Under the pieces are notes generated by a model. That model was not told the DNA's origin and searched no databases. It was given only the letters and a program-made list of their open reading frames with translations. The translations under genes and the position numbers were made by a program. Below, in pieces: positions 1-64,000 of a stretch of 64,000 nucleotides of DNA (its first letter is position 1; the number at the start of each line of letters is the position of its first letter). The stretch covers positions 186,001 through 250,000 of the forward strand of contig CAJXTB010000007.1 in assembly GCA_913061235.1 (NCBI GenBank), in the 5' to 3' direction. The stretch comes from an uncultured Pseudomonadota bacterium (GTDB taxonomy: Bacteria > Myxococcota_A > UBA796 > GCA-2862545).

Positions 1-232
1 GCGGGGACCGGCCCGGCCACTCGGTAAAGACGATCTGCTGATTCTCCCCAATGTCCGGAATGGCGTCTACAGGGACAGGGTCGCGGGGAATGGGGCCAGT
101 GTCCCATTCAAATGGCGCCACGGTGATGCCGGCCAAGATGACCAGAATGGCGAGCAGTAGCACCACAAGCCATTGGTCCATGAACCAGCCAATGATGTGC
201 TCCCACGCACCTCTTCGCGGTTCAGCACTCAA
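1..232 (-). CDS. CusA/CzcA-type heavy-metal RND efflux pump, N-terminal part only
   Basis: The reverse strand encodes about 77 residues that run off the window edge. They contain one hydrophobic segment (residues about 18-36) and then the stretch [20 protein letters not shown], which matches the start of heavy-metal RND permeases (CusA/CzcA family) just after TM1. These proton-driven inner-membrane pumps export Cu(I)/Ag(I) or divalent metals through a tripartite complex. I place the start at a TTG (230-232) that overlaps the TGA of the adaptor gene as TTGA, because the adjacent overlaps in this operon have the same form. The next in-frame ATG would cut into the first membrane segment. The rest of the pump and its metal-binding methionines lie outside the window. 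Confidence 0.85.
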
Positions 233-2049
233 TGGTTGTGCCCTGTGTGCGGGGCAGGAAGCGGCTGTGTGGGTGCACGCAGGTCGAGGGTGGTTCCTGG
301 ACTCACCGTCTCCACGAAGTCACCGCAGGTGAGCATGGAGGCACCAAAGTAGGCATTGTCTACGACGTCGCCGCTCTGCACCCATCGCGCACCATTGTTG
401 CGGTTGGCCATTGGGCAGAATGCGACCTGAAGGGGCTGCGAGAGCGGGTTGCCAACACGTGCAAGCAGCACCTCGATTGCCGCGGACAGCGGCTCAAATC
501 CAGCACGCGCGTCTTCGAGTGCACCGGCTTGCTGGACGTGCTCACCGTGGTTGCGCAGCTCTGTGGCAATGGTGGGCCATGCGGTTGACGCGGGACCTGG
601 TGGGCTCAGGGCGGTACTGGCCTGAACGAGACGCCCCGCTGCGGCTTGGGCGGCGGTCAGGTCGTCGTCGGCCAGTGCTTGCTGAACGGTGAGGTAGGCG
701 CTCACAATCGGGGCAAAGGGTGCACGCTGCGAAGCTGTGAGCTGGATGGGCTGCGGTGGTGCCGGTGCGTTGTCGTCGGGCTCAGACATCATGGAGGAGC
801 CGCCACGAATCTGGAGGTCGGCGTCTAGGGCAAAGGCTCCACGGCTGACCACGCGGTCGCCTTCCGAGAGGCCCGAAACCACAGGGTAGCTGTCGCCTAA
901 GCGTGGTCCCAAGCGCACCGAACGAGGCTCGTAGGCAACGCCATTGTCGCTGGGCACTTCGACATACACAACCGAGCGACGGCCCGTGAAGAGCGGAGCG
1001 GTCGCTGGAATGGTGAGCGGGGCGCCGCCTGTGTGAGTGGCGGCGACGATGGCCTGGGCGAACATGCCTGGGCTCAAGCGTTCATCGGTGTTGTCGACTT
1101 CTACGCGAACGCGAGCCGTCCGACGCTGGGCATCCACCATGGGCTCGATGAAGGCGACACGGCCAGTGAAGGTCTCGCCTGGGAAGGCCTCGACAGTCAG
1201 GGTCACGCTCTGGCCAACAGACAAGCTGGCGAGGTCGCTCTCATAGGCATCTAGCTGTACCCAGAGCATTCCGAGGTCTGCCACTTGGTAGAGCGTGGCA
1301 CCGGTCTCCACATAGGAGCCCTCGGTCGCTACGCGGTCGATGACGGTGCCGGCGAACGGCGACCGGATGGCGACCGACTGCGTAGGCTGGTCCGCGCTGG
1401 CCATGCGCTCCACTTCGTCTTCGGGAACACCGAGCAGGCGCAGTCGCTCGCGAGCCGCTTCCAGCGCCCGGGCAGCCGCTTGCTGGGCGGCGGGTGGACT
1501 CGTTGACAGCCGCTCAATTTGGGCGGTTGCCGCCAGCAAATCCTGGTGGGCACCGTACACATCCGGGCTGTACAGGTTCGCGATGACCTGACCGCGCCGC
1601 ACCTGCTCGCCCGTCGTATTCACCCGCAGTCGGTCAATACGACCGCCAATCCACGTTGTGACGTTGCGACGTGATGTCTCGGCGGCCTCTATGCGTCCGA
1701 GCAAGCGGACTTCGGACGACGCGTCTGTCTGCCTGCGCACTGTCGAGGTGCGGACTTCGGCAAGAGCTCGTGCGCGCTCAGACAGTACCACTTGTTCGGG
1801 CGTGCCCTGGTCACCTTGAGACACCGGGATGAGCTGCATGGGGCACAGCGGGCACTCGCCGGGCTCGGTTCGGCGGATTTGGGGATGCATTGCGCAGGTC
1901 CACACAACATCGCTGATGCCTTCCACGACTACAGGGGCTGTGGTGTTGCCGCCGAACAGCACCGCACCGGATGCGAACGCGACCATTAGAGCCGCCACCG
2001 CCAACAGATTGCGCAGCCAACGCGGCATTCGAGGGCTCGGATCAGTCAT
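229..2049 (-). CDS. cusB: CusB-type RND efflux periplasmic adaptor with metal-binding and DUF3347 domains
   Basis: This 606-residue membrane fusion protein should link the pump at 1-232 to the TolC-type channel at 2042-3379. It has an N-terminal membrane anchor (about 15-34), then a small heavy-metal-binding domain at 50-76 with the pattern CAMHPQI...[13 protein letters not shown], typical of CusB-like adaptors. The lipoyl/barrel-sandwich and beta-barrel regions follow (about 90-420, e.g. [19 protein letters not shown]). The last 150 residues resemble DUF3347, with a [12 protein letters not shown] motif, a domain often attached to copper adaptors. The C-terminus is His-rich (HTGHNH). It overlaps the channel gene by 8 bases. 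Copper/silver is the likely substrate class; the exact metal is inferred. The symbol is used for the family. Confidence 0.88.
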
Positions 2050-3379
2050 TGGAGGTCTCGGGGACGGAGTGGACGACGGTACCTACTAGATCAGTCAGTG
2101 CACTCCACGCGCGGGCGTGGTCGGCGCGGGCCATGTCGGCGTCGACGCGAAGTTCCAGCAGGTCGCGCTGGGTCAGCAGCACCTGAGCGACGGATCCCTG
2201 ATTGACGGCCAGGGAGCCCAGGAGTGAGTCGTAGGTGGCCTCCGCTTGCGGAAGCAACGTGCCTTCGTTGATCTGCACCCGCCGAGCGCTGTCGTTCAAG
2301 CGAGCGAGGACTTGGTCGAGCACTGCGATGATGCGCACATTGACGGCGTCTTGTTCGGCTTCGCGGACCCCAACAACGGCCTGGGCGGCACGAACGCGCT
2401 CGGCTCCAGCGCGTTGCCACAGTGGGATGCGCACCCCAACAGTGGCGGCAACAGCGTCTTTCCCGCTGTCTGCTACCCCCGGCATGACCGCTGGGCCGGT
2501 GAGCATCCAGTCTGCGCCTAGGGTCAGTCCTGGCATGCGTTGAGCGCGTGCGGCCCGCGTCACATCCTGTGCGGCCTCGGTACGCGCAACAGCAGCCAAC
2601 TGCATGGGGTGCTGTAGAGCGCGCTCGGTCAGAACGGAGAGGTTGTCCTCCGGTCGTGCTGTGGGGGCGGGATTTGTCGAGGTTGGCATGGGTGCGCGGT
2701 CGGCAATTCCGACTTGGCGGCGCAGTTCAGCTACCAATGACTGCTCTCTGGCATCCATACTGGCGATACGGTCCGCCAGCCGCGCATTCGACAGATCGAT
2801 TTGCTGCAGGTCTGCCAAGGTTGCTGTGCCGACCTCAAGGCGCGCACCGAGAGTACTGGACAATCCGTCCAAGACGTCGATGTGCCGGACGTGGGTCGCT
2901 CGCGTGGTGCGCAGCTCCCACAGGTCCCAGTAGGCTTGCTCAACACCCGACATCACGCCTCGGACCTCGGCGTCGAAGGCGTGCTGTGCGGCCAAGGCTT
3001 CGTCCGTAGCGGCGCCCCGACTGGCGGTCAGGGCGGTCGGCCACGGAAAGGCCTGTTGAACGGAGACGCGGGCCTGCTGTGGACCGACACGTGTCTCAAC
3101 AGAGCGCACAAACACGCCGAAGCCGACTGTGGGGTCGGGAAGCACGCCTATGGGGGCGATACGGTGGACTGCGGCTTGCCACCGTGCGAATGCAGCACGC
3201 ACTGATGGACTGTTTGAGAGCGCGTAGGCCAAGTAGGCATCGAGCGTGTCACCAAGCTCTGGCGCCGAGAGCTGCGACTGCCCCGCCAAGGCGATGGCAT
3301 CGCGCTGAGAGCCTGCAGTCGGGGGTTCTGCAGCGGCAGTGTTCACCGCGAGCAGGAGGATGGCGCCCCAAGAAATCAC
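2042..3379 (-). CDS. TolC/CusC-family outer membrane efflux protein
   Basis: This 445-residue protein has a signal peptide (about 1-17) and the long amphipathic helices rich in Ala, Gln, Arg and Leu typical of the OEP/TolC family, including repeated blocks such as QQIDLSNARLADRIASMDAREQ (written as LSNARLADRI near the centre). It should form the outer-membrane channel of the metal efflux complex with the adaptor and pump downstream. The start is a GTG (3377-3379) that overlaps the TGA of the small metal-binding gene as GTGA, which points to translational coupling. Length is normal for the family. The specific partner metal is inferred from the neighbours. Confidence 0.85.
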   Translation of the reverse strand: MISWGAILLLAVNTAAAEPPTAGSQRDAIALAGQSQLSAPELGDTLDAYLAYALSNSPSVRAAFARWQAAVHRIAPIGVLPDPTVGFGVFVRSVETRVGPQQARVSVQQAFPWPTALTASRGAATDEALAAQHAFDAEVRGVMSGVEQAYWDLWELRTTRATHVRHIDVLDGLSSTLGARLEVGTATLADLQQIDLSNARLADRIASMDAREQSLVAELRRQVGIADRAPMPTSTNPAPTARPEDNLSVLTERALQHPMQLAAVARTEAAQDVTRAARAQRMPGLTLGADWMLTGPAVMPGVADSGKDAVAATVGVRIPLWQRAGAERVRAAQAVVGVREAEQDAVNVRIIAVLDQVLARLNDSARRVQINEGTLLPQAEATYDSLLGSLAVNQGSVAQVLLTQRDLLELRVDADMARADHARAWSALTDLVGTVVHSVPETSND

Positions 3380-3582
3380 GACTGCGGTGCCTCGGCGAGC
3401 GACGCTTCGAAGCCCGCATCTTCAATGACCTGAATCACTTTTGCCGGGTCCACGTCTCCCTGCACGGTCGCAGTGTGGCTCTCCAAGTCCACGATGGCCT
3501 GGAAACCTGCGTTGGTGAGGGCTCGTGTGACGCTGCCTGTGCAGCCTCCGCAGGTCATGCCGCTAACGGTGAACAGGGTCAT
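3376..3582 (-). CDS. HMA-domain copper chaperone-like protein (CopZ type)
   Basis: This 68-residue single-domain protein starts VSGMTCGGCTGSV, which holds the MxCxxC metal-binding loop of HMA (heavy-metal-associated) domains, followed by the beta-alpha-beta pattern with 'ATVQGDVDPAKVIQVIEDAGF'-like spacing. It is likely a cytoplasmic Cu(I) carrier for the export operon. A longer reading frame runs upstream to 3765, but the ATG at 3580-3582 has a GGAG ribosome site 6 bases before it, and homologues begin right at the HMA domain. It is the first gene of the efflux operon, and the next gene overlaps it by 4 bases. Confidence 0.85.
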   Translation of the reverse strand: MTLFTVSGMTCGGCTGSVTRALTNAGFQAIVDLESHTATVQGDVDPAKVIQVIEDAGFEASLAEAPQS

Positions 3583-3906
3583 GAAGTCTCCAAGTGATGG
3601 GTCGAGTCGTTGAGAGTAGCCGGTCACATTATGGTGACGGTGTCGATACAAGAACCAAAAGTCGTGCGTTAGACGGGAAGAATCGGTCGCGTTGCGGGGT
3701 GCGCCATGGGACCTACGCATCGTTTTAGCCCCTCCATCTACTGGAAGGTCAATCCAGGCCTGCAACTACTGGACAGGTTGTGACACGGGAGATCGGCCGC
3801 CTGACCGCAGTGACCGTCCGACGGCACTTCTCCGTCAGATGGACTCGGTGGCGTGGTGCCTCGTCGGATCCCTCCTCCCCAACTCACCGGCAGGCTTCAG
3901 CACGCC
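3583..3906. other. Intergenic region between the metal operon and the FG-GAP gene
   Basis: These 324 bases hold the promoter side of the efflux operon (see the inverted repeat at 3623-3638) and then the stretch downstream of the FG-GAP gene. I see no convincing gene in it. The frames that cross it are extensions or shadows of the neighbouring genes, and no clear terminator hairpin was found. Confidence 0.5.
3623..3638 (-). promoter_or_regulatory. Inverted repeat and -10-like box upstream of the metal efflux operon
   Basis: GTCAC and GTGAC arms flank a 6-base spacer, about 40 bases before the chaperone start. On the minus strand the spacer side gives CATAAT, a good -10 match, with TTGGTT 19 bases further up. 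A 19-base spacer is what MerR-type metal regulators use, but the repeat does not match a known CueR box. This may be the operator and promoter of the operon. No regulator gene is visible nearby. Confidence 0.3.
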
Positions 3907-6900
3907 TCATCGCGCGTTGACTTGTCTGCGCCTTGGGGCCATCGCCAGTGCGAGCAAGAGCAAGCCGGCAAGACCGTGTGGTGCCCTCACGGCGGAGCAT
4001 CCACCCGAGCTACCGTCACAGTCGTCGCCTAGGGTCGGGTCCTCGTCGTCGCAGTCGACGTCAACGCTGAAGCCGTCCCCATCTTGGTCATCGTCGTTTC
4101 CGTCGCAGTCTTGGTCAATGCCGTCGTACCAACGCTCGCGGACATCCGGATTGACGTTGAGATCGGTGTCATCGCAGTCCTCGCCTACAGCGAATCCATC
4201 GAAGTCTTGGTCGTCGTCATTGCCGTCGCAGTTCTGGTCAATGCCGTCGTACCAGACCTCGTCGGCGCCGGGGTTGACGCTTGCGTCTTGCGGAGCGCAG
4301 TCCCCGTCGAACTCAGCGAAGCCATCTTGGCTCGGACAGGCCTCTTCTGGGGTGGTGCCCCATCCGTCGCCATCTTCGTCCACATACGCGATGGCATCGG
4401 GGACGATGACGTCGTCAATGATGCCATTGCAGTCGCTGTCGCGGCCGTTGCAGGTCTCCTCCGCACCTGGGTAGGCGAAGCGATTGTCGTCCTCGCAGTC
4501 GGTGGGCGGTGTGGTGTTCCAGCCGAACGGTGGGTCGCACCACCGACGTCCGCTGTCGATTCCGTTGAACCCGTCTTGGTCGTTGTCGAAGTAGAACATC
4601 TCGGCGTCATTGTCGGGGTCGAGTCCGCCCGCGAGGCCGTCACAGTCGTAGTCGATGTCGTCGTCACATTGCTCGGGAGCGCTGGGCGAGACCGTGTCAT
4701 CTCCGTCGTTGCAGTCAGAATGGCTGGTCTGCGCGTAGGTGCTGTCTGCACAGCTAAGCATCATCAAGCCACCGAATCCATCGGCATCCTGGTCCGCGTA
4801 CACAACGGTTGGGACGACGTTGGGGTCTTGGTCATCGCAGTCTGTTCCGCGGTACACGCCGTCACCGTCTTCATCCACGAGCAGGAGCAGCCGGTTGGCA
4901 CCCGAGAGCAGCGTGAGGGTGGGGTCGTTGTCGACGGGGACCCCCAAGACAGGGTTGACCGGACGAGACCCGGCTATCTGCTGGGGAATGTGAAGGGCCA
5001 CGCTGAGCGTACCGGACGCGTCTGCTCGCAACAGCCAAATGCCACTGTTATTCCCATTGCTAATAATTGTGATAGGGAAGTCGGAACCTGGAATGTGGGC
5101 CGTAGTTATGTTGTTGATTCCGGCGAATTCAGCAAGCTGGAGACTGTCTGCAGGCGAAGTAGACACTCCGGTCGGACCGCCCAAATGCAGTGAGAGCATG
5201 CCGCTGGGGCTGACTGTCCGAATCCAGACGTCGGCGAATCCATCTGCGTTCATGTCGCCAGCTGGGGCGGCGCCTTCGCGACGGCGGAGCGGGATTGTCT
5301 GGTTGGAGGGGCCTAGCTCGGTGAGCTCTGGGTCACCGAACCACCCTTCCAACACCGGAGAGTTCCCAATGGGCTCGAGGTACAAGTCGTCCACGCCGTC
5401 GCCGTTGATGTCTCCGACGTTTAGGGCTGGTCGGCGGTATGGGGCGTCTACCCAAACAGAAGGTCCGCTGCTGTCTGTGAGGTACAGCCCGGCTTCACCG
5501 TTGTGGATGCCGCGGGTGTCGACACGACCATCACCGTTGACGTCGCCAATCACCGTAGTGCCGCAGGACCAGGTGTGGTCCGGCATGGCGGAGGCCGCGG
5601 AGAACTCGGTAATGAAGCACAGACCCGCTACGTTCTGGACGAGGATGTCGAGGTCGCCATCGTTGTCTACGTCACCGCTGACGCCCATGTAAGTACCTTG
5701 GAGCGGAATGACGGTCGTGCCGTTCATCTCGATGTCGTCGCCACTGTCGGAGCGTCGAATCAGGTCCATGGTGCCGTCTGAGTTGAGGTCTTCCGCAGCG
5801 AGGATTTCAAAGTCAGCCAGTCGTTCAGGCCCGAATGCGAACTCTGGAAGTCCAAGGCCGTCGGCGTTTCCCGGGACTTGTGAGTACCTGTCAATGGCGT
5901 CTGCGTAGCCATCTCCGTTGAAGTCACCGACCGCAACATTCATGCCTGAGCCGTACTCTAAGGGCAGATTGACCGTGGTCAAGACATCGTTTTCGACGAG
6001 CAGTCGGCTTAGGAACGGGGGTTCGTCTTCGGACTCGGGCGCGGATGTTGGGAACAGCGGGTGGAAGGGAGGGTGAGGCAGGTACCAGCCTTGTTTGAAG
6101 GCCTCGCGGTCAGTGATGACTTTGGACCAGCTTGGTGTTGTGGACGCTGTCAGCGTCGGGCCTCCGCGGACCACATCAATGGCGTTCGACTCGCGAATGG
6201 TGATGTCGAGATGGCCGTCACCGTCAATGTCTCCAATGAAGAACTCTGGGGCCTGGCGGACGGTGGTCTGCTGCCAGTCGGGGACGGCATTGAACCCACC
6301 ATCTTCTGAAAAGAAGACTGCCACGCCTTGTTCCCAGCTGGTGATGATGTCGATGTGACCGTCAGAGTTGATGTCCGCCACCTTGACTTCGGTACCGAGG
6401 CCGACCTGGGGAGCGATGCCAGGGATGATGACGTCAGCGACGGGGTCGGTCATCCAGTCGGCGCCGTACCAGACCACCACTGCGCCTCGTTGGGCCCCCA
6501 GAGGGTCGGGACGGTACGACGGTGACCCGGCTACCAAGTCGTCGTTTCCGTCTGCGTTGATGTCGGGAACGGCGGTGAGTCCGTGGTGCCGGACGCCGGT
6601 CTCGTTGACTGCAGGGTCTACGGTTCGGATGTGTTCCAAGGCGTCGTCCAGGAAGACTACCCACGGGTTGACCACCAAGATGTCTACGTTCCCGTCTCCG
6701 TTGAAGTCTCCCGCGTCGAAGGCGCCGCGGAAGAACACGGATTGCGAGTTCGCGGAGTAGGTGAGGCCCCAATCTCGGCCGAGTAGCAGGCGGGATTCTC
6801 CAACGGCGTCGTCGAAACCGTCCCCGTCTATGTCCGGCAGCATTCGCACCCGCTCGGCTAGGCGTGCGGACTCCAGCGTGTCGATCTGAGGGGGTTGTGT

Positions 6901-6939
6901 GCCACAGCCAGACAGGACAATGAGTAGGCCAATGAGCAA
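3907..6939 (-). CDS. FG-GAP/VCBS-repeat lipoprotein with DCD calcium motifs and C-terminal anchor
   Basis: This 1010-residue exported protein starts with a lipobox (LLIVLSGC). From about 30 to 650 it holds many FG-GAP/VCBS beta-propeller repeats with calcium-type loops such as DINADGNDDL, DINSDGHIDI, DFNGDGYADA and DVNGDGRVD. From about 690 to 970 it has several 'DCDD.D..VNPGADE..YDGIDQNCDG' motifs, common in deltaproteobacterial surface proteins. It ends GGCSAVR, a hydrophobic run and PRRRQ, which resembles a MYXO-CTERM sorting signal. Having both an N-terminal lipobox and a C-terminal anchor is unusual. The start is a TTG (6937-6939) with GGAGG 5 bases before it. Adhesion or matrix binding is a guess; no catalytic motif is seen. 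Confidence 0.8.
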   Translation of the reverse strand: MLIGLLIVLSGCGTQPPQIDTLESARLAERVRMLPDIDGDGFDDAVGESRLLLGRDWGLTYSANSQSVFFRGAFDAGDFNGDGNVDILVVNPWVVFLDDALEHIRTVDPAVNETGVRHHGLTAVPDINADGNDDLVAGSPSYRPDPLGAQRGAVVVWYGADWMTDPVADVIIPGIAPQVGLGTEVKVADINSDGHIDIITSWEQGVAVFFSEDGGFNAVPDWQQTTVRQAPEFFIGDIDGDGHLDITIRESNAIDVVRGGPTLTASTTPSWSKVITDREAFKQGWYLPHPPFHPLFPTSAPESEDEPPFLSRLLVENDVLTTVNLPLEYGSGMNVAVGDFNGDGYADAIDRYSQVPGNADGLGLPEFAFGPERLADFEILAAEDLNSDGTMDLIRRSDSGDDIEMNGTTVIPLQGTYMGVSGDVDNDGDLDILVQNVAGLCFITEFSAASAMPDHTWSCGTTVIGDVNGDGRVDTRGIHNGEAGLYLTDSSGPSVWVDAPYRRPALNVGDINGDGVDDLYLEPIGNSPVLEGWFGDPELTELGPSNQTIPLRRREGAAPAGDMNADGFADVWIRTVSPSGMLSLHLGGPTGVSTSPADSLQLAEFAGINNITTAHIPGSDFPITIISNGNNSGIWLLRADASGTLSVALHIPQQIAGSRPVNPVLGVPVDNDPTLTLLSGANRLLLLVDEDGDGVYRGTDCDDQDPNVVPTVVYADQDADGFGGLMMLSCADSTYAQTSHSDCNDGDDTVSPSAPEQCDDDIDYDCDGLAGGLDPDNDAEMFYFDNDQDGFNGIDSGRRWCDPPFGWNTTPPTDCEDDNRFAYPGAEETCNGRDSDCNGIIDDVIVPDAIAYVDEDGDGWGTTPEEACPSQDGFAEFDGDCAPQDASVNPGADEVWYDGIDQNCDGNDDDQDFDGFAVGEDCDDTDLNVNPDVRERWYDGIDQDCDGNDDDQDGDGFSVDVDCDDEDPTLGDDCDGSSGGCSAVRAPHGLAGLLLLALAMAPRRRQVNAR

Positions 6940-7005
6940 GAAACCCTCCGAATCTGGCCTGTCATAGCAGGTGCGGAGCCATCAAGTCGGAATGGCCTAC
7001 TGCGG

Positions 7006-7707
7006 TCAGGAACCCCCACATCGGTCTGCCGGTAGCGCTTCGGGGTCATCACCCTGTTCCACCCACCACGAGCGCTCTTGCGACAGCGCGCCGGCGTACG
7101 GATTGATGACGACTCCGTCCGCGTCGTTCACCTCAAAGTGCAGGTGGGGAATGCTGCTGTTGCCGCTGCTACCAATGACTCCGAGCGTGTCGCCGCACTG
7201 CACGTCATCTCCCACGCTGACTGCGACCGAGTCCCGCATCATGTGCCAGTACAGCGTGCGAATCCCATCTTCGTGCTCCACAATGACGTAGTTGGCGTTG
7301 AGTGGTCCGCCGTCGCAAGACACCTCGCCGTTGACCGGTCTGCAGCGGTCGAAGTGGCCGTCGTCAGTGTCTACGACCACACCGTCCGCTGCGGCCACAA
7401 TGACCGAAGAGCCGGCGTCCATGCCGTCGAAGCCGCCGTCTAGCAGGTAGTCGCTGCCATCATGGCCGTCGTAGCAGTGCGGGAAGTGGCGGTCGTCGTA
7501 GGTGGTGCAGATGGCGCCACCGAGCGTGCTGTCCGAGTGGTCGACGGGGTCGTGGTCTACGCCAATGAGCCCGGAGATGTCCGATGGCGTAGCCAAGGGC
7601 AGGCGAAACAGCAGTCCTAGGTCCACTGAGGTGTCGTCAGCGGGGGTGGGGGAACACGCGGTGAGGAGGAGCCAGAGCATGCCGGACCCTAGCCGATGGG
7701 GCCGCAA
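7006..7707 (-). CDS. M23-family (LytM) peptidase, lipoprotein
   Basis: This 233-residue protein has the LytM zinc site of M23 peptidases: HDGSD (H82, D86), YWHM (H155) and HLHFE (H188, H190). Such enzymes cut peptide cross-links in peptidoglycan or activate amidases. An LTAC lipobox at residue 18 makes it a likely lipoprotein facing the periplasm. The TTG at 7705-7707 gives a normal signal peptide with basic residues. The ATG at 7680 has a better ribosome site but leaves only eight residues before the Cys, so I prefer the TTG. It sits 66 bases upstream of the FG-GAP gene on the same strand and may be co-transcribed. Extra Cys pairs in the domain fit an exported location. Confidence 0.82.
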   Translation of the reverse strand: MRPHRLGSGMLWLLLTACSPTPADDTSVDLGLLFRLPLATPSDISGLIGVDHDPVDHSDSTLGGAICTTYDDRHFPHCYDGHDGSDYLLDGGFDGMDAGSSVIVAAADGVVVDTDDGHFDRCRPVNGEVSCDGGPLNANYVIVEHEDGIRTLYWHMMRDSVAVSVGDDVQCGDTLGVIGSSGNSSIPHLHFEVNDADGVVINPYAGALSQERSWWVEQGDDPEALPADRCGGS

Positions 7708-7727
7708 TGAGGCACCGTGAATCGGTC

Positions 7728-8762
7728 CTACAGCGACAACAGCGACTCAGCCCATGCACGCACTTGTCCGTTTCCAGGGCTGAGCGTCATCATGTCGTCG
7801 TCATTGCGTACGGCATTGGTTGGGCAACCTCCGGGGCGCAATACGGTTCGTGCTACCTCGGTTCCGCTGCGGTCGTAGGCAATGTAGGTTGTTGGGAGCC
7901 CCTGGATAGCCGTCGAGAAACCGCCACCTCCGTTGAGGTCGCGGAATGCGCACCGACCCATATCGAAGGGGCTTCCTTCTTCCGCTACAGCAATGAAGAT
8001 GTCCGCGTCCTTCAGAGTGCGCTCACCGGGTGTTCCCGCCACCCAATAGTAGGAGCCGGTCTTGAAGACGGCGACGGTTGGGGTGTTGGACACCTGCCCA
8101 TCCAGGACCGCTAGACTGGCCGGCAGGTTGTCCAAGAAGGGGGCTGCTGGGCTCTTGTCGTATCGGACGGCCAGGGACTGTTCCCAGTCCGTACCTCCAG
8201 GGTAGTCGACCTTCAAGGTGGTCTCAAAGCGGATGATTCCGGCGCCGAAGCTCGAGCTGGTGCTCAGAGATTGGTCCAGAGCCAGGTGCATGACCGGCAT
8301 GCGGAGTGTGTTTCCCTCGACGGTGCCGCCGTCTACCGTCACCACGGCGTTGGCGAGTGGCTGGATCTGTACTTCGATGGCACCATTCACCAACGGGCAG
8401 TCTTGAATTCGGAGCGCTTGGGTGTACGAGGGTTGGGCGTCACCGGTGATGGTGCCCTGTCCGCCAGAACAGCTTGGGTTTAGGGCATCCTGAATGCCCC
8501 AGGTCATGCCGATATCGCCGAACGCTTCGCCCTTGGCAGTCAAAAAATCCCATGTGTTGACGCCCACTTTCAGCTGATCACGGGGGACAAGGATGGTGTC
8601 GCCGTCATGGATGGTCTGCCCGGCAAGCGTGGCCTCGCTGATGTCAGACAGGTGCACGGTGAGCTCTACGCCCTCCGGAGTCACTCGGTTTGAGCCATGA
8701 CCAAAGGGGTCGGCGCATGCGCCCAATACGGTCAAGCAGAGCACTATCGACAACTTGAACAT
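7728..8762 (-). CDS. Lipoprotein of unknown function
   Basis: This 344-residue protein starts with a basic n-region, a hydrophobic stretch and the lipobox VLGAC (Cys at about 16). The rest is beta-rich, with three or four Cys pairs (for example NPSCSGGQG and RIQDCPL), which suggests a folded extracytoplasmic domain. No enzyme motif was recognised. The start at 8760-8762 has GGAG 7 bases upstream. It ends 20 bases before the M23 peptidase gene on the same strand, so the two are probably in one transcript. It may be a surface or envelope-associated component. Confidence 0.7.
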   Translation of the reverse strand: MFKLSIVLCLTVLGACADPFGHGSNRVTPEGVELTVHLSDISEATLAGQTIHDGDTILVPRDQLKVGVNTWDFLTAKGEAFGDIGMTWGIQDALNPSCSGGQGTITGDAQPSYTQALRIQDCPLVNGAIEVQIQPLANAVVTVDGGTVEGNTLRMPVMHLALDQSLSTSSSFGAGIIRFETTLKVDYPGGTDWEQSLAVRYDKSPAAPFLDNLPASLAVLDGQVSNTPTVAVFKTGSYYWVAGTPGERTLKDADIFIAVAEEGSPFDMGRCAFRDLNGGGGFSTAIQGLPTTYIAYDRSGTEVARTVLRPGGCPTNAVRNDDDMMTLSPGNGQVRAWAESLLSL

Positions 8763-8856
8763 GAGACACTCCGGTGTCCGTTGGCACTATCGGCACCCTT
8801 AATTGTCGGCAAAAAAGTCGGGGAAAGAGCCAGTCGGAGTCCAACCAGGGTTGTGG

Positions 8857-9879
8857 CTACTCGGGGTCTAGAATCGCTGGGTCTCCGGTCGCTAGGCCCA
8901 CGTTGAACTGGCCCTCACAGGACAGCGCCAGGTACCAAATGAACAGCTCATCGTTCCATACGCGTGCGTCGGGGGCGAAGGCGCCGCAGCCATCGAAGCC
9001 GGTCCGTGGAGCGAGCAGGGGAGTTGGGTCTACAGCGTATCTTCCGTCGTCTTGTAGACGTGCCACCAAGGTGTGCTGTTGGCTGGCCTCGTCGAAGCCT
9101 GCGCTGACCAGGATGACGTCGTCGACACCGGCAATGAAAGAGGGCTCTGCGATCCCGCCGACGAACAGTGGGTCCGTGTTGGGGTCGAACGACAGCGCGG
9201 GCTCGGCAGGGGCCCAGGACAGGCCATCGGTCGAGGTTGTGCGCAAGACAGTGAGCCCGTTGACCGCCTCTTCGGGTTGTACTTCGTTGTAGCAGTGACC
9301 CACGAACAACATCTCGAAGCCGGCATCGGATGGACGAATCGACGGGCTGTACACCGCGTCGCACCAGGCAGTCTCGGGTGCAGGTGCCAAGATCTCTTGC
9401 GCAGAGCTGAACTCGAGGTCGATGAGGTCAGCTCGGAAACGGACCAAGCGTGCGGGAAAGCCCGGTGCTGGTTCTGCGGTCGCGCCGTACATTGAAGCGT
9501 AGACCAGCACTGAATCGCCGTCGAGCACAAGTGCGGGGGACTCGAGGTGGGTGTCTGCGCCGGAGGCCACAATGACCGTTCCACGTCGTCTGTCATTGAC
9601 GGTGGCTCGGGCAGTGCGCCATTCGACCCCGTTTCCGGAGCGTGCCATGCAGATGGCGGTGGTCTGCCCCGCGTCATCCAGGCAGGTGTAGGCAACGAGC
9701 AGGCCGCCTGGGACCTCAAGGACGGACGGATCCGACGCCGTGCCGTTGGGGAAGGCCAGTCGGCCAATGACCGGTTCGCTGCGCATGTCCAGACCGGCGG
9801 CGTTGGGCACAGTCTGTACGTCGCAGCCGATGAGGACCGCGAATCCGACGGTTGCGAGGACTATCGGCACAGCTCTCAT
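8857..9879 (-). CDS. Lipoprotein with glycosidase-like five-bladed beta-propeller
   Basis: This 340-residue protein has a lipobox (LIGC) and the pattern of the glycosyl hydrolase 43/32 beta-propeller superfamily: ASDPSVLEVPGGLLVAYTC, then MARSGNGVEWR, ESPALVLDGDSVLVYAS, a 'YSPSIRPSDAGFEMLFVGHC' strand pair and 'TSTDGLSW'. These folds either cut arabinan/fructan-type glycans or just bind sugars. The early DPS aspartate fits an active-site position, but I cannot place the acid/base residues. The ATG at 9877-9879 has a strong GGAGG 8 bases upstream; a longer frame starts at 9897. Function beyond a propeller fold is uncertain. Confidence 0.65.
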   Translation of the reverse strand: MRAVPIVLATVGFAVLIGCDVQTVPNAAGLDMRSEPVIGRLAFPNGTASDPSVLEVPGGLLVAYTCLDDAGQTTAICMARSGNGVEWRTARATVNDRRRGTVIVASGADTHLESPALVLDGDSVLVYASMYGATAEPAPGFPARLVRFRADLIDLEFSSAQEILAPAPETAWCDAVYSPSIRPSDAGFEMLFVGHCYNEVQPEEAVNGLTVLRTTSTDGLSWAPAEPALSFDPNTDPLFVGGIAEPSFIAGVDDVILVSAGFDEASQQHTLVARLQDDGRYAVDPTPLLAPRTGFDGCGAFAPDARVWNDELFIWYLALSCEGQFNVGLATGDPAILDPE

Positions 9880-9933
9880 TGGGACGCCTCCACTCAACAG
9901 ACCCGCGAGCCGTGCTGAGTGGAAAGGCGACTG

Positions 9934-10344
9934 CTACTGAGCGCCAACAACCTTGCCTTCACTGCGTGCCTTCTTGAGAGCGGCCTTCTTGGCGTCTTCT
10001 TCGTAGGCAGCATCAACTTCCACTTCGATGGTCACGGTCCACTTGCGCTCGGGCTTGTCAGCGTCGAACTGAGCGCTGACATCTGTGTCGACAGCGCCGT
10101 CCACCGGCCCGCAGGCCATTCCCGAGCTTGCGATACCGAAGACATTGCGTGGCTTGATCTCAAGACCCGGCAGCTTGGTGCCCACAATCGCTACGCCGGC
10201 GGTGTCACCGATCTCGTAGTTGTTGGTGTCATTTGCGATGATCTCGAGGGTTCCCTGACCGGGGCTCGCGAACGTGTAGTGAGTGAGGTTGTCTGCCTTT
10301 TCTAGACGTTCTTTGGCAGTGACAGTCATGATGACAACGGGCAT
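9934..10344 (-). CDS. tRNA-binding (EMAP/OB-fold)-like small protein
   Basis: This 136-residue protein lacks a signal peptide. The middle reads YEIGDTAGVAIVGTKLPGL, then EIKPRNVFGIASSGMACGPV. This matches the layout of EMAP II/CsaA-type tRNA-binding OB folds (an 'ivGdkv.vA.pGakl..g..ik..klrGv.SeGMlcs' pattern). The C-terminal 45 residues are Lys/Glu/Ala rich and helical (AYEEDAKKAALKKARSEGK). It may bind tRNA or another nucleic acid as a stand-alone domain. The start at 10342-10344 has GGAGG 4 bases upstream. It is divergent from the VWA lipoprotein gene at 10421. The family call rests on pattern only. Confidence 0.55.
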   Translation of the reverse strand: MPVVIMTVTAKERLEKADNLTHYTFASPGQGTLEIIANDTNNYEIGDTAGVAIVGTKLPGLEIKPRNVFGIASSGMACGPVDGAVDTDVSAQFDADKPERKWTVTIEVEVDAAYEEDAKKAALKKARSEGKVVGAQ

Positions 10345-10383
10345 AGTGCCTCCAGCGGTTTGGCCGCGCGTATAGCCGGCAAC

Positions 10384-10395
10384 GCACACTTGTGC
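10384..10395. promoter_or_regulatory. Short palindrome in a divergent promoter region
   Basis: GCACA, a CT spacer and TGTGC lie in the 76-base gap between the divergent genes at 10344 (minus) and 10421 (plus). It is placed where an operator for either gene would be, but the arms are only 5 bases, so it could be chance. Confidence 0.25.
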
Positions 10396-10420
10396 TCGAC
10401 TGCCCCTGTCCCGACACGTT

Positions 10421-11395
10421 ATGCGCCTAACCTCGCGGAGGTCCCCCTTGGTTCGCTCGTTATCGCTTGCTCTGTCTCTCGTCCCCCTGCTGACTCTGGC
10501 AGGATGCTCACTCGAAAACGGCTACCTGACCGATATTCGTGAGCAGAATTTCACTGAGATCTTCGACATCGCCGGCGCCGAGACAGACATCGTCTTCTTC
10601 GCCGACAACAGTTCGTCGATGCAGCGTGAGCTTGTGAAGCTTGGCCAGACCTTCGAGTCCTTCCTCGACCACATCAATGACGCCAACCCACGTTGGCGCA
10701 TCATTACCGTGACCGGTGACGATGGCTGCTCGACTGCAGGCGTGCTGGCGCAGGACACTCCGAACGTCGTTGACCTGTTCGGCCAGGGCATCCTGACCCG
10801 CCCACAAGACGGAAACTCAGACGAGTGGGGCCTGTTCATGGTTCGCCAGGCTGTGCTGAAGTCGGCTCCGGGCTTGTGCAACGAAGGCTTCATGCGCCCT
10901 GGCGCCAACCTTCACGTCATCTTCTTGTCGGACGAAGCAGACACCTCTCCCGGCTACGAAGCCGGTGGACGGTACTGGCAGGACTACGTGACCGCCATTG
11001 TCGCTGCGAAGGGAGATGCCGAAAAGGTGCGTTTCTCCGCCATCGTTGGACCGAGCAATGGCTCATGCCAAGATGCCGACCCTGGCCTTGGCTACATTGA
11101 CGCCGTCAATGCCTCTGGCGGCGAAGTCTTGTCCATCTGTTCAGACTGGACGGACGACATCGAGATTCTCGCTGACGCCTCGATTCAGCAAGACACGTTC
11201 CCGCTTCAGCACGAGCCCTTCGTTGAGACCATTGGCATTCGGGTGAACAGCGAAGACCGCTTGGAAGGGTGGACCTACGACCTCGACTCCAACAGCGTCA
11301 TCATTACCGAAGGCATTCCCTCCGGTCGTGACGAAGTGGTCGTGAGCTACCGCGGCTACCTCACAGTGGTGGTCGAAGAGGGCGCAGAAGAGTGA
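10421..11395 (+). CDS. VWA-domain lipoprotein
   Basis: This 324-residue protein has a signal peptide with the lipobox TLAGC (Cys about 29). A von Willebrand A domain follows, with the MIDAS-type motif FFADNSSSM at about 66-74 and later 'HVIFLSDEADTS'. The MIDAS would bind a divalent metal and a protein partner. Several Cys residues (DDGCSTAG, NGSCQDADPG, LSICSDW) fit an oxidising compartment. The C-terminal 80 residues form a separate beta domain. No clear ribosome site precedes the ATG at 10421, so it may be leaderless. The next gene starts inside its stop region (GATGG overlap), so these genes are coupled. Confidence 0.75.
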   Translation: MRLTSRRSPLVRSLSLALSLVPLLTLAGCSLENGYLTDIREQNFTEIFDIAGAETDIVFFADNSSSMQRELVKLGQTFESFLDHINDANPRWRIITVTGDDGCSTAGVLAQDTPNVVDLFGQGILTRPQDGNSDEWGLFMVRQAVLKSAPGLCNEGFMRPGANLHVIFLSDEADTSPGYEAGGRYWQDYVTAIVAAKGDAEKVRFSAIVGPSNGSCQDADPGLGYIDAVNASGGEVLSICSDWTDDIEILADASIQQDTFPLQHEPFVETIGIRVNSEDRLEGWTYDLDSNSVIITEGIPSGRDEVVVSYRGYLTVVVEEGAEE

Positions 11396-11889
11396 TGGTC
11401 CTGCTGCTAGCGCTTGCCGCTGCAGCGGACGGCGACGAAGTGGGCGGCGTTGTCATGGGACAAAACGCGGATCTAAGCTCGTTCGAGTGCCGTGAGAGTT
11501 CTTGTCAGAAGCGCGGAAGCGTCTCGGGCCACACCGGAACCTGGGCCGTCCGACACTGCGGTGGCGTGGTGACGGGTGCGACCTTCTCGGTGACGTTTGT
11601 TCCGAACACCGGCGTGGCCGTCAATCACTTCCAGAACATTGCCACCCATGTTGCAGACCCAGAGGCAGACGCCCATGTCGTGCAGCAGCAGTGGGTAGAT
11701 TCGCTGTTGGGTAGCGGCTGGCAGACCCACACTGAGCAGCAAGATGCAGACGGGTCGGAGTGGGTACGTCTCGTGTCTGCCCCCCACGCTCGCCTCATCC
11801 GAGTGCGCTCGCGTGATGCGGCTGGAATCACCGCGTTTACGACATCCATGGTCGCATCTGCGACAGATCCGAGCTGTCCTCGCCCGTGA
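11395..11889 (+). CDS. Exported protein of unknown function
   Basis: This 164-residue protein starts with a short hydrophobic segment ending LAAAADGD, a likely signal peptide. It contains four Cys in the first half (FECRESSCQKRG and RHCGG) and one near the end. I do not recognise the family. The ATG overlaps the TGA of the VWA lipoprotein gene, and its own stop overlaps the GTG start of folP, so it lies within a coupled run. A GTG start 3 bases upstream (11392) is the alternative. It may assist the VWA lipoprotein, on context alone. Confidence 0.65.
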   Translation: MVLLLALAAAADGDEVGGVVMGQNADLSSFECRESSCQKRGSVSGHTGTWAVRHCGGVVTGATFSVTFVPNTGVAVNHFQNIATHVADPEADAHVVQQQWVDSLLGSGWQTHTEQQDADGSEWVRLVSAPHARLIRVRSRDAAGITAFTTSMVASATDPSCPRP

Positions 11890-12677
11890 CCCGTGTGCTC
11901 GGCATCCTCAACATCACCCCGGACAGCTTCTCCGACGGTGGAAAGTACCTTGAGCCCGCCGCGGCCATCGCCCATGCTCACGCGCTCATGGAACATGCGG
12001 ACGGTCTAGACATTGGTGCTGCATCCAGCCATCCAGACAGCCCGGTCGTTGGCGCGCTTGGTGAGCTGCGGCGCTTGGCACCGGTGTTGGATGCGCTTCG
12101 CCAGACGGACATCCCCTTCAGTATCGACACCTTTGAACCCAAGGTTCAACGGTGGGCCTGTGCGCAGGGGGCACGCTGGATCAACGACATTCACGGCTTT
12201 CCCCACGCCGAGACCCGTCGCTTTTTGGCCGACCAAGACGTAGACCTGATTGCCATGTTTGCAGTACAGCAGCGCGGCAACGCGACCCGAGTGGCAACGG
12301 ATGCATCATCCATTGTGAAGCGAGTGACTGACTTTTTCGACGAGCGGATTGCCGAGCTAGAGCGGGATGGTGTGGACCGCTCCCAGATCATTCTGGACCC
12401 AGGCATGGGGTTCTTCTTGGGAGCTGGACCCGAGCCGAGTATCGCCGTTCTTCGGGCAATTCCTATGCTCCGCGAGCGCTACGGACTGCCGGTGTTGGTC
12501 AGTGTCTCGCGCAAGTCCTTTCTACGGCGGCTGGCGGACACGTCGGTTCAGACCATGGCGCCGGCAACGCTGGCAGCAGAGCTGTCGGCGGTGAGCCTGG
12601 GCGTGGATTGGCTGCGTACCCACGACGCGTCGGCATTGCGCATGGCCATGACCGTGCATCAGGCCATCTCAGGGTGA
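11886..12677 (+). CDS. folP: Dihydropteroate synthase (variant loops)
   Basis: This 263-residue protein should condense p-aminobenzoate with hydroxymethyl-dihydropterin diphosphate in folate synthesis. Motifs: NITPDSFSDGG (8-18), SIDTFEP, WINDIHGF, ILDPGMGFF and SVSRKSF near the end. Two family loops are changed. The usual GGESTRPG is DIGAASSHPDS, and the MHMQG-type strand is MFAVQQRG. It is therefore a divergent DHPS subtype, and a related pterin enzyme is possible. The GTG start overlaps the previous stop (GTGA), and the stop overlaps the SCO start (TGATG). No other folate gene is in the window. Confidence 0.8.
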   Translation: MTRVLGILNITPDSFSDGGKYLEPAAAIAHAHALMEHADGLDIGAASSHPDSPVVGALGELRRLAPVLDALRQTDIPFSIDTFEPKVQRWACAQGARWINDIHGFPHAETRRFLADQDVDLIAMFAVQQRGNATRVATDASSIVKRVTDFFDERIAELERDGVDRSQIILDPGMGFFLGAGPEPSIAVLRAIPMLRERYGLPVLVSVSRKSFLRRLADTSVQTMAPATLAAELSAVSLGVDWLRTHDASALRMAMTVHQAISG

Positions 12678-13270
12678 TGTGGCTGGTCTTGCTCATGGCA
12701 TGCAGTGCGCCGTCGCCTGTCCAGCCCGCTACGACCACTGCCGAAACGCCAGGCTGGCAGACGGCTATTGCACAGTGGCACTACGAAGACCCCCTACCTG
12801 ACGTGCCTCTGGTCGACCACACCGGTACGGCTCGCTCGCTGGCGCAGTTCCGAGGGCAGCACCTGCTGGTCGGCTTCATCTACACGGCGTGCCCGGATGC
12901 GGCGGCCTGTCCCATGACCACTGCGCGAATGGTGAGCATTCAGCAGCGCTTGTCCGAGTCACCCGCACCCCTTCACCTACTGTCGCTCACCCTCGACCCG
13001 GGTCGAGACACGCCCGAGACCCTGACGGCCTACGCGCAGACCCATGGCGCCGATCTGCAGACATGGACCTTTGCGACGGGGGAGCCGGCACTCATGACAG
13101 ATGGCCTGCCGTCCCTGTTCAACGTGTTGTCCTTGCCGGACGCAGATGGGACGTTGGACCATACGATTAAGCTGGCTCTGCTCGACCCTTCAGGACGCCA
13201 GATCGCTGAGTGGAAGGACAATGCGGTCAGCGCAGATGACGTGTTCGCCGCGATGGTTCCGTCGCCCTAA
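12677..13270 (+). CDS. SCO1/SenC-family thioredoxin-fold lipoprotein
   Basis: This 197-residue protein has a lipobox-like start (LLMACS) and the SCO layout: DHTGTARSLAQFRGQHLLVGF, then FIYTACPDAAACPM, LSLTLDPGRDTPETL and a late LDHTIKLALLD with H162. SCO proteins deliver copper to cytochrome oxidase or act as periplasmic thiol oxidoreductases. The cysteines are C72 and C78, a CX5C spacing rather than the classical CX3C; this longer form is known in some SCO-like proteins. It sits directly before the PuuD/cupredoxin fusion gene, which suggests copper delivery to that protein (inference). The ATG overlaps the folP stop by one base. Confidence 0.8.
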   Translation: MWLVLLMACSAPSPVQPATTTAETPGWQTAIAQWHYEDPLPDVPLVDHTGTARSLAQFRGQHLLVGFIYTACPDAAACPMTTARMVSIQQRLSESPAPLHLLSLTLDPGRDTPETLTAYAQTHGADLQTWTFATGEPALMTDGLPSLFNVLSLPDADGTLDHTIKLALLDPSGRQIAEWKDNAVSADDVFAAMVPSP

Positions 13271-13329
13271 GGGCCTGCGATTCCCGTATGTCGCGTACCG
13301 AGCTATGCTCCCGCCCGCCCGGAGTACCT

Positions 13330-14934
13330 GTGGACGCCAATGTTAGCGAATGGCTGCACCTAATTGCCCGTTGGACGCACGTTGTTGCGGCCATTGCTTG
13401 GATTGGACATGCGTTCCTGTTCAACGAGCTCGAGCATGCCCTTGTTCCGCCAGAGAAGGACGACCCGCGTAAGGGCTTGGTCGGCGAGATGTGGATGGTG
13501 CACGGTGGCGGCTTCTTCAAGGTTGAAAAGAGCTTTGCCTGGCCCAAACACCTTCGCGGTGAGCTGACTTGGTTCAAGTGGGAAGCGGCGATGACCTGGC
13601 TGAGCGGTGTTGCCCTGCTCATCCTCATCTTTTGGTCGGGTGGCGGTATCTACCTCATCGACCCAACGGTCGCTGATTTAGCGCTTTGGCAAGCCATCTC
13701 CATCAGTGTGGGAACGCTCACTCTGGGCTGGGTTGTGTACTCGCTCTTGTGTCGGACGTCACTGCTCGGAAAGCCGCTCCCGTTCGGCCTTCTGTACGGA
13801 TCCTTCATTGTCTTCATGGGCTGGGCTCTGACGAACCTGCTGTCCGGCCGTGCCGCCTTCCTTCATGTGGGCGCCATGATTGCCACGGTGATGGGTGCGA
13901 ATGTGTGGATGGTCATCATTCCGCGCATGAAGCGAATGGTCGCTGACGCGAAGAAGTCGGGAATGCTTGACGTTGCGCTGTCCTACCAGGCCAAGCAGCG
14001 CTCGCTTCACAACAACTACTTTGTCTACCCGGTCATCTTCTTGATGCTGAGCAACCATTTCCCAAGCATCTACGGGCACCCTCACGCATGGGTGCTGTTG
14101 GCTCTGGTGGCCCTTCTCGGTGCCTCCGTCAAGCATGTGATGAATGTTCGCGGCGACGGCATGGGGCCGCGTCTGGCGCTGTTTGCGGCGGTTTTGGGAG
14201 CCTTCGTCCTGACTGGCTACAATCGCATGCCACAGGGTGAAGAAGAGCCCATTGCACCTCTCATCACCGGTGAGACCCAGGCGATTGATGCGTCGCAGAC
14301 CGGCGAGCTCGCGGGCACCGTTCAGTTCGCAGGCGTCGTGCCTCCCTTGGAAGAGCTTCGGTTGTTCAACGGCTGCGAGAATGGCGTCACAGAGACTGTC
14401 TACGCCGATACGTTCTTGGTCAATGATCAAGGCGGCGTCCAGAACGCCTTCGTGTGGATTGAAGACGGCTGGCAACAGTGGACGCTTCCCGCGGTTCCGG
14501 AAGGCGCCGTCGACATTGACCAACGGCAGTGCATTTACTCCCCGCATGTCACGGGTGTGCGTGTTGGCCAAACCGTTCGCTACTTGAACAGCGATGCCTT
14601 GCCACACAATGTGCGCACGTTGTCCGAGAGCAACTCTACCTTCAACGAGATGATGCTCCAGGGTGCAGAACCGGTTGAAAAGGTGTTCCGACGCCCAGAA
14701 GTTATGGTGCAAGCCAAGTGCGATATCCACCCGTGGATGGCGGGCTATGTGGGCGTGGTTCCGCATCCATGGTTTGCGACCACGGCGGACGACGGGAGTT
14801 TCGTGATTGCTGATGTACCCCCTGGAACCTACACGTTGAACGTGTGGCACGAAGAATTGGGACAGCTCTCGCAGAGCATCACCATTGGGGCAGCGACCGA
14901 TGCTGCGGCAACCTTCACCTTTGAAGAGCAGTAG
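13330..14934 (+). CDS. PuuD-like membrane domain fused to a cupredoxin-like domain
   Basis: This 534-residue protein has an N-terminal multi-pass domain (about 1-300) matching the urate hydroxylase PuuD membrane domain: RWTHVVAAIAWIGHAFLFNE, GEMWMVHGGGFFKVEK, LTWFKWEAAMTWLSGVALL. PuuD normally carries a cytochrome c at its C-terminus. Here residues about 320-480 form a domain with DALPHNVRT and AKCDIHPWMAGYV, whose His, Cys, His and Met fit a type 1 copper site, and then a small carboxypeptidase-regulatory-like beta sandwich (DDGSFVIADVPPGTYTLNV). I prefer the GTG at 13330 (GGAG 7 bases upstream) over the ATG at 13288, which has no ribosome site. No purine-degradation genes are nearby, so the substrate is unknown. 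Confidence 0.75.
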   Translation: MDANVSEWLHLIARWTHVVAAIAWIGHAFLFNELEHALVPPEKDDPRKGLVGEMWMVHGGGFFKVEKSFAWPKHLRGELTWFKWEAAMTWLSGVALLILIFWSGGGIYLIDPTVADLALWQAISISVGTLTLGWVVYSLLCRTSLLGKPLPFGLLYGSFIVFMGWALTNLLSGRAAFLHVGAMIATVMGANVWMVIIPRMKRMVADAKKSGMLDVALSYQAKQRSLHNNYFVYPVIFLMLSNHFPSIYGHPHAWVLLALVALLGASVKHVMNVRGDGMGPRLALFAAVLGAFVLTGYNRMPQGEEEPIAPLITGETQAIDASQTGELAGTVQFAGVVPPLEELRLFNGCENGVTETVYADTFLVNDQGGVQNAFVWIEDGWQQWTLPAVPEGAVDIDQRQCIYSPHVTGVRVGQTVRYLNSDALPHNVRTLSESNSTFNEMMLQGAEPVEKVFRRPEVMVQAKCDIHPWMAGYVGVVPHPWFATTADDGSFVIADVPPGTYTLNVWHEELGQLSQSITIGAATDAAATFTFEEQ

Positions 14935-14938
14935 CTTT

Positions 14939-16078
14939 ATGCGGTGGACGCTGTTGGCAGCCCTCCTTTGGGCCGGAGCCGCTCAGGCTGGCTGGCCTGT
15001 GATTGGGGAGGGTGGGCGAGAGACCTCACGGCAGGTAGAGCCTACCGACCTGTTCGAGGACGTTGAGGTCTTTTGGGGAGACCATGATGCGGTCTCGTCA
15101 ACGCGGGACTTGGCAGCAATGGCACGCGCCACCGGTCAACGGCTGGACCGCCAAGAACGTCAGGGACGTCCTGCCCCACACGGCATGCTGGACCAGCTCG
15201 GCATTTCGAAGGAAGAGGTTCGGGCCACTCTCCAGTTCGTGGCCGATGTTGCCCGCGAAGACCGTGGAGAGAGCTACCAGCGCCTGTCAGACCCCGAGTG
15301 GATTGCGGCGCATTTTCGGGTGCTGCGCTGGCACGCGGACCTAGAAGGTGCAGGCAATCACCGGGTGCGTCTCACAGACGGGCAGATTCGTCTGACCCGC
15401 TACTTGGCTTACCGCTTCCAAGGTAGCTACGAGCCGACTGCCGAGTTCGACACGGCGCTGTACAGCTTGCCCGAAGATGAGTCCGGTCTGTCATCGGTGG
15501 CTGCCGGCAGTACGGTGGGGCTGATTCGTAGCCTTCTGACTCGCAAGCAAGTCTTAGATGGTGCCTTTGAGGACGGTGGTCGACACGAAGGCGCCGCTGA
15601 GCCGCTTGTGTACATGAGTCGACAACACGTGCACGAAGCGTTGCTACAGGGCACCGTTCAGGTGGCATTGCCTGACGGCACTCGGAGTACATTTAGCGTG
15701 CACCGGAACAATGGCCGGTCGTTTCGCCATGGTCGCACGGCTGAAGAGCAAGACCGGTTTTGGTACTTTCGCGAGACCGAGAGTGATGACCAGGGCGGCG
15801 TGAACAACGGCATTGCACTTCGCCCGTTTGTTGCCGTGGCCGGAGACGTAAACAATCTAGGCTACGGCGGTCTGTATGCGTTGGAAGGTGATAACGGGAC
15901 GCTACGCCTCGTTGTACTCGCCGACACCGGCGGTGCTTTTCAGCCGAACATGTATCAGTTTGATCTGTTTACCGGCACGCACGAGAGTCGGGAGGCTCTG
16001 AACGAGGCCACCGCACACATTCCAGCCAGGCCCTCCGCATATATGCTGGTTCTGCGCGATACTATCGAGGTCCCATGA
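14939..16078 (+). CDS. MltA/3D-domain-like exported protein
   Basis: This 379-residue protein has a signal peptide (ends AAQAG, about 17). The order of motifs follows the lytic transglycosylase MltA: LTRYLAYRFQGSYEPTAEF, a middle segment with LLQGTVQVALPDGTRSTF and HRNNGRSF, then RPFVAVAGDVNNLGYGGLY and VVLADTGGAFQPNMYQFDLF. The last holds the DTGGA motif of the 3D double-psi barrel, whose Asp is catalytic in MltA. It may cleave peptidoglycan glycan strands, but the family call is by pattern and the sequence is divergent. It starts 4 bases after the PuuD-like gene and its stop overlaps the next gene as ATGA. Confidence 0.55.
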   Translation: MRWTLLAALLWAGAAQAGWPVIGEGGRETSRQVEPTDLFEDVEVFWGDHDAVSSTRDLAAMARATGQRLDRQERQGRPAPHGMLDQLGISKEEVRATLQFVADVAREDRGESYQRLSDPEWIAAHFRVLRWHADLEGAGNHRVRLTDGQIRLTRYLAYRFQGSYEPTAEFDTALYSLPEDESGLSSVAAGSTVGLIRSLLTRKQVLDGAFEDGGRHEGAAEPLVYMSRQHVHEALLQGTVQVALPDGTRSTFSVHRNNGRSFRHGRTAEEQDRFWYFRETESDDQGGVNNGIALRPFVAVAGDVNNLGYGGLYALEGDNGTLRLVVLADTGGAFQPNMYQFDLFTGTHESREALNEATAHIPARPSAYMLVLRDTIEVP

Positions 16079-17049
16079 GCACCCTACAAGAGCACCTGGA
16101 CGCCTTCGACGCGCTGCGGGACGACTCCGCGGCATCCTACCGTTGGCAAGCGACACATCGTGGCGGTGACCACGCATTTCACGTGGTTGTCAGCTGCCTA
16201 GTACACGGCAACGAAGTCGGCTCACTGCCCGGCATCAATCGTGTTCTCACGGCGCTCCGGTCGGGTGAGCTGTCCTACGGCGGAACCTTCACCGTGGTGA
16301 TTGCGAACCCAGAAGCCGGCCTTGCAGACCGTCGCTTCCTGGAGCAGGACCTCAACCGCATGTTCGGCAATCTGGACGGAGACGCCCATGAGTGCCGCCG
16401 TGCCGCTGAGCTGGCGCCCATTCTGGCCACGGCAGAGGTGTACTTGGACCTGCACCAGACCATTCTGGCCACAGAAGAGCCCTTCACAATCTTCCCGTGG
16501 CACGCCGACTGTTGGAAGTGGGCACGCGTGCTCAACGCGGCATCTGCGTGTGTGACACGGCCCGCCAACCAGGGCTTCGCGCTCGGCGGTCAGATCTGCG
16601 CCGATGAGTACGTACGCGACCTCGGCAAGCCTGGGTTCACCTTGGAACTCAGTCAGAAGGGGTTCAGTCAAGAAGCGGAAGACCTGGCGTTCAAGGCGGT
16701 GTGCAATCTACTGGCGGCGGCGGACCGTATTGCCCGTGGCACCACTACTCTTGATGATGAGGCAGGGCAGTGCCCAGAGCTGGTGTTCTGGCAGACCGAC
16801 CATCGCGAGTCGTTTGTTGACCCGGCCATGTGCCTGCGCGATGGCCTGGTGAACTTCACACCTGTTCAGGCCGGGGAGGTGCTGTCTGCACCTGGAACAC
16901 CGGTGTTTACGGCACCATTGACCGGTCGGTTGTTGTTTCCGAAGTACCCCGAACGCGATGCCTCAGGCGCAGCGATTGCGCCGATTCCGAGTGAGATCTC
17001 GCGTGTCATCACCCAGGTGCCTGAGCATCCAGAGACCGCCTGGGTCTAG
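16075..17049 (+). CDS. Succinylglutamate desuccinylase/aspartoacylase-family zinc hydrolase
   Basis: This 324-residue protein has the AstE/ASPA zinc carboxypeptidase-like site: HGNE (H44, E47), DLHQT (H127) and LELSQKG with the general-base Glu191. A C-terminal beta domain (about 235-324) ends in a 'VFTAPLTGRLLFPKY' strand pair typical of this family. Such enzymes deacylate N-acyl amino acids; the substrate here is unknown, and no arginine-catabolism genes are adjacent. The ATG overlaps the previous TGA. The 3' end overlaps the convergent HDOD gene by 4 bases. Confidence 0.82.
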   Translation: MSTLQEHLDAFDALRDDSAASYRWQATHRGGDHAFHVVVSCLVHGNEVGSLPGINRVLTALRSGELSYGGTFTVVIANPEAGLADRRFLEQDLNRMFGNLDGDAHECRRAAELAPILATAEVYLDLHQTILATEEPFTIFPWHADCWKWARVLNAASACVTRPANQGFALGGQICADEYVRDLGKPGFTLELSQKGFSQEAEDLAFKAVCNLLAAADRIARGTTTLDDEAGQCPELVFWQTDHRESFVDPAMCLRDGLVNFTPVQAGEVLSAPGTPVFTAPLTGRLLFPKYPERDASGAAIAPIPSEISRVITQVPEHPETAWV

Positions 17050-17879
17050 TCGAAGGGCATGAAGGCCCGAAAGAGGGATGGCACCTGGCGAAAGCGGGCG
17101 TTGAGTTTCTCTTTGCCAATGCCTAGAACTCGGTTGGCATCCGAGTCGATTGCTACCCGAATGATTTCCCCGATTCGGTCGCCTTCCAGGAACTGCTGTG
17201 CAGCCTGGTCACCGAGAGCAAGCAGCGCCGTTGCCTTGTCGCGTGGCGTTGGGTCGTGGTGATGGCGGATGGCGTGTACCACGCGTCCAGGTAGACCCCA
17301 CCGGTCCAAGCACTCCGCGGCAAGGTCGGCATGGTTAAAGCCGTAGGCGACCTGTTCCATCATACAGCGCGCGGTATTCCCCTTTGGATGGTGCGCTTCG
17401 AGCCTGGCGTACTTGTCGGAGTCGAGGTTCACCATGATGAGCCCGCCCATATTGTGGAGTAGGCCGCTCACGAAGGCGTCGTTCGCGGCTTGGCTACCTG
17501 ACACCTCCATCACGGTGCCGATGACGGCCGTGTACACAGAGTGCTGGATGAACTGCTCGGCCTTTGCATCCATGACCTCATTGGCCCGCGCCGCTACCGC
17601 CATGCCGATGGCCACGTCGCGCACAGTCCGCATTCCCAGTGTGAGAACGGCCTGCCGGAGGTCTGTGATTGTGCGTCTGCGTCCATAGTGAGCCGTGTTC
17701 GCGAACTTCAAGATGCGCGCTGCGAGCATGGGGTCCAGTGCGACAGCGGTCTCTAGGTTTTTTAGAGAAGATCTGGGATCTTTCGCAACTCTGTCGATTT
17801 CGGTGACGGCGGCCGGCATGATTCCGAGCTCGCCTGCTTCACGGAGAGCGGCGTCCAAGCGTGTCTCGGTCGCGACCAC
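17046..17879 (-). CDS. HDOD-domain signalling protein
   Basis: This 277-residue protein is a single HDOD domain (about 20-215): AAVTEIDRVAKDPRSSLKNLE, VALDPMLAARILKFANTA, LRQAVLTLGMRTVRDVAIG, and 'HADLAAECLDRWGLPGRVVHAIRHHH'. HDOD proteins are HD-like domains, mostly without phosphohydrolase activity, that take part in signalling and stress control. The start is GTG 17879 with AGGAGG 5 bases upstream; an upstream ATG at 17972 has no such site. It is monocistronic by position, between a convergent gene and a divergent one. Partner unknown. Confidence 0.82.
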   Translation of the reverse strand: MVATETRLDAALREAGELGIMPAAVTEIDRVAKDPRSSLKNLETAVALDPMLAARILKFANTAHYGRRRTITDLRQAVLTLGMRTVRDVAIGMAVAARANEVMDAKAEQFIQHSVYTAVIGTVMEVSGSQAANDAFVSGLLHNMGGLIMVNLDSDKYARLEAHHPKGNTARCMMEQVAYGFNHADLAAECLDRWGLPGRVVHAIRHHHDPTPRDKATALLALGDQAAQQFLEGDRIGEIIRVAIDSDANRVLGIGKEKLNARFRQVPSLFRAFMPFD

Positions 17880-17998
17880 GGCAGCCTCCTGGGGGATTGG
17901 TCGTGAACATCGGTGCGTCAAGGAGTGGCGTTTAGCGATTCCTGGCTTGCGGAATACCGGTGAGGAGGACATCTTGAACTCCTGTCCCTGGGGGAGCC

Positions 17999-18499
17999 TT
18001 GGCTCGTCGTTTCTTCCGAACCTTAGTCATGCTGCTCTCCGTGCCGTTCGTCATGGTGGCCGTTGCGTTTGGCTGGAGGCCCTCGCGGAAGAAGACGGAG
18101 GCCACCGCTCCTGAACCTTCGGGCTTGTCTCCGTCAGATGCCGCTCGCGTGGCGGTGATGAAGTACACGGCGTGGCTTGAGCAGTCGGCACCACCGGTAC
18201 TCGAGCATGTGGAGCGCCTGGCAGCGCAGCTGCTTGAGGTCGACCTGTCCAAGGTGGCCAAGAGCCCGCTTGTCGAGGTTCTGTCTACGGCAGATGCCTG
18301 TGACCCAGAACTGTCGAGCCTGCGGCGTCGCGCGCTTGGTTTGGCCTTGGTCGCGTGGAGCCGTGCGGATTCCTCAACGGATGCTCCAGCCGCTCTTGAG
18401 CTGGGTCGAGCGTGTCTAGCGGTCGGGCTGAACACCACCTGGTCACCCGCGCCTCCGGTCCAGGTGCCGAAGGGGTCCCCAGAAGTGGGCATTGGCTAG
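17999..18499 (+). CDS. Membrane-anchored protein of unknown function
   Basis: This 166-residue protein starts with a basic n-region and one transmembrane segment (about 8-25, LVMLLSVPFVMVAVAFGW), then a soluble helical domain with 'AARVAVMKYTAWLEQSAPPVLEHVERLAAQLL'-type helices. No family recognised. The track start is TTG 17999 with GGGGGAG just upstream; ATG 18029 is the alternative but would cut the basic n-region. It is divergent from the HDOD gene and convergent with the lipoprotein gene at 18507. Confidence 0.6.
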   Translation: MARRFFRTLVMLLSVPFVMVAVAFGWRPSRKKTEATAPEPSGLSPSDAARVAVMKYTAWLEQSAPPVLEHVERLAAQLLEVDLSKVAKSPLVEVLSTADACDPELSSLRRRALGLALVAWSRADSSTDAPAALELGRACLAVGLNTTWSPAPPVQVPKGSPEVGIG

Positions 18500-18506
18500 A
18501 ACGGGT

Positions 18507-19379
18507 CTATCGGAACGCGCAGTCACTGGCTGTGGCGGTATCCGGTAGGTCGGTCTGATCAATGCGTTGCTCTAGGGTACCGATGAAGTCGGGCTGAGCG
18601 GCTCTCCACGCCTCAGCAGCGACGGGCACAGCGGTCGTTCGGGCGGTGCGCTGTGCGACGATTCCTTTTGCGACGCTGCGAACAGTGTCGGGTGAGGCCT
18701 CTCCCACATTGTTGGTCTGGCAGTACGCAAGGGCCGTGTAGCCGCGGGCTCGTGCACTCAGCCATTCGTCTCCGTCAGCCAAGGGCACGCCCTCTGGCCA
18801 GGCTTGGGTACCTGACTCTATGCGTTGTCGTCCGGCCGAATCGGTGCTCAACCACAGCCGTTGCTTCACCGCAGTCTGTTCGTGCAGCGCTCGCAGGGTG
18901 ACGGGGTCTGCGGGGTCTGATGAGTGCGGCCGCGTGGACAAGGCACCGGCCAGGCCGTCGTCCGTCAGAAGGGGGGTCGCAATGGCGTTCAGCAGTGTCG
19001 GGACGGCGGCTGCACGGGTGTCTTGCGTGCCGTTGAGTGTCCAGACCACCAACCCCGCTGTGTCCTCGACCGTGATGGTGACACCGTCAACGGACAGGTC
19101 AGGAAGGGCACGAGTGACCTGACGTACCCACAGGGTCTGGGTGAGTGCGGGTGTGTCCATGGGCATGGCGATTGCGGCCCAAGTACTCGCTGCTGTCGTG
19201 GGAACGAACGCGACTCCAGCGACGTCTTCGACCGTGGGTAGTGCCGTTGCGCGAAGCGGGGCTACGGCGAGGGTTTGGATGTCTGCGGGTAGGCCGGCGT
19301 CGCTCGGAAGCAGCGGACCTGTGCTGGTCTGTGCGCACCCGGCCAAGACGAGACTGAACATCCAGGTGTGCCGCATCAT
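18507..19379 (-). CDS. Lipoprotein, possibly the partner half of an M16-like pair
   Basis: This 290-residue protein has a signal peptide with lipobox VLAGC (about 15). Its body has a strand/helix order reminiscent of an M16 peptidase half (DGVTITVEDTAGLVVWTLNG, then VPTLLNAIATPLL, then WLSARARGYTALAYCQTNN). It has no zinc motif. The ATG start (ATGATG) overlaps the TGA of the M16-like gene as ATGA, so the two are coupled. Gene pairs encoding two M16 subunits, one catalytic and one not, are known; here neither appears catalytic. The M16 resemblance of this half is tentative. Confidence 0.6.
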   Translation of the reverse strand: MMRHTWMFSLVLAGCAQTSTGPLLPSDAGLPADIQTLAVAPLRATALPTVEDVAGVAFVPTTAASTWAAIAMPMDTPALTQTLWVRQVTRALPDLSVDGVTITVEDTAGLVVWTLNGTQDTRAAAVPTLLNAIATPLLTDDGLAGALSTRPHSSDPADPVTLRALHEQTAVKQRLWLSTDSAGRQRIESGTQAWPEGVPLADGDEWLSARARGYTALAYCQTNNVGEASPDTVRSVAKGIVAQRTARTTAVPVAAEAWRAAQPDFIGTLEQRIDQTDLPDTATASDCAFR

Positions 19380-20668
19380 TGTCGGGCCTCCGCTTTGGCA
19401 ATCACAAGGTCGAGTGCTGGTCGTAGGCGCGCTGCAACGGCCTCCCGCTCGGCACGAAGCCGCTGGATAAGGTCGGGCAGGTCTCGCACCGGCGTCTCGG
19501 CCACTGTTCGCAGTCGAATGCGAACGAGCTCGGCGGTGAGCTCGCCGTGTTGTTCGCGTATGCGGTCCAGGTCGGCATCTTCTGGCGCGGCGGCGCCCAG
19601 GTAGACGGTTCGTGGCGCGGCCAGAAGCCCTGTTAGCGCCGTGGGTAGGTCTCCTGCGACCAGGGGCGTTGGGCGTAGAACATCGTGGGCGAGAGCGGCG
19701 AGTGGTGTTGGCACGGACGGCTCTGGTCGCGGTGCCAGGCCGTCGCCAACGACCTGCTGGAGCCACGCTTGCCAGGCGGGCTCAATGCTCGATGCGCGTC
19801 CGACACTCGGGGTGGCGTGCAGGGTCAGCGTCCACATCTGCCCGGTCTCATCGAGGTGAACCGACGCGTTGAAGGCATCGCGGTCCAGAGCGGTCTTGAC
19901 CCGGTCGTTCAGCGCGGCCGCGAGGGTTCTGGCTGCGATGGAGGGAGCAATGTCTGCACGGATGACCACTGTGGGCTCTCCGGTGAATGTGGCCACGACC
20001 CGTTGCGTACGTGGCGCCGGCTCAACGGTTGCGGTGATGAGGTCGGTGACCGGGAGTCGTGAGTAGGACGTGCTCACCGCCGTCCGTACTTGCTCCACGG
20101 TCGTGTCTCCACGCACAACGACGACCAAATGGCGAGGGTCTGCTAGTCGGGCGCGCTGCATCTGTAGGGTGGCAACGTCGATGACTGGCGCGCCTGCCAC
20201 GGCTGGCCACGCCCAAGGGGAGGGGGCGCGGTCGATTCCGCTGGGCGGGGCTGTTGGGAAGTTCTGGAGGGCCATGGAGTGGGAGCGGGCGACGTCATCA
20301 CTCGTGGGGTCCGCGAGACTGTCCGATGTGAGCCATGCCCAGGCGGCAAGGCCGTCGGCGGCAATGGTGCTGGTACCTCCCGCATCCAGTGCGCACAGAT
20401 GGGCATTAGGCACGGTGCCAAGCGTACTGACCCACGTGGTCACGACCGCTTCTGTCGGTACGCTCGTGGTTCCGAGGTGAAGGCTCATGAGTGCCGTTGC
20501 CGTCGCTCCAGGTGCGGTGTGTGCGGTACCCACGCCGCTGAACCAACCAGCATCCACGACGCCGCTGCCATCTGCGGTCGCGTCGACAACAACTCGAACC
20601 CCGTTGTCCAGGGTGATGGTCTCGGGCGCCGCAGCGGCGACGCTCCACAGTGCAAGCCATGTGATCAT
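19376..20668 (-). CDS. M16-peptidase-like protein lacking the zinc site
   Basis: This 430-residue exported protein has a signal peptide (MITWLALWSVAAAAP) and the M16 layout: ITLDNGVRVVVDATADGSG, then GWFSGVGTAHTAPG, then GATATALMSLHLGTT, where functional enzymes have G-x-x-HxxEH-x-x-x-x-G-T. The HxxEH positions read A-T-A-L-M, so zinc cannot be bound in the usual way. Later motifs 'RLADPRHLVVVVRGDTTVEQV' and 'YSRLPVTD' match M16 domain ends. It is probably a non-catalytic chaperone-like or binding subunit. The start at ATG 20668 gives a good signal peptide, although a longer frame runs to 20731. Confidence 0.7.
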   Translation of the reverse strand: MITWLALWSVAAAAPETITLDNGVRVVVDATADGSGVVDAGWFSGVGTAHTAPGATATALMSLHLGTTSVPTEAVVTTWVSTLGTVPNAHLCALDAGGTSTIAADGLAAWAWLTSDSLADPTSDDVARSHSMALQNFPTAPPSGIDRAPSPWAWPAVAGAPVIDVATLQMQRARLADPRHLVVVVRGDTTVEQVRTAVSTSYSRLPVTDLITATVEPAPRTQRVVATFTGEPTVVIRADIAPSIAARTLAAALNDRVKTALDRDAFNASVHLDETGQMWTLTLHATPSVGRASSIEPAWQAWLQQVVGDGLAPRPEPSVPTPLAALAHDVLRPTPLVAGDLPTALTGLLAAPRTVYLGAAAPEDADLDRIREQHGELTAELVRIRLRTVAETPVRDLPDLIQRLRAEREAVAARLRPALDLVIAKAEARQ

Positions 20669-20838
20669 GCGCAGATTGTGCGGCAACACGAGGTGACAAT
20701 CCAGCCGGTCGGTCGTGCCTTCCTGCATCAACCGGGACGTAGCAGGGGTTGGGCGTTGGATTGAGGCTTTACGAAATGGGTCCTAGGGTAGAGAATGCAC
20801 GTCCCACGAACGCGTCCTCCGGCGCGTCGGAGGCTTCC

Positions 20839-21174
20839 ATGGACTCTGAAACTCCTGAACTCACGAGCGAAGACCGCTTGTCCCTGCTGAGATTCGCATG
20901 TGCGTTTGCTTGGGCAGATCTGGAGATTGCAGACACCGAGCGTAGCTTCGTCACCAGTCTGGCTCGTAAGCTCGGCGCGGATGACGAAGAGGTAGCATTG
21001 GTCGAGGAATGGCTCAAAGTGCCGCCTCCTGCTGAAGATGTGGACCCCACAGACATTGACCCGTCGCTCCGCCAAGTATTCTTGAACGCCTGCGTTCAGA
21101 TGATCTCGGCAGATGGTCGGGTGGACTCCGAAGAGGTCGAGATTCTCTCCCTGTTCGAGCAGCTGCTCCGGTAG
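20839..21174 (+). CDS. TerB-like protein
   Basis: This 111-residue acidic helical protein resembles the TerB/DUF533 fold: LSLLRFACAFAWADLEIADTE, SFVTSLARKLGADDEEV, and QMISADGRVDSEEVEILSLF, with two 'aDG.i...E' half-motifs. TerB domains sit in metal-stress and membrane-linked systems. The ATG at 20839 has GGAGG 5 bases upstream; a longer frame from 20749 has no good site. The ABC-F gene starts 4 bases after its stop. It is not beside other ter genes, so tellurite resistance should not be assumed. Confidence 0.7.
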   Translation: MDSETPELTSEDRLSLLRFACAFAWADLEIADTERSFVTSLARKLGADDEEVALVEEWLKVPPPAEDVDPTDIDPSLRQVFLNACVQMISADGRVDSEEVEILSLFEQLLR

Positions 21175-21178
21175 GTCC

Positions 21179-23050
21179 ATGATTCGCTTGGATGCCGTAG
21201 GTCTTGCGCCTGGCGGTCACAATCTGCTCCAGGATGCCTCCTGGGAGCTTCATCCTGGTTCACGTGTAGGCCTTGTGGGTCGAAACGGTACCGGTAAGAC
21301 TACGCTTGTCCGCGTTCTAGCCGGAGAATCGGAGCCTGAGTACGGCCAAGTGGTGCGTCGTCCAAACCTGTCCGTGGGCTATCTGCCTCAGCAGGCTGTG
21401 TCTGGCTCCACGCTGACAGTGTGGGAGGAGTGCCGAAAAGCGCTCACTGGCCTCAACCGCAAGCGCGAGGCTCTTGAGCGTGCTGAGGTTGCGGTCGCCG
21501 CCCACGAAGAGGGTGCGGTCGAGAAGCTGGACACCGCACTCGAAGCGTTCCGAACGGCGGGTGGATTCCGCGAAGATGAGCTGATTGGCGAGGTCCTTCA
21601 CGGACTTGGATTCCGCCCAGACGAGTGGCACCGCACCTGTGACACCTTCAGTGGTGGCTGGCAGATGCGTATTGCCCTGGCTCGGCTGCTGTTGTCGGAC
21701 CCAGACGTGGCCATTCTGGATGAGCCCACCAACCACCTCGACCTGTTGGCCCGTGGTTGGTTGGGGCGTTTCCTTGCCAATGCGCCTTTCGCAACCATCA
21801 TCGTTAGCCATGACCGCTACCTGTTGGATGCCGTCGTCAACGAGGTCCTAGAGGTCCGCAACAAGCGTGTGCATCGCTTCGCCGGCAACTACACGAGCTT
21901 CCTGTTGCAGCGTCAGCTCCAGATTGACCAGCAGCAGACCGCCTATGTACGGCAGCAGGCCGAGCTAGAGCGCCTTCAGGGATTTGTGGACCGTTTCCGG
22001 GCCAAGGCGACCAAGGCAGCGCAGGCCCAGTCGCGTCAGAAGCGCATCGACAAGATGGACCGGGTGGAACAGGTTCGACATGAGGGGCTGCCGAGCATTC
22101 AGCTTCCCGAGTCGCCGCCGTCAGCTAATGTGGCGTTGACTCTCAAGGATGCGGTCATTGGCTGGCCTGGTGGTCCTGCGATTCTCAATGGTGTGGACCT
22201 GGAGCTGGTCCGTGGCATGCGGTTGGCGGTCCTGGGAACCAATGGCTGTGGCAAGTCGACCTTGTTGCATGCGTTGGCCGGGCGTCTTGCTCTGACTAGT
22301 GGATTGCTGAAGGTCGGTGACCGGGCGCGCATTGGTGTGTTCACGCAGGACTTGGCCGCTGAGCTTCCAATGGATGTGTCGGCCATGGCGGCGGTCATGC
22401 AAGTTGCCCCTCTCGCAACGCCTGAGAAGGTTCGCTCGGTGCTTGGAGCCCTAGGCTTGTCGGGTGGTGCTGGATTGCGCCGCGTAGGCGACCTGTCTGG
22501 CGGCGAGAAGGCCCGTGTTGCGCTGGCAGGACTGACCGCACGCGCACACAATGTGCTGCTGTTGGATGAGCCTACCAACCACCTGGACGTCGAGACTGTA
22601 GACGTGTTGGCAGACGCCCTGGCAGAGTTTGACGGCGCCATGCTTGTTGTCACCCATGACCGGGCTTTGGTGGAGCGCTGTGCGACGCATGTCGGGCGGG
22701 TCATCGAGGGCAAGCTGACCATTGAAGAGGGTGTACGACCCGAAGACTTCTTGCTCACCGCTCGTACCAAGCAAGCCAAGGCAGACACCGGTGGTGCCGA
22801 GGAGTACGCCGAGAGAAAGCGTCTTCAGCGGGAAGCCGAGCGAGCCACCCGGCGCATCAAAGAGATCGAAGAGACCATTGAGGCGTTGGACGCAGAAGGG
22901 GAACGCCTGGATGCCGCGCTGTTTGAGTGCGCGACCGACTTCTCGAAGGCGAGTAAGCTCGGTGAAGAACGCGGTGCAGTCGACCAGAAGCTCGAAGCGC
23001 TGTACGCCGAATGGGAAGAGCTGGAGTCTGTGAGTCCTCCAGACGCGTGA
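21179..23050 (+). CDS. ABC-F subfamily ATPase
   Basis: This 623-residue cytoplasmic protein has two ABC domains: Walker A GRNGTGKTT and GTNGCGKST (about residues 36 and 352), signatures FSGGWQMR and LSGGEKARVALAG, and Walker B runs 'VAILDEPTNHLD' and 'VLLLDEPTNHLD'. A linker with basic coiled coil (about 250-295) and a C-terminal coiled coil (about 555-623, RKRLQREAERATRRIKEIEE) place it nearer the Uup/YheS types than EttA. ABC-F proteins act on the ribosome to relieve stalls; some give antibiotic resistance. No membrane domain is adjacent. The ATG follows the TerB-like stop by 4 bases. Confidence 0.88.
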   Translation: MIRLDAVGLAPGGHNLLQDASWELHPGSRVGLVGRNGTGKTTLVRVLAGESEPEYGQVVRRPNLSVGYLPQQAVSGSTLTVWEECRKALTGLNRKREALERAEVAVAAHEEGAVEKLDTALEAFRTAGGFREDELIGEVLHGLGFRPDEWHRTCDTFSGGWQMRIALARLLLSDPDVAILDEPTNHLDLLARGWLGRFLANAPFATIIVSHDRYLLDAVVNEVLEVRNKRVHRFAGNYTSFLLQRQLQIDQQQTAYVRQQAELERLQGFVDRFRAKATKAAQAQSRQKRIDKMDRVEQVRHEGLPSIQLPESPPSANVALTLKDAVIGWPGGPAILNGVDLELVRGMRLAVLGTNGCGKSTLLHALAGRLALTSGLLKVGDRARIGVFTQDLAAELPMDVSAMAAVMQVAPLATPEKVRSVLGALGLSGGAGLRRVGDLSGGEKARVALAGLTARAHNVLLLDEPTNHLDVETVDVLADALAEFDGAMLVVTHDRALVERCATHVGRVIEGKLTIEEGVRPEDFLLTARTKQAKADTGGAEEYAERKRLQREAERATRRIKEIEETIEALDAEGERLDAALFECATDFSKASKLGEERGAVDQKLEALYAEWEELESVSPPDA

Positions 23051-23116
23051 TCGAACGAGTCGGACATCCGTTGTCCGGCGACCATTTTTGGGCTGTTGCG
23101 CGGATGACTACAGGTC

Positions 23117-23437
23117 ATGCCTCTGCGCGACCATCTGTTTGTAGTCACACCCCCCAGCCAGCACCCGTTGGGGTGGCGGACGGCTGTCTGCGGTGAGACA
23201 CGTGTGGAGTTGGGGCCCTTCGCCACAGAACGCGACGCGATTATGGGCCTGCATCGTTTGTTTCAGCGCTGGCGGCTGCGTGCGAGGCGTCGCGGTGGGT
23301 TTTTGTGGCGTCAGACGGCGTGGCGGTGGGTGGTGACGTTGCCTCCAGACGTCCCCTGTAGTGGCCTTCCGTTTGTGTCAGAAGCCTGTACCCGGGCGGT
23401 TGCGAGTGGCGAAGTGCCCGCGAGTAAGGCATCCTAG
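23117..23437 (+). CDS. Small basic protein of unknown function
   Basis: This 106-residue frame has a Trp/Arg-rich middle (FQRWRLRARRRGGFLWRQTAWRW) and no signal peptide. Codon use fits the neighbours and it fills an otherwise empty gap between the ABC-F and nuclease genes. It has only a weak ribosome site (AGG) before the ATG. I do not recognise a family, and it might be spurious. Confidence 0.4.
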   Translation: MPLRDHLFVVTPPSQHPLGWRTAVCGETRVELGPFATERDAIMGLHRLFQRWRLRARRRGGFLWRQTAWRWVVTLPPDVPCSGLPFVSEACTRAVASGEVPASKAS

Positions 23438-23441
23438 CGCC

Positions 23442-24359
23442 ATGCGTTTTCTACCATTTTTGCTGCTCGCTGCCTGCCCTGGACCTGACACCGGAGACTC
23501 GGGAGACCCCGACTCGGGCTCGTCGGACGTTGGCTGCGAGGAGCGTGACGCAGACGATGACGGCATCAACGCCTGTGACGACTGTGATGACACCGATGCT
23601 GGCGTGTTCCCCGGAGCGCCCGAGCGCTGTAACGGTGTAGACGACGACTGCGACGGCGACCTCCACGAAGACGAGCTGGAGACGGACGCCGACGGCAATC
23701 CGACCTGTGCGTCGTGCGAGACCGCGGGGTACTGGGAGATGAGCCGCGATACGGCAGATGCGCAGCTGGAAAGCGCCTTTTCCGAAGCAATGGTGGGATT
23801 GCGCTGTAACTATACGGCCACCGGAGCTTGGATGTTCACTCGGCTAGACGTCGTGGATTCCGCTGTTGAGTGTGTGTATACCGGGCGCACGACCATCATC
23901 AATGGTCAGCGGCCGGACCAGACGGACATGAATGTTGAGCACACCTGGCCGCAGAGCGAAGGGGCCGGCGACCTACCGATGAAGTGTGACCTTCATCACC
24001 TCTTCCCCACGGATTCGGACGCCAATCAGGAACGTGGCGCCTATCCATTTGGCGAGGTTGTAAGTGGGACACAATGGAGCGAGGGCGGCAGTGAGCTCGG
24101 CAATGACCGCTCCGGCGACCGGGTCTTTGAGCCACGAGATGAGCACAAAGGCAACGTTGCACGGGCCATGCTGTACATGTCTATGGAGTACGATTGGTCA
24201 CTTCCTGCCGACCAAGTAGACCTGTTCGTGGCGTGGAATGCCCAAGACCCGGTAGACGCCGCTGAGCGGGACCGCAGCTTGGACATTGGCGAAGAGCAGG
24301 CCTTCGCCAATCCGTTGGTGGTGTGTCCGAACGTGGTGGACCGCGCCTTCGGCGGCTGA
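23442..24359 (+). CDS. Exported endonuclease I family nuclease with a calcium-motif domain
   Basis: This 305-residue protein starts with a lipobox-like signal (LLLAACPGPD), then a Ser/Asp linker and 'DADDDGINACDDCDDTD...PGAPERCNGVDDDCDGD', a metal-binding DCD module. The nuclease domain has NVEHTWPQS (about 163) and KCDLHHLFPTDSDANQERG, then FEPRDEHKGNVARAMLYMSM, all hallmarks of endonuclease I (EndA/NucM) family enzymes of the beta-beta-alpha-metal fold. It should cut extracellular or periplasmic DNA. The fusion of the calcium module to this nuclease is unusual but known in surface-rich genomes. It is followed by a convergent methyltransferase gene. Confidence 0.85.
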   Translation: MRFLPFLLLAACPGPDTGDSGDPDSGSSDVGCEERDADDDGINACDDCDDTDAGVFPGAPERCNGVDDDCDGDLHEDELETDADGNPTCASCETAGYWEMSRDTADAQLESAFSEAMVGLRCNYTATGAWMFTRLDVVDSAVECVYTGRTTIINGQRPDQTDMNVEHTWPQSEGAGDLPMKCDLHHLFPTDSDANQERGAYPFGEVVSGTQWSEGGSELGNDRSGDRVFEPRDEHKGNVARAMLYMSMEYDWSLPADQVDLFVAWNAQDPVDAAERDRSLDIGEEQAFANPLVVCPNVVDRAFGG

Positions 24360-24371
24360 ACCGGTTGACGG

Positions 24372-25094
24372 TCAGGGACGCCGGCAGATGAACAGGCGCT
24401 TCTCGGGCATGAACCCTTGGTCTGTCAGCTCGATCTGGAAGCCGGCAGCGGTCAAGCACCGCTCCCAGGCGGCTTGTTCGTACAAGTACAGTGCGTTGTG
24501 CTCGGTGATGTGCTCCACCGGCAGTCCCGGCCGAGCCACAAGGTAGTGGAACTCGAGGGTCAGCAGGTCTCCGGTGCGCACGGGCACGCACTGTCTCGCC
24601 ACCTTCAAGTAGGCAAGGTCGACGACGGCCATCTGAACGCTGTGGTCTTGGTGGTCGCCAGGTGTCAGCCACGGCTCGACAAGGGCGACGCCGCCGGGTC
24701 GGAGGGAGTCGAAGAGGGCTTGGCAGGCCTGGGCGAGGTTGGGCTCTGGATGTACGTAGGCAAGGCCGCCGAACAGCACGATAGCGGCATCTACGGGCTC
24801 TTTGACGGTGACGGTCTGTAGGTTTGCGACGAACAGGTCGGCGTTCGGAAGCCGACGACGCGCAACAGCAACCATGCCGGGGTCGAGGTCGAACCCGCTG
24901 ACCGTGAAGTGCTGCTGTAGGTAAGCCAAGTAGGTCCCAGTACCGCACGCGCCCTCGAGCAGCGTGCTGCCATCGGCAATGCCTGCGCCGTTGAGCAAGG
25001 TGCGCACCCGCTCGGCATCTCCGGCGTAGTCTTTGAAGCCGTAGATGAGGTCGTACAGCTCTGCGGGGTCACTAAACCGTGCGCCGGGATGCAT
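24372..25094 (-). CDS. Class I SAM-dependent methyltransferase
   Basis: This 240-residue protein has the SAM motif LLEGACGTGTYLAYL, the acidic motif FDLDPGMVAVARRRL and post-motif DAAIVLFGGLAYVH. The 'AELYDLIYGFKDYAGDAERV' start is common in small-molecule or polyketide-type methyltransferases. The substrate is unknown. The start lies 2 bases after the rhodanese stop, so the two are co-transcribed. Both ends are well defined and the length is normal. Confidence 0.8.
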   Translation of the reverse strand: MHPGARFSDPAELYDLIYGFKDYAGDAERVRTLLNGAGIADGSTLLEGACGTGTYLAYLQQHFTVSGFDLDPGMVAVARRRLPNADLFVANLQTVTVKEPVDAAIVLFGGLAYVHPEPNLAQACQALFDSLRPGGVALVEPWLTPGDHQDHSVQMAVVDLAYLKVARQCVPVRTGDLLTLEFHYLVARPGLPVEHITEHNALYLYEQAAWERCLTAAGFQIELTDQGFMPEKRLFICRRP

Positions 25095-25096
25095 GC

Positions 25097-25459
25097 CTAT
25101 TCCCCTGTTGCTGAGGGTAGTCCGTGGTCCATCCAGCCGCCTGCCGCGAGAAAGCCACCCTCGACATTGGATAGGTCAGTGTACCCGTGCTGTGCGAGCC
25201 CTTGGCAGGCGTGTGCCGAGCGACCTCCCACCTTGCACCCCATCAACAGTGGTGTGGACGGTGGAAACTGTGCCTGCATCTGAGTGATGAACTCGGGATT
25301 TGGCACCATGATGCCCATGGCATTGTGGTCGAGAAGCGGGATGTTGACGGCACCTTCGGGGTGGCCCGCCTTGAACTCTGCAACGCTGCGAACGTCCACG
25401 TAGGCCGCGCCGTCCTTCATCTGCTGAAACGCGCTCTGTACATCTACCGACTTAAACAT
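25097..25459 (-). CDS. Rhodanese-domain protein
   Basis: This 120-residue single-domain protein has DVQSAFQQMKDGAAYVDVRSV, the substrate-loop side 'GHPEGAVNIPLLDHN' and the active loop MGCKVGGRSA with Cys75, the sulfur-carrying residue of sulfurtransferases. There is no signal peptide, so it is cytoplasmic. A GGAG site precedes the ATG. It lies 41 bases downstream of the caspase-barrel gene on the same strand; that gap may hold a separate promoter, so whether it belongs to that operon is open. Confidence 0.85.
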   Translation of the reverse strand: MFKSVDVQSAFQQMKDGAAYVDVRSVAEFKAGHPEGAVNIPLLDHNAMGIMVPNPEFITQMQAQFPPSTPLLMGCKVGGRSAHACQGLAQHGYTDLSNVEGGFLAAGGWMDHGLPSATGE

Positions 25460-25500
25460 GGACTCTCCGATTGAGCGCCGCTGTAACGTCTATTCGTGGG

Positions 25501-27072
25501 CTAGCGCCCTAGGTGAATCGTCAGGCCGGCACTTGCGGTGACGGTCGCGTGTATGCCGAGCGTGCGGTCGACCTGGACTGGGTAGACAACCGCACCCAGG
25601 CGCGAGTCCAGCGACACCCGACGTCCGAGAGGCATGCGCAGTCCCGCAATCGCGGTCAGACCGGGAGCCACTGCTTCTAGGCGAAACGGCAGGTCGGCAT
25701 TGGGCACGTCGGGGTTCTGTACCTTGAGGTTCTGCACCAGCCACAGCGCTTGCACACCACCGCCAATGTAGGGGTCAAAGCGGGGTGTGCGGCGAACCGT
25801 CAGCATCACGAGACTCGCACTGCGGCTCTCGCTCCATAGCTGTGAGGTCCACGAATACCGGGTGCCCGCCGACCATGCCGTCGACAACTCCAGCCACAGC
25901 CCAGGGCGGACCCGTCGGCCGAGTGCCACATGAGCGCCCCCTCCAGACGGGTTGCCATTGGCGATGGATGTCCGCACCAACCCGGCCAATCCAACGGTCC
26001 ATCGGGTCTCCGGTACCCCGCTTCTTGCGAGCGGGTCGCCTACGGGAACGACCTGCATCTGCCGTTCGACGACCCAGCGGTCCCCACCCCAGGCCAGGTC
26101 CAGCTCACCGACCAGCACATCGCTTGTGCGCACTTTTCGTACGACGTAGCGACCGGGGGACAGCGCGACGCGTCGCTGAATACCGGGTTCTTTGTCCACG
26201 CGGGCAACGACCTGGCCGGAGGCGACCGACACAACGGTGTACGTGCCCTCCAGCTCCTCACCCAACACCATGCCGGCTGCAGACGCTGCCTGACGTGTCA
26301 GGATGACGTCGCCGACCCCCTCAAGCTCGGTGCGGTACTCGGGACGCTGCACGCCGGAGTCCCCACCCCTCGCGGACTGTACGACGGTCTGCTCGAAGGC
26401 GTATCGGTAGGCTTCGTCTAAGCTGACGGCGCCATCGACGTTGTCGTCGGCGGCACCACGAAGGCCGGTGAACAAGGCACTGCTGAACACGCCGCCACCG
26501 AACTGCTCAGACTCGCGCGCGACGGACAGCGGCCCAGTAGACGTCAACACCGCCAGACCAGTGCTACCAAGTGCGTCATTCACCGCGAGCTCGATTCCGT
26601 CGACCGGCGTTCCACCTCGGGTTCGTGCCAAGGTGCCCGATGCGCAGGCGTCTACAAAGGCCACGCGAACGTCCGCTTGGCTGCGCTCGAGCCAGCGCTC
26701 CACAACGCCCATGGGCAGAACACTACCGGACAGGTGCAGGCCGTCTGTGCTTGCGTGGCCCGAGTAGTACAAGACCACGAGAACTTCGTGTCCTGCGGCG
26801 TGTAGCTCTGCGATCTGGCCTTCGGTACTGCTCAATGCGTCGCGAACGACCTCTGCGCGTTGGCCAATGAGAACCGTGGACCGCTCTCGTCGAAGGCCGC
26901 CCATGTCGATGAATAAGTGGGAGAGGTCCTGAGCTTCTTTCTCAGCGTAGCGCAGAGGGACATCCGGCCCGAGACCGACGTTGTTGCCGATGAACAGGCC
27001 CAGACGAACGGTGTCGGCGAACGCTGGAAGCGCAACGAACAGTGCGATGAGAGCCAGCCACCAGCGTGTCAT
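25501..27072 (-). CDS. Caspase-family peptidase fused to an outer-membrane-barrel-like domain
   Basis: This 523-residue protein has a signal peptide (ends AFAD, about 20), then a C14-type caspase domain (about 22-240): LGLFIGN, LYYSGHAS with His106, and FVDACASG with Cys143, the catalytic pair. A linker with carboxypeptidase-like beta structure follows. Residues about 340-523 are alternating hydrophobic strands (VGLAGLVRTSIANG, WLELSTAWSAGTR, ASLVMLTVRRTPRFD) ending TASAGLTIHLGR, typical of an outer-membrane barrel terminus. So the protease would act in the periplasm, held at the outer membrane. The ATG overlaps the anti-sigma stop (ATGA). Target proteins are unknown. A regulated proteolysis or lytic role is inference. 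Confidence 0.75.
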   Translation of the reverse strand: MTRWWLALIALFVALPAFADTVRLGLFIGNNVGLGPDVPLRYAEKEAQDLSHLFIDMGGLRRERSTVLIGQRAEVVRDALSSTEGQIAELHAAGHEVLVVLYYSGHASTDGLHLSGSVLPMGVVERWLERSQADVRVAFVDACASGTLARTRGGTPVDGIELAVNDALGSTGLAVLTSTGPLSVARESEQFGGGVFSSALFTGLRGAADDNVDGAVSLDEAYRYAFEQTVVQSARGGDSGVQRPEYRTELEGVGDVILTRQAASAAGMVLGEELEGTYTVVSVASGQVVARVDKEPGIQRRVALSPGRYVVRKVRTSDVLVGELDLAWGGDRWVVERQMQVVPVGDPLARSGVPETRWTVGLAGLVRTSIANGNPSGGGAHVALGRRVRPGLWLELSTAWSAGTRYSWTSQLWSESRSASLVMLTVRRTPRFDPYIGGGVQALWLVQNLKVQNPDVPNADLPFRLEAVAPGLTAIAGLRMPLGRRVSLDSRLGAVVYPVQVDRTLGIHATVTASAGLTIHLGR

Positions 27073-27737
27073 GGCGCGCCCGTCAACAGCAGGGTTCGCT
27101 GGGTTCCGTCAACGGTCAAGCGGTCGGTTGTGGCGACGTCTACGCCGGCAGGAAGCATGGCGGCGTCTACCTGCAGTGGGGCGTCGCTCACAACGAACCA
27201 CACACGCTCTGCACCTTGGTAGCCATCCAGCTGAACGGTTCCTTCGACAGACAAGCCGGCGGTGACGGGGGCGGACTTCCACACCGCCCACACGCCGTCA
27301 TCTTGCTGGTCTACGACAGTCAGGTGGCCGTCGGTGTCGCTCAACACGCGCCACTGAAGCAAGTCACCCGGATGGGTCTGAATGACGCTGCCGGCGGCGG
27401 TGATGACGCCGTTGCGCACGACCTGTACGTCGAGCTCCATGGCTCCTCTGTAGGTCATCTGCGGGCCTTGCGGACGCAGGACAACCAGTGCTGTGATGCC
27501 GACAGCAGCGGCAACAGCGAGGCCCATTGCCCAGCGCCAGGGGCGGTTCGCCGGCTCGGGGATCTGGAGTGGTGGAGGCACGAAGGCGGGAACGGGAATG
27601 TCGACGTCTGCACGCAAGCGTTCGAGGCGCTCGGCCAGGTCTGGGTCGGCGTCCAGCGCGGCCTGGACCTCGCCGCGACGTTGCGGGTCCAGCTCGTCCA
27701 GCAGGTACAACTCTAGGTCGAATCGGGTGATGCTCAT
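27069..27737 (-). CDS. Membrane-anchored anti-sigma factor
   Basis: This 222-residue protein has an N-terminal helical segment 'FDLELYLLDELDPQRRGEVQAAL' like the sigma-binding part of anti-sigma factors, a Pro-rich linker, one membrane span (about 69-87, AMGLAVAAAVGITALVV) and a periplasmic beta domain of about 130 residues. It has no zinc-binding HxxxCxxC. It overlaps both the sigma factor and the caspase genes (ATGA each). It probably holds the sigma factor inactive until an envelope signal. The periplasmic domain may sense or bind something; not identified. Confidence 0.75.
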   Translation of the reverse strand: MSITRFDLELYLLDELDPQRRGEVQAALDADPDLAERLERLRADVDIPVPAFVPPPLQIPEPANRPWRWAMGLAVAAAVGITALVVLRPQGPQMTYRGAMELDVQVVRNGVITAAGSVIQTHPGDLLQWRVLSDTDGHLTVVDQQDDGVWAVWKSAPVTAGLSVEGTVQLDGYQGAERVWFVVSDAPLQVDAAMLPAGVDVATTDRLTVDGTQRTLLLTGAP

Positions 27738-28213
27738 GCGTCCGCCAGTCGCACGCGGGCGCGCTCTTCGAGGGCTGCAAGCTGCCGACGTACGCTGCGC
27801 TCGCTCATGTCAAAGTGCTCGGCAATCTCAATGAATCGCCAGTCTTCAATGTGTCTGAGTCGCAGCATGGCGGCCTCGATAGGGTCGAGTGATTCGAGCA
27901 GTCGGGTGATGTCCACACGGGCGCCACCATCCGCGCCATCGGCACCGAGTAGGCGGTCAAAGTCCCACGCCTCGGGAGACGTGTTCCACGGCCGGCGCTT
28001 GCGGAGCAGGTCGATAGAGGCGCTGCGTGCGAGGGTGTGTAGCCACCCGAGTGGTGAGCGTCCGTCGAAGCGGTCCCGGTTGTTCCAGGCGCGGATAAAG
28101 GTGTCTTGTAGGGCCTCTTCGGCGTCTGTGGCGTTACCGCAGACCGCCCGACAGCGCGCCAAGACGAAGCGTGCGTAGCGCGTGTACAGCGCGTTGAAAG
28201 CCGTCGCATCCAT
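27734..28213 (-). CDS. ECF sigma-70 factor
   Basis: This 159-residue protein has sigma region 2 (about 5-70: FNALYTRYARFVLARCRAVCG, DAEEALQDTFIRAWNN, GWLHTLARSASIDLLRKRR) and region 4 (about 108-155: SLDPIEAAMLRLRHIEDW, MSERSVRRQLAALEERAR), with no region 1 or 3. It should direct RNA polymerase to a stress or surface regulon, probably including its own operon. The start at 28211-28213 overlaps the lipoprotein stop (TGATG); a longer frame exists to 28303 but overlaps that gene. The anti-sigma gene overlaps its end. Confidence 0.88.
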   Translation of the reverse strand: MDATAFNALYTRYARFVLARCRAVCGNATDAEEALQDTFIRAWNNRDRFDGRSPLGWLHTLARSASIDLLRKRRPWNTSPEAWDFDRLLGADGADGGARVDITRLLESLDPIEAAMLRLRHIEDWRFIEIAEHFDMSERSVRRQLAALEERARVRLADA

Positions 28214-28845
28214 CAACCCTCGGGGCAGGCTGGCAGGGTGCTCTCGGTGAGGACCTCGCGCAGGAGTGGGTCGCCGTCTTCCAGAACAAACACCGACAGC
28301 CACGGCAGTTCGTCGGGGCTGTCGGGCCCCAAGGCTGCCACTAGGTCACCCTCGGTCAGGGAGCGTGCATCATCCAGTCCGAGCCACTGGCCACCCTCAA
28401 TAAGGGAGATACCAACCGCGTTGGAGGCGTCTGCGGCGGAGCCCTCTACATGTACGTAGACGAAGTCCGGTACACCGAACGCACTCTGGAGTGGGGATTG
28501 TTCGGTGGCCGTGCGAATGACGACGTCGTCTGAGCCGCGCGTCACGGCAATCGGTACGGCTAAGCTGATGACCGAGCCGCCCGAGGTCTGCCAGGCAACC
28601 GGTTCTGCGGGCTGGGGTGCGAGCATGTCCAGCTGCGCAAAGGGCAGGAAGGACAGGTCGACACCATCGCTCGATAGGGGCAGCAGCGCGCACTGCCCAG
28701 TCAGTCCGCCGTCCTGGAGCCACCGCAGCTCCCACGCCAAGTTGCGCGGGATTTCGAGCGTGTCGATGCGTCGCAGTCCTTGGCTTCCCACAAGGGAGCC
28801 GCAGGCGGCGAGCATCAGGCACAGGAGAGGGAGGGCAGAGCGCAT
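28213..28845 (-). CDS. Lipoprotein in the sigma/caspase operon
   Basis: This 210-residue protein has a lipobox (LMLAAC, about 15) and a beta-rich body without recognised motifs. It lies 9 bases after the trypsin gene and overlaps the sigma gene by 1 base, so it is part of the same transcript. It could be the sensing or outer-membrane component of the system (inference from order only). Confidence 0.7.
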   Translation of the reverse strand: MRSALPLLCLMLAACGSLVGSQGLRRIDTLEIPRNLAWELRWLQDGGLTGQCALLPLSSDGVDLSFLPFAQLDMLAPQPAEPVAWQTSGGSVISLAVPIAVTRGSDDVVIRTATEQSPLQSAFGVPDFVYVHVEGSAADASNAVGISLIEGGQWLGLDDARSLTEGDLVAALGPDSPDELPWLSVFVLEDGDPLLREVLTESTLPACPEG

Positions 28846-28854
28846 GGTGGCGTC

Positions 28855-29760
28855 CTAACCCTGGCGCTGTGAGCGACGACGTCCCATGAGAAACAACAGG
28901 CCAAGGCCAGCGATACTCCACGGGATGGCGACGGTGGACACCGAGCTGCAGCCAACGCCACGTCGTCCTCCTTCCTCCCAGCCTTCGTCGTCCCAGTCGC
29001 CTGTGTCCCACGAGGCGGTGTCCCAGCTGTCGTCGTTTCCGCCGCCATCGCCGCCGTTGTCAGCGACCGCTCCGCCGCCGTTGGTGCTCGTCAGAACCCA
29101 GTCGGCGTAGATGTCGGTGCGTGTGTTGCCGCCGGCATCCATGCAGTCGTCGGTGTAGCCGAACGAGACCACGCCCATGACGTGCAGCTGGCCGTCCACG
29201 TTGCGGTACAGGGGGCCCCCCGAGTCGCCAAAGCAGGCGCCACCGTTGTCGGTCTCTGCGACCAAGACGTCGCCCTCAAGCTCCGTCACATGGGCGTTCG
29301 CAGCCTTGCGCTTTCCGTCGCCACCGGTGCCTTGGGTGTCGCCGTAGCCGGCGTAGATGAACGACGTGTTGACCAACTGGGCGGCCGGCGTGCGGTCGAT
29401 GGGGATGACCACGGCGCTGACGTCTTCGTCCAACAGCAACACAGCGATGTCTGCGGCGAACTCGGCGTTGAAGTCGTAGTCAGGGTGCATCCAGCCGTCA
29501 CGAACGGCGACCATGTGGCCGCTACCGAGGGTGTCTCCGATCATGATGTGGCTCGGCGTGTCGCCACCTTCGAGGCAGTGTGCGGCGGTCATCACTCGGT
29601 CGGCAGCCACAATGGTTCCGGTGCAGCCGAACTCGCCGTCCCAGTACAGAGCCACCGTCGACTGGAAGTCAGAGGTCACCGCACCGCCAACCACAAACGG
29701 GTTGTTCGCGAGGGCTGGGGTAGCGGCGGCGAAGAGGGTGGAGAGTAGGATGACACGCAT
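28855..29760 (-). CDS. Trypsin-like (S1) serine protease with C-terminal anchor
   Basis: This 301-residue exported protein has a signal peptide (ends TPALA, 18) and an S1 domain with the full triad: His61 in MTAAHC, Asp104 in ADIAVLLLDED, Ser180 in GDSGGPLY. Residues about 235-275 are a Gly/Asp/Trp-rich linker, then GCSSVS, a hydrophobic stretch and GRRRSQR, a MYXO-CTERM-like anchor. The protein is thus likely held on the cell surface. It is the first gene of the operon with the lipoprotein, sigma factor, anti-sigma factor and caspase. A GAGGTG site precedes the ATG. Substrates are unknown; activation of a surface partner is possible. Confidence 0.85.
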   Translation of the reverse strand: MRVILLSTLFAAATPALANNPFVVGGAVTSDFQSTVALYWDGEFGCTGTIVAADRVMTAAHCLEGGDTPSHIMIGDTLGSGHMVAVRDGWMHPDYDFNAEFAADIAVLLLDEDVSAVVIPIDRTPAAQLVNTSFIYAGYGDTQGTGGDGKRKAANAHVTELEGDVLVAETDNGGACFGDSGGPLYRNVDGQLHVMGVVSFGYTDDCMDAGGNTRTDIYADWVLTSTNGGGAVADNGGDGGGNDDSWDTASWDTGDWDDEGWEEGGRRGVGCSSVSTVAIPWSIAGLGLLFLMGRRRSQRQG

Positions 29761-29886
29761 GAAGCACCTCGTGGTTGGTGTGCATCCGGGGAACGCGAGT
29801 CGGTCTACAAAACCGGCAAAACTCTTAAAGGTTTTTGTGGCGACGGCTCGCTGAGGCCGTTGTTGGGCCAGGCGTAGGGCTTCGGA

Positions 29887-31236
29887 TTATCTTGGCGGGT
29901 GGTCGCCAAGGGCATCTGGAGAGAGCAATCGGACCTCGTCTGAGAAGGCCTCCACACCCGCTGTGTCTCGACCAATCACCACCGACACCACGCGCACGCC
30001 ACGTGACTCACGGGCTTGGGCGACACGGGCAATGACGTCGTCTTCGGCGCGGGCCAGTCCGTCTGTGACGACCAGAATGTCGGCGCGTTCTAGGGCTTGT
30101 TCCTCCAACAGCTCCAGTGCGCGAATGAGGGGTGCGTCAAAGTCGGTGCCGCCGCCAAAGCTCTGGGTCAAGAACGACAGCAGCGCTTCAAGACCGCCCC
30201 GTCCAGCGCGGATACGGGCTTCGGTGCGGTCATCGGGTCCGCTGAACAGGAGCAGGTGAATGGCGCGTCCTTGCGGCAGGGCTTGCCGGCAGACAGCGAG
30301 CACCAGGGCTTTTGCGATGTGTTCAGGGCGCCCGCGCATACTGCCGGAGGTGTCGACGCAGGCAATGACCGGACCGCGCTTGTCACCATCGCCAACGCCG
30401 TTGATTCCTTGGCCGGACAGCTCCAGCGTCAGCAGACGATGCTCTGTGAGTCGCTGGTAGAAGAGGTCTTCTGTGTCGGGGTCTGCGAGCATGGCCAGCT
30501 CGGCCGGTAGCGCGCGGGAGACGTCTCCGGACAGCGTGACGCCAGCGACTTCTTCGGAGCCGCCATCCCCCAGATTGGTCTCGCCATCCATGCGTCCGAG
30601 GCGCTCGGCGATGTCTTGCAGGGCATCCAGGCTCTGAAGCAGGGTGGCCAAGCGGTCGAGGTCTGCAACGAGTGCCGGTTCTAGCGAGCCGGGTGCCGTA
30701 GACCAGCCCACTCCTGGCAGGAAGGACTCTAGGCGTTCGACCAAGTCATTGCCGTCGATAGCGCCGTCTTCTGCGGCGCGTGCGGCTTCTGCCAGGGGGC
30801 GTCCGGCGTCTGCTGCAGACTGGACGGCGTCGTCTCCTGGTTGGGTCAAGCGCAGGGCCAGCTCACGCAGTTCTGGGTCGTCTTCGCCGCCGGCTCCTAC
30901 GTTCTCAAGCCATGCGTCTACGTCTTCGGTGTCGTCTGAGTCGCTGCTGTCACCCACCTCCCAAGAGATGCGCAGTAGCGGCCACAGAGCGGCGACGGCG
31001 CGAGCGGCGGCTTCGACAGCGAGCAGCGGACGGTTGTGGCACAGGCGGCGTGCGTCACTGAGTTCTCGGTCGGCAACGAGTACGACAACGCGCGCCAGAG
31101 GAGACAGCCAGGCGTCGTCTCCTACGAGCCATCGCGCCAGGTCTTGGGCGAACCGGCCGATACGCCGCTGTTCGGAATCGTCCCCCCCAAGGTCGCGGAC
31201 CAAGGGGTGGTGTTGGACGATGTCAGTCGCGTTCAC
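29887..31236 (-). CDS. ViaA-like VWA-domain protein
   Basis: This 449-residue cytoplasmic protein has a helical N-terminal half (about 1-285) and a C-terminal VWA domain with the MIDAS motif ACVDTSGSMRG (about 294-303) and a later metal-site Thr/Asp pair in 'GGGTDFDAPLIRALELL'. This is the layout of ViaA, the partner of the AAA+ ATPase RavA, which is encoded in the same operon at 32080. The pair acts as a MoxR-type chaperone on respiratory complexes in E. coli. The track start is a TTG at 31260; GTG 31236 falls 4 bases after the previous stop with a weak GGAC site and is preferred. Confidence 0.78.
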   Translation of the reverse strand: MNATDIVQHHPLVRDLGGDDSEQRRIGRFAQDLARWLVGDDAWLSPLARVVVLVADRELSDARRLCHNRPLLAVEAAARAVAALWPLLRISWEVGDSSDSDDTEDVDAWLENVGAGGEDDPELRELALRLTQPGDDAVQSAADAGRPLAEAARAAEDGAIDGNDLVERLESFLPGVGWSTAPGSLEPALVADLDRLATLLQSLDALQDIAERLGRMDGETNLGDGGSEEVAGVTLSGDVSRALPAELAMLADPDTEDLFYQRLTEHRLLTLELSGQGINGVGDGDKRGPVIACVDTSGSMRGRPEHIAKALVLAVCRQALPQGRAIHLLLFSGPDDRTEARIRAGRGGLEALLSFLTQSFGGGTDFDAPLIRALELLEEQALERADILVVTDGLARAEDDVIARVAQARESRGVRVVSVVIGRDTAGVEAFSDEVRLLSPDALGDHPPR

Positions 31237-31240
31237 CCGA

Positions 31241-32083
31241 CTATCGTCCGCTTCGGCCAATCACGGCGAGGTCGCGTTCGCCCTGGCCGTCGCCAATGAG
31301 CGTGTCCATGCGCTCGCCAAGTCCCGGAAGGACAGCGAGCGGACGGTCGCCAGCGGCTTTGACCATGAGGCCGAGGTCTTTCCGCGCCATCTTGAGCGAC
31401 CACTGGGTCTTGTAGTCTCCGTCTGCCATGCGCTCGCCGCGGCCGGCAAGGGTGTTGGCTGGGTTGAAGATCTTGAACAGCTTGGTCACGTCGCTGGGCT
31501 TCAGGCCGTTCTCTGACGCAATGCTGTGACCATCTGCCAGGCCCCCCATCATAGCCAGAATCATGGCGTTTCCGCAGAGCTTTAGGGTGGCAGCAGCACC
31601 GGGGTCTTCGCCGATGTACCAGACGTGACCGGTCATACGACCGAGCGCGTCCGTGGCTTCGTTGTAGAGGCCTTTCGGGCCGCTGACCATGATGATGCCC
31701 GTGGCATTCTTGGCGGCGACCGGCGACATGAACACCGGAGCGTGTAGGAAGCGGATGCCCTTGGCGGCGAGGTCCGCTGCGCGTGTTCGGGTTCGCTCGG
31801 GAAGCGTTGTGCTGTGGTCAATGACAATGGCGTCTTCGCGAAGGTGGCCGAGCATCTGGGCCAAGACGGCGTCAACGGCGTCGTCTGCGGTGAGTGCCAG
31901 ATGCACGAACTGTGCCTTGGCCACGGCCTCAGGAATGGTGTGGGCAATGGTGGCGCCCGCATCTGCGAGGGTCTGAGTCCTCGCCAAGGTCCGGTTGTAC
32001 GCGGTGACTGCATCTTCGCGCTCTAGAGCGGCGAGTCCAATTCCGGTTCCAATCATTCCGGTTCCGATAATGGCGTGTTTCAT
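31241..32083 (-). CDS. NAD(P)-dependent 3-hydroxyacid dehydrogenase-family protein
   Basis: This 280-residue protein has the Rossmann start MKHAIIGTGMIGTGIGLAAL, then YNRTLARTQTLADAGATIAH, VIDHSTTLPERTR and FLHAPVFMSPVAAKN, in the order of beta-hydroxyacid dehydrogenases (3-hydroxyisobutyrate dehydrogenase family). The catalytic Lys fits AAATLKLCGNAMI. The start ATG overlaps the RavA-like stop (ATGA), and its own stop is 4 bases before the ViaA-like start. Why a dehydrogenase sits between RavA and ViaA is unclear. The substrate is unknown. Confidence 0.82.
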   Translation of the reverse strand: MKHAIIGTGMIGTGIGLAALEREDAVTAYNRTLARTQTLADAGATIAHTIPEAVAKAQFVHLALTADDAVDAVLAQMLGHLREDAIVIDHSTTLPERTRTRAADLAAKGIRFLHAPVFMSPVAAKNATGIIMVSGPKGLYNEATDALGRMTGHVWYIGEDPGAAATLKLCGNAMILAMMGGLADGHSIASENGLKPSDVTKLFKIFNPANTLAGRGERMADGDYKTQWSLKMARKDLGLMVKAAGDRPLAVLPGLGERMDTLIGDGQGERDLAVIGRSGR

Positions 32084-34122
32084 GAGGTCTCCAGGGGGGC
32101 GCGGGGCAGAGTTTTGGGACGAGGTACCGCTTGACGTCCAAGCTGGCGTCGGACCGAGTCGAGAGCCGTAGTGGCGCTGCGAGCAGCCCACGTGGGCGCT
32201 TTGTCGGCAAACTTTGCGGTGGTGATGGCACCGTCTACCCAGTTGAGGAAAGCGGTGGTGTCTGAAGGGATAACCGCAACGTCGTCGCTTGCGGGATCTA
32301 CGCCAACTCGCTCGCCAGCCAGGGTCAGTCCGGTGCGAATCTGACCGTCTTTTAAGGAGATGACACAGGCGACGTCGTTGCCGAAGAACCGCATAGGCCG
32401 CTTGGGCAGCGCTTCGATGAGCATCTTGGCTAGGGCATCTTGGCTGGCCAGACCGCGCTCGTAGGTCTCTGCCACCTCAAGAATATCGACTAGCTCTCGT
32501 GCGGCGCGAATGTGTGCGGCGAGAAGTCGGTGGGGGAGCGCCTGAAGCCATGGATGCGCGTCGGCGGCGCGATCCAGGCGGCTTCTGTCCGCCGCAAGAC
32601 GTCTCACGGCGGCGGTGTGGTGGGCGAGAAAGCGGGTCGCGCTGGCGTGGCGTCGAATGCGTTGGCTCTCCCAGTCCGTGCCGCTGTGCCCGATGGATAC
32701 GGTGTCGTCGCCCAGTGGAGCGACCCGGTCTGAGCCCAGAAGTGTCCACTGAACGTATAGGTCGTGGCTCGGCACGCTTCGAGTGCCCAGAAGGGTCACC
32801 AAGACCTCTCGGACTTGGCTTGCGAGCACTGGAGTCGGGGCGAGCATGGGCTCGAGAAGCAGCAAGTCCAACGGGTCGAGCTCGGTTCGTCCGGCTGTCG
32901 CGGCGGCCACTTTGAGCACGTCAATGGCATGACGCCATCGGCGGTCGCTGACGGGCCACTCACGCTCCTGGGCCGTCGTCCACAAGGTCACGAGCGCATC
33001 TTGCATGGACTGAGGCACGGTGACGTTGGCGGCTGCCTGGCGGATGCCCTCGCGCTCGTCTGCAGTCAGGCGAAGTTCTTCTGGAATCACGGGTGCTTTG
33101 ACGGTGCCGGTGGCCACGGCCAAGAAGGACTCACGCCCTGCGAGGGGAGGCACGCTTAGTCGTACAAGGAAGCGGTCGAAGAGTGCGCCGAGGCTGTCGT
33201 CGGCGGGCAGCTCGTTCGACGCGCCAATCAGGCCAATCAGCGGAACGGGGTCTCGGTGTCGACCGTGATGGAACACGCGCTCGTTGACGAGGGTGAGCAG
33301 GCTGTTGAGAATGGCGCTGTTTGCCTTGAAGATTTCATCGAGGAAGGCGACGCTGGCTTGTGGCAGGTACCCCGTGGTCAATCGCCGGTAGTCCTCCTCC
33401 TTGAGCCCAGGAATGGAGACCGGACCGAACAGCTCATCGGGGTTGGTGAACCGGGACAGCAGGTACTCAAAGTAGGTCTCATTGCTGAAGCAATCGCACA
33501 GACTTCGTGCGAGCATGGACTTTGCCGTTCCCGGTGGCCCGAGCAGCAGCACATGACGTCCGCCCAACAGTGCCAGTAGGCTCGCACGTACGACTGCACC
33601 ACGCTCGAGAAATGCGCCGTCTAGGACGTCGAGCAGTGCGGTGATTTTCTGGGTCGTCGCTGGAGTCGTATGCACCTGCTCTGCGGATGCCTGGTTGGGA
33701 CTCACTTGTTGGAATGCGCCTGCTGGCGGCACCTCCGACCCCTGCTCACGCGCGCCGTCTACGACTGCTTGTGCGTAGGTGTCTCGTCGCACACGCAGGT
33801 CGTCAGGCACGACAATGCTGCCCACCCAGGCGGCGTAGCGTAGCGCCAGGTCTTCGAGCGATGTGTCCGTTCGAGCCATCAGGTGGCCGGTCTCCGGGTG
33901 CCAAGCCAGCACATGAGACAGGGGCAGCCAGCCAACGAGACCTGCTACTCGGGTCGCGTCTCCGTTGCCCGCCGCAGCATCTGTCAACGCGCTGGCGCCA
34001 GTATGGTTGTTGCTCATGGTGATGGCAGCGGCGAGCGTCCGCACCACAACGGCAGGTCTGCGAGGAAGCCTTGGGCGCCCTTCGACTGCGGTCACACCGG
34101 AAATGTCTGGCCAGTCCGCCAT
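32080..34122 (-). CDS. RavA-like MoxR AAA+ ATPase
   Basis: This 680-residue protein has a MoxR/RavA-type AAA+ domain: Walker A GPPGTAKS (195-202), Walker B VAFLDEIF (258-265) and sensor GASNELP. About 160 residues precede it, longer than usual, and a C-terminal helical region of about 200 residues follows. RavA-type ATPases work with a VWA partner, here the ViaA-like protein at 29887. A GAGGG site lies about 9 bases before the ATG; a second in-frame ATG occurs at residue 36. The N-terminal extension is not recognised. Confidence 0.8.
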   Translation of the reverse strand: MADWPDISGVTAVEGRPRLPRRPAVVVRTLAAAITMSNNHTGASALTDAAAGNGDATRVAGLVGWLPLSHVLAWHPETGHLMARTDTSLEDLALRYAAWVGSIVVPDDLRVRRDTYAQAVVDGAREQGSEVPPAGAFQQVSPNQASAEQVHTTPATTQKITALLDVLDGAFLERGAVVRASLLALLGGRHVLLLGPPGTAKSMLARSLCDCFSNETYFEYLLSRFTNPDELFGPVSIPGLKEEDYRRLTTGYLPQASVAFLDEIFKANSAILNSLLTLVNERVFHHGRHRDPVPLIGLIGASNELPADDSLGALFDRFLVRLSVPPLAGRESFLAVATGTVKAPVIPEELRLTADEREGIRQAAANVTVPQSMQDALVTLWTTAQEREWPVSDRRWRHAIDVLKVAAATAGRTELDPLDLLLLEPMLAPTPVLASQVREVLVTLLGTRSVPSHDLYVQWTLLGSDRVAPLGDDTVSIGHSGTDWESQRIRRHASATRFLAHHTAAVRRLAADRSRLDRAADAHPWLQALPHRLLAAHIRAARELVDILEVAETYERGLASQDALAKMLIEALPKRPMRFFGNDVACVISLKDGQIRTGLTLAGERVGVDPASDDVAVIPSDTTAFLNWVDGAITTAKFADKAPTWAARSATTALDSVRRQLGRQAVPRPKTLPRAPLETS

Positions 34123-34208
34123 GGGGTTCGCCCTCGAAAGTGTGAGCCTTGGCTAACGCGACACGCACCTACAGCGGGTGTGAGTGGTAGAACGTGACCG
34201 GAGGGTCG

Positions 34209-34775
34209 ATGAGGTCGGAATGGACAGATGATGTCGCGCGCCACTACGCCGAAACCTACGGCGAACATGCGTCGCACCCGATTGCAGTGGGCCTCGCAGA
34301 AGCCCTGCCAGACGATGTCGTTGTGGACGTCGGCTGCGGCACAGGCTCCGTGCTGCGCTTGTTGTCGAAGACCGTGACCACCGGACGTTTGGTCGGTGTG
34401 GACCCGTCGCCTGAGATGATTCGCCAGGCTGTCGCGCGCTCCGTCGGTCATCCCGCACAGGACCGCTTAGAATTTTTGGAGGGTGCGGCCAACGCTCTTC
34501 CTGTAGCGGACCACTCGGTCACGCTGTTCTTGGCCGTCCATACCGTGCATCACTGGGATGATGTGGGGGAGGGCTTGGATGAGCTTCGCCGTGTCGTGGC
34601 TCCAGGCGGGCGCTTGCTCGTCTGTTTCGAAGAGAAGTACGGCAGCTTCTCGGCGGATCTCTTTGCAGCAATGCTCTCCGATATGGGCTTTGTAGACATA
34701 GATGTTGGCGTGTACACGGTCGAAGAAGACGAGGAACTCCAGGTCATTCGCGCCCGCCGACGGGAATTGCCCTAG
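34209..34775 (+). CDS. Class I SAM-dependent methyltransferase
   Basis: This 188-residue protein has VVDVGCGTGSVLRLL, VGVDPSPEMIRQAV and 'FLEGAANALPVADHSVTLFL', then LRRVVAPGGRLLVCFE, the standard SAM methyltransferase order. The ATG at 34209 has GGAGG 5 bases upstream; a nearby ATG at 34194 is less likely. It is divergent from the RavA operon and precedes the subtilase gene by 29 bases. Substrate unknown. Confidence 0.82.
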   Translation: MRSEWTDDVARHYAETYGEHASHPIAVGLAEALPDDVVVDVGCGTGSVLRLLSKTVTTGRLVGVDPSPEMIRQAVARSVGHPAQDRLEFLEGAANALPVADHSVTLFLAVHTVHHWDDVGEGLDELRRVVAPGGRLLVCFEEKYGSFSADLFAAMLSDMGFVDIDVGVYTVEEDEELQVIRARRRELP

Positions 34776-34804
34776 AGCCGGCTGGGGCCGGGGTACAGTG
34801 CCGC

Positions 34805-36811
34805 ATGATCTGGCTTGTCACCGCACTGTTCGCTGCTGCTTCTCCGCCCAATGACGTTGACCTCGCGTTGGAGGGCCGGCGGGTTGTCGTGGTCGAACCC
34901 GGGACAGCACAAGACGTGGCCAAGCTGCTGCGTCTGGTGCCTGGGGTTGAGGTCTTGTTGACTGTCGACCCTCTCATCGAGATTCGTGCAGACGACGGTG
35001 TTGTGCCGTTGTTGCGCACGGCCCCGGCGGTTGTCGACGTTCGACCTTCCATGGCGCTGCAAGCCGCCACCGATGATTCGCAGGGACCCGCGCACATTGG
35101 TGCGGATGCGTGGCTCGACCTTGGCCTGACCGGCGAGGGCGTCACAGTCGCTATTGTGGATGTTGGCTTTCAGAACTGGGATCTGCTGGTGGCGGAGGGG
35201 GAACTACCCGCAGATGCGGTCATTATGAGGGGAACCTCCGAGTGTATGGGCAGTGACCGTCATGGCTCGGCGGTGGCTGAGGTCATCTATGAGATGGCGC
35301 CCAACGCTACTTTCTTGCTGTACTGTGCCCAGACAGACCCCCAGTTCTTGGCCTCCATTCAACAGATTCGGGAAGACGGCGCAGACGTGGTCAACGCCTC
35401 TGTTGGACTGCCCAATGCCTGGGCAGATGACGGGTCGAGTCGGTGGACGTCTGCCATTGAAGACTCGATGGCCGACGGTACGGTGTGGACGGTCGCTGTT
35501 GGAAACTCGCTGAAGAAGTGGTGGAGCGGCGTTGCCACAGACGTAGACGGCGACGGTATTCTGGAGATGGACGGGCTTGAGGATCTGCCCGTTGGCTCTG
35601 CCGGTGGCACGACGCTTCTTCGCATTCGATGGGACGAACCCTTTACCGGTGCAAGCGAAAACGTCGATGCGGCTGTGATGGTCGACGGAGAGCTGTGCGC
35701 GACGTCCGAGCGCGTACAAGACGGAACCATCACCCCGTGGGAACAGGTGGTATGTCGAGGAACGCCCGGCGCCTCCACCCTCCAGTTGAGCTCTGTGAGT
35801 GCAGGCGCAGGCGTCGGAAGGCGCTTTTGGGTGTGGTCCAACTACAACATGCCCGCAGCCACCCAACGCACGGCCGGCAGCCTGAACATTCCAGCGGACA
35901 TGCGTGACGGATTGGCGGTAGGCTCAATCATTGTCAACACCACCAACCTTCCGCAGTCCCGCTCCGAAGGTCCCACCCAAGACGGGCGAATAAAGCCAGA
36001 TCTGCTCGCACCCACCAACGTCATTAGTGGCACCTACGGCTTCTTCGGGGGCACGAGTGCCGCCGCACCCCATGTCGCGGGTGTTGCCACGTTGATGGTG
36101 GAAGACACCGCGCACCTATGGAATCCGGTCGAGATTCGTGAGTGGATGCTCGACAACACCTTGGACTTGGGACCTGTGGGGCCAGACAATCAGTACGGCT
36201 ACGGCCTGCTGATGTTGGACGGCCTGCCCTCGGATGACATCGATGTAGACACGGACACTGACGTCGATACGGACACTGACGTCGATACGGACACGGACAG
36301 TGACACCGACGTCGACACAGAGCCGGACAGTGACACCGACGTCGATACCGAGCCGGACAGTGACACTGACGTGGACACCGACACCGACACCGACACCGAT
36401 ACCGAGCCGGACAGTGACCCCGACACTGACGTCGACACGGATAGCGACGTCGATACGGAGCCGGATAGCGACGCTGATACGGAGCCAGACAGCGATACGG
36501 GGCCGGACAGCGACACGAATGGCGACGCCGATACCGAACCGGACAGCGACACAGAGCTAGGCACTGACGTCGACACCGACGATGACCCCGGTACCGAGGC
36601 GGACTCCGACACCGAGCCGGACGTTGACACGTCACCGGACACGGACACCGAACCGGGCCCTGGAACTGACGTGGACAGTGACGCAGACTCAGACGTCGCT
36701 ACAAATCCAGATGGATGCAACTGCTCGACAACACCCACCACATTCGGGTGGCTTCCGTTGCTCTTGATTGGCGGGTTGCTCGCAACCCGGCGTCATTCTA
36801 CAGTTGGGTGA
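34805..36811 (+). CDS. Subtilisin-like (S8) protease with Asp-Thr repeat tail and C-terminal anchor
   Basis: This 668-residue exported protein has a signal peptide, an S8 domain with Asp119 (VAIVDVGF), His153 (SDRHGSAVAEV) and Ser418 (GGTSAAAPHVAG), and a calcium-type loop DVDGDGILEMDG. From about 477 to 634 it is almost only Asp, Thr, Ser, Glu, Pro and Val in DTDTDVDTD-type repeats, which should be an extended, charged, calcium-binding spacer. It ends CNCSTTP, a hydrophobic stretch and TRRH, a MYXO-CTERM-like anchor, so the protease would stand off from the cell surface. The 3' end overlaps the convergent gene at 36798 by 14 bases. Confidence 0.85.
   Translation: MIWLVTALFAAASPPNDVDLALEGRRVVVVEPGTAQDVAKLLRLVPGVEVLLTVDPLIEIRADDGVVPLLRTAPAVVDVRPSMALQAATDDSQGPAHIGADAWLDLGLTGEGVTVAIVDVGFQNWDLLVAEGELPADAVIMRGTSECMGSDRHGSAVAEVIYEMAPNATFLLYCAQTDPQFLASIQQIREDGADVVNASVGLPNAWADDGSSRWTSAIEDSMADGTVWTVAVGNSLKKWWSGVATDVDGDGILEMDGLEDLPVGSAGGTTLLRIRWDEPFTGASENVDAAVMVDGELCATSERVQDGTITPWEQVVCRGTPGASTLQLSSVSAGAGVGRRFWVWSNYNMPAATQRTAGSLNIPADMRDGLAVGSIIVNTTNLPQSRSEGPTQDGRIKPDLLAPTNVISGTYGFFGGTSAAAPHVAGVATLMVEDTAHLWNPVEIREWMLDNTLDLGPVGPDNQYGYGLLMLDGLPSDDIDVDTDTDVDTDTDVDTDTDSDTDVDTEPDSDTDVDTEPDSDTDVDTDTDTDTDTEPDSDPDTDVDTDSDVDTEPDSDADTEPDSDTGPDSDTNGDADTEPDSDTELGTDVDTDDDPGTEADSDTEPDVDTSPDTDTEPGPGTDVDSDADSDVATNPDGCNCSTTPTTFGWLPLLLIGGLLATRRHSTVG
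36235..36705 (+). repeat. Asp-Thr coding repeat tract in the subtilase gene
   Basis: About 470 bases of short, imperfect repeats of GACAC/GACGT/GATAC units, with larger repeating blocks such as 'gagccggacagtgac' copied several times. The tract codes for the acidic spacer. Repeats of this type can change length by slippage or recombination. The long minus-strand frame across it (Ser/Val-rich) is a mirror product, not a gene. Confidence 0.8.
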
Positions 36812-37214
36812 CGACGGACCGAGGCAATGGCCACGAGCTGTATGCCGTGGTTGAGTCTGGCTTAGGGAAGAACCAGGCCCAGTCATCAAATGGCCGGCTG
36901 ACCATCACTGTGAGGGTTGCCCGCTCACGATTCTCGAAGACGCTGACTACGACGTGGGTTGTATCGGTGCTCTGGTCCTCCCCAAGGACAGCAAGCGCGG
37001 CTTCGCGAGCCAACTCTTCCCGGTCGCCACCGGGCTGAGCCATCACTATGCTCCGAGCACCAGCCCACGCCGCAGCAGATGTCGCCTCACCTTGGTCGAT
37101 GAACCGAATGTAGTCCGCTGCGCCGATGCCGATGAAGACGGTGGCTAACGCAGCGCCCCCCATCAAGATGCGTGAGAGAAGAGTACTGGAATCGGCGGTC
37201 GGTCGGTTGGACAT
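36798..37214 (-). CDS. TadE-like small membrane protein
   Basis: This 138-residue protein has one membrane segment (about 17-35), then 'YIRFIDQGEATSAAAWAGARSIVMAQ', which resembles the start of TadE/TadG pseudopilin-type proteins, where the N-terminal helix is exported and the small domain faces the periplasm. The rest is beta-rich (DTTHVVVSVFENRERATLTVMVSR). No other tad genes are near, so the family call is tentative. Minus-strand sequence just before the ATG has TTGCGA and TATACT 16 bases apart, a possible promoter. Confidence 0.5.
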   Translation of the reverse strand: MSNRPTADSSTLLSRILMGGAALATVFIGIGAADYIRFIDQGEATSAAAWAGARSIVMAQPGGDREELAREAALAVLGEDQSTDTTHVVVSVFENRERATLTVMVSRPFDDWAWFFPKPDSTTAYSSWPLPRSVVTQL

Positions 37215-37221
37215 GAATACA

Positions 37222-37254
37222 GTATAGCAGAAGTTTTCCCGTTCGCAAAAAAAT
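37222..37254 (-). promoter_or_regulatory. Possible sigma-70 promoter for the TadE-like gene
   Basis: On the minus strand TTGCGA and TATACT are separated by 16 bases, with TATACT ending about 8 bases before the ATG at 37214. The match is 4 of 6 and 5 of 6 to the consensus. The short distance to the start would give an almost leaderless mRNA. Confidence 0.3.
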
Positions 37255-37324
37255 TTTCGACATCAACTACGAAACGCTGGTTTCCTGGCGATCCGGGTGC
37301 GGAAAGGGTAATCGTGCCGGCTTT

Positions 37325-37344
37325 CCGGACCCACAGGGGTCCGG
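37325..37344 (+). promoter_or_regulatory. Perfect 8-bp hairpin in the 5' region of the giant surface gene
   Basis: CCGGACCC, a 4-base ACAG loop and GGGTCCGG form a perfect GC-rich stem 20 bases before the ATG at 37364, just ahead of the GGAAGG ribosome site. It has no U run, so a terminator is less likely than a stabiliser or a translation-control element. Confidence 0.45.
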
Positions 37345-37363
37345 GTCCCTTTGGAAGGTGTTT

Positions 37364-40300
37364 ATGTTGCGAACTCCCCTTGTTATTTGTGCCGCTTTGT
37401 CGCTATCTTTTCTGGCGAACACAGCATCTGCGCAGTCCCTAGAGCTGGTTGACCAACGGGTCTTGAACGGCACGGTCATCATGACTGGCAACACGCTCGG
37501 GCTCTCCGGTGACATCAATGACGTACTGAATGTCAGCCCAACCTTTGACCAATTGTTTGACCGTCCCGGTCCTTACCATTCGGTCAATGCTTTCATGGCG
37601 GACTATACGCCAGTACGCACTGCTCCAGGCTGGGGCCCCTTCACCACGAGTCAGTGGGCGCAGAACTTCTCATGGTCGGAGTTGGACCTCGAGGGTGGCC
37701 GTGCGGTCAAGATGTACCTGATGTGGTCGGGAAGCTGTATTAACGAGGCTGATCCTCGCATTACGTCGGATGATGAGAACGTCAGCGCGTTCATTGAAGA
37801 CGCTGTTAGTTTCACATTCCCGTCCGGTAGTGGTACCAGTTCGGTATTCGTCTCACCAGACTCGGTGGAAGACCACTGCGGCGACTCCCCAGACGGCTAC
37901 TTGGCCTTCGCAGACGTCACAGACGTCGTTGCCGAGTGGGAAAGCGGCATGTACGGCGTAGGCTCAGTGCCTGCTACGCAGAACCTCGGCCCGGTCAGCT
38001 TCGCCGGCTGGACGCTCATCGCAGTGGTGGATGACCCCGATACGTTCTCGGAACCCAGCCAAATCTCCATCTACAAGGGATGGACCCCCACCAACAACGT
38101 CGACTCTGGCTTGGTGACCGAGGTCGAGGGCTTCTGCTACCCAGACGCTGGTGTGCTTCAGTCGGGCCGATTGCTTGCGTCTAGTGCCGAAGGAGACGCC
38201 ATTATCTTCGGTGACTCGCTCCGATTCGGTCGCAGCAGCACGCTAGATGCTGACGACAATATGTCCGGTGTTGGCAACCATCCGCGCAACTTCTTTGGAA
38301 GCCAGCTCAACGACATCAATGGCCTCATCATTGATGGCGAGGTCAACGGAACCTACCCCGACCACAACCCTTGGTTGTCGACGGACTGCTTCTTGGAAGA
38401 CAACTTTGACGACGTCAACGACGGCATTGACCCGGACTGCCTGAAGGTAGGCGCACGGCAGGGATGGGACGTCACCAATATCCCCATCAATGACTCGACT
38501 TGGAATCCGAACGTGCTGCTTGGCGGTGACGAATCGGCCTTCATCCAGCCGGTCACCACAGGTGATGCCTACCGGATTCTATCCGTTGGTCTTGCGCTTC
38601 CAAGCGTGAGTGCGTCCGTCTCGTTGGACAGTAGCTTCAACTATGACGACACCGTCACCATCAATCCAGGCCGCGGCGACTTCGATACCGCTACCTTTAC
38701 CGTGCCGCTCACCAACACTGGTGTAGTCACTGCGACGAACCTTGAGTTCGAACATGACTTCCCAGGGAACGTCTCCCGAGTGGTCAGCTTTTCGACTCGC
38801 CTGAACAATGGCTCGACCAACTCTCAGAGTGTGTCACTGTCTGCGCTTGGGAACGGCGTAAGTCTGCCGAGCTTGTCACCCGGCGATACCGTTACCGTCA
38901 CGTATGTTGTTGAAGTAGACGATACCGAGCCATCCGTCATTGATACCCGCTTCCAGTGGCGCTACCGCTGGGCGGCCTGCGGTGACACCACATTGAGCGG
39001 AGACGTCGACTCGCCATCGGTACCCATTGACGTCGACTCCTGCATTGATGCCGACCTCGACGGCCTGTGTGCAGACGAAGAAGATGACCTCGGAACCTCC
39101 GACAACGACCGCGATAGCGACGATGACGGAATCTCGGACCGCGCCGAAGTCGACACCACCAATACCGACCCGGCAAACCCGGACACGGACGGCGACGGTA
39201 TCCAAGACGGTACCGAGACTGGTGTTCGGACCTCTGATGTGACGTCGGACACCGACCTCGGCGTGTTCGTGCCAGACGCTGACGTGAACACCACCACCAA
39301 CCCCAACGTCCCGGACACGGATGTTGGCGGAACACGTGACGGCATTGAGGACTCCAACCGCAACGGGCGTATCGACCCTGGTGAGTGCGACCCGAACAAC
39401 CCACTGGACGACGCGACCTGCACAGACGCAGACAACGACGGCCTGTCAGACGACGCCGAAGCCGACTTGGGTACCGACCCGAACGACGATGACTCGGACG
39501 ATGATGGCTTGCTTGACGGCTGGGAAGTTGCCAACGGTACCGATCCACTGGACGCAGACACAGACAATGACGGCATCCCAGACGGTGCGGAAGTTGGCCT
39601 GACCACTCCACAGGGTTCGGACACCGACATGGGCGACTTTGTCGCAGACTCCGACCCGTCCACCACGACCAATCCGCGCAACGATGACACGGACGAAGAT
39701 GGTCTGGAAGACGGCGAAGAAGACGCCGACCGCGATGGTCGTCAGGACCAAGGCGAGACAGACGCGAACGACGATGACACCGACAACGACGGCATCATCG
39801 ACGGTAACGAGGCTGCTTTCGGCGCCGACCCCCTCAACCGCGACACCGACAGCGATGGCATTGATGATGGCATTGAAGTCGGTCTGACCGAGCCCCAGGG
39901 CGACGACACCGCACCGGGTAGCTTCGTGGCAGACGCCGACCCGTCCACGACCACGGACCCCAACGACATTGACACCGATGACGGCACCGTTGCCGACGGC
40001 GTGGAAGATGCGAACCAGAACGGTCGTATCGACCCCTTCGAGACCGACCCGAACGACGCCAGCGACGACTTGGCGAACGACCCAGACTGTGACCAAGACG
40101 GTCTGACGGACGCGGAAGAAGAAGCGGCTGGAACCGACCCGTGCGACCCCGACACCGACGGCGACGGCATCCCTGACCCGATCGATGGTCTCAACGACAG
40201 CGACGGTGACGGCCTCATCGACGCCCTAGACACCGACAGCGACAACGACGGCATGCCAGACGGCAGCGAAGACCGCAACGGAAACGGAACGGTTGACCCA

Positions 40301-42346
40301 GGTGAGACCGACCCAGACGTCGCAGACTTCGCGACCGGTGGTGCTTGCTCTAGCGTTCCTAGCGGAACTCCCGTCGGCTTCGGTCTCATCCTCCTCGCTC
40401 TTGCGGGGGTACGCCGACGGCGGAATGCGAGCTTTCTAGTCGCTGCGGTTAGCGCCACAGCGGTGGTTGGAAGCTCGACAGCGTCAGCACAAGACGACAC
40501 CGGCCCACGTATTGATGTTCAACGCTTCGACCCCATCCCGCAGCCAGACGGCTTCGTGCGCATCATGGAGCCGAACCTGTACGGTGCTGGCACCTGGAAC
40601 TTCGGGTTGGCAGCAAACTACGGTCTGCGTCCCTTCCAGTTGAGTGATCAGAACGGCAAGCGAACCCAAGGTATCGTTGACCACATGGTCGGCGCTGACC
40701 TTCAGGCGAGCATCGTTCCCGCCCGCGGACTGCAGCTCGGTGTGAACGTGCCCTTCCTTCAGTGGCAGGGGGGTCCCGCCGCAGACGAAGGCTTCGGCGA
40801 AGCGCTTGGCGGCTCTGGCGAGTCCATCGGCTTCGGTGACATCTCGGTGTATGGCCAGCTGGCCGTCCTGAACCAAGACTCCCACGGCATTGGCGTCATC
40901 CTAGCGCCGCGTGCGGTCATTCCTTCGGGAGCCAGCGGGCAGTTCATTGGAATCGATACCTTCGGACTCGGTGGCATGGCCTCGATTGGTCGTCATCTCG
41001 GTGACCAGGGCGCACGCTTTGCCCTCAACGTCGACTATCAGGTCAACCTGTCCAGTAGCTCCATCCTCAACCTGCACCCGGACGATGAGCTGGGTGTCGG
41101 ACTGGGTGTTGGACTGCCCCTCGGCAAGAGTGGGTGGACCTTTGATGTCGAGCTCACTGGCCGCACCAGCGTCAGCCCCTTCCTCTTCGAAGAAGTCGGC
41201 GCCCGCATGTTCAGTGGTCGTCACTCACCGCTAGAGCTCAACTTCGGCATCCGCCCGCGTAGCAATGGCCTGGTCAAGGTCAATGCCGGTGGCGGTCCTG
41301 GCTTGTCGCCTGGATTCGGTACCCCGGTGGTTCGTGGCTACGGCTTGGTTCGCGTCAGCAACGCTCGCAACGACATCGACACCGATGGTGACGGCCTCTT
41401 CGATAGTGTAGATGCCTGCCCTGAAGAGCCGGAAGACTTTGACGGTTGGGAAGACGAAGACGGCTGTCCCGACCTTGATAATGACGGCGACGGCATCCAA
41501 GACGTAGATGACCGCTGTCCGATGGTCAAGGAAGACCCTGATGGATTCGAAGACCTAGACGGTTGCCCAGACGACGACAACGATGCCGACGGTATCTTCG
41601 ATGTCGTGGATGACTGTCCGCTGGTCCCAGAAGTCTTCAACGGCGTAGACGACGAAGACGGCTGCCCCGAAGACGACCAAGACGGAGATGGCATCTACGA
41701 CGTCATTGATCAGTGCCCGACCAACCCTGAAGACTTCGATAACTTCGAAGACGAAGACGGCTGTCCGGACACCGACAATGACCAAGACGGCTTCCTAGAC
41801 GTCAACGACATCTGCCCGGACATGCCGGAAGACTTTGACGGATGGGAAGACACAGACGGCTGCCCAGACGAAGACAACGACAACGACGGCTTCCTAGACG
41901 TGGATGACACGTGTCCGAATGAGCCGGAGACCGTTAACGAATTCGAAGATGACGACGGTTGCCCCGACACCCTGCTGGCCCAAATTGTGGGAACCCAGAT
42001 CATCATTCTGGACAAGGTGTACTTCGACACCAACCGCTCCACCATCAAGCCAATCAGCTTCGAGATTCTGGACGCGGTCCACAGTGTGCTCGACAGTCAC
42101 CTCGAGGTTGCGTTGGTCGAAATCCAAGGTCACACCGATAGTGACGGCGGAGAGCAGTACAACCTGGACCTGTCCCAGCGTCGGGCTGATGCAGTACGCG
42201 AGTACCTCATCCAGCACGGTATCGACAGCTCCAGGCTTATCTCGCGTGGATTCGGTGAGGGCATGCCCATTGAGCCGAACACCACCCGAGAAGGCAAGGC
42301 TGCCAACCGTCGTGTAGAGTTCCACATCCTCGGACAGCCGGAGTAG
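37364..42346 (+). CDS. Giant surface protein: anchor-type module fused in frame to a barrel/OmpA protein
   Basis: This 1660-residue protein has a signal peptide (ends ASAQ, about 24), an N-terminal beta region, a DUF11-like repeat (about 445-540), and a block of thrombospondin type 3 Asp repeats (about 560-985). Then come GGACSSV with Cys995, a hydrophobic segment, RRRRN, a second hydrophobic segment and TASA|Q (predicted cut after residue 1042). This is a MYXO-CTERM-like anchor followed at once by a signal-peptide-like segment. Residues about 1045-1335 look like an outer-membrane barrel, then a second Asp-repeat block, then an OmpA peptidoglycan-binding domain (about 1546-1655; DLSQRRADAVREYL). 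No stop codon separates the halves. The start ATG has GGAAGG; GTG 37358 is the alternative. Confidence 0.8.
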   Translation: MLRTPLVICAALSLSFLANTASAQSLELVDQRVLNGTVIMTGNTLGLSGDINDVLNVSPTFDQLFDRPGPYHSVNAFMADYTPVRTAPGWGPFTTSQWAQNFSWSELDLEGGRAVKMYLMWSGSCINEADPRITSDDENVSAFIEDAVSFTFPSGSGTSSVFVSPDSVEDHCGDSPDGYLAFADVTDVVAEWESGMYGVGSVPATQNLGPVSFAGWTLIAVVDDPDTFSEPSQISIYKGWTPTNNVDSGLVTEVEGFCYPDAGVLQSGRLLASSAEGDAIIFGDSLRFGRSSTLDADDNMSGVGNHPRNFFGSQLNDINGLIIDGEVNGTYPDHNPWLSTDCFLEDNFDDVNDGIDPDCLKVGARQGWDVTNIPINDSTWNPNVLLGGDESAFIQPVTTGDAYRILSVGLALPSVSASVSLDSSFNYDDTVTINPGRGDFDTATFTVPLTNTGVVTATNLEFEHDFPGNVSRVVSFSTRLNNGSTNSQSVSLSALGNGVSLPSLSPGDTVTVTYVVEVDDTEPSVIDTRFQWRYRWAACGDTTLSGDVDSPSVPIDVDSCIDADLDGLCADEEDDLGTSDNDRDSDDDGISDRAEVDTTNTDPANPDTDGDGIQDGTETGVRTSDVTSDTDLGVFVPDADVNTTTNPNVPDTDVGGTRDGIEDSNRNGRIDPGECDPNNPLDDATCTDADNDGLSDDAEADLGTDPNDDDSDDDGLLDGWEVANGTDPLDADTDNDGIPDGAEVGLTTPQGSDTDMGDFVADSDPSTTTNPRNDDTDEDGLEDGEEDADRDGRQDQGETDANDDDTDNDGIIDGNEAAFGADPLNRDTDSDGIDDGIEVGLTEPQGDDTAPGSFVADADPSTTTDPNDIDTDDGTVADGVEDANQNGRIDPFETDPNDASDDLANDPDCDQDGLTDAEEEAAGTDPCDPDTDGDGIPDPIDGLNDSDGDGLIDALDTDSDNDGMPDGSEDRNGNGTVDPGETDPDVADFATGGACSSVPSGTPVGFGLILLALAGVRRRRNASFLVAAVSATAVVGSSTASAQDDTGPRIDVQRFDPIPQPDGFVRIMEPNLYGAGTWNFGLAANYGLRPFQLSDQNGKRTQGIVDHMVGADLQASIVPARGLQLGVNVPFLQWQGGPAADEGFGEALGGSGESIGFGDISVYGQLAVLNQDSHGIGVILAPRAVIPSGASGQFIGIDTFGLGGMASIGRHLGDQGARFALNVDYQVNLSSSSILNLHPDDELGVGLGVGLPLGKSGWTFDVELTGRTSVSPFLFEEVGARMFSGRHSPLELNFGIRPRSNGLVKVNAGGGPGLSPGFGTPVVRGYGLVRVSNARNDIDTDGDGLFDSVDACPEEPEDFDGWEDEDGCPDLDNDGDGIQDVDDRCPMVKEDPDGFEDLDGCPDDDNDADGIFDVVDDCPLVPEVFNGVDDEDGCPEDDQDGDGIYDVIDQCPTNPEDFDNFEDEDGCPDTDNDQDGFLDVNDICPDMPEDFDGWEDTDGCPDEDNDNDGFLDVDDTCPNEPETVNEFEDDDGCPDTLLAQIVGTQIIILDKVYFDTNRSTIKPISFEILDAVHSVLDSHLEVALVEIQGHTDSDGGEQYNLDLSQRRADAVREYLIQHGIDSSRLISRGFGEGMPIEPNTTREGKAANRRVEFHILGQPE

Positions 42347-42349
42347 TTG

Positions 42350-43963
42350 ATGCGCATCTCACTGTTGACCCTCGTTCTTGCTCTGCCGCTTGCGGCATGC
42401 ACGGATAAGACCGGCGACTCAGACGACCCTGGAACCTCGGTCGATGAGCGTGAGTTCACGGGCATCAGTGCCATGCCGGCCTCGCTGGCGCTTGGTGTCG
42501 GCCAGACAGAGCAGCTCACTATTCTGGCCGAGTATGACGACGGTACTACGCAAGACGTGACGTCTGCTGCGGACTACCGTGTGGTCAACGCTTCCGTGTT
42601 GGCCGTGTCTCAGACGGGGCTGGTGACGGGCTTAGGACCGGGTTCGTCCTCCGTTGAGGTCAGCTACCAAAACATGGACGTCTCGGTCAGGGCGAATGTG
42701 GGCTCCGCTGAGCTTGAGGGCGAGGTGAGTGTTGTCGGCTACCCAGTGGCGGGTGTCGAGGTGGCACTCACTGGCCCGGTGACAGAGCGCGCGACGACCA
42801 ACGAAGACGGCGAGTACGTCTTCGATGGCCTTCCGGCGGGCGAGTACACCGTGGTTCCTGTGTTCGACAACGCGGACCGCTCTGGTGACGTTGCGCAGAC
42901 CGTCACGGTACCCGGCATGGGGACTGCCAGGCAAGACCTCGTCATTACCCGCGGCGCTTATCCCACGGGCCCAGACGCCTTTGAGCCGAACAGCGTGCCT
43001 GGCAACGGCGGCCCCATCACTGTGGATGTCTTTCAGAATCACACCCTGTGGAAATCCCCGGTCGGTGTTGGCGATGGTGGCGACCGCGACTACTTCCGCG
43101 TGAACGTGGTCGAGGGTGAGACCTATGATTTCCTGACGTTAGGCCTGTGTAATCAGTGTGACACCGTCATTCGCGTGTACGAAGCCGACGGCACTACCCT
43201 CATCGAGACGAACGATGATGCGGCGGCGGCACGGAACTCCCTGTACACCCACACCGCAGAAGTCACGGGTCAGCTCACCTTCCGCGTTGAGTCGTACGAG
43301 GGAGATGACACCGGAAGCGAGGCCTATGGTGTTGCGGACTATTTTGTAGGTGTGCTCAACCATATCGATGAAGATGCCGATATCATCCCGGCGGTCTTGG
43401 ATTGCGACGACAACAACGCAGACGTCACGCCGTTCGGATTCGATATTGCGGACAATGGCCTAGATGAGGACTGTGTCGGAGGCGACGGCATCACCGTGGA
43501 CCCCCACGAGCCGAATGATGACCGCGCGAATGCGACGCCGATTCCGTTCCTTCAAGCCAATCCGCGCGAGCAGCTTCTAGACAGCTCTATTGCCCCTGTG
43601 ACGGGTGCCTTTGGCAGCAGCCGTCGTGGCGATGCACTAGACACGGATTGGTTTAGTGTGGTTGTCCCGGCCAACAGCGCCGTGGTTGCATCCATCCTTT
43701 CCTATGGCCCTGCGACCATTGGCTACTTTGGCACGGACGGTGTCACCGAGCTGCCTCTGGTCGAAGACGCGATGGTCAACGAGACGGACGCACCGGTGAC
43801 CTACTACATCACCCTCACGGGCTCGACGAGTTGGTACCACCTGTGGGCATTCGACCTTGGTGTCGACGAGGACGGTGACGGAGACTACCCACGTCACTTC
43901 CCGGACCTTCGCGACTGTGCAGAGGGCGACCCCTCTCGCGACCACCTGGACTGTGCCAACTAG
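42350..43963 (+). CDS. Surface lipoprotein with BIG2, carboxypeptidase-like and PPC domains
   Basis: This 537-residue protein has lipobox LAAC (about 17), a BIG2-like Ig domain (about 45-125; SALGVGQTEQLTILAEYDDG-type pattern), a carboxypeptidase-regulatory-like domain (about 128-205; GVEVALTGPVTERATTNEDG), and two bacterial pre-peptidase C-terminal (PPC) domains, with a 'VLDCDDNNADVTPF' calcium motif between. It follows the giant protein stop by 3 bases and was probably transcribed with it. No enzyme domain is seen, so binding of other surface proteins or sugars is a guess. Convergent with the OmpA-array gene. Confidence 0.75.
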   Translation: MRISLLTLVLALPLAACTDKTGDSDDPGTSVDEREFTGISAMPASLALGVGQTEQLTILAEYDDGTTQDVTSAADYRVVNASVLAVSQTGLVTGLGPGSSSVEVSYQNMDVSVRANVGSAELEGEVSVVGYPVAGVEVALTGPVTERATTNEDGEYVFDGLPAGEYTVVPVFDNADRSGDVAQTVTVPGMGTARQDLVITRGAYPTGPDAFEPNSVPGNGGPITVDVFQNHTLWKSPVGVGDGGDRDYFRVNVVEGETYDFLTLGLCNQCDTVIRVYEADGTTLIETNDDAAAARNSLYTHTAEVTGQLTFRVESYEGDDTGSEAYGVADYFVGVLNHIDEDADIIPAVLDCDDNNADVTPFGFDIADNGLDEDCVGGDGITVDPHEPNDDRANATPIPFLQANPREQLLDSSIAPVTGAFGSSRRGDALDTDWFSVVVPANSAVVASILSYGPATIGYFGTDGVTELPLVEDAMVNETDAPVTYYITLTGSTSWYHLWAFDLGVDEDGDGDYPRHFPDLRDCAEGDPSRDHLDCAN

Positions 43964-43965
43964 CG

Positions 43966-46146
43966 CTAGGGACTTTCCAAGTGGACCACAACGCGACGGT
44001 CTGACGGGCCACCTGTCGGATTGACGACAATGCGTGTGCGCAGACGTTCCGCTTCGATACCGGCGTACTCTAGGAATTCTGCAACGACCGCAGCGCGTTC
44101 TTCGGCAAGGTCAGCAAGGATGACGCGGCCGTCAGCGCCACACGCGGTACCGGTCACTTGAACGGGCATGTGGGTGAGCAGAAGCGACGGGACGAGGGCC
44201 AGAAGCTTGCCGCGTGCGTCGGCGTCTAGCTCACTTGAGCGCGCATGGAACCCGACGGCCTCGGCAGCAGAAACACTCGATACGCGGAAGGTGACCGCCC
44301 CTTCCTCAGTAGTGCTTGCCGAGCCAGATGTGCTCAGCCGGCCACGCTCGACTCCTAAGGCAATCAGGGCGTCCTGCACTTTGCTCGCACGAAGTCGGCC
44401 CAGGACCGATTCCGGAGCTTGGTCGGCCTCTACGCCTGTCCCAGAGATTTCGACACGCACCGGATGGGTTGCCATTGCCTCGGCCACCCGTCGCAACACA
44501 GGCTCAGCGAGGTTGCCTGGGGCATCCACACCAGGCTCATATCGAATGCGTTCACTCGACAGAAGCGGTGGCGGCAGCACGACAAAATCGACCATACGGT
44601 GGGCTACGGTGTCCTCCACCCCAACATCAGGAAATCCCCGTTTTGTGATTCGGTCCGGGTCCACTCCGTTGTCTCGGAAGAAACGCGCAACGACTTCTGC
44701 TCGTCTGCTCGCTAGTTCACCCGCTGCCGATAGGTCTTCGTCTACCGCGTGGCCGCGAATCGCAACGCGCATGACCGGGTGACTGCTGGCGAGGGCGGCC
44801 GCTTCGCGAAGAGGCTGAACGGATACGCCTTCGACTTGTTCTGTGCCGTGTTCAAAGAAGATCTGGTGCGGAAGTTCTACGGTCTCGCCGCCGCTTCTCA
44901 GGCGGAAGCCGACACCACCGTCCAAGTCGTCAACAGCTCTGCGGCCCATGGCGAACAACCGGTCCTCGGTCACATCTCTGAACAGCAGATGGTCGCGAAC
45001 GGCGTCTGCACGTTGCTGTGACAGGGCGCCTTCACTGCGGTCTCGGTGGCCTGAGACTTCGAGCTGGAAGGAACCTTCGGCCATTGCCTGCACGACTGGG
45101 GCGATGCGTTCGGCAAGGTCTGCTGGCAGCGTGGTGCTGTCCGGCTCGAAGGGAATTCGGATTTCGGTGGTTTCGTCGTCTTCCCCAGTCCAGCGCACGC
45201 GCACCGAGCGGTTCTCAGCGCGGCCTTCAGGGGTCCATGGCGACTCTACCGGCGTTGTTGCCTTGAGGTCTTGAACGGTGAGCTGGGAAGCGGCAATGCC
45301 GGCGGCGACGAGGGCATCACGTACAGCAGCAGCGCGGTCTGCAGACAGCTGGTCCTCGGCGTCATCGGCGTGGCCTTCGATGCTGATCGCTGTGTCGGGA
45401 AAGCCGAAGAGGTCGGCTGCGAGCGCGTCTAGCGCCTCCTTTTGCTCCTGAGAAAGCTCGGCGGTATCTGGCTCGAAGGGCACCCACAGGCTCTCGATCT
45501 GCATCCAGTTGGGCACCAGGGCAAATCGTTGGTCGGCGTTGTCTGTGCGAACGACCTCAATGCTGCGCTGGCTCATCTGGTAGTGGTCGGTCTGTGCTTG
45601 GAGTCGCCACGTACCGGGACGCGCCTGGAAGACGACCTGTCCGGTGGTTGGGTCTGTCTGCTCGGTCGGAATGTGACCCGGGCCGTCCCAGCGAACGTTG
45701 GCGGCGATGGGCTTGCGCGAGTCAGCGTCTACAACGTGAATGACGACCGGTGTGGACTGCCAGTCGAGAACCACCACTTCGGTGACGGCACCCTCTGGGA
45801 TTTCCCAGTCTGTGAGGGTGTTGGTGACGTATCCTTCAGCGCCGGCCGCGATTTCCACGACGGTGGTGGGGGTTCGGTCGGTGAAGGTGACGGACCCCTG
45901 AGCGTCTGCCGTGCCGCGTTCACTGCCGAGCTGGACGCGTCCGCCTGCGACGGGCTCCCCGTTGAGGTCGAGCACCTTGACTGTCACTGTCCCAAGCTCG
46001 TCTGGACACCCGTCGAGGTCCTTGTAGCCGTTGTGAACCTCAGGCTCTTCGAGGCATTGGTCATCACGGTTGTTGATGCCGTCGTCGTCTCGGTCGCCAG
46101 CATGGGCGACGGGAGCGAAGACGAGGGAGAGAAGTACAATTAGCAT
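43966..46146 (-). CDS. Exported protein with five tandem OmpA-like domains
   Basis: This 726-residue protein has a signal peptide (ends AHAG, 16), a short calcium repeat (DRDDDGINNRDDQC), two carboxypeptidase-regulatory-like segments (about 52-230), and then five successive OmpA-like domains (about 235-330, 335-410, 425-510, 525-610, 635-720). Each starts with a 'f.p....l' strand and has a [Q/S/A]xxRAxxVxxxL helix: DRAAAVRDALVAAGI, QRADAVRDHLLFRD, SRRAEVVARFFRDNG, RASKVQDALIALG, ERAAVVAEFLEYAGI. OmpA domains bind peptidoglycan, so this could be a multivalent wall-binding protein. No barrel is seen. Later copies have lost parts of the binding loop. Confidence 0.78.
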   Translation of the reverse strand: MLIVLLSLVFAPVAHAGDRDDDGINNRDDQCLEEPEVHNGYKDLDGCPDELGTVTVKVLDLNGEPVAGGRVQLGSERGTADAQGSVTFTDRTPTTVVEIAAGAEGYVTNTLTDWEIPEGAVTEVVVLDWQSTPVVIHVVDADSRKPIAANVRWDGPGHIPTEQTDPTTGQVVFQARPGTWRLQAQTDHYQMSQRSIEVVRTDNADQRFALVPNWMQIESLWVPFEPDTAELSQEQKEALDALAADLFGFPDTAISIEGHADDAEDQLSADRAAAVRDALVAAGIAASQLTVQDLKATTPVESPWTPEGRAENRSVRVRWTGEDDETTEIRIPFEPDSTTLPADLAERIAPVVQAMAEGSFQLEVSGHRDRSEGALSQQRADAVRDHLLFRDVTEDRLFAMGRRAVDDLDGGVGFRLRSGGETVELPHQIFFEHGTEQVEGVSVQPLREAAALASSHPVMRVAIRGHAVDEDLSAAGELASRRAEVVARFFRDNGVDPDRITKRGFPDVGVEDTVAHRMVDFVVLPPPLLSSERIRYEPGVDAPGNLAEPVLRRVAEAMATHPVRVEISGTGVEADQAPESVLGRLRASKVQDALIALGVERGRLSTSGSASTTEEGAVTFRVSSVSAAEAVGFHARSSELDADARGKLLALVPSLLLTHMPVQVTGTACGADGRVILADLAEERAAVVAEFLEYAGIEAERLRTRIVVNPTGGPSDRRVVVHLESP

Positions 46147-46217
46147 GGCGCGCGTTTAGCCCGATGAGGTGCGGTCGCCAAAACACACGGGTGCTCTTGG
46201 TTCATCCGAGCCATTTG

Positions 46218-47153
46218 CTACAGACCGAACAGCGTGCGCGCATTGTTGGCGCAGACCGCCTCCAGCGCGGCCTCGGGAAGGTTTGCATCTCTCAACACCT
46301 TCAGCTCTCGGTCCCAGGCATACGGTAGAATGGGGAAGTCGCTGCCGTACAGGACGCGCTCCATTCGTGCACCGAAGAGGTTGAGTGGGTCGGCCTCTTT
46401 GAGGGGAAGGTAGTTACCAATCGCCATGGTTGTATCGACCCATAGGCGGTCCGAACGACGCACCAGAGCGGCGTAGCCCTCAAACTCATCCGCACCGAGG
46501 TGCGGCACACACAGGGTCAGGCGAGGGTGCTTGTTGAGCACCCGAGCCACTCGGTCGACCGAGCAGATGGTGTATGGGTCGACGCGGTATGCCGGTGACT
46601 TAGGCTCGCGGCCCGCGTGAATCACCATGGGCTTACCGGCGTCTGCTGCGGCTCGGTAGGCGTCATCGAGGCGCGGGTCGTCTACGGGCATGCCTTGGAC
46701 ATGACAGTGCAGCTTGACCCCTTGCAGGCCCTTAGCGAAGGCATCGTGCAGGATGTCTCCGGCGTCTTCGTCTTGGGGGTGGACTGTCGCGAGGCCCGTC
46801 ACAGTGGGGGAGGCAGACGCCAGTGTGGCAACGTAGTCGTTCAGGCCACGCGCGATGCCTGGCTTGTGAGCATAGTGCAGTGCAACAATGTGCTCAACGC
46901 CGTGCTCGGCGAGGAACTGGATGATGTCTTCGCTGTACAGCGGGTAGCGAATCGGCCAGCCGTTGGTGTGGAACCAAGCGAAGATGGCATCAAAGAGGCG
47001 GTCGGGAAACAGGTGGACATGGGCGTCAATCACCGGCGGCAGCCCGTCAGGTACCCGCGCACCTTCTTCGTCATCCAGGCCTGGAAGGGGTAGCCGTAAC
47101 GACCCGTCTGGATTGCGAAACACATCCCCCGCACAGGTCAGATGTTCGCTCAC
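46218..47153 (-). CDS. Amidohydrolase-family (amidohydrolase_2/COG2159) metal-dependent hydrolase
   Basis: This 311-residue protein has VIDAHVHLFPDRLFD, then KPMVIHAGREPKS, VPHLGADEFEG and LYGSDFPILPYAWDRE, the order of the amidohydrolase_2 (ACMSD-like) family with metal-binding histidines and a final Asp. It may be a hydrolase or decarboxylase; substrate unknown. It is the last gene of a four-gene minus-strand run: its GTG start overlaps the previous TGA (GTGA). Confidence 0.82.
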   Translation of the reverse strand: MSEHLTCAGDVFRNPDGSLRLPLPGLDDEEGARVPDGLPPVIDAHVHLFPDRLFDAIFAWFHTNGWPIRYPLYSEDIIQFLAEHGVEHIVALHYAHKPGIARGLNDYVATLASASPTVTGLATVHPQDEDAGDILHDAFAKGLQGVKLHCHVQGMPVDDPRLDDAYRAAADAGKPMVIHAGREPKSPAYRVDPYTICSVDRVARVLNKHPRLTLCVPHLGADEFEGYAALVRRSDRLWVDTTMAIGNYLPLKEADPLNLFGARMERVLYGSDFPILPYAWDRELKVLRDANLPEAALEAVCANNARTLFGL

Positions 47154-48367
47154 TTGGCTACTTTCTCTGCTGCGGCAAGCACGTCCTTGACCGGGACAAT
47201 CTTGGCGAAGGGCACCACTTCAGCGGCCTCGCTGGCCAGCTGGGCGACGTCTCCCATCTTTTTGCTGACCGCCAAGATGAGGTTGCCAGGACCATGACGA
47301 CGCAGCGCCTCGAGCCGTCGATTCAGGTAGTCTTTCTTCCAGTAGCCTAGGATTTCGATGTACGCTGTGCGGTCGCCATTGGTCAGGCGATAGTCTGGGA
47401 GAATAACGGACCGTCCTCCTAAATCCATAGGTCGGACTCTGCGGTCTAGCTTCCACGCGGTCTGTTTGTTGGCCTTGAAGCGTTCCACAAACCACTCGTG
47501 GACTTGGGTCTCGTAGTTGCCGGTGTCGCGGTAGTGACTGACCAAGGCGCTGGATGGGTCGATGGTGAGCTCTTTGTCCGTGCGCTTCCACCGCACGGAT
47601 GCGGTGGCTGTCCAGGGGCCATCTTGTAGAAGCAAGGCCGGGAAGAAGCTGGCCAGCTGCATACCGTAGCGGCTGGACTGGTGGAAGATGCTTCCCGGAC
47701 CATCCAAGGTGAGCACGAGTGCCTTGCCGTCACGGGTGGCGCTGTGCACGAGCTGGTAGAACTTCGCCCAGCGCATGAGCTGGCGGATTCGCGGCACCGT
47801 AGGTTCGTCCAAAACAATACGGACTTGTGTCGCGTGCAGTAGCACCGATTGGACCAAGCTGACGTTGTAGCGGTTCAACAACCATGTAGGCTCTTTGGCA
47901 TCAAAGGCCGTGAGTCGCTGCTCGTCTGGTAGGTCTCCGTACAGTGCCGACGCCAGGTCATTGGGGTCCATGCCCATGGACTGGGCCACATCCAGCATCA
48001 CGGTGTCGCAGGTCGCATGGCCAAGCGGACCGGACGTCAGCGAGACCCCTCCAGCCGCGTGTGCGGCCAGAAAGACAGCCTCTCTGAGCTCGGTGGGGGG
48101 CAAGGGGGTGGCGACCTCGAAGGTGCACCGATCCAGGATTATCTTAGCCACACCGCGAATCAGCTTTTGGTCGCGCCGGTCTCCGATAGCCTCTAGGATG
48201 GCTTGGTCGACCTGTCCCTTGGTCCACCGCTCTGCGAGGCCGTCGTTGAGCAGAGCTACCAGCGTCTCCGCAGTCTCCAAGAGATCTTTCGAGTTCGGCT
48301 TGATGAACGTGGGGGCAATGGCGCCGCCACGAGGCAGGCGGACGCGAACGAGGTCACTGGTCAGCAT
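47150..48367 (-). CDS. DUF790 family (Bax1-like) nuclease
   Basis: This 405-residue protein matches DUF790: starts MLTSDLVRVRLPRGG, continues with the helical N-terminal domain, and has near the C-terminus LPDYRLTNGDRTAYIEILGY followed by WKKDYLNRRLEAL, a PD-(D/E)xK-like core. Archaeal Bax1 is a nuclease that pairs with the XPB helicase for repair. No helicase gene is in this window. The amidohydrolase gene overlaps its end and the exonuclease gene ends 9 bases before its start, so it is part of a compact run. The nuclease activity is inferred. Confidence 0.75.
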   Translation of the reverse strand: MLTSDLVRVRLPRGGAIAPTFIKPNSKDLLETAETLVALLNDGLAERWTKGQVDQAILEAIGDRRDQKLIRGVAKIILDRCTFEVATPLPPTELREAVFLAAHAAGGVSLTSGPLGHATCDTVMLDVAQSMGMDPNDLASALYGDLPDEQRLTAFDAKEPTWLLNRYNVSLVQSVLLHATQVRIVLDEPTVPRIRQLMRWAKFYQLVHSATRDGKALVLTLDGPGSIFHQSSRYGMQLASFFPALLLQDGPWTATASVRWKRTDKELTIDPSSALVSHYRDTGNYETQVHEWFVERFKANKQTAWKLDRRVRPMDLGGRSVILPDYRLTNGDRTAYIEILGYWKKDYLNRRLEALRRHGPGNLILAVSKKMGDVAQLASEAAEVVPFAKIVPVKDVLAAAEKVAK

Positions 48368-48376
48368 GTGATGTCC

Positions 48377-49258
48377 CTAGGGGCGAACGCGGCGTTCGGC
48401 GATGCATGAATCCAGCGCCCAGTCGTCTATGCGGAAGCCCTTGCTGTTGCCTCGGGAACGGCCGGAGCCGCGCACGTCTAGCCAGCGCCGAATCCATGAG
48501 CGGGTACTCTCGGGAAAACGCCAACGCCACTGGCCATCGTGGCGTTCGCGGGCCTTTTCCATCCAGGCCAAGTACAGTGGATACTCCTCTGCGTACTCGC
48601 CTTGGTGCTTGCCGGTTGCAAAAACCACTGCCCCGTTTCCGTCGACCCCCAGAGGGCCTCCCGGTGGTGGTCGACCAATGGCCCGTGCCCAGTCGAGCAT
48701 GGACTGCAGCTCGTCTTCGACCTCATGCCGGCGCACGAGCTCAATGAAACACTTCCCCGTTGCTTCGGCGTCGTTTACCGCACGGTGAGCCCCGTCCAAG
48801 GTGATGTCTAGGCGCTTGCAGAGGTCGGAGAGCTTGTGACCACGGACTTCCTTGTACACGCGCATGGAGACATCGATTGTGTCCACCGCGGCAAGAGGCT
48901 CCCGCCACGCAATACCCGCCATCACCAGTTCCTTCTTTAGGAAAGCCAGGTCGAAAGGGAAGTTATGGGCGACGGCGACCGAGTCTACAAACAGGTCGCG
49001 AATCTGCTCTGCGTACTCAGTGAACGGTGGCTTGTCCTGCACATCATCATTGGTGATGCCGGTGATCTGAGTGACCGTTCGCGGAATTGGAATGCCGGGA
49101 TTGATCAGCCATGCGTGTTCGGTGGTCCGAGCGATGCCACCCGACTCGTCGAGCTGGAAGACGACGGCGGCGAACTCGATGACGCGGTCGTCCAGGAATG
49201 GCGAAAGCCCGGTGGTCTCGGTGTCGAAAGCGACGATTCGGCGGTTCTTCCACTTCAT
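48377..49258 (-). CDS. DnaQ-like (DEDDh) 3'-5' exonuclease
   Basis: This 293-residue protein has exonuclease motifs I FDTETTGL (about 10-17), II HNFPFDLAFL and III HRAVNDAEAT, in the RNase T/DnaQ superfamily with the DEDDh order. The C-terminal third (about 190-293), rich in Arg and Trp, is not part of the catalytic fold and may bind DNA. ATG 49258 is chosen because motif I begins just after it; a longer frame to 49339 lacks a better site. Neighbours are a nucleosidase and a Bax1-like nuclease, so a repair or salvage function is plausible. Confidence 0.82.
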   Translation of the reverse strand: MKWKNRRIVAFDTETTGLSPFLDDRVIEFAAVVFQLDESGGIARTTEHAWLINPGIPIPRTVTQITGITNDDVQDKPPFTEYAEQIRDLFVDSVAVAHNFPFDLAFLKKELVMAGIAWREPLAAVDTIDVSMRVYKEVRGHKLSDLCKRLDITLDGAHRAVNDAEATGKCFIELVRRHEVEDELQSMLDWARAIGRPPPGGPLGVDGNGAVVFATGKHQGEYAEEYPLYLAWMEKARERHDGQWRWRFPESTRSWIRRWLDVRGSGRSRGNSKGFRIDDWALDSCIAERRVRP

Positions 49259-49266
49259 GTGCTTTG

Positions 49267-49830
49267 TTAACCCGCCTCGACAAGCGTCCGTGCGGCTTCG
49301 CGGGCCGCGTCTTGTGCTTCGTCGCGGTGCGCCAGCCACTCCACATGCGCGCCCGGTCCGACCACGTTGGCGATGCCGAGGATGGCCACGAATGGAATGC
49401 CGACGTCGTGGCAGGCCATGGCCACGCTGTAGGCTTCGAGGTGTTCGACTGAGAAGCCGTCAGACAGGCGATCTGCGAGGGTTGGGTCCGTTGTCACAGC
49501 GCCGGTTGTGAGCACGGCGTGGCGTGGCAGGTCCAGCTGATCAAGAAGGGAGGCCGCCCCGCGAATGGGCTGTGGCGGTCGGGGGACGTAGCCAAGGCCC
49601 ATGGCCGCCACGCCGTAGGACCACCCGAGCGTTTCTGAAGCGATCACCGTGCCAATGGCAGGGCCACCGACATAGGCACCGGCCGTTCCGATCAGGATGA
49701 CAGCCTTGGGACGCCGTTCGGCGATGATGCGTGCCGCGGTTGTAGCGGCAGCGATGGGGCCGACGCCCACGACAGCTCCTGGAAGAGTGCCAAGCTCTTC
49801 GGCGGCAGCGGCGAGTACAAGTGTGTTCAT
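49267..49830 (-). CDS. Nucleosidase/phosphorylase-superfamily protein (futalosine-hydrolase-like)
   Basis: This 187-residue protein has the PNP/UDP fold pattern: GVGPIAAATTAARII, AVILIGTAGAYVG and VEHLEAYSVAMACHDVGIPFVAILGIANVVG. The latter is the catalytic E/D segment of this superfamily. At 187 residues it is shorter than MTA nucleosidases and closer to futalosine hydrolases, which act in menaquinone synthesis, but no other such genes are near. Substrate is not certain. It is divergent from the TetR gene at 50045. Confidence 0.75.
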   Translation of the reverse strand: MNTLVLAAAAEELGTLPGAVVGVGPIAAATTAARIIAERRPKAVILIGTAGAYVGGPAIGTVIASETLGWSYGVAAMGLGYVPRPPQPIRGAASLLDQLDLPRHAVLTTGAVTTDPTLADRLSDGFSVEHLEAYSVAMACHDVGIPFVAILGIANVVGPGAHVEWLAHRDEAQDAAREAARTLVEAG

Positions 49831-49924
49831 GCGGCTGGGTAAAGCCCGCAGGCCGACCGGTCAAGGCGTTCGGTTGCTCGCTTCAAGCCTTGACAAGTCA
49901 GAAGGCGATCTACCCAAATGGCAT

Positions 49925-49942
49925 ATGCTGCAATTGCAGCAT
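49925..49942. promoter_or_regulatory. Perfect 18-bp palindrome, likely TetR operator
   Basis: ATGCTGCAATTGCAGCAT reads the same on both strands. It lies in the divergent region between the nucleosidase gene (49830, minus) and the TetR regulator (50045, plus), about 95 to 103 bases from each start. TetR-family repressors commonly bind such palindromes at their own promoter. A TTGACA sequence lies 30 bases upstream at 49890-49895. Confidence 0.6.
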
Positions 49943-50044
49943 TCGGTGCCTTGATACTCTTGAAATTCCGGCTGTAGAGTGCGATATGTGGCAGTAGTGG
50001 CGGGTTTTGGTGGTGGTGCTCATCCGAATGCGTCACGATATTGT

Positions 50045-50659
50045 ATGGCTAATCGTCGTTTGGTGAATCAGCGGCGCATCTTGGACGGTGCTTCGCACAT
50101 TTTGGAGACCGGGTCGTGGGGCGGGTTCACCGTGGACTCGCTGGCTCAGTACCTAAAGATGAGCAAGTCCACGCTGTATCGCTGCTTTGTTTCCAAGGAA
50201 GCGGTCGTCAACATGTTGGTGGGCGAGATCTGCACCCGTGTCGATGGACAGTACCTGCGCATTGCCCAGGATGCGTCCTCCCCGGCACCGGTTGAGTTCG
50301 AACGGTTTGTAGATGCGTATGCGGCTTTCTGTGAAGATCTGCCCCGCACGGTCATTACCGACCGCGGCGTCTTGCCCGCGGACACCCGCGCTCGCTTGAT
50401 GGTCACCCGCATTCACTTGGACAACGTCTGCAGCCGCATCCTTCGTCTGGGGCGTGCGCAGGGCCAGCTCCGCGTAGACGACCCGACCGTTGTTGCGGCG
50501 GGCATCGTTGCCGCCCTAGAGGCCGTGGCTGAGTTCACCGCGCGACGTGATGGTATGCGCAGCAGAAGCGAACCCGTTCGGGCCGTCGCCGGCGTGTTTC
50601 TCAACGGCCTATCCGACCTGTCTAGTGCGCCTGCCCGCCGTTCGTACGGAGCCCGCTAG
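50045..50659 (+). CDS. TetR-family transcriptional regulator
   Basis: This 204-residue protein has an N-terminal HTH: RILDGASHILETG, FTVDSLAQYLKMSKSTLYRCFVSKEAVV. The C-terminal ligand domain is helical with no close family. The ATG at 50045 sits just before the HTH; an upstream frame to 49979 lacks a better start. It probably controls itself and the divergent nucleosidase operon through the palindrome at 49925. Its 3' end overlaps the convergent rlmH gene by 4 bases. Confidence 0.82.
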   Translation: MANRRLVNQRRILDGASHILETGSWGGFTVDSLAQYLKMSKSTLYRCFVSKEAVVNMLVGEICTRVDGQYLRIAQDASSPAPVEFERFVDAYAAFCEDLPRTVITDRGVLPADTRARLMVTRIHLDNVCSRILRLGRAQGQLRVDDPTVVAAGIVAALEAVAEFTARRDGMRSRSEPVRAVAGVFLNGLSDLSSAPARRSYGAR

Positions 50660-51120
50660 TGGTGGTAGGGCACGCCCTCACACAGCGTCATCACGCGGTA
50701 CAGCTGCTCGGCGAGCACCACACGCGCAATGTCGTGATTCATGACCGCTGAAGAGAGCCGGATGACGTGGTTGGCCCGCTTTCGAAGCAGTGCATCATGG
50801 CCGTAAGCACCGCCTAGAGCGAACACCATTCGCTTGACGCCAGAGTGCCTGCCAGACCGAACCAAGTCTACGAACGCGTGGGTGTCGAGGTCTTTACCCC
50901 GTTCGTCCATCACAACCAGGACGTCGCGGTGGCCTATAGTCGCCAACAACCGCTCGCTCTCCGCACGCCGGACAGCGTCTATATCACCGCGAAACTTCTG
51001 CACGGCGACGTGTTCGGACCCGAGTCCGCCCCATCGCCGCAGTCGCTTGTCGTATTCGGCGACGGCGGCTTCAGCCCACTTGAACCCGCCGCGCCCGACC
51101 GTGAGAACAACTAGCTTCAC
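50656..51120 (-). CDS. rlmH: 23S rRNA (pseudouridine1915-N3)-methyltransferase RlmH
   Basis: This 154-residue protein is a full-length SPOUT enzyme: MKLVVLTVGRG, VVMDERGKDLDTHAFV, FALGGAYGHD and the ending RVVLAEQLYRVMTLCEGVPYHH. It methylates pseudouridine 1915 in helix 69 of 23S rRNA on mature ribosomes. The rsfS-rlmH pairing is a common gene order, and here they overlap by 4 bases (51117-51120). Confidence 0.93.
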   Translation of the reverse strand: MKLVVLTVGRGGFKWAEAAVAEYDKRLRRWGGLGSEHVAVQKFRGDIDAVRRAESERLLATIGHRDVLVVMDERGKDLDTHAFVDLVRSGRHSGVKRMVFALGGAYGHDALLRKRANHVIRLSSAVMNHDIARVVLAEQLYRVMTLCEGVPYHH

Positions 51121-51599
51121 AGGGTGAAGAGGGAACCCAAGTCGTCGTCGTCGTCGTCTTCCTCTTCTTCTTCCTCTTCGATCGGGTCCACATTGGGAGT
51201 CTCGATGCGTGGAGCATCACTCCACAGGCCATCGAGGTCGTAGAAGCCGCGAAGTTGCTCATCGAAGATGTGCACAACAGCGTCGGAGAAGTCGACGAGG
51301 ACCCAGCGTGCGGCCTCAAGTCCTTCCGTTCCGTTGGCTGAATATCCAGCTTCCTCAGCATCCATTTTGCGCAACGAGTTGGCAATGGCTTGCACCTGGC
51401 GACGGTTGGACGCGCTGGCAATGATGAAAAAGTCGGTGTACGACGCCAACTTTCGCATGTCCAGAATGACCACATTGGTGGCCTTCTTCTCGAGGACTTT
51501 AGTGGCGAGGTAGGTGGCTAGGGCTTCGGATTGAATGGGAGCCTCCGTGTTGGGGACGGCGCTATATTGCGCCGGAACAGATGGTCGATGCAAGTTCAA
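51117..51599 (-). CDS. rsfS: Ribosomal silencing factor RsfS
   Basis: This protein has the RsfS core: LATYLATKVLEKKATNVVILDM, SYTDFFIIASASNRRQVQAI, WVLVDFSDAVVHIF, FYDLDGLWSDA. It binds ribosomal protein uL14 to block subunit joining. The C-terminal tail is very acidic (a run of seven Glu then six Asp), longer than in most homologues. Start: TTG 51599 has only a weak site. An ATT at 51536 (residue 22 in this frame) has a GGAGG 5 bases before it and would start right at the conserved domain; no ATG or GTG lies nearby. Confidence 0.88.
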   Translation of the reverse strand: MNLHRPSVPAQYSAVPNTEAPIQSEALATYLATKVLEKKATNVVILDMRKLASYTDFFIIASASNRRQVQAIANSLRKMDAEEAGYSANGTEGLEAARWVLVDFSDAVVHIFDEQLRGFYDLDGLWSDAPRIETPNVDPIEEEEEEEDDDDDDLGSLFTL

Positions 51600-51632
51600 T
51601 GCACGGTTCCAAGATGACCGGTGAGTGACGGG

Positions 51633-52673
51633 TCAGTCTGTGGCTTGTTGTGCGTCGTCTTCTTCGTTTTGTAGGGCCTTGATGTGCTCAATGACCTTGA
51701 AGGTGCGCCGCACGAGCGGCATCAGTCCTTCTCCGGTGACTGCGCTAATAGCAAAGGGCTTGTGGCCACAGACTTCGCGCAGCTCTGCGAGCATGCGGTC
51801 ACGAGTCTCGTCATCGACTAGGTCGGTCTTGGTGAGAACGGCCAGCTGCGGCACCTTGGTCATGGCGCTGTCGTACTTGGCAAGTTCGCCTTGCAGAGCA
51901 ATAAAGCGGCTCTTGACGTCTCCGTCCCAGTCTTCGGTGCTCACCATGTGCAGGAGCATGCGACAGCGTTCCACATGACGTAGGAAGCGCAGGCCTAGAC
52001 CCTTGCCGTCTGCAGCACCTTCGATGAGGCCTGGGATGTCGGCCATCACGAAGCTCTTGCCGGGGCCAACTGCCACAACGCCCAGGTTCGGAACCAGGGT
52101 GGTGAACGGGTAGTCGGCGACTTCTGGCTTGGCGGCCGAGATGCGTGAGATGAGCGTGGACTTACCAGCGTTCGGAAAGCCAAGTAGGCCGACATCGGCG
52201 ATGAGCTTGAGCTCGAGTCGCACCATGATGTCGTCGATCACCATTCCAGGAATGGCCCTCATGGGAGTCCGGTTGCCCGCGGTCTTGAAGTGCACGTTGC
52301 CGTGGCCGCCGCGCCCGCCGCGAAACTCGAAGGTCTGACCAGCTTCAACCAAATCTGCGATGATTTCGCTGGTCTCCAGATTGATCAGCTGCGTGCCAAT
52401 GGGCACGAACAAGACCATGTCGTCGCCGTCTCTTCCGGTGCGCTGGTTAGCGCCACCCGGGTCTCCGGCTTGGGCCCTGTAGGTCTTGTTGGTGTAGTAG
52501 TCCTGCAGTGTGTTTCGACTGCGGGTGGCTTCGAAGATGATGTTGCCGCCTCGGCCACCATCTCCACCATCAGGACCACCGCGTGGGAGAAATTTCTCTC
52601 GCCTAAACGAAGAACGGCCGTCTCCCCCGTTTCCAGGGGCGACGGCTATGTCTATTCGGTCGATAAAGCGCAT
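51633..52673 (-). CDS. obgE: Obg-family GTPase ObgE/CgtA
   Basis: This 346-residue GTPase has the Gly-rich Obg fold (about 1-155; PGNGGDGRSSFRREKFLPRG, ending before DIMVRLELKLIADVG), then G1 GFPNAGKST, G3 DIPGLIEGA and G4 TKTDL. It lacks the C-terminal OCT domain of some homologues. Obg acts in late 50S assembly and stress control. The order rplU-rpmA-obgE is a common ribosomal cluster. It ends 33 bases upstream of the rsfS TTG. Confidence 0.93.
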   Translation of the reverse strand: MRFIDRIDIAVAPGNGGDGRSSFRREKFLPRGGPDGGDGGRGGNIIFEATRSRNTLQDYYTNKTYRAQAGDPGGANQRTGRDGDDMVLFVPIGTQLINLETSEIIADLVEAGQTFEFRGGRGGHGNVHFKTAGNRTPMRAIPGMVIDDIMVRLELKLIADVGLLGFPNAGKSTLISRISAAKPEVADYPFTTLVPNLGVVAVGPGKSFVMADIPGLIEGAADGKGLGLRFLRHVERCRMLLHMVSTEDWDGDVKSRFIALQGELAKYDSAMTKVPQLAVLTKTDLVDDETRDRMLAELREVCGHKPFAISAVTGEGLMPLVRRTFKVIEHIKALQNEEDDAQQATD

Positions 52674-52724
52674 GGTGGCGAACTCACAGGTGTGCGGAGG
52701 GCGCCACTTAACGTGGAGACCGCG

Positions 52725-52991
52725 CTATTCTGCGCTCAGCTCAAGCGGAATGACGCTGATGAGCTTGCGGTTGTTGCGGACGTGGAACTTGACCACACCC
52801 GGAACCTTGGAGAACAACGTGAAGTCGCGGCCGCAGCCAACGTTCTTGCCAGGGTGGAACTTAGTTCCAAGCTGACGAACGATGATGCCACCTGGCTCGA
52901 CGAACTGGCCGTCGTAGCGCTTGACGCCGCGGTACTGTGGATTGGAATCGCGCCCGTTACGGGAGCTACCTTGACCCTTTTTATGTGCCAT
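52725..52991 (-). CDS. rpmA: 50S ribosomal protein L27
   Basis: This 88-residue protein starts [20 protein letters not shown], with the basic N-terminal tail of L27 that reaches toward the peptidyl-transferase centre, followed by [19 protein letters not shown]. There is no N-terminal cleavage extension of the kind found in Firmicutes. It sits between rplU and obgE as usual. Confidence 0.95.
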
Positions 52992-53002
52992 GGTGCAGTC
53001 TC

Positions 53003-53311
53003 CTAGAGATCGATGGAGTTGATTTCGAGCGTCGTGAAGCGCGGGCGGTAGCCAACGTGACGACGGTTGCGCTTGCGCGCCTTGTACTTGAAGGTGACGC
53101 GCTTGTCGCCAAGAACGTGTGCCTTGACTGTAGCGGTAACCTTGGCACCTTCAACGGTGGGTGCGCCAAACTTAGGGCTGTCGCCGCCGACGAGCAGGAC
53201 GCTGTCGAGGGAGATTGTTGAGCCTTCTTCGTCTTGGATGCGGTCGACGGTAATGACGTCGCCGGCTGCAACGCGGTATTGCTTGCCGCTTGTTGCTACG
53301 ATCGCGTACAT
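53003..53311 (-). CDS. rplU: 50S ribosomal protein L21
   Basis: This 102-residue protein has the full L21 pattern: [39 protein letters not shown] and an Arg/Lys-rich C-terminal half. It is part of the large subunit. It is the first gene of the rplU-rpmA-obgE-rsfS-rlmH run. A GGAG site precedes the ATG. Confidence 0.95.
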
Positions 53312-53332
53312 GCGAACTCCGTTCTGCCAGAT

Positions 53333-53417
53333 TCTAGGCGCCTGCGTAGGGTACGCGGGCTCTCAGCCTGATCCGAGCCGGCGGCACATAGCGGGTTTGT
53401 GGCCTTGGGGCCAAGAC
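53333..53417. repeat. Repeat copy A (decayed regulator 3' end), upstream of rplU
   Basis: A sequence beginning TCTAGGCGCCTGCGTAGG and running through 'gcgggtttgtggcctt' matches copies B (55669) and C (57137) over about 85 bases. It lies 20 bases upstream of the rplU ATG, so it may sit in the leader of the ribosomal operon. It has no open reading frame of its own on the minus strand; one stop breaks the alignment with copy B. Confidence 0.6.
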
Positions 53418-53569
53418 GTCGAGGTCACTTGGCCCAGATGATCACGAGAGTGTGACAGGAATCGTTGGCTGACCGGCGGCGCAGGGGCGCATTGCTAACA
53501 CCAATGCCCGAGGGCTACGACTGCTCAACCCGATGGCGTTATGGCGTTCGTCTCAGTCACGGAGTCATG

Positions 53570-55411
53570 ATGCTTGCGGTAATTTTGAGCCTTCTATCGG
53601 TGGCGGCCGCAGACTGTCTCTCCGGCGAACTCGAGCTTCCTCGTGACCTGGATGAGCTGAAGAATGCGGTCCTTGTGATCGAGCATGAGGATGGGCTTGG
53701 AAGTGGCGTGGTGGTCAGCGAGTCGGGACTCGTGGTGACAGCAGCCCACTTGGTACGGGGGCAGACGACAGTGTCGGCGAGTTTTCTGGCGGGCTTCCAG
53801 ATCGATGCCGAGGTCGTGCACCGGAACGACGAGCTCGATTTGGCGCTGCTTCAGCTGCCTGGTGTGCGCTTTCCGTGCCTTGCTCTGGCGGGGGAGCGGA
53901 CTGGCACCGGAGAAGACGTCTTTGCGGTGGGGGCCCCCCTCTTACGTCAACTGGCGTACAGCGTGTCGAAGGGGGTTGTGAGTGGGTACCCGGTCCTAGA
54001 CGGTGGACCGATGCTCCAAACAGATGCGAGCCTCAACCCAGGAAACAGCGGAGGCCCCCTCCTAAACACTGCCGGTGAAGTGATTGGCGTAGTGAGTGCG
54101 AAGATGAGAGGCTTGGGGGTTGAAGGCCTCGGTTTTGGTGTACCCGCTGAGGTGGTCCGAACGTGGATGGACGCGCCAGATGACGTGGACATCGAGCCCC
54201 CGCCACCTGTTCGTCAACCCGATGTTGAGCAGCAGGAAGACAACTCGCCGGCATCCTCTGTCACGTTCGCCTCGGACCGCCCTGGCACCCAAGTCTACCA
54301 CCTAAAGGAGTCCATAGACTTCTCACTACGAGACGGCACGCGCGGCCGGCTCGATCGGTATGAAGAGGTCTGCATCATGCCGTGCACGGCGCGATTTGTA
54401 CCGGGTCGGCATGTGTTGTTCGCCATGGATGGTGCGTCGACTCTGCCGCCCAGAGCCTTGTCGCTGCGTGACGGTCAGAGTCTGTCGTTCAACTCCCGTA
54501 TGTCATTGCCGTGGACTCGATGGGCTGGCCTCGGCCTCGGCGTTGCGGGTGGCGCAGCCATCACTGCTGGATTGGTGCCGAGTTCTGGTTCCGAAACTCG
54601 GTCCCGTGCGCCAGAGTTCGTTGGCGGTGGAGCTCTCGCGATTAGTGGTCTTGTCGTTGCACTTGTTGGACGAGGGCGATGGGAAACACGTGACGAAGAA
54701 GGGCTGGATCCTGCCAAACGAGCCGGTCCAGACCTTGGTGATGTGGATGTGCGCGCGGGATTGCGAGTACAGGCGTTGTTTGATCGGAGGGACCTGACCG
54801 GTGCCGATGCGGTTGTTGGACTCGAACTCGCGGTGAGTCAGAAGTGGGTCTTGGGTCGCCTTCGTACATCCGTCTACGACGGCGGTACCGATAGTTTTGA
54901 TGAGTTTGCCGACGCCCGCAATGTGCCCAGGCCGGGCGCTGGTGCGGCGATGATCAATGAAGTGGAGATCTTGGGGCAACCCACAGAGTGGCTGCGGGTT
55001 GGCCTTGGCCTTCGCGGACGCCAGCACTTGACCCGCGGCATTCGGGAGCTCTTGGCCGAGTACGGCTTCATGCTCGACTATCGGTCTCGAACGCTGATCG
55101 GCCCCGAGCTTGGCGCCGGCTACCAGACGGATTCATTCGGTCTGTTTGTCATGGGGACCTACCGACTACCCGCTTGGGGACAACAAGATGCCGAGGTCGA
55201 AGCCACCTTGCGGGAAGTAACGGCACCCCAGACGGACGTTTGGTTGGAGGCACTGGGGCAGGTAGGACCCGTGGCGCTCACCGCAGACGTTGGTGTTCAC
55301 CACCGCGGGGTCAGCCAGATTTGGCGTGAGATAGGGGAGTTCAGGCCAGACCAGCGACAGCGCGCACTTGTCGTCCCACGTTTGGCCGTCGGGGTCGCAT
55401 ACGTCTTCTAG
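53570..55411 (+). CDS. HtrA-type trypsin-like protease with barrel-like C-terminal domain
   Basis: This 613-residue exported protein has a signal peptide (ends AAADC) and a trypsin-2 domain: SGVVVSESGLVVTAAHLV (His), NDELDLALLQL (Asp), and NPGNSGGPLLN (Ser). There is no PDZ domain. A PEGA-like segment (about 220-330) follows, then two hydrophobic segments (about 335-390) and a long C-terminal part with alternating strands ending VPRLAVGVAYVF, a typical outer-membrane barrel terminus. It may be anchored at the outer membrane. The ATGATG at 53567 has GGAG 2 to 5 bases upstream, and I chose the second ATG. Confidence 0.75.
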   Translation: MLAVILSLLSVAAADCLSGELELPRDLDELKNAVLVIEHEDGLGSGVVVSESGLVVTAAHLVRGQTTVSASFLAGFQIDAEVVHRNDELDLALLQLPGVRFPCLALAGERTGTGEDVFAVGAPLLRQLAYSVSKGVVSGYPVLDGGPMLQTDASLNPGNSGGPLLNTAGEVIGVVSAKMRGLGVEGLGFGVPAEVVRTWMDAPDDVDIEPPPPVRQPDVEQQEDNSPASSVTFASDRPGTQVYHLKESIDFSLRDGTRGRLDRYEEVCIMPCTARFVPGRHVLFAMDGASTLPPRALSLRDGQSLSFNSRMSLPWTRWAGLGLGVAGGAAITAGLVPSSGSETRSRAPEFVGGGALAISGLVVALVGRGRWETRDEEGLDPAKRAGPDLGDVDVRAGLRVQALFDRRDLTGADAVVGLELAVSQKWVLGRLRTSVYDGGTDSFDEFADARNVPRPGAGAAMINEVEILGQPTEWLRVGLGLRGRQHLTRGIRELLAEYGFMLDYRSRTLIGPELGAGYQTDSFGLFVMGTYRLPAWGQQDAEVEATLREVTAPQTDVWLEALGQVGPVALTADVGVHHRGVSQIWREIGEFRPDQRQRALVVPRLAVGVAYVF

Positions 55412-55431
55412 GCAGCTCCTTACGGTCGACC

Positions 55432-55749
55432 TCATGTAGAGCACTGTTGTCTCGTCGTTGTCCCGTGATGTACGTCCTCTGAGAACGGTAAGTAGACGCG
55501 CGCGTCCACGTCAATGCGGAACGGCACATCCGACACTGGAACCAGTGGCACCCTCCACGGTTCCGAGCGCTCGGTGGGTGTGGACGACGCCGTTCGCGCT
55601 CTTGCTTGTCGAAACGCGTCTAGCAGCGACTCCCGGACGATGGCCAAGTCGTCCTCCGAGCACGAGAGTCTAGGCACCTGCGTGGCGTACGTGGGGTCTC
55701 CGCCTGACCCGGCCCGACAGCATTCAGCGGGTTTGTGGCTTTGGTCCAT
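55432..55749 (-). pseudogene. Remnant of a DUF4423-type regulator C-terminus
   Basis: The minus-strand frame contains LSCSEDDLAIVRESLLDAFR, then QARARTASSTPTERSEPWRV, which matches the C-terminus of the regulator at 59646-60575 (FSCSEDDLVIVREELLDAFR, then RARARIASSSPTERAGLLMV). Nothing upstream of this resembles the HTH part. It is a decayed or partial copy. The same DNA also holds repeat copy B. Confidence 0.65.
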
Positions 55750-55758
55750 GAAGTTGGG
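55583..55758. repeat. Repeat copy B (about 176 bases)
   Basis: This block begins GACGACGCCGTTCGCGCTC and continues past TCTAGGCACCTGCGTGGCG to 'tttgtggctttggtccatg'. It aligns with copy C (57049-57227) along its length and with copy A over its second half. The first half equals the 3' end of the DUF4423 regulator gene on the minus strand. Confidence 0.65.
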
Positions 55759-56011
55759 TGCACTAGCCCTGGAGGCCGGCGGAGCGGACGTCTACGCTGT
55801 CTGGGCGACTCAATCCGCACATGTTTTGGTGAAAATATAGTTGCATACCGTTATGTCGGCGGTTGCCGTTTTCTGTCTCTCGACTTACGTCTGCCGTCCT
55901 TACCCAAATTCAGGTCCGGTTTGTCGGTCGGATGGTGATGGGCATCCTGGGCGTACAAGTCCTTCTATGAAGCGCCCTCACATGAAAACATCGCTCAAAT
56001 CGGATCCATAA
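55759..56011. other. Intergenic stretch after repeat copy B
   Basis: About 250 bases between repeat copy B and the lipoprotein gene at 56012. It includes an AT-rich part (55817-55850) that could hold a promoter for that gene. I see no gene and no strong hairpin. Confidence 0.4.
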
Positions 56012-57010
56012 ATGCCATTTTCTTTCTCTTGCGAAGCCATCGGTTCCGTGTCTGTCCTTTCTACCGAACGGGCTCCCCAGCTACTTCGGGGCGTTCGGAA
56101 GGGTTTTTCGTTCATGGTGCTCGGGCTTCTGACTGCATGCAGTGATGGAAGTGATTCTGACACTGACACTGACACCTCTGCAGACACCTCCGCTGATACA
56201 GAAGTAGACACTGAGCCGGACACGGACGCTGTCGTCCGCCCCATTGCGCAGTGTACGGGACTGGTTGAGAACGGCGTCTGGATATTGGTCGGCTCGGGGA
56301 GCACCGGCGATGGACCCCTGCTTTACCAGTGGAGTCTAGACGAACTGCCCCAATCGTCGTCAGCGGCTCTCGAGACCGATACCGAAGCCACTGCACTCGT
56401 TTCGATCGACGTCTTTGGCTCCTATACGGCGAATCTCGTGGTCACCGACATCCATGGTGTGGAGTCTGAGCCGTGTGCACTTGTCGAGGGCCTGTGGCCT
56501 GAGGCGGCCCTGCATGTGGAGCTCGAGTGGCAGCTTGAGGCAGATGACTTGGACTTGCACCTAATTCGGGCTGGAGAACCCGCGCTCGGGCCGGGCGATT
56601 GTCACCACGCGAACTGTCGCATTGCTGGTGGGCTCGAATGGGGAGACCCGGATTCGCTTGACGATAATCCGGTTCTAACAGGTGATATTCCGAACGAGTC
56701 GTATGAGTTTATCGAAGTGGAAGCGCCTGTAGACGATACCTATTTCGTGATGATTCACGACTACCCAAACGCAAGCACCGACCTCAATCAGGCGACGGTT
56801 CGGGTGTACCTAGACGAGATGGTGGTGTTTGAAGGCATCGTTCGCATTTCCGGTTCGGATAGCGAGAGCTACATGGTTGCGGTGGACACGGCACTGGGCA
56901 CCGCAACACCACTGCCAACCACCATTGATCCGGAAACATGGCTCGAAGACCCGGATGATGATTCGGACACAGACACAGACACAGATACGGACACGTCGAG
57001 CGCTCCCTGA
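56012..57010 (+). CDS. Surface lipoprotein with PKD-like domain and Asp/Thr spacers
   Basis: This 332-residue protein has a lipobox LLTAC at about 39-43 after a long n-region (starting at the ATG would place Cys late; ATG 56114 would leave only nine residues before the Cys). A D/T-rich spacer (SDSDTDTDTSADTSADTEVD) follows, then a PKD-like repeat (LYQWSLDELPQSSSAALETD) and a conserved beta domain with 'ELEWQLEADDLDLHLIRAG' and two Cys, then an acidic tail (DSDTDTDTDTDTSS). Typical of myxobacterial surface lipoproteins. Function unknown. Confidence 0.65.
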   Translation: MPFSFSCEAIGSVSVLSTERAPQLLRGVRKGFSFMVLGLLTACSDGSDSDTDTDTSADTSADTEVDTEPDTDAVVRPIAQCTGLVENGVWILVGSGSTGDGPLLYQWSLDELPQSSSAALETDTEATALVSIDVFGSYTANLVVTDIHGVESEPCALVEGLWPEAALHVELEWQLEADDLDLHLIRAGEPALGPGDCHHANCRIAGGLEWGDPDSLDDNPVLTGDIPNESYEFIEVEAPVDDTYFVMIHDYPNASTDLNQATVRVYLDEMVVFEGIVRISGSDSESYMVAVDTALGTATPLPTTIDPETWLEDPDDDSDTDTDTDTDTSSAP

Positions 57011-57048
57011 CGCTGGCCCAAGCCCCACAGCGTCGCTCCCTGGAGGGG

Positions 57049-57227
57049 GAACGACGCCGTTCGCGCTCTTGCTCGTCGAAACGTGTTGAGCAGTGCCTCT
57101 CAGGCGATAGCCACCTCGTCGTCTAAACACGAGCGTCTAGGCGCCTGCGTGGCCGTATTGGGGGGCTCCGCCTGACCCGAGCCGACAGCACAGAGAGGGG
57201 TTGTGGCTTTGGGGGCATGAGGTTGGG
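57049..57227. repeat. Repeat copy C (decayed regulator 3' end)
   Basis: This block, between the lipoprotein at 56012 and the beta-helix gene at 57375, aligns with copy B: GAACGACGCCGTTCGCGCTC, 'cgtcgaaacgtgttgagcag', then TCTAGGCGCCTGCGTGGCC and 'gttgtggctttgggggcatg'. The frame is broken by many substitutions, so it is no longer coding. It is more diverged from the intact gene than copy B. Confidence 0.6.
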
Positions 57228-57305
57228 CCCACGAGCCTCAAACGTTCGTTCCGAACACCGTTGGCTCGTCGTACCTCGCCACTCCAGTGAAGCGATTTCC
57301 TCTCT

Positions 57306-57326
57306 CGGGTATACGCCGGGTATACG
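57306..57326 (+). promoter_or_regulatory. Tandem CGGGTATACG repeats before the beta-helix gene
   Basis: Two exact 10-base copies of CGGGTATACG are spaced 11 bases apart (one helical turn), about 50 bases before the ATG at 57375, with a palindromic GTATAC in each. Activators or repressors often bind such in-phase sites. A GGGAG ribosome site follows downstream. Confidence 0.4.
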
Positions 57327-57374
57327 GAGTAGCGTCGCTTTCCCTAGGACCTTAGCTATTTTTAGGGAGAACAC

Positions 57375-59570
57375 ATGAATATTTTGGGTGCACGAGTCGG
57401 TAGACTTTCATTGATCGTAACGTTGGCCTTGCCGGCATTGGCGATGGCCGCAGACAGCGATGGAGACTCGTATGACGACTCCATAGATGTCTGTCCGAAC
57501 ACAGTGGACGAGCAGACAGACACGGACGGTGACGGTTGGGGCGATGCCTGTGTGCATCCGACCGCGACGGTGCACGCGGACGCTGTCCTGGGCGTTGATG
57601 CGTATGTGGGGGCGAGCAGCATGGTCGGGCGAGGCGCCTACATTGGCGACTACGCGACGGTGGGTGTCGGCTCTACGGTTGGTGCGCGCGCCATCGTCAT
57701 GGACGCCCCGATTTCGGATACCGGCGTGGTTGTGGGGTCCGACTCTGTCATTCACCGTGGTGCGACGCTGCATCCGGGCTCCAACACGAGCGGCTCGGTG
57801 ATTGGTCGTTCAGCGACCGTTGGCGAGGGAGCCTCCGTAGCCAATGCGTTCGTGGGGTACGGCGCGTTCGTTGGCGAGAACGCTCAAGTGCTCGACAATG
57901 CTGTCGTCGGAAACCTGGCCCGTGTGGAAGACGAAGCCACTCTTGGCTTTGCCTCGGTGCTTGCTCGAAGCAGCGTGCTCGGCTTGCGTGCGGAGATTGG
58001 CTCGGACGTTGTTGTAGGGCCGAACACCACAATTGGCGAAGATGCGGTTCTAGGTAATGACATCCGTATACGGAAGAACTCCGAAATCGGTGCTCGGACC
58101 ACGCTTTCTGACAATGTGAAGATCGGTCGAGATTCCGAGATCGGCGAAGACGTCACGATTGGCGCGGGGGCAAGCCTTCCTGGGTGTTTCATCGGTGATG
58201 GCGCAGTCATTGAGGCGGATGCGCAGTCGTGTGAGCCGGACGAGGGAGGGGGAACGGGAGAGATTGCGTGGGGCGATGAACTGCGAATCAGCCACGCGGA
58301 TGGCAGCGTGCCGGGCAACGTTCAGGCAGGAAGCAGTGTGCTTCTCGACGATGGCTCAATTGTGAGCACCTGGTACGTGCACCCTGGTCAGCTCTATGCT
58401 CGGCATTACGACCCCGACTCGGGTGGGGCAACCATCCATCAGTTTCCGTTCAGCGCTAGCTCCGAGCGCAACATCACGTTGGCGAAACGGCCCGACAATA
58501 CGGTCGTCGGAGTCTACGAAGATGGTGACTTGAGTCGTCTGACTATCTTGGACCCTGCGATTGGTTGGAGTTCGCCGGTAACGATTTTCTCCGGTGACAA
58601 CATGGGCCAAGCGATGATGGCCGTAACGGACGACGGCAACACCATCGTTGCGGTAGACCCGGTTAATACCAGCGCGTCTCCGCAGCCTGCAAATCGAACT
58701 GAGATGCGTGTTATTCGCCAGGACAACTCGGTAGGACCTAGCCTAGGTGGTCTTCCGAACCAGTTTCGGCTCCAAGGGATTGTGGCTCACTCTTTCGGGG
58801 GCGAAGCACCAATCAATGTGACGGCCGTACTGAATCCGCAATACGACTACCCTCCCTCGAATTATGTCGCGAGTGGCGCGATAGATCCCATCGGCGGTTC
58901 GGGTTCCTTTGGTGGCTTTGTCGAGCTGGACCCGACCGGCTCTGGCATCCATTGGGGCGCGGAAATGTTGCAGAGCGGGGAGACAACGGCCCTGATTTGG
59001 ATGGACGGCGCTGACTCGTGCACCAACGTTTGGGCGGCGACTCGCACTGGCTTCTTTGGTGGCTGGTCGACTGAAGCGCTCAGCCCGACGGGCGTCGAGA
59101 CTTGCTCGCCCAATGTGACAAGCGCACCGGGTGGACGGTTCTTGGTGCATTGGCCCACCCTTATCTCTGGCGGAGGCGGTGAAGGCGAAGGCGGCGAAGG
59201 TGGCGGCGGTGAACCACAAACGGTGAGTGCGCTGCATGCTGCTGACTTCGACACCGAAACAGGCTGGCAGGTGTCGCTCATTGAAGGTGCATTGGTGGAG
59301 ACTGGGTTTTATGCGACGGTGCGGGGCGTGCCGGCACTCGCATCGGACGGTTCGGCCATCCTCACTCACGAAACCACTGTCTTTCCCTACGTTCAAGTGT
59401 ATGAACGCGATGGTGCATCCGGATCCTGGGTTTTGGATACGTCAATCATCAGCAACGACCCGTCCGTGCAGGAACCTATCCCTTACATGCTACCATCTGG
59501 AGAAGCTGCCATTACTTGGGAGAGTTCTGCCGGAGGTAATCGACACTTAGAGGCAGCGTTCAAGCGCTAG
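57375..59570 (+). CDS. Exported left-handed beta-helix (hexapeptide) protein with calcium repeats
   Basis: This 731-residue protein has a signal peptide (ends AMAAD, 25), two TSP3-like motifs (DSDGDSYDDSIDVCP, DTDGDGWGDAC), then about 225 residues of hexapeptide repeats (TATVHADAVLGVDAYVGASS, SVIGRSATVGEGAS, AEIGSDVVVGPNTTIGEDAV, SEIGEDVTIGAGAS) that predict a left-handed beta-helix (about 60-285). A C-terminal beta-sheet region (about 300-731) follows with repeated SGGATIHQF-like strands and a Gly/Glu linker, possibly a propeller. Beta-helix hexapeptide proteins are usually cytoplasmic acyltransferases; no catalytic His is evident here. Likely a secreted structural or adhesive protein. Confidence 0.75.
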   Translation: MNILGARVGRLSLIVTLALPALAMAADSDGDSYDDSIDVCPNTVDEQTDTDGDGWGDACVHPTATVHADAVLGVDAYVGASSMVGRGAYIGDYATVGVGSTVGARAIVMDAPISDTGVVVGSDSVIHRGATLHPGSNTSGSVIGRSATVGEGASVANAFVGYGAFVGENAQVLDNAVVGNLARVEDEATLGFASVLARSSVLGLRAEIGSDVVVGPNTTIGEDAVLGNDIRIRKNSEIGARTTLSDNVKIGRDSEIGEDVTIGAGASLPGCFIGDGAVIEADAQSCEPDEGGGTGEIAWGDELRISHADGSVPGNVQAGSSVLLDDGSIVSTWYVHPGQLYARHYDPDSGGATIHQFPFSASSERNITLAKRPDNTVVGVYEDGDLSRLTILDPAIGWSSPVTIFSGDNMGQAMMAVTDDGNTIVAVDPVNTSASPQPANRTEMRVIRQDNSVGPSLGGLPNQFRLQGIVAHSFGGEAPINVTAVLNPQYDYPPSNYVASGAIDPIGGSGSFGGFVELDPTGSGIHWGAEMLQSGETTALIWMDGADSCTNVWAATRTGFFGGWSTEALSPTGVETCSPNVTSAPGGRFLVHWPTLISGGGGEGEGGEGGGGEPQTVSALHAADFDTETGWQVSLIEGALVETGFYATVRGVPALASDGSAILTHETTVFPYVQVYERDGASGSWVLDTSIISNDPSVQEPIPYMLPSGEAAITWESSAGGNRHLEAAFKR

Positions 59571-59593
59571 ACGACGTCCTCTAGAGTCAATGA

Positions 59594-59625
59594 GTGGGCA
59601 TCTTGGCTTCGGCCAGGGTGCCCAT
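59594..59625. terminator. Strong hairpin with TTCG loop between convergent genes
   Basis: GGGCATCTTGGC, a TTCG loop and GCCAGGGTGCCC form a 12-bp stem with two G-T pairs, extended by two more pairs. It lies 25 bases after the beta-helix stop and 20 bases from the regulator stop on the other strand, so it could end both transcripts. There is no T run, so termination may depend on Rho or the hairpin may be an mRNA end-stabiliser. Confidence 0.5.
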
Positions 59626-59645
59626 CTTGCTTGGGATGTCCAACA

Positions 59646-60575
59646 TCAGCGAGGGTCAGCAAAGGGAACGAGCTGCACCATCAACAGCCCCGCCCGCTCG
59701 GTTGGCGAAGACGATGCAATCCTTGCTCTCGCACGTCGAAACGCGTCCAGCAGCTCCTCTCGGACAATGACCAAGTCGTCCTCCGAGCACGAGAACACGT
59801 TGTAGGCGCTTAGGTGAAGGGGGTCGGACGAGCCAATGCTCTGGGCTGCAATGCCCGCCCAGTGGCGCTTGACGTCGTTCACCCGTTCCGGCTGCGTGCT
59901 GGTGTCGACGGTCTGCGTCTGCGTTGCTCGGTAGCGACCGCTGCGTCGTCGCACCAAATGGGCCGTTCGTAGTGCCCCTAGAGCCTGGTCAATAGCGGTG
60001 TTCTCGGCGTTTAGGGACTGTGCAATGGCGACTGTGTCCATGGGGCCAGGATGGACAGTGAGGACCTGCAAGATGGCCTCGCTCCATGGGTGCTGCCAGG
60101 CCACGCGGCGGGCGGCGTCGCGGGCACGCCAAGCGGCTTGAATGCTCGGGACATGGTCGTTTCCTACCCACTCAGCAACCAGGTCTTCCCCGCGTCCGGT
60201 CATCGCGTGGACCAGGGTGAGCAGGTCGGGCAGTCGGGGCTCAGCGCGTCCGCTCAACCAACGGCCCACCTGGTGAATGCTGGCACCGCTCTCTGTCGCG
60301 ATGTCTTCGCGGCGTTGGTCGCCCTGAAGCGAGCGTAGCCACGCAGCGGTGTCATCGGGGGCCATGGGCTCGGCGTGAAAGGCCAGGAGTGCGGCGTGGG
60401 GGTCGAGTCCCACTGCGGTGGAGGCGGCGAGCGCGCGCGGTAGGGTGGGGAAGCGTCGTCCGTTCTCCCAGGCGGCAACGGTGGCCACGGAGATGCCTAC
60501 CTTTCGGGAGAAGGCCTCTTGCGAGCGCGAACCCCGAATGGCCCTCAATAGTTCTTGGCTGATGGTCTTCCACAC
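59646..60575 (-). CDS. XRE-type regulator with DUF4423-like C-terminal domain
   Basis: This 309-residue protein starts with an HTH (about 5-60: ELLRAIRGSRSQEAFSRKVG, then ISVATVAAWENGRRFPT), a second HTH-like stretch (about 75-115: DIATESGASIHQVGRWLSGR), and ends with a winged-helix segment (AIAQSLNAENTAIDQALGAL, HLVRRRSGRYRAT) and SCSEDDLVIVREELLDAFRR. This matches TIGR02147/DUF4423 regulators common in Fibrobacter and Myxococcota. I choose GTG 60575 because the conserved start follows it; a longer frame to 60713 overlaps the divergent promoter. An inverted repeat sits just upstream. Confidence 0.72.
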   Translation of the reverse strand: MWKTISQELLRAIRGSRSQEAFSRKVGISVATVAAWENGRRFPTLPRALAASTAVGLDPHAALLAFHAEPMAPDDTAAWLRSLQGDQRREDIATESGASIHQVGRWLSGRAEPRLPDLLTLVHAMTGRGEDLVAEWVGNDHVPSIQAAWRARDAARRVAWQHPWSEAILQVLTVHPGPMDTVAIAQSLNAENTAIDQALGALRTAHLVRRRSGRYRATQTQTVDTSTQPERVNDVKRHWAGIAAQSIGSSDPLHLSAYNVFSCSEDDLVIVREELLDAFRRARARIASSSPTERAGLLMVQLVPFADPR

Positions 60576-60583
60576 CCTGACAG

Positions 60584-60597
60584 TATTGCACGCAATA
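60584..60597. promoter_or_regulatory. Inverted repeat at the regulator start
   Basis: TATTGC, an AC spacer and GCAATA (6+2+6) lie 9 to 22 bases before the proposed GTG start of the DUF4423-type regulator. This could be an autoregulatory operator, or the -10 region of a leaderless promoter (TATTGC...). Confidence 0.35.
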
Positions 60598-60694
60598 GCC
60601 TGAAAATGCGAGGCATTTTGTACGGTTCTGTGTGGGTTTGGCAGTGACGCCTCACCCATGTTGGGACATAGTGAGGGTGGGCATAGGAGGAAGC

Positions 60695-61417
60695 ATGACC
60701 CGTTTCGCAGCACTCATCACCGTATTGGCCACCGTCGGCTGCAACCCGGATGCCATCGACAACACCGGCATTGAGCCGGGTACTGATGGCGGCGAGAATG
60801 TCCCTGGCGAAGGCGTAGAGTCGATGTTCGGCGGACAGTCCGGCAGCGAGGACATCTTGGTGTGCACCGAGATTAGCCGGGTTCTTGTCACCGACCCATC
60901 GGTACCGGCTCCGGGCGCAACGGTCGCCGGACAGGTCCACCTAGACAGCCTCGATGGTGTCTACACCGGTCTCTTCGACAGCGGTGTTGGCGACCCCGAG
61001 GCCATTACCGTGACCCTAGAGGCAGACCCGGGCAGCCTTGAGTTTGTGGTCTACCATGACGACTTCACGACCCAAGGCCCCGATGACGACGCCTGTTTCG
61101 ACCAATACGAGGTCGACATTGCGCTGACAATTCAGTCCGGCACCTCTCTCGATGAAGCCATCCTCACGACTGGCAGTGGGAACCGGGATGACGACTGGTC
61201 GACGGTCTACGCCGGGCTGTGGGACGAGGACGTCACAGGAGACCTGGAACCCAGAACCTTCGATTTGGCGACCGCTGCCAATCCCTGGTTGTTGTTCAGC
61301 GTGAGCAACACCTCTACCACCGACTTGTCCGTCATATGGTTCGATGACCTCGACGACAGCGATACCAGCAGGCCGGTCCTCGACGACTTCGGAGCTGTCT
61401 CGCTGACGGCGCAGTAG
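60695..61417 (+). CDS. Lipoprotein of unknown function
   Basis: This 240-residue protein has a signal peptide with lipobox TVGC (about 16), an Asp/Gly linker and a beta-rich body with three Cys (LVCTEISR, DDACFDQYE). No family recognised. A very good AGGAGGA site lies 5 bases before the ATG at 60695. It is divergent from the regulator at 60575, which could control it. Confidence 0.72.
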   Translation: MTRFAALITVLATVGCNPDAIDNTGIEPGTDGGENVPGEGVESMFGGQSGSEDILVCTEISRVLVTDPSVPAPGATVAGQVHLDSLDGVYTGLFDSGVGDPEAITVTLEADPGSLEFVVYHDDFTTQGPDDDACFDQYEVDIALTIQSGTSLDEAILTTGSGNRDDDWSTVYAGLWDEDVTGDLEPRTFDLATAANPWLLFSVSNTSTTDLSVIWFDDLDDSDTSRPVLDDFGAVSLTAQ

Positions 61418-61423
61418 AGCCGA

Positions 61424-63130
61424 CTACAGCGCGCGCCGTCCAAGCACGGTGCGCAGCTCGTCTAGGCGGTCCTGGATCTGGTTGGTGTCCATGTCCTTGT
61501 AGCGTTCGGGCAGCATGCGGCGTGCGGAGGCTTCGAAGACCGCCAACAACTCCATGTACTCGAGCATGCGTGTGTCGCGACTTGGAATCACGTCGTCCAC
61601 GGCTTGGTCGAGGTCGGATTGCTCGATGACGTTGCGCTCCCCGACGGACGCGTTGTTCTGTGCGGCGAGCAGCACGCTCTCCAGTTCCGCTCCCGAGTAG
61701 CCTTCGGTTCCGTCCACCGCGGATTCCCAATCAATGCTCTCGGCAACCTGCAGCTTGTTCTTGCGGACCAAGGCCTGAAAGATGAGCAAGCGCTCGGAGT
61801 CTTCTTCGGGGAAGAAGAAGGGAATCTTCATGTCAAAGCGGCCGGGACGCTTGAGGTCGACGTCAAGCTTGTCCGGGCGGTTGGTCATCATGACAATGAC
61901 CACGCGTCCACGGTGCGAGGTGTCGCTCATGAACTCTTTGAGACGGGCGATGACGCGGGAGCTTGTGCCGCCGTCTGAGTCACCGGACGAGAGTGACCGG
62001 TCAGCCTCGTCAATGATGAGGAGGACGTACCCAAGGGCGTCTACTAGGTCGAGAATCTTCTCGAGGTTGCCTTCGGTGCTTCCGACCCACTTTTCGCGGA
62101 AGTTCTTGAACTTGAGGGCGGTCAGCCCGCTCTCAGCAGCGAACGCTTCGGCGACGAAGGTCTTGCCGGTACCCATTGGGCCCACAAAAATCATGCCCAT
62201 AGGGACTGCGGCGCGGCGGCCCGCTTTCACGGCGTCGGCTACGCGCATGAGGTCTTGCTTGACCCGTTCCATGCCACCAACATGGCTGAAGTTGTGCTTG
62301 GGGGCGATGAACTCTACAAGGCCGTGGCACTCCTGCTCAATTATGGCTTTCTTGCGCAGGGACACCGAGCGGTAGGTGATGGCCTCACCAGACTGCTTGG
62401 CGCCCTTGAGGATGGCGCGGATCTGAGTGCGCGACAGGCCCGCGGTGACCTTGCTGAGTACCGCCATGTCCATGTCGTTGGGCACAGCGGCCATGTCCTG
62501 GGACTCAAGGAACGCCTCACGTTCGGGCAGTCCTGGAAAGGCCACCTGAATTGTGGCGAGCGATGGACTGGCGACCACGCGGCGATTGACCTCGGACAGG
62601 TGCTCAGCGACGAGGATGACCAAGTTGTCCGTGGCCAGGAAAGCGGGGTCACTTGACCAGCGCTGTAGTGAGACCAAGTTCGCCCGGTCCTCATGGGACA
62701 TGAAGTTCACGTCACCGTTGGGCGCGACCATCTCGAAGAAGTCGATGATGACGCCGCTGCTGGCGGTGGGGTTCTGGATGAGGTCTTCAATGACTGGAAT
62801 TGCCGTGGACGGGTAGCGCGGCATGGCCTCCAGCTTGCCTTCGCCACGCATCATTCGCGAGGCGTCAACGGTGCTCTGAAAGGCGCGCTCGTGGGCGCGG
62901 TCGGTGAAGCACAGGCCCTGGGAGACGTTGTAGTAGGCAACCACATCGCGGGTGCGCTTGAGGAATGTCTCGAGGAACGTGCGAAGGTCGAGCCAGCGAA
63001 CCGAGCCGTCGTCCTCGTACCAGGGATGCAGGTCGCGGACGTTGCCGTGAAGCAGGAAGAGGCTGGCTTCTCCGGACACGTAGCGGGCGCGAAGTTGGTT
63101 GGCCCAGTCGGGCAGCTTGGATTGGGACAT
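61424..63130 (-). CDS. Ycf46-like AAA ATPase with degenerate N-terminal domain
   Basis: This 568-residue protein has a C-terminal AAA domain: Walker A GPMGTGKT (about 304-311), Walker [11 protein letters not shown] and an SRH-type '[20 protein letters not shown]'. The first 260 residues resemble a degenerate ATPase-like domain ([37 protein letters not shown]), as in Ycf46 proteins of plastids and cyanobacteria. GGAG precedes the ATG at 63130. The role is probably remodelling of protein complexes; no partner is obvious. It is convergent with the lipoprotein gene and divergent from a TetR gene. Confidence 0.75.
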
Positions 63131-63178
63131 CGGGCATCTCCGTAGTGCGGCCGAGCCTATCGCATTACGCCCACCACC

Positions 63179-63796
63179 ATGGGACGACGTGAAGCGAACA
63201 AAGCCGACAAGCTCCGCCGGTTGACGACCGAGGCGTTGCGATTGTTTCGTGAGCAAGGGTATGACCGCACGTCTATCGAGCACATTGTGTCGGCTGCTGG
63301 TGTGGCTCGTGGCACGTTCTACCTGTACTTTGCCGACCGCGCGTCGCTGTTTGATTCGCTGCTGGATGCGTGGTTTTCTCCGCTGTTAGACCTTCTCGCT
63401 GAAGAACATGAGCGCCTGGAAGAGGCGACGACCCGTGAAGAAAGTCGGACCATTTACGAGGACATTGGTGGACGTGCGGCCATGCTGGCCATTGAGCATG
63501 GTGAGCCCTTGCTGTTGGCCTTTCAGGAAGGACGCAGTCCGGGAGAAGCGGGAGACCGCGTGCGGGTACGCCAGCAACAGTTGTTGAACGTCATTGTGAC
63601 GCTGACCGCACTCGCTGCAGACCGCGGCCTGATCGATGCGCCAATGCCAGAGGTCGCGAGTCGGGTGGTCATGGGTGCTGTAGAGAAGATGTTCTACGAC
63701 GTGCTGGCGACCGACTGGGATGTCGACCCCCTGGCGGTAGGGCGCGAGACGGTGCGACTGCTGACAACGAGCCTTGGCGTGCCCTCGTTGCCGTAG
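63179..63796 (+). CDS. TetR-family transcriptional regulator
   Basis: This 205-residue protein has the TetR HTH near the start: LTTEALRLFREQGYDRTSIEHIVSAAGVARGTFYLYFADRASLF (shown here in parts: LFREQGYDRTS, GVARGTFYLYF). The C-terminal effector domain is helical. It starts 48 bases from the AAA ATPase gene on the opposite strand and may control it. No clear ribosome site before the ATG. Ligand unknown. Confidence 0.85.
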   Translation: MGRREANKADKLRRLTTEALRLFREQGYDRTSIEHIVSAAGVARGTFYLYFADRASLFDSLLDAWFSPLLDLLAEEHERLEEATTREESRTIYEDIGGRAAMLAIEHGEPLLLAFQEGRSPGEAGDRVRVRQQQLLNVIVTLTALAADRGLIDAPMPEVASRVVMGAVEKMFYDVLATDWDVDPLAVGRETVRLLTTSLGVPSLP

Positions 63797-63798
63797 CG

Positions 63799-64000
63799 TC
63801 AGCGCAGCAGAGCGCCGGCGGCTTCAACACGAACCAAGATGTCTTCGTCTGAGAGCAGGACCTGTAGACGCTCGGTGTCGCCGGCTGCGGCCTGAAGACC
63901 CAGCTCGCCAAGGCGACGTGCGGCTGCTGCGCGGACACGGGGAACGTCGTCGAGCAAGGCGCGTCGTGCCAGGTCTCGTGCGAGGTCAGGATTGCTTGAG
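63799..64000 (-). CDS. HEAT-repeat protein, C-terminus only
   Basis: The last 67 residues of a minus-strand gene that enters from beyond the window. They read LARDLARRALLDDVPRVRAAAARR, LGELG and LLSDEDILVRVEAAGALLR, two HEAT/PBS-lyase-like helical repeats. No function can be given from the fragment. It is convergent with the TetR gene, 2 bases apart. Confidence 0.75.
   Translation of the reverse strand, partial: SSNPDLARDLARRALLDDVPRVRAAAARRLGELGLQAAAGDTERLQVLLSDEDILVRVEAAGALLR

Follow-up and report, generated by a model that had tools for sequence, protein, structure and literature searches.

A conserved unit of sigma factor, anti-sigma factor and exported caspase, with a candidate proteolytic switch among its members

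The window, the whole stretch of 64,000 nucleotides analyzed here, carries a conserved unit of three genes, which encode an ECF sigma factor, its putative anti-sigma factor and an exported caspase. New to this analysis is a Lys/Arg-Gly motif in the linker of the anti-sigma factor, which is tied to the presence of the caspase and matches a motif that the caspase itself bears behind its catalytic cysteine. In the candidate mechanism suggested by these sequences and by structural models, the outer-membrane caspase would first mature itself and then cut the anti-sigma factor after R97, setting off intramembrane proteolysis and thereby release of the sigma factor; we regard the chances that this mechanism is correct as evenly balanced.

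A three-gene unit within a five-gene locus

Across 25501-29760 of the window run five minus-strand genes, in the order S1 protease, lipoprotein, ECF sigma factor, one-helix membrane anti-sigma factor and exported caspase, listed here by coordinate:

25501..27072, minus strand: exported caspase-family protease, 523 aa (Pfam PF00656, AlphaFold2, Foldseek)
27069..27737, minus strand: putative membrane anti-sigma factor, 222 aa (AlphaFold2, sub-cut-off NCBIfam anti-sigma match)
27734..28213, minus strand: ECF sigma factor, 159 aa, regions 2 and 4 (Pfam, TIGR02937)
28213..28845, minus strand: predicted lipoprotein (MLAACG), 210 aa, with weak homologues in the nearest relatives only
28855..29760, minus strand: S1-family serine protease with a signal peptide and a MYXO-CTERM-like tail (Pfam Trypsin)

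The S1 protease gene stops 9 bases ahead of the lipoprotein gene, and the overlaps that follow amount to 1 base (lipoprotein/sigma factor), 4 bases (sigma factor/anti-sigma factor) and 4 bases (anti-sigma factor/caspase), in agreement with the five minus-strand genes and the spacings given by an earlier, sequence-only reading of this DNA. That reading had treated all five genes as one order. Comparison across loci upheld its sigma, anti-sigma and caspase portion, but a conserved five-gene operon was rejected: only 2 of 186 loci have an S1 protease nearby, and only the closest relatives keep the lipoprotein, with weak homologues in L045, L046/L084 and L011 (a 52% paralogue). The S1 protease (Pfam Trypsin, 1.5e-22; MYXO-CTERM models just under cut-off) is a rare local addition outside the conserved unit. 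Since the base of its specificity pocket is a glycine (GGACFGDSGG), this "trypsin" is not expected to have Lys/Arg specificity.

By contrast, the sigma/anti-sigma/caspase trio recurs in dozens of genomes, many of them Myxococcota-type, and the arrangement is therefore not a product of chance. When 37 loci were chosen by the anti-sigma periplasmic domain as the sole criterion, with enough flanking sequence required, the caspase proved adjacent in 32. Another six loci keep all three genes within a few kb, with differences in order, spacing or strand. The usual overlap of anti-sigma stop and caspase start across loci is 4 bases, and one genome (G000) holds four trios. No further conserved partner was found beside the trio, the largest cluster of neighbors reaching 8 of 80 loci. 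The set of loci includes a Fibrobacter record (L146).

These neighborhoods bear on an alternative that makes the caspase an output. Freed by an unrelated protease, for instance a DegS-like one, the sigma factor would induce its own operon, and the caspase, joined here by the S1 protease, would degrade or process envelope or foreign proteins. Such was the sequence-only reading, and it draws on the habit of sigma factors to autoregulate and to sit beside their targets, on the additional secreted protease and lipoprotein in the window operon, and on the many trios per genome, which, as with the four in G000, could represent different effectors. It leaves unexplained, however, why the caspase is the sole constant partner, and we consider it rather unlikely. 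Highly improbable is a third possibility, that the caspase serves to mature secreted or surface proteins and that its linkage to the sigma factor reflects stress co-expression only. A processing role in systems of secreted toxins has been proposed for caspase-like peptidases, but no recurring cargo gene lies next to the trio, and the anti-sigma motif would be left without an explanation.

Sequence features and predicted structures

The features of the caspase and the anti-sigma factor on which the argument turns are as follows:

Caspase, by residue: signal peptide 1-19; caspase domain ~21-235; small beta domain ~243-343; predicted barrel 358-521
26755..26757, minus strand: codon of catalytic His106, invariant in an alignment of 24 homologues
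26644..26652, minus strand: D141-A-C143, the catalytic Cys and an Asp two residues earlier, D141 and C143 both invariant (24 homologues)
26614..26625, minus strand: R150-T-R152-G153, where the caspase may process itself, in the low-confidence loop that follows the catalytic Cys (TRxKGG as family consensus; [K/R]G in nearly all homologues examined)
25510..26001, minus strand: predicted eight-stranded outer-membrane beta-barrel, residues 358-521 (AlphaFold2 strands; OmpA/OmpX/NspA matches)
Anti-sigma factor, by residue, as predicted: cytoplasmic helices 5-45; transmembrane helix 68-87; linker 88-99; periplasmic beta-sandwich ~100-220, DUF4384-related
27444..27449, minus strand: R97-G98, conserved linker Lys/Arg-Gly, candidate caspase cleavage site (motif counts; linker position)

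The caspase matches Pfam Peptidase_C14 (PF00656) with an E value of 4.3e-5 (23.7 bits; cut-off 21.4). Its AlphaFold2 model has a mean pLDDT of 83 and is matched by Foldseek to OmpA (TMt ~0.7) and to caspases (TMt 0.6-0.68). The H106/C143 dyad named in the sequence-only reading was verified in position and is invariant among homologues, and the shared invariance of His, Cys and Asp141 suggests that these caspases are active. D141 presumably provides the acid of the S1 pocket; in metacaspases and MALT1, that Asp has a role in basic P1 specificity. Lys or Arg is the stated cleavage residue of bacterial caspase homologues (PMC3501461; PMC6426788). About nine residues past the catalytic Cys, the caspase bears an RxK/R-Gly motif (consensus RxKG), and nearly all homologues examined have [K/R]G at this place. 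Loop residues 153-166 have pLDDT below 50 in the AlphaFold2 model.

At the N-terminus of the caspase, a signal peptide is evident by inspection and also appears in the AlphaFold2 model. At the other end, the model contains eight strands (358-369, 377-389, 392-406, 410-426, 433-452, 460-481, 486-501 and 504-521) that form a barrel whose closest structural match is OmpA (Foldseek), with OmpX and NspA matching as well. Both the signal peptide and the "barrel-like C-terminus," on whose presence the sequence-only reading had staked its claim, are thus predicted. With an eight-stranded barrel, the caspase domain at the N-terminus would lie on the periplasmic side; the protein apparently has its anchor in the outer membrane and faces the periplasm. 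A C-terminal Phe, usual for outer-membrane barrels, occurs in 64 of 140 caspase relatives; a recognizable C-terminal barrel signal is not universal among them, and the window protein, which ends in HLGR, is without one. A cytoplasmic defense or CHAT-type system found no support, as the caspases start with signal peptides and the score against the curated NCBIfam model of EACC1-associated caspases (NF047832), 51.2 bits, falls far below the cut-off of 140.

The sigma factor is a small protein with only sigma-70 regions 2 and 4 (Pfam Sigma70_r2, 4.5e-18; Sigma70_r4_2, 1.4e-8; TIGR02937 above cut-off), which confirms its earlier description as an ECF sigma factor. Directly after its gene follows that of the anti-sigma factor, modeled with a cytoplasmic N-terminus, one membrane helix and a periplasmic domain (AlphaFold2, mean pLDDT 86). 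This predicted layout agrees with the membrane-anchored anti-sigma factor already proposed, and suggests that the protein binds and inhibits the sigma factor. It has no Pfam match of its own and an NCBIfam anti-sigma match below cut-off; a DUF4384 match is found in 14 of 31 homologues and not in the window member. In the model, R97 lies about 10 residues beyond the membrane helix, between helix and periplasmic domain. Both the R97 linker and the caspase domain would therefore face the periplasm, which we count in favor of the caspase cutting the anti-sigma factor.

The linker motif and the direction of the switch

Among anti-sigma factors with a caspase in the locus, 103 of 119 carry Lys/Arg-Gly in the linker, versus 2 of 10 without one (Fisher p = 1.7e-5), a comparison that has only 10 controls and lacks independence among related lineages, and whose non-caspase anti-sigma factors are on average the more divergent. 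Confined to divergent anti-sigma domains, the contrast is 13 of 21 with a caspase versus 0 of 7 without (p = 0.007). The stricter test was devised after seeing the outcome of a looser one, which accepted Gly, Ala or Ser after the Lys/Arg and gave a weaker contrast, because it counted chance matches and had six loci with a nearby caspase among its controls. Where the Gly is replaced, Ala or Ser takes its place and Lys/Arg is retained (RIKA, RLKS, RPKS). The motif is kept without an adjacent caspase in L163 and L164, both from a genome (G005) that has a caspase elsewhere, and is absent despite a linked caspase in L059, L064, L092 and L114. In the window's clade, an R in the caspase loop pairs with an R in the linker (p ~5e-5). 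Because these R-R pairs come from one clade and probably constitute one evolutionary event, Lys/Arg covariation between loop and linker was rejected as independent evidence. Conceivably, Lys/Arg-Gly could also help to fold the anti-sigma domain or dock the caspase.

A caspase acting as input is the better fit, because it is tied to the anti-sigma factor in nearly every locus and because the linker motif matches the caspase loop and is mostly absent from loci that have no caspase close by, a correspondence that the output alternative leaves unexplained. The comparative data thus depart from the sequence-only reading on the caspase as a product of sigma activity, while its export, barrel and place behind the sigma and anti-sigma genes stand. 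In the proposed switch, the anti-sigma factor would at rest keep the sigma factor bound to the inner membrane, with the caspase inactive or kept apart. The caspase would be activated by a signal arising in the periplasm or at the outer membrane, probably with self-cleavage after R152, in the loop behind the catalytic Cys. The activated enzyme would then cut after R97, within the short linker that joins the membrane helix to the periplasmic domain, whereupon a site-2 (M50) protease, for which candidates are present in the genome, and cytoplasmic proteases would release the sigma factor. At the window locus, the sigma factor may control its own operon, lipoprotein and S1 protease included, and such auto-activation could make the caspase both input and output. 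More tentatively, at somewhat less than an even chance, the trios may represent a widespread class of envelope signaling, in which an outer-membrane caspase, in place of a DegS-like serine protease, serves as dedicated site-1 protease and recognizes RxK/R-Gly in its own loop and in the anti-sigma linker, coupling maturation to sigma release.

Relation to known systems

The trio is very likely of the same operon type as the sigma-70/metacaspase operons of Myxococcus xanthus, which contain four of its five metacaspases (Asplund-Samuelsson et al. 2012, PMC3501461). Such operons were reported also in Anaeromyxobacter, Haliangium, Sorangium, Ralstonia and Fibrobacter, and autolysis or cell death was suggested as their role (PMC3501461). 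The text of that paper mentions no anti-sigma factor, barrel or periplasm for them, whereas the trio here is predicted to have all three. Sigma-caspase operons were already noted in 2012; the anti-sigma partner, outer-membrane anchor and matched sites were not found in the literature searched. In the ECF54 group, neighbors are CHAT, subtilase or carboxypeptidase proteins, and peptidases, some with caspase-like CHAT domains, were proposed as regulators (PMC8999054); ECF54 is, however, described as having no anti-sigma factor, unlike the trio. The CASP system (Csx29, a TPR-CHAT caspase-like protease, Csx30 and CASP-sigma) likewise joins a clan CD protease to an ECF sigma factor and an inhibitor, whose cleavage relieves sigma-factor inhibition (PMC10028731), but it is cytoplasmic and CRISPR RNA-triggered, and its inhibitor and protease are unlike those of the trio.

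Similar in outline is the RseA/DegS/RseP sigma-E pathway, with its membrane anti-sigma factor, periplasmic site-1 protease and M50 site-2 protease. DegS, however, is an inner-membrane serine protease, while the candidate site-1 enzyme here is an outer-membrane caspase from the same operon. FecI-FecR-FecA resembles the trio in order and topology: sigma factor, anti-sigma factor, and a barrel with an N-terminal periplasmic signaling part. FecA is nevertheless a large TonB-dependent transporter whose signaling domain is non-enzymatic, and the window barrel, an eight-stranded one of OmpA size joined to a protease domain, is no such transporter by AlphaFold2 and Foldseek. The likeness to fecIRA speaks for an alternative in which the caspase is a non-cutting sensor that binds the anti-sigma factor, as the FecA signaling domain acts on FecR, or in which the anti-sigma periplasmic domain inhibits the caspase through a Lys/Arg-Gly pseudosubstrate; the resemblance of the linker motif to the caspase's own site is compatible with a pseudosubstrate and a substrate alike. 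But an invariant catalytic dyad is needless for pure binding, and site-1 cleavage would be expected in just such a flexible linker next to the membrane, so that we judge this alternative improbable.

To our knowledge, few bacterial caspase homologues have been assigned a role, and these proteins are usually discussed as cell-death enzymes. If the caspase does cut the anti-sigma factor, a large group of caspases would gain a signaling job, with a defined substrate encoded by the neighboring gene and with cut site and location both predicted. Caspase-type proteolysis would then carry information from the outer membrane to the genome, in parallel to the cytoplasmic CRISPR-linked protease/sigma system. 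As M. xanthus is reported to have four sigma-caspase operons (PMC3501461), the idea is testable in that laboratory model.

The window operon and its exported caspase

The five minus-strand genes described by the sequence-only reading, together with their spacings, are borne out within a locus whose surroundings are as follows:

23361-24359, plus strand: secreted endonuclease I with a MopE-type metal-binding motif, just past the operon
25501-29760, minus strand: operon of S1 protease, lipoprotein, ECF sigma factor, anti-sigma factor and caspase
29887-31260, minus strand: VWA-domain protein, upstream
32080-34122, minus strand: upstream ATPase with a match to bpMoxR, which is the MoxR domain found in MoxR-vWA-beta-propeller ternary systems

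Within the operon, Pfam identifies the S1 protease and the caspase domain, places regions 2 and 4 in the sigma factor, and returns no match for the anti-sigma factor or the lipoprotein; NCBIfam contributes a weak anti-sigma match for the former, and its MYXO-CTERM sorting models score just below cut-off on the S1 protease tail. This protease carries AAHC, DIAV and GDSGG motifs and a Gly at the position of trypsin's Asp189; because of this replacement, Lys/Arg specificity is not expected, by our own reading of the pocket residue.

The signal peptide and catalytic H106 and C143 previously read from the caspase hold up in comparison: the catalytic His and Cys are kept in every protein aligned, nearly all of which begin with a hydrophobic, signal-peptide-like stretch, and an alignment of 24 shows H106, D141 and C143 to be invariant. 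The barrel-like C-terminus proposed alongside them is consistent with structure prediction: in an AlphaFold2 model (mean pLDDT 83), the caspase domain is followed by a small beta domain and then by eight long strands at 358-521. Foldseek matches for the C-terminus are OmpA, NspA and OmpX, and those for the N-terminal part are caspases. Outer-membrane barrels typically end in a C-terminal Phe. Such a residue closes 64 of 140 relatives, against 3.6% Phe overall (p ~2e-53, uncorrected for relatedness); the window caspase itself ends in HLGR. In OmpA-type barrels, an even strand number places an N-terminal domain in the periplasm. Since the modelled strand number is even and the catalytic domain N-terminal, the model puts the latter in the periplasm.

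A membrane helix and a periplasmic domain are common to all anti-sigma factors compared, whose cytoplasmic part is of two types, with and without a zinc motif. In the window protein (model of mean pLDDT 86), the helix spans residues 68-87 and a linker 88-99, and a beta domain starts at residue 100. Fold matches for the periplasmic domain are weak; DUF4384 was detected in 14 of 31 anti-sigmas.

Recurrence of the three-gene unit

The genome holding the window contains seven C14 matches, one being a 52% paralogue of the window caspase on the same contig. A homologue is present in 48 of 58 related genomes, around which the recurrent order is sigma factor, anti-sigma factor, exported caspase, the last two genes usually overlapping by 4 bases. 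A named-genome scan yielded 80 loci, mainly from Myxococcota or 'Deltaproteobacteria' metagenome assemblies plus one Fibrobacter, and most of those with sufficient upstream DNA have the caspase preceded by both regulators. Bias towards the caspase was lowest in a phylum-wide search by the anti-sigma periplasmic domain alone, which found the domain in 41 of 122 genomes; among 40 loci so picked, a caspase adjoins the domain in 32, a contig edge cuts three short, and five have no caspase there. In six genome-scan loci the trio is broken up or reordered, yet all its genes still lie within a few kb; this points to a functional link that goes further than inherited gene order. No other neighbour recurs strongly near the unit. 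The five-gene order first proposed fell away: of 186 loci, 2 have an S1 protease close by, and only the closest relatives have the lipoprotein.

About 75 kb from the window unit, the same contig holds a second copy with lipoprotein, sigma, anti-sigma and caspase (G000:C7:135665-137230; L011, L182; caspase 52% identical), and anti-sigmas of this kind adjoin caspases at least four times in this genome. The second case with an S1 protease, a Kofleriaceae assembly (L126), has on one strand a rearranged order of caspase, sigma, anti-sigma and S1 protease. At L115 / L067, a single sigma/anti-sigma pair is followed by a tandem pair of caspase genes. At L169, a DUF4384-like domain occurs in two adjacent larger proteins, one weakly matching the caspase profile, which suggests that fusions of this domain with caspases also exist. 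Five loci (L099, L101, L116, L132, L136) come from assemblies whose titles name Klebsiella pneumoniae or Bifidobacterium breve; these titles look wrong because the sequences group with Myxococcota-type relatives.

A Lys/Arg-Gly motif as candidate cut site

R97-G98 in the linker of the window anti-sigma is kept among homologues as Lys/Arg-Gly. The motif occurs in 103 of 119 anti-sigmas with a sigma gene and caspase in the locus versus 2 of 10 without a caspase (Fisher p = 1.7e-5). Both carriers that lack a caspase in the locus belong to G005, a genome that encodes one at another place; among divergent domains only, the counts are 13 of 21 versus 0 of 7 (p = 0.007). Substitutions of the Gly are to Ala or Ser, with the basic residue retained, and an Arg two residues before that residue (70 of 109) extends the pattern to RxKG. 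An equivalent TRxKGG lies about nine residues past the catalytic Cys of the caspase, in a loop modelled at low confidence by AlphaFold2. In animal caspases, the intersubunit linker, site of the maturation cuts, lies at a similar distance past the Cys. For bacterial orthocaspases, cleavage is described after positively charged residues (PMC6426788); for metacaspases, it is described as following Arg or Lys (PMC3501461).

On this sequence pattern, we take the Lys/Arg-Gly motif as a candidate cut site of the caspase; the main weaknesses of this reading are the relatedness of the sequences, the control group of just 10, and a structural role that the motif may have. Under this proposal, the caspase would mature at R152, the mature enzyme would cleave the anti-sigma after R97, and a site-2 protease, for which the genome has M50 candidates, would complete the proteolysis.

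At L164, a sigma factor and a zinc-type anti-sigma with an RTKG linker precede a gene that reads as a serine/threonine protein kinase, not a caspase. L165, L167 and L168 likewise pair a sigma factor with a zinc-type anti-sigma; there the anti-sigma has a DUF4384-like domain, its linker lacks Lys/Arg-Gly, and no caspase lies nearby.

Relation to known sigma factor switches

The unit resembles fecIRA in gene order, and the proposed pathway resembles DegS/RseA in logic. The nearest experimental parallel is Csx29, a CRISPR-linked protease whose cleavage of Csx30 frees an ECF sigma factor from inhibition (PMC10028731); cleavage is shown there and only predicted for the caspase/anti-sigma unit. Operons of sigma-70 and metacaspase genes were reported in 2012 from M. 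xanthus and further genera, Fibrobacter among them, in a survey whose text makes no mention of anti-sigma, barrel or periplasm (PMC3501461). Among the open-access papers searched, none describing the three-part unit was found. We rate this unit as a variant of a kind already known, the protease-controlled ECF switch.
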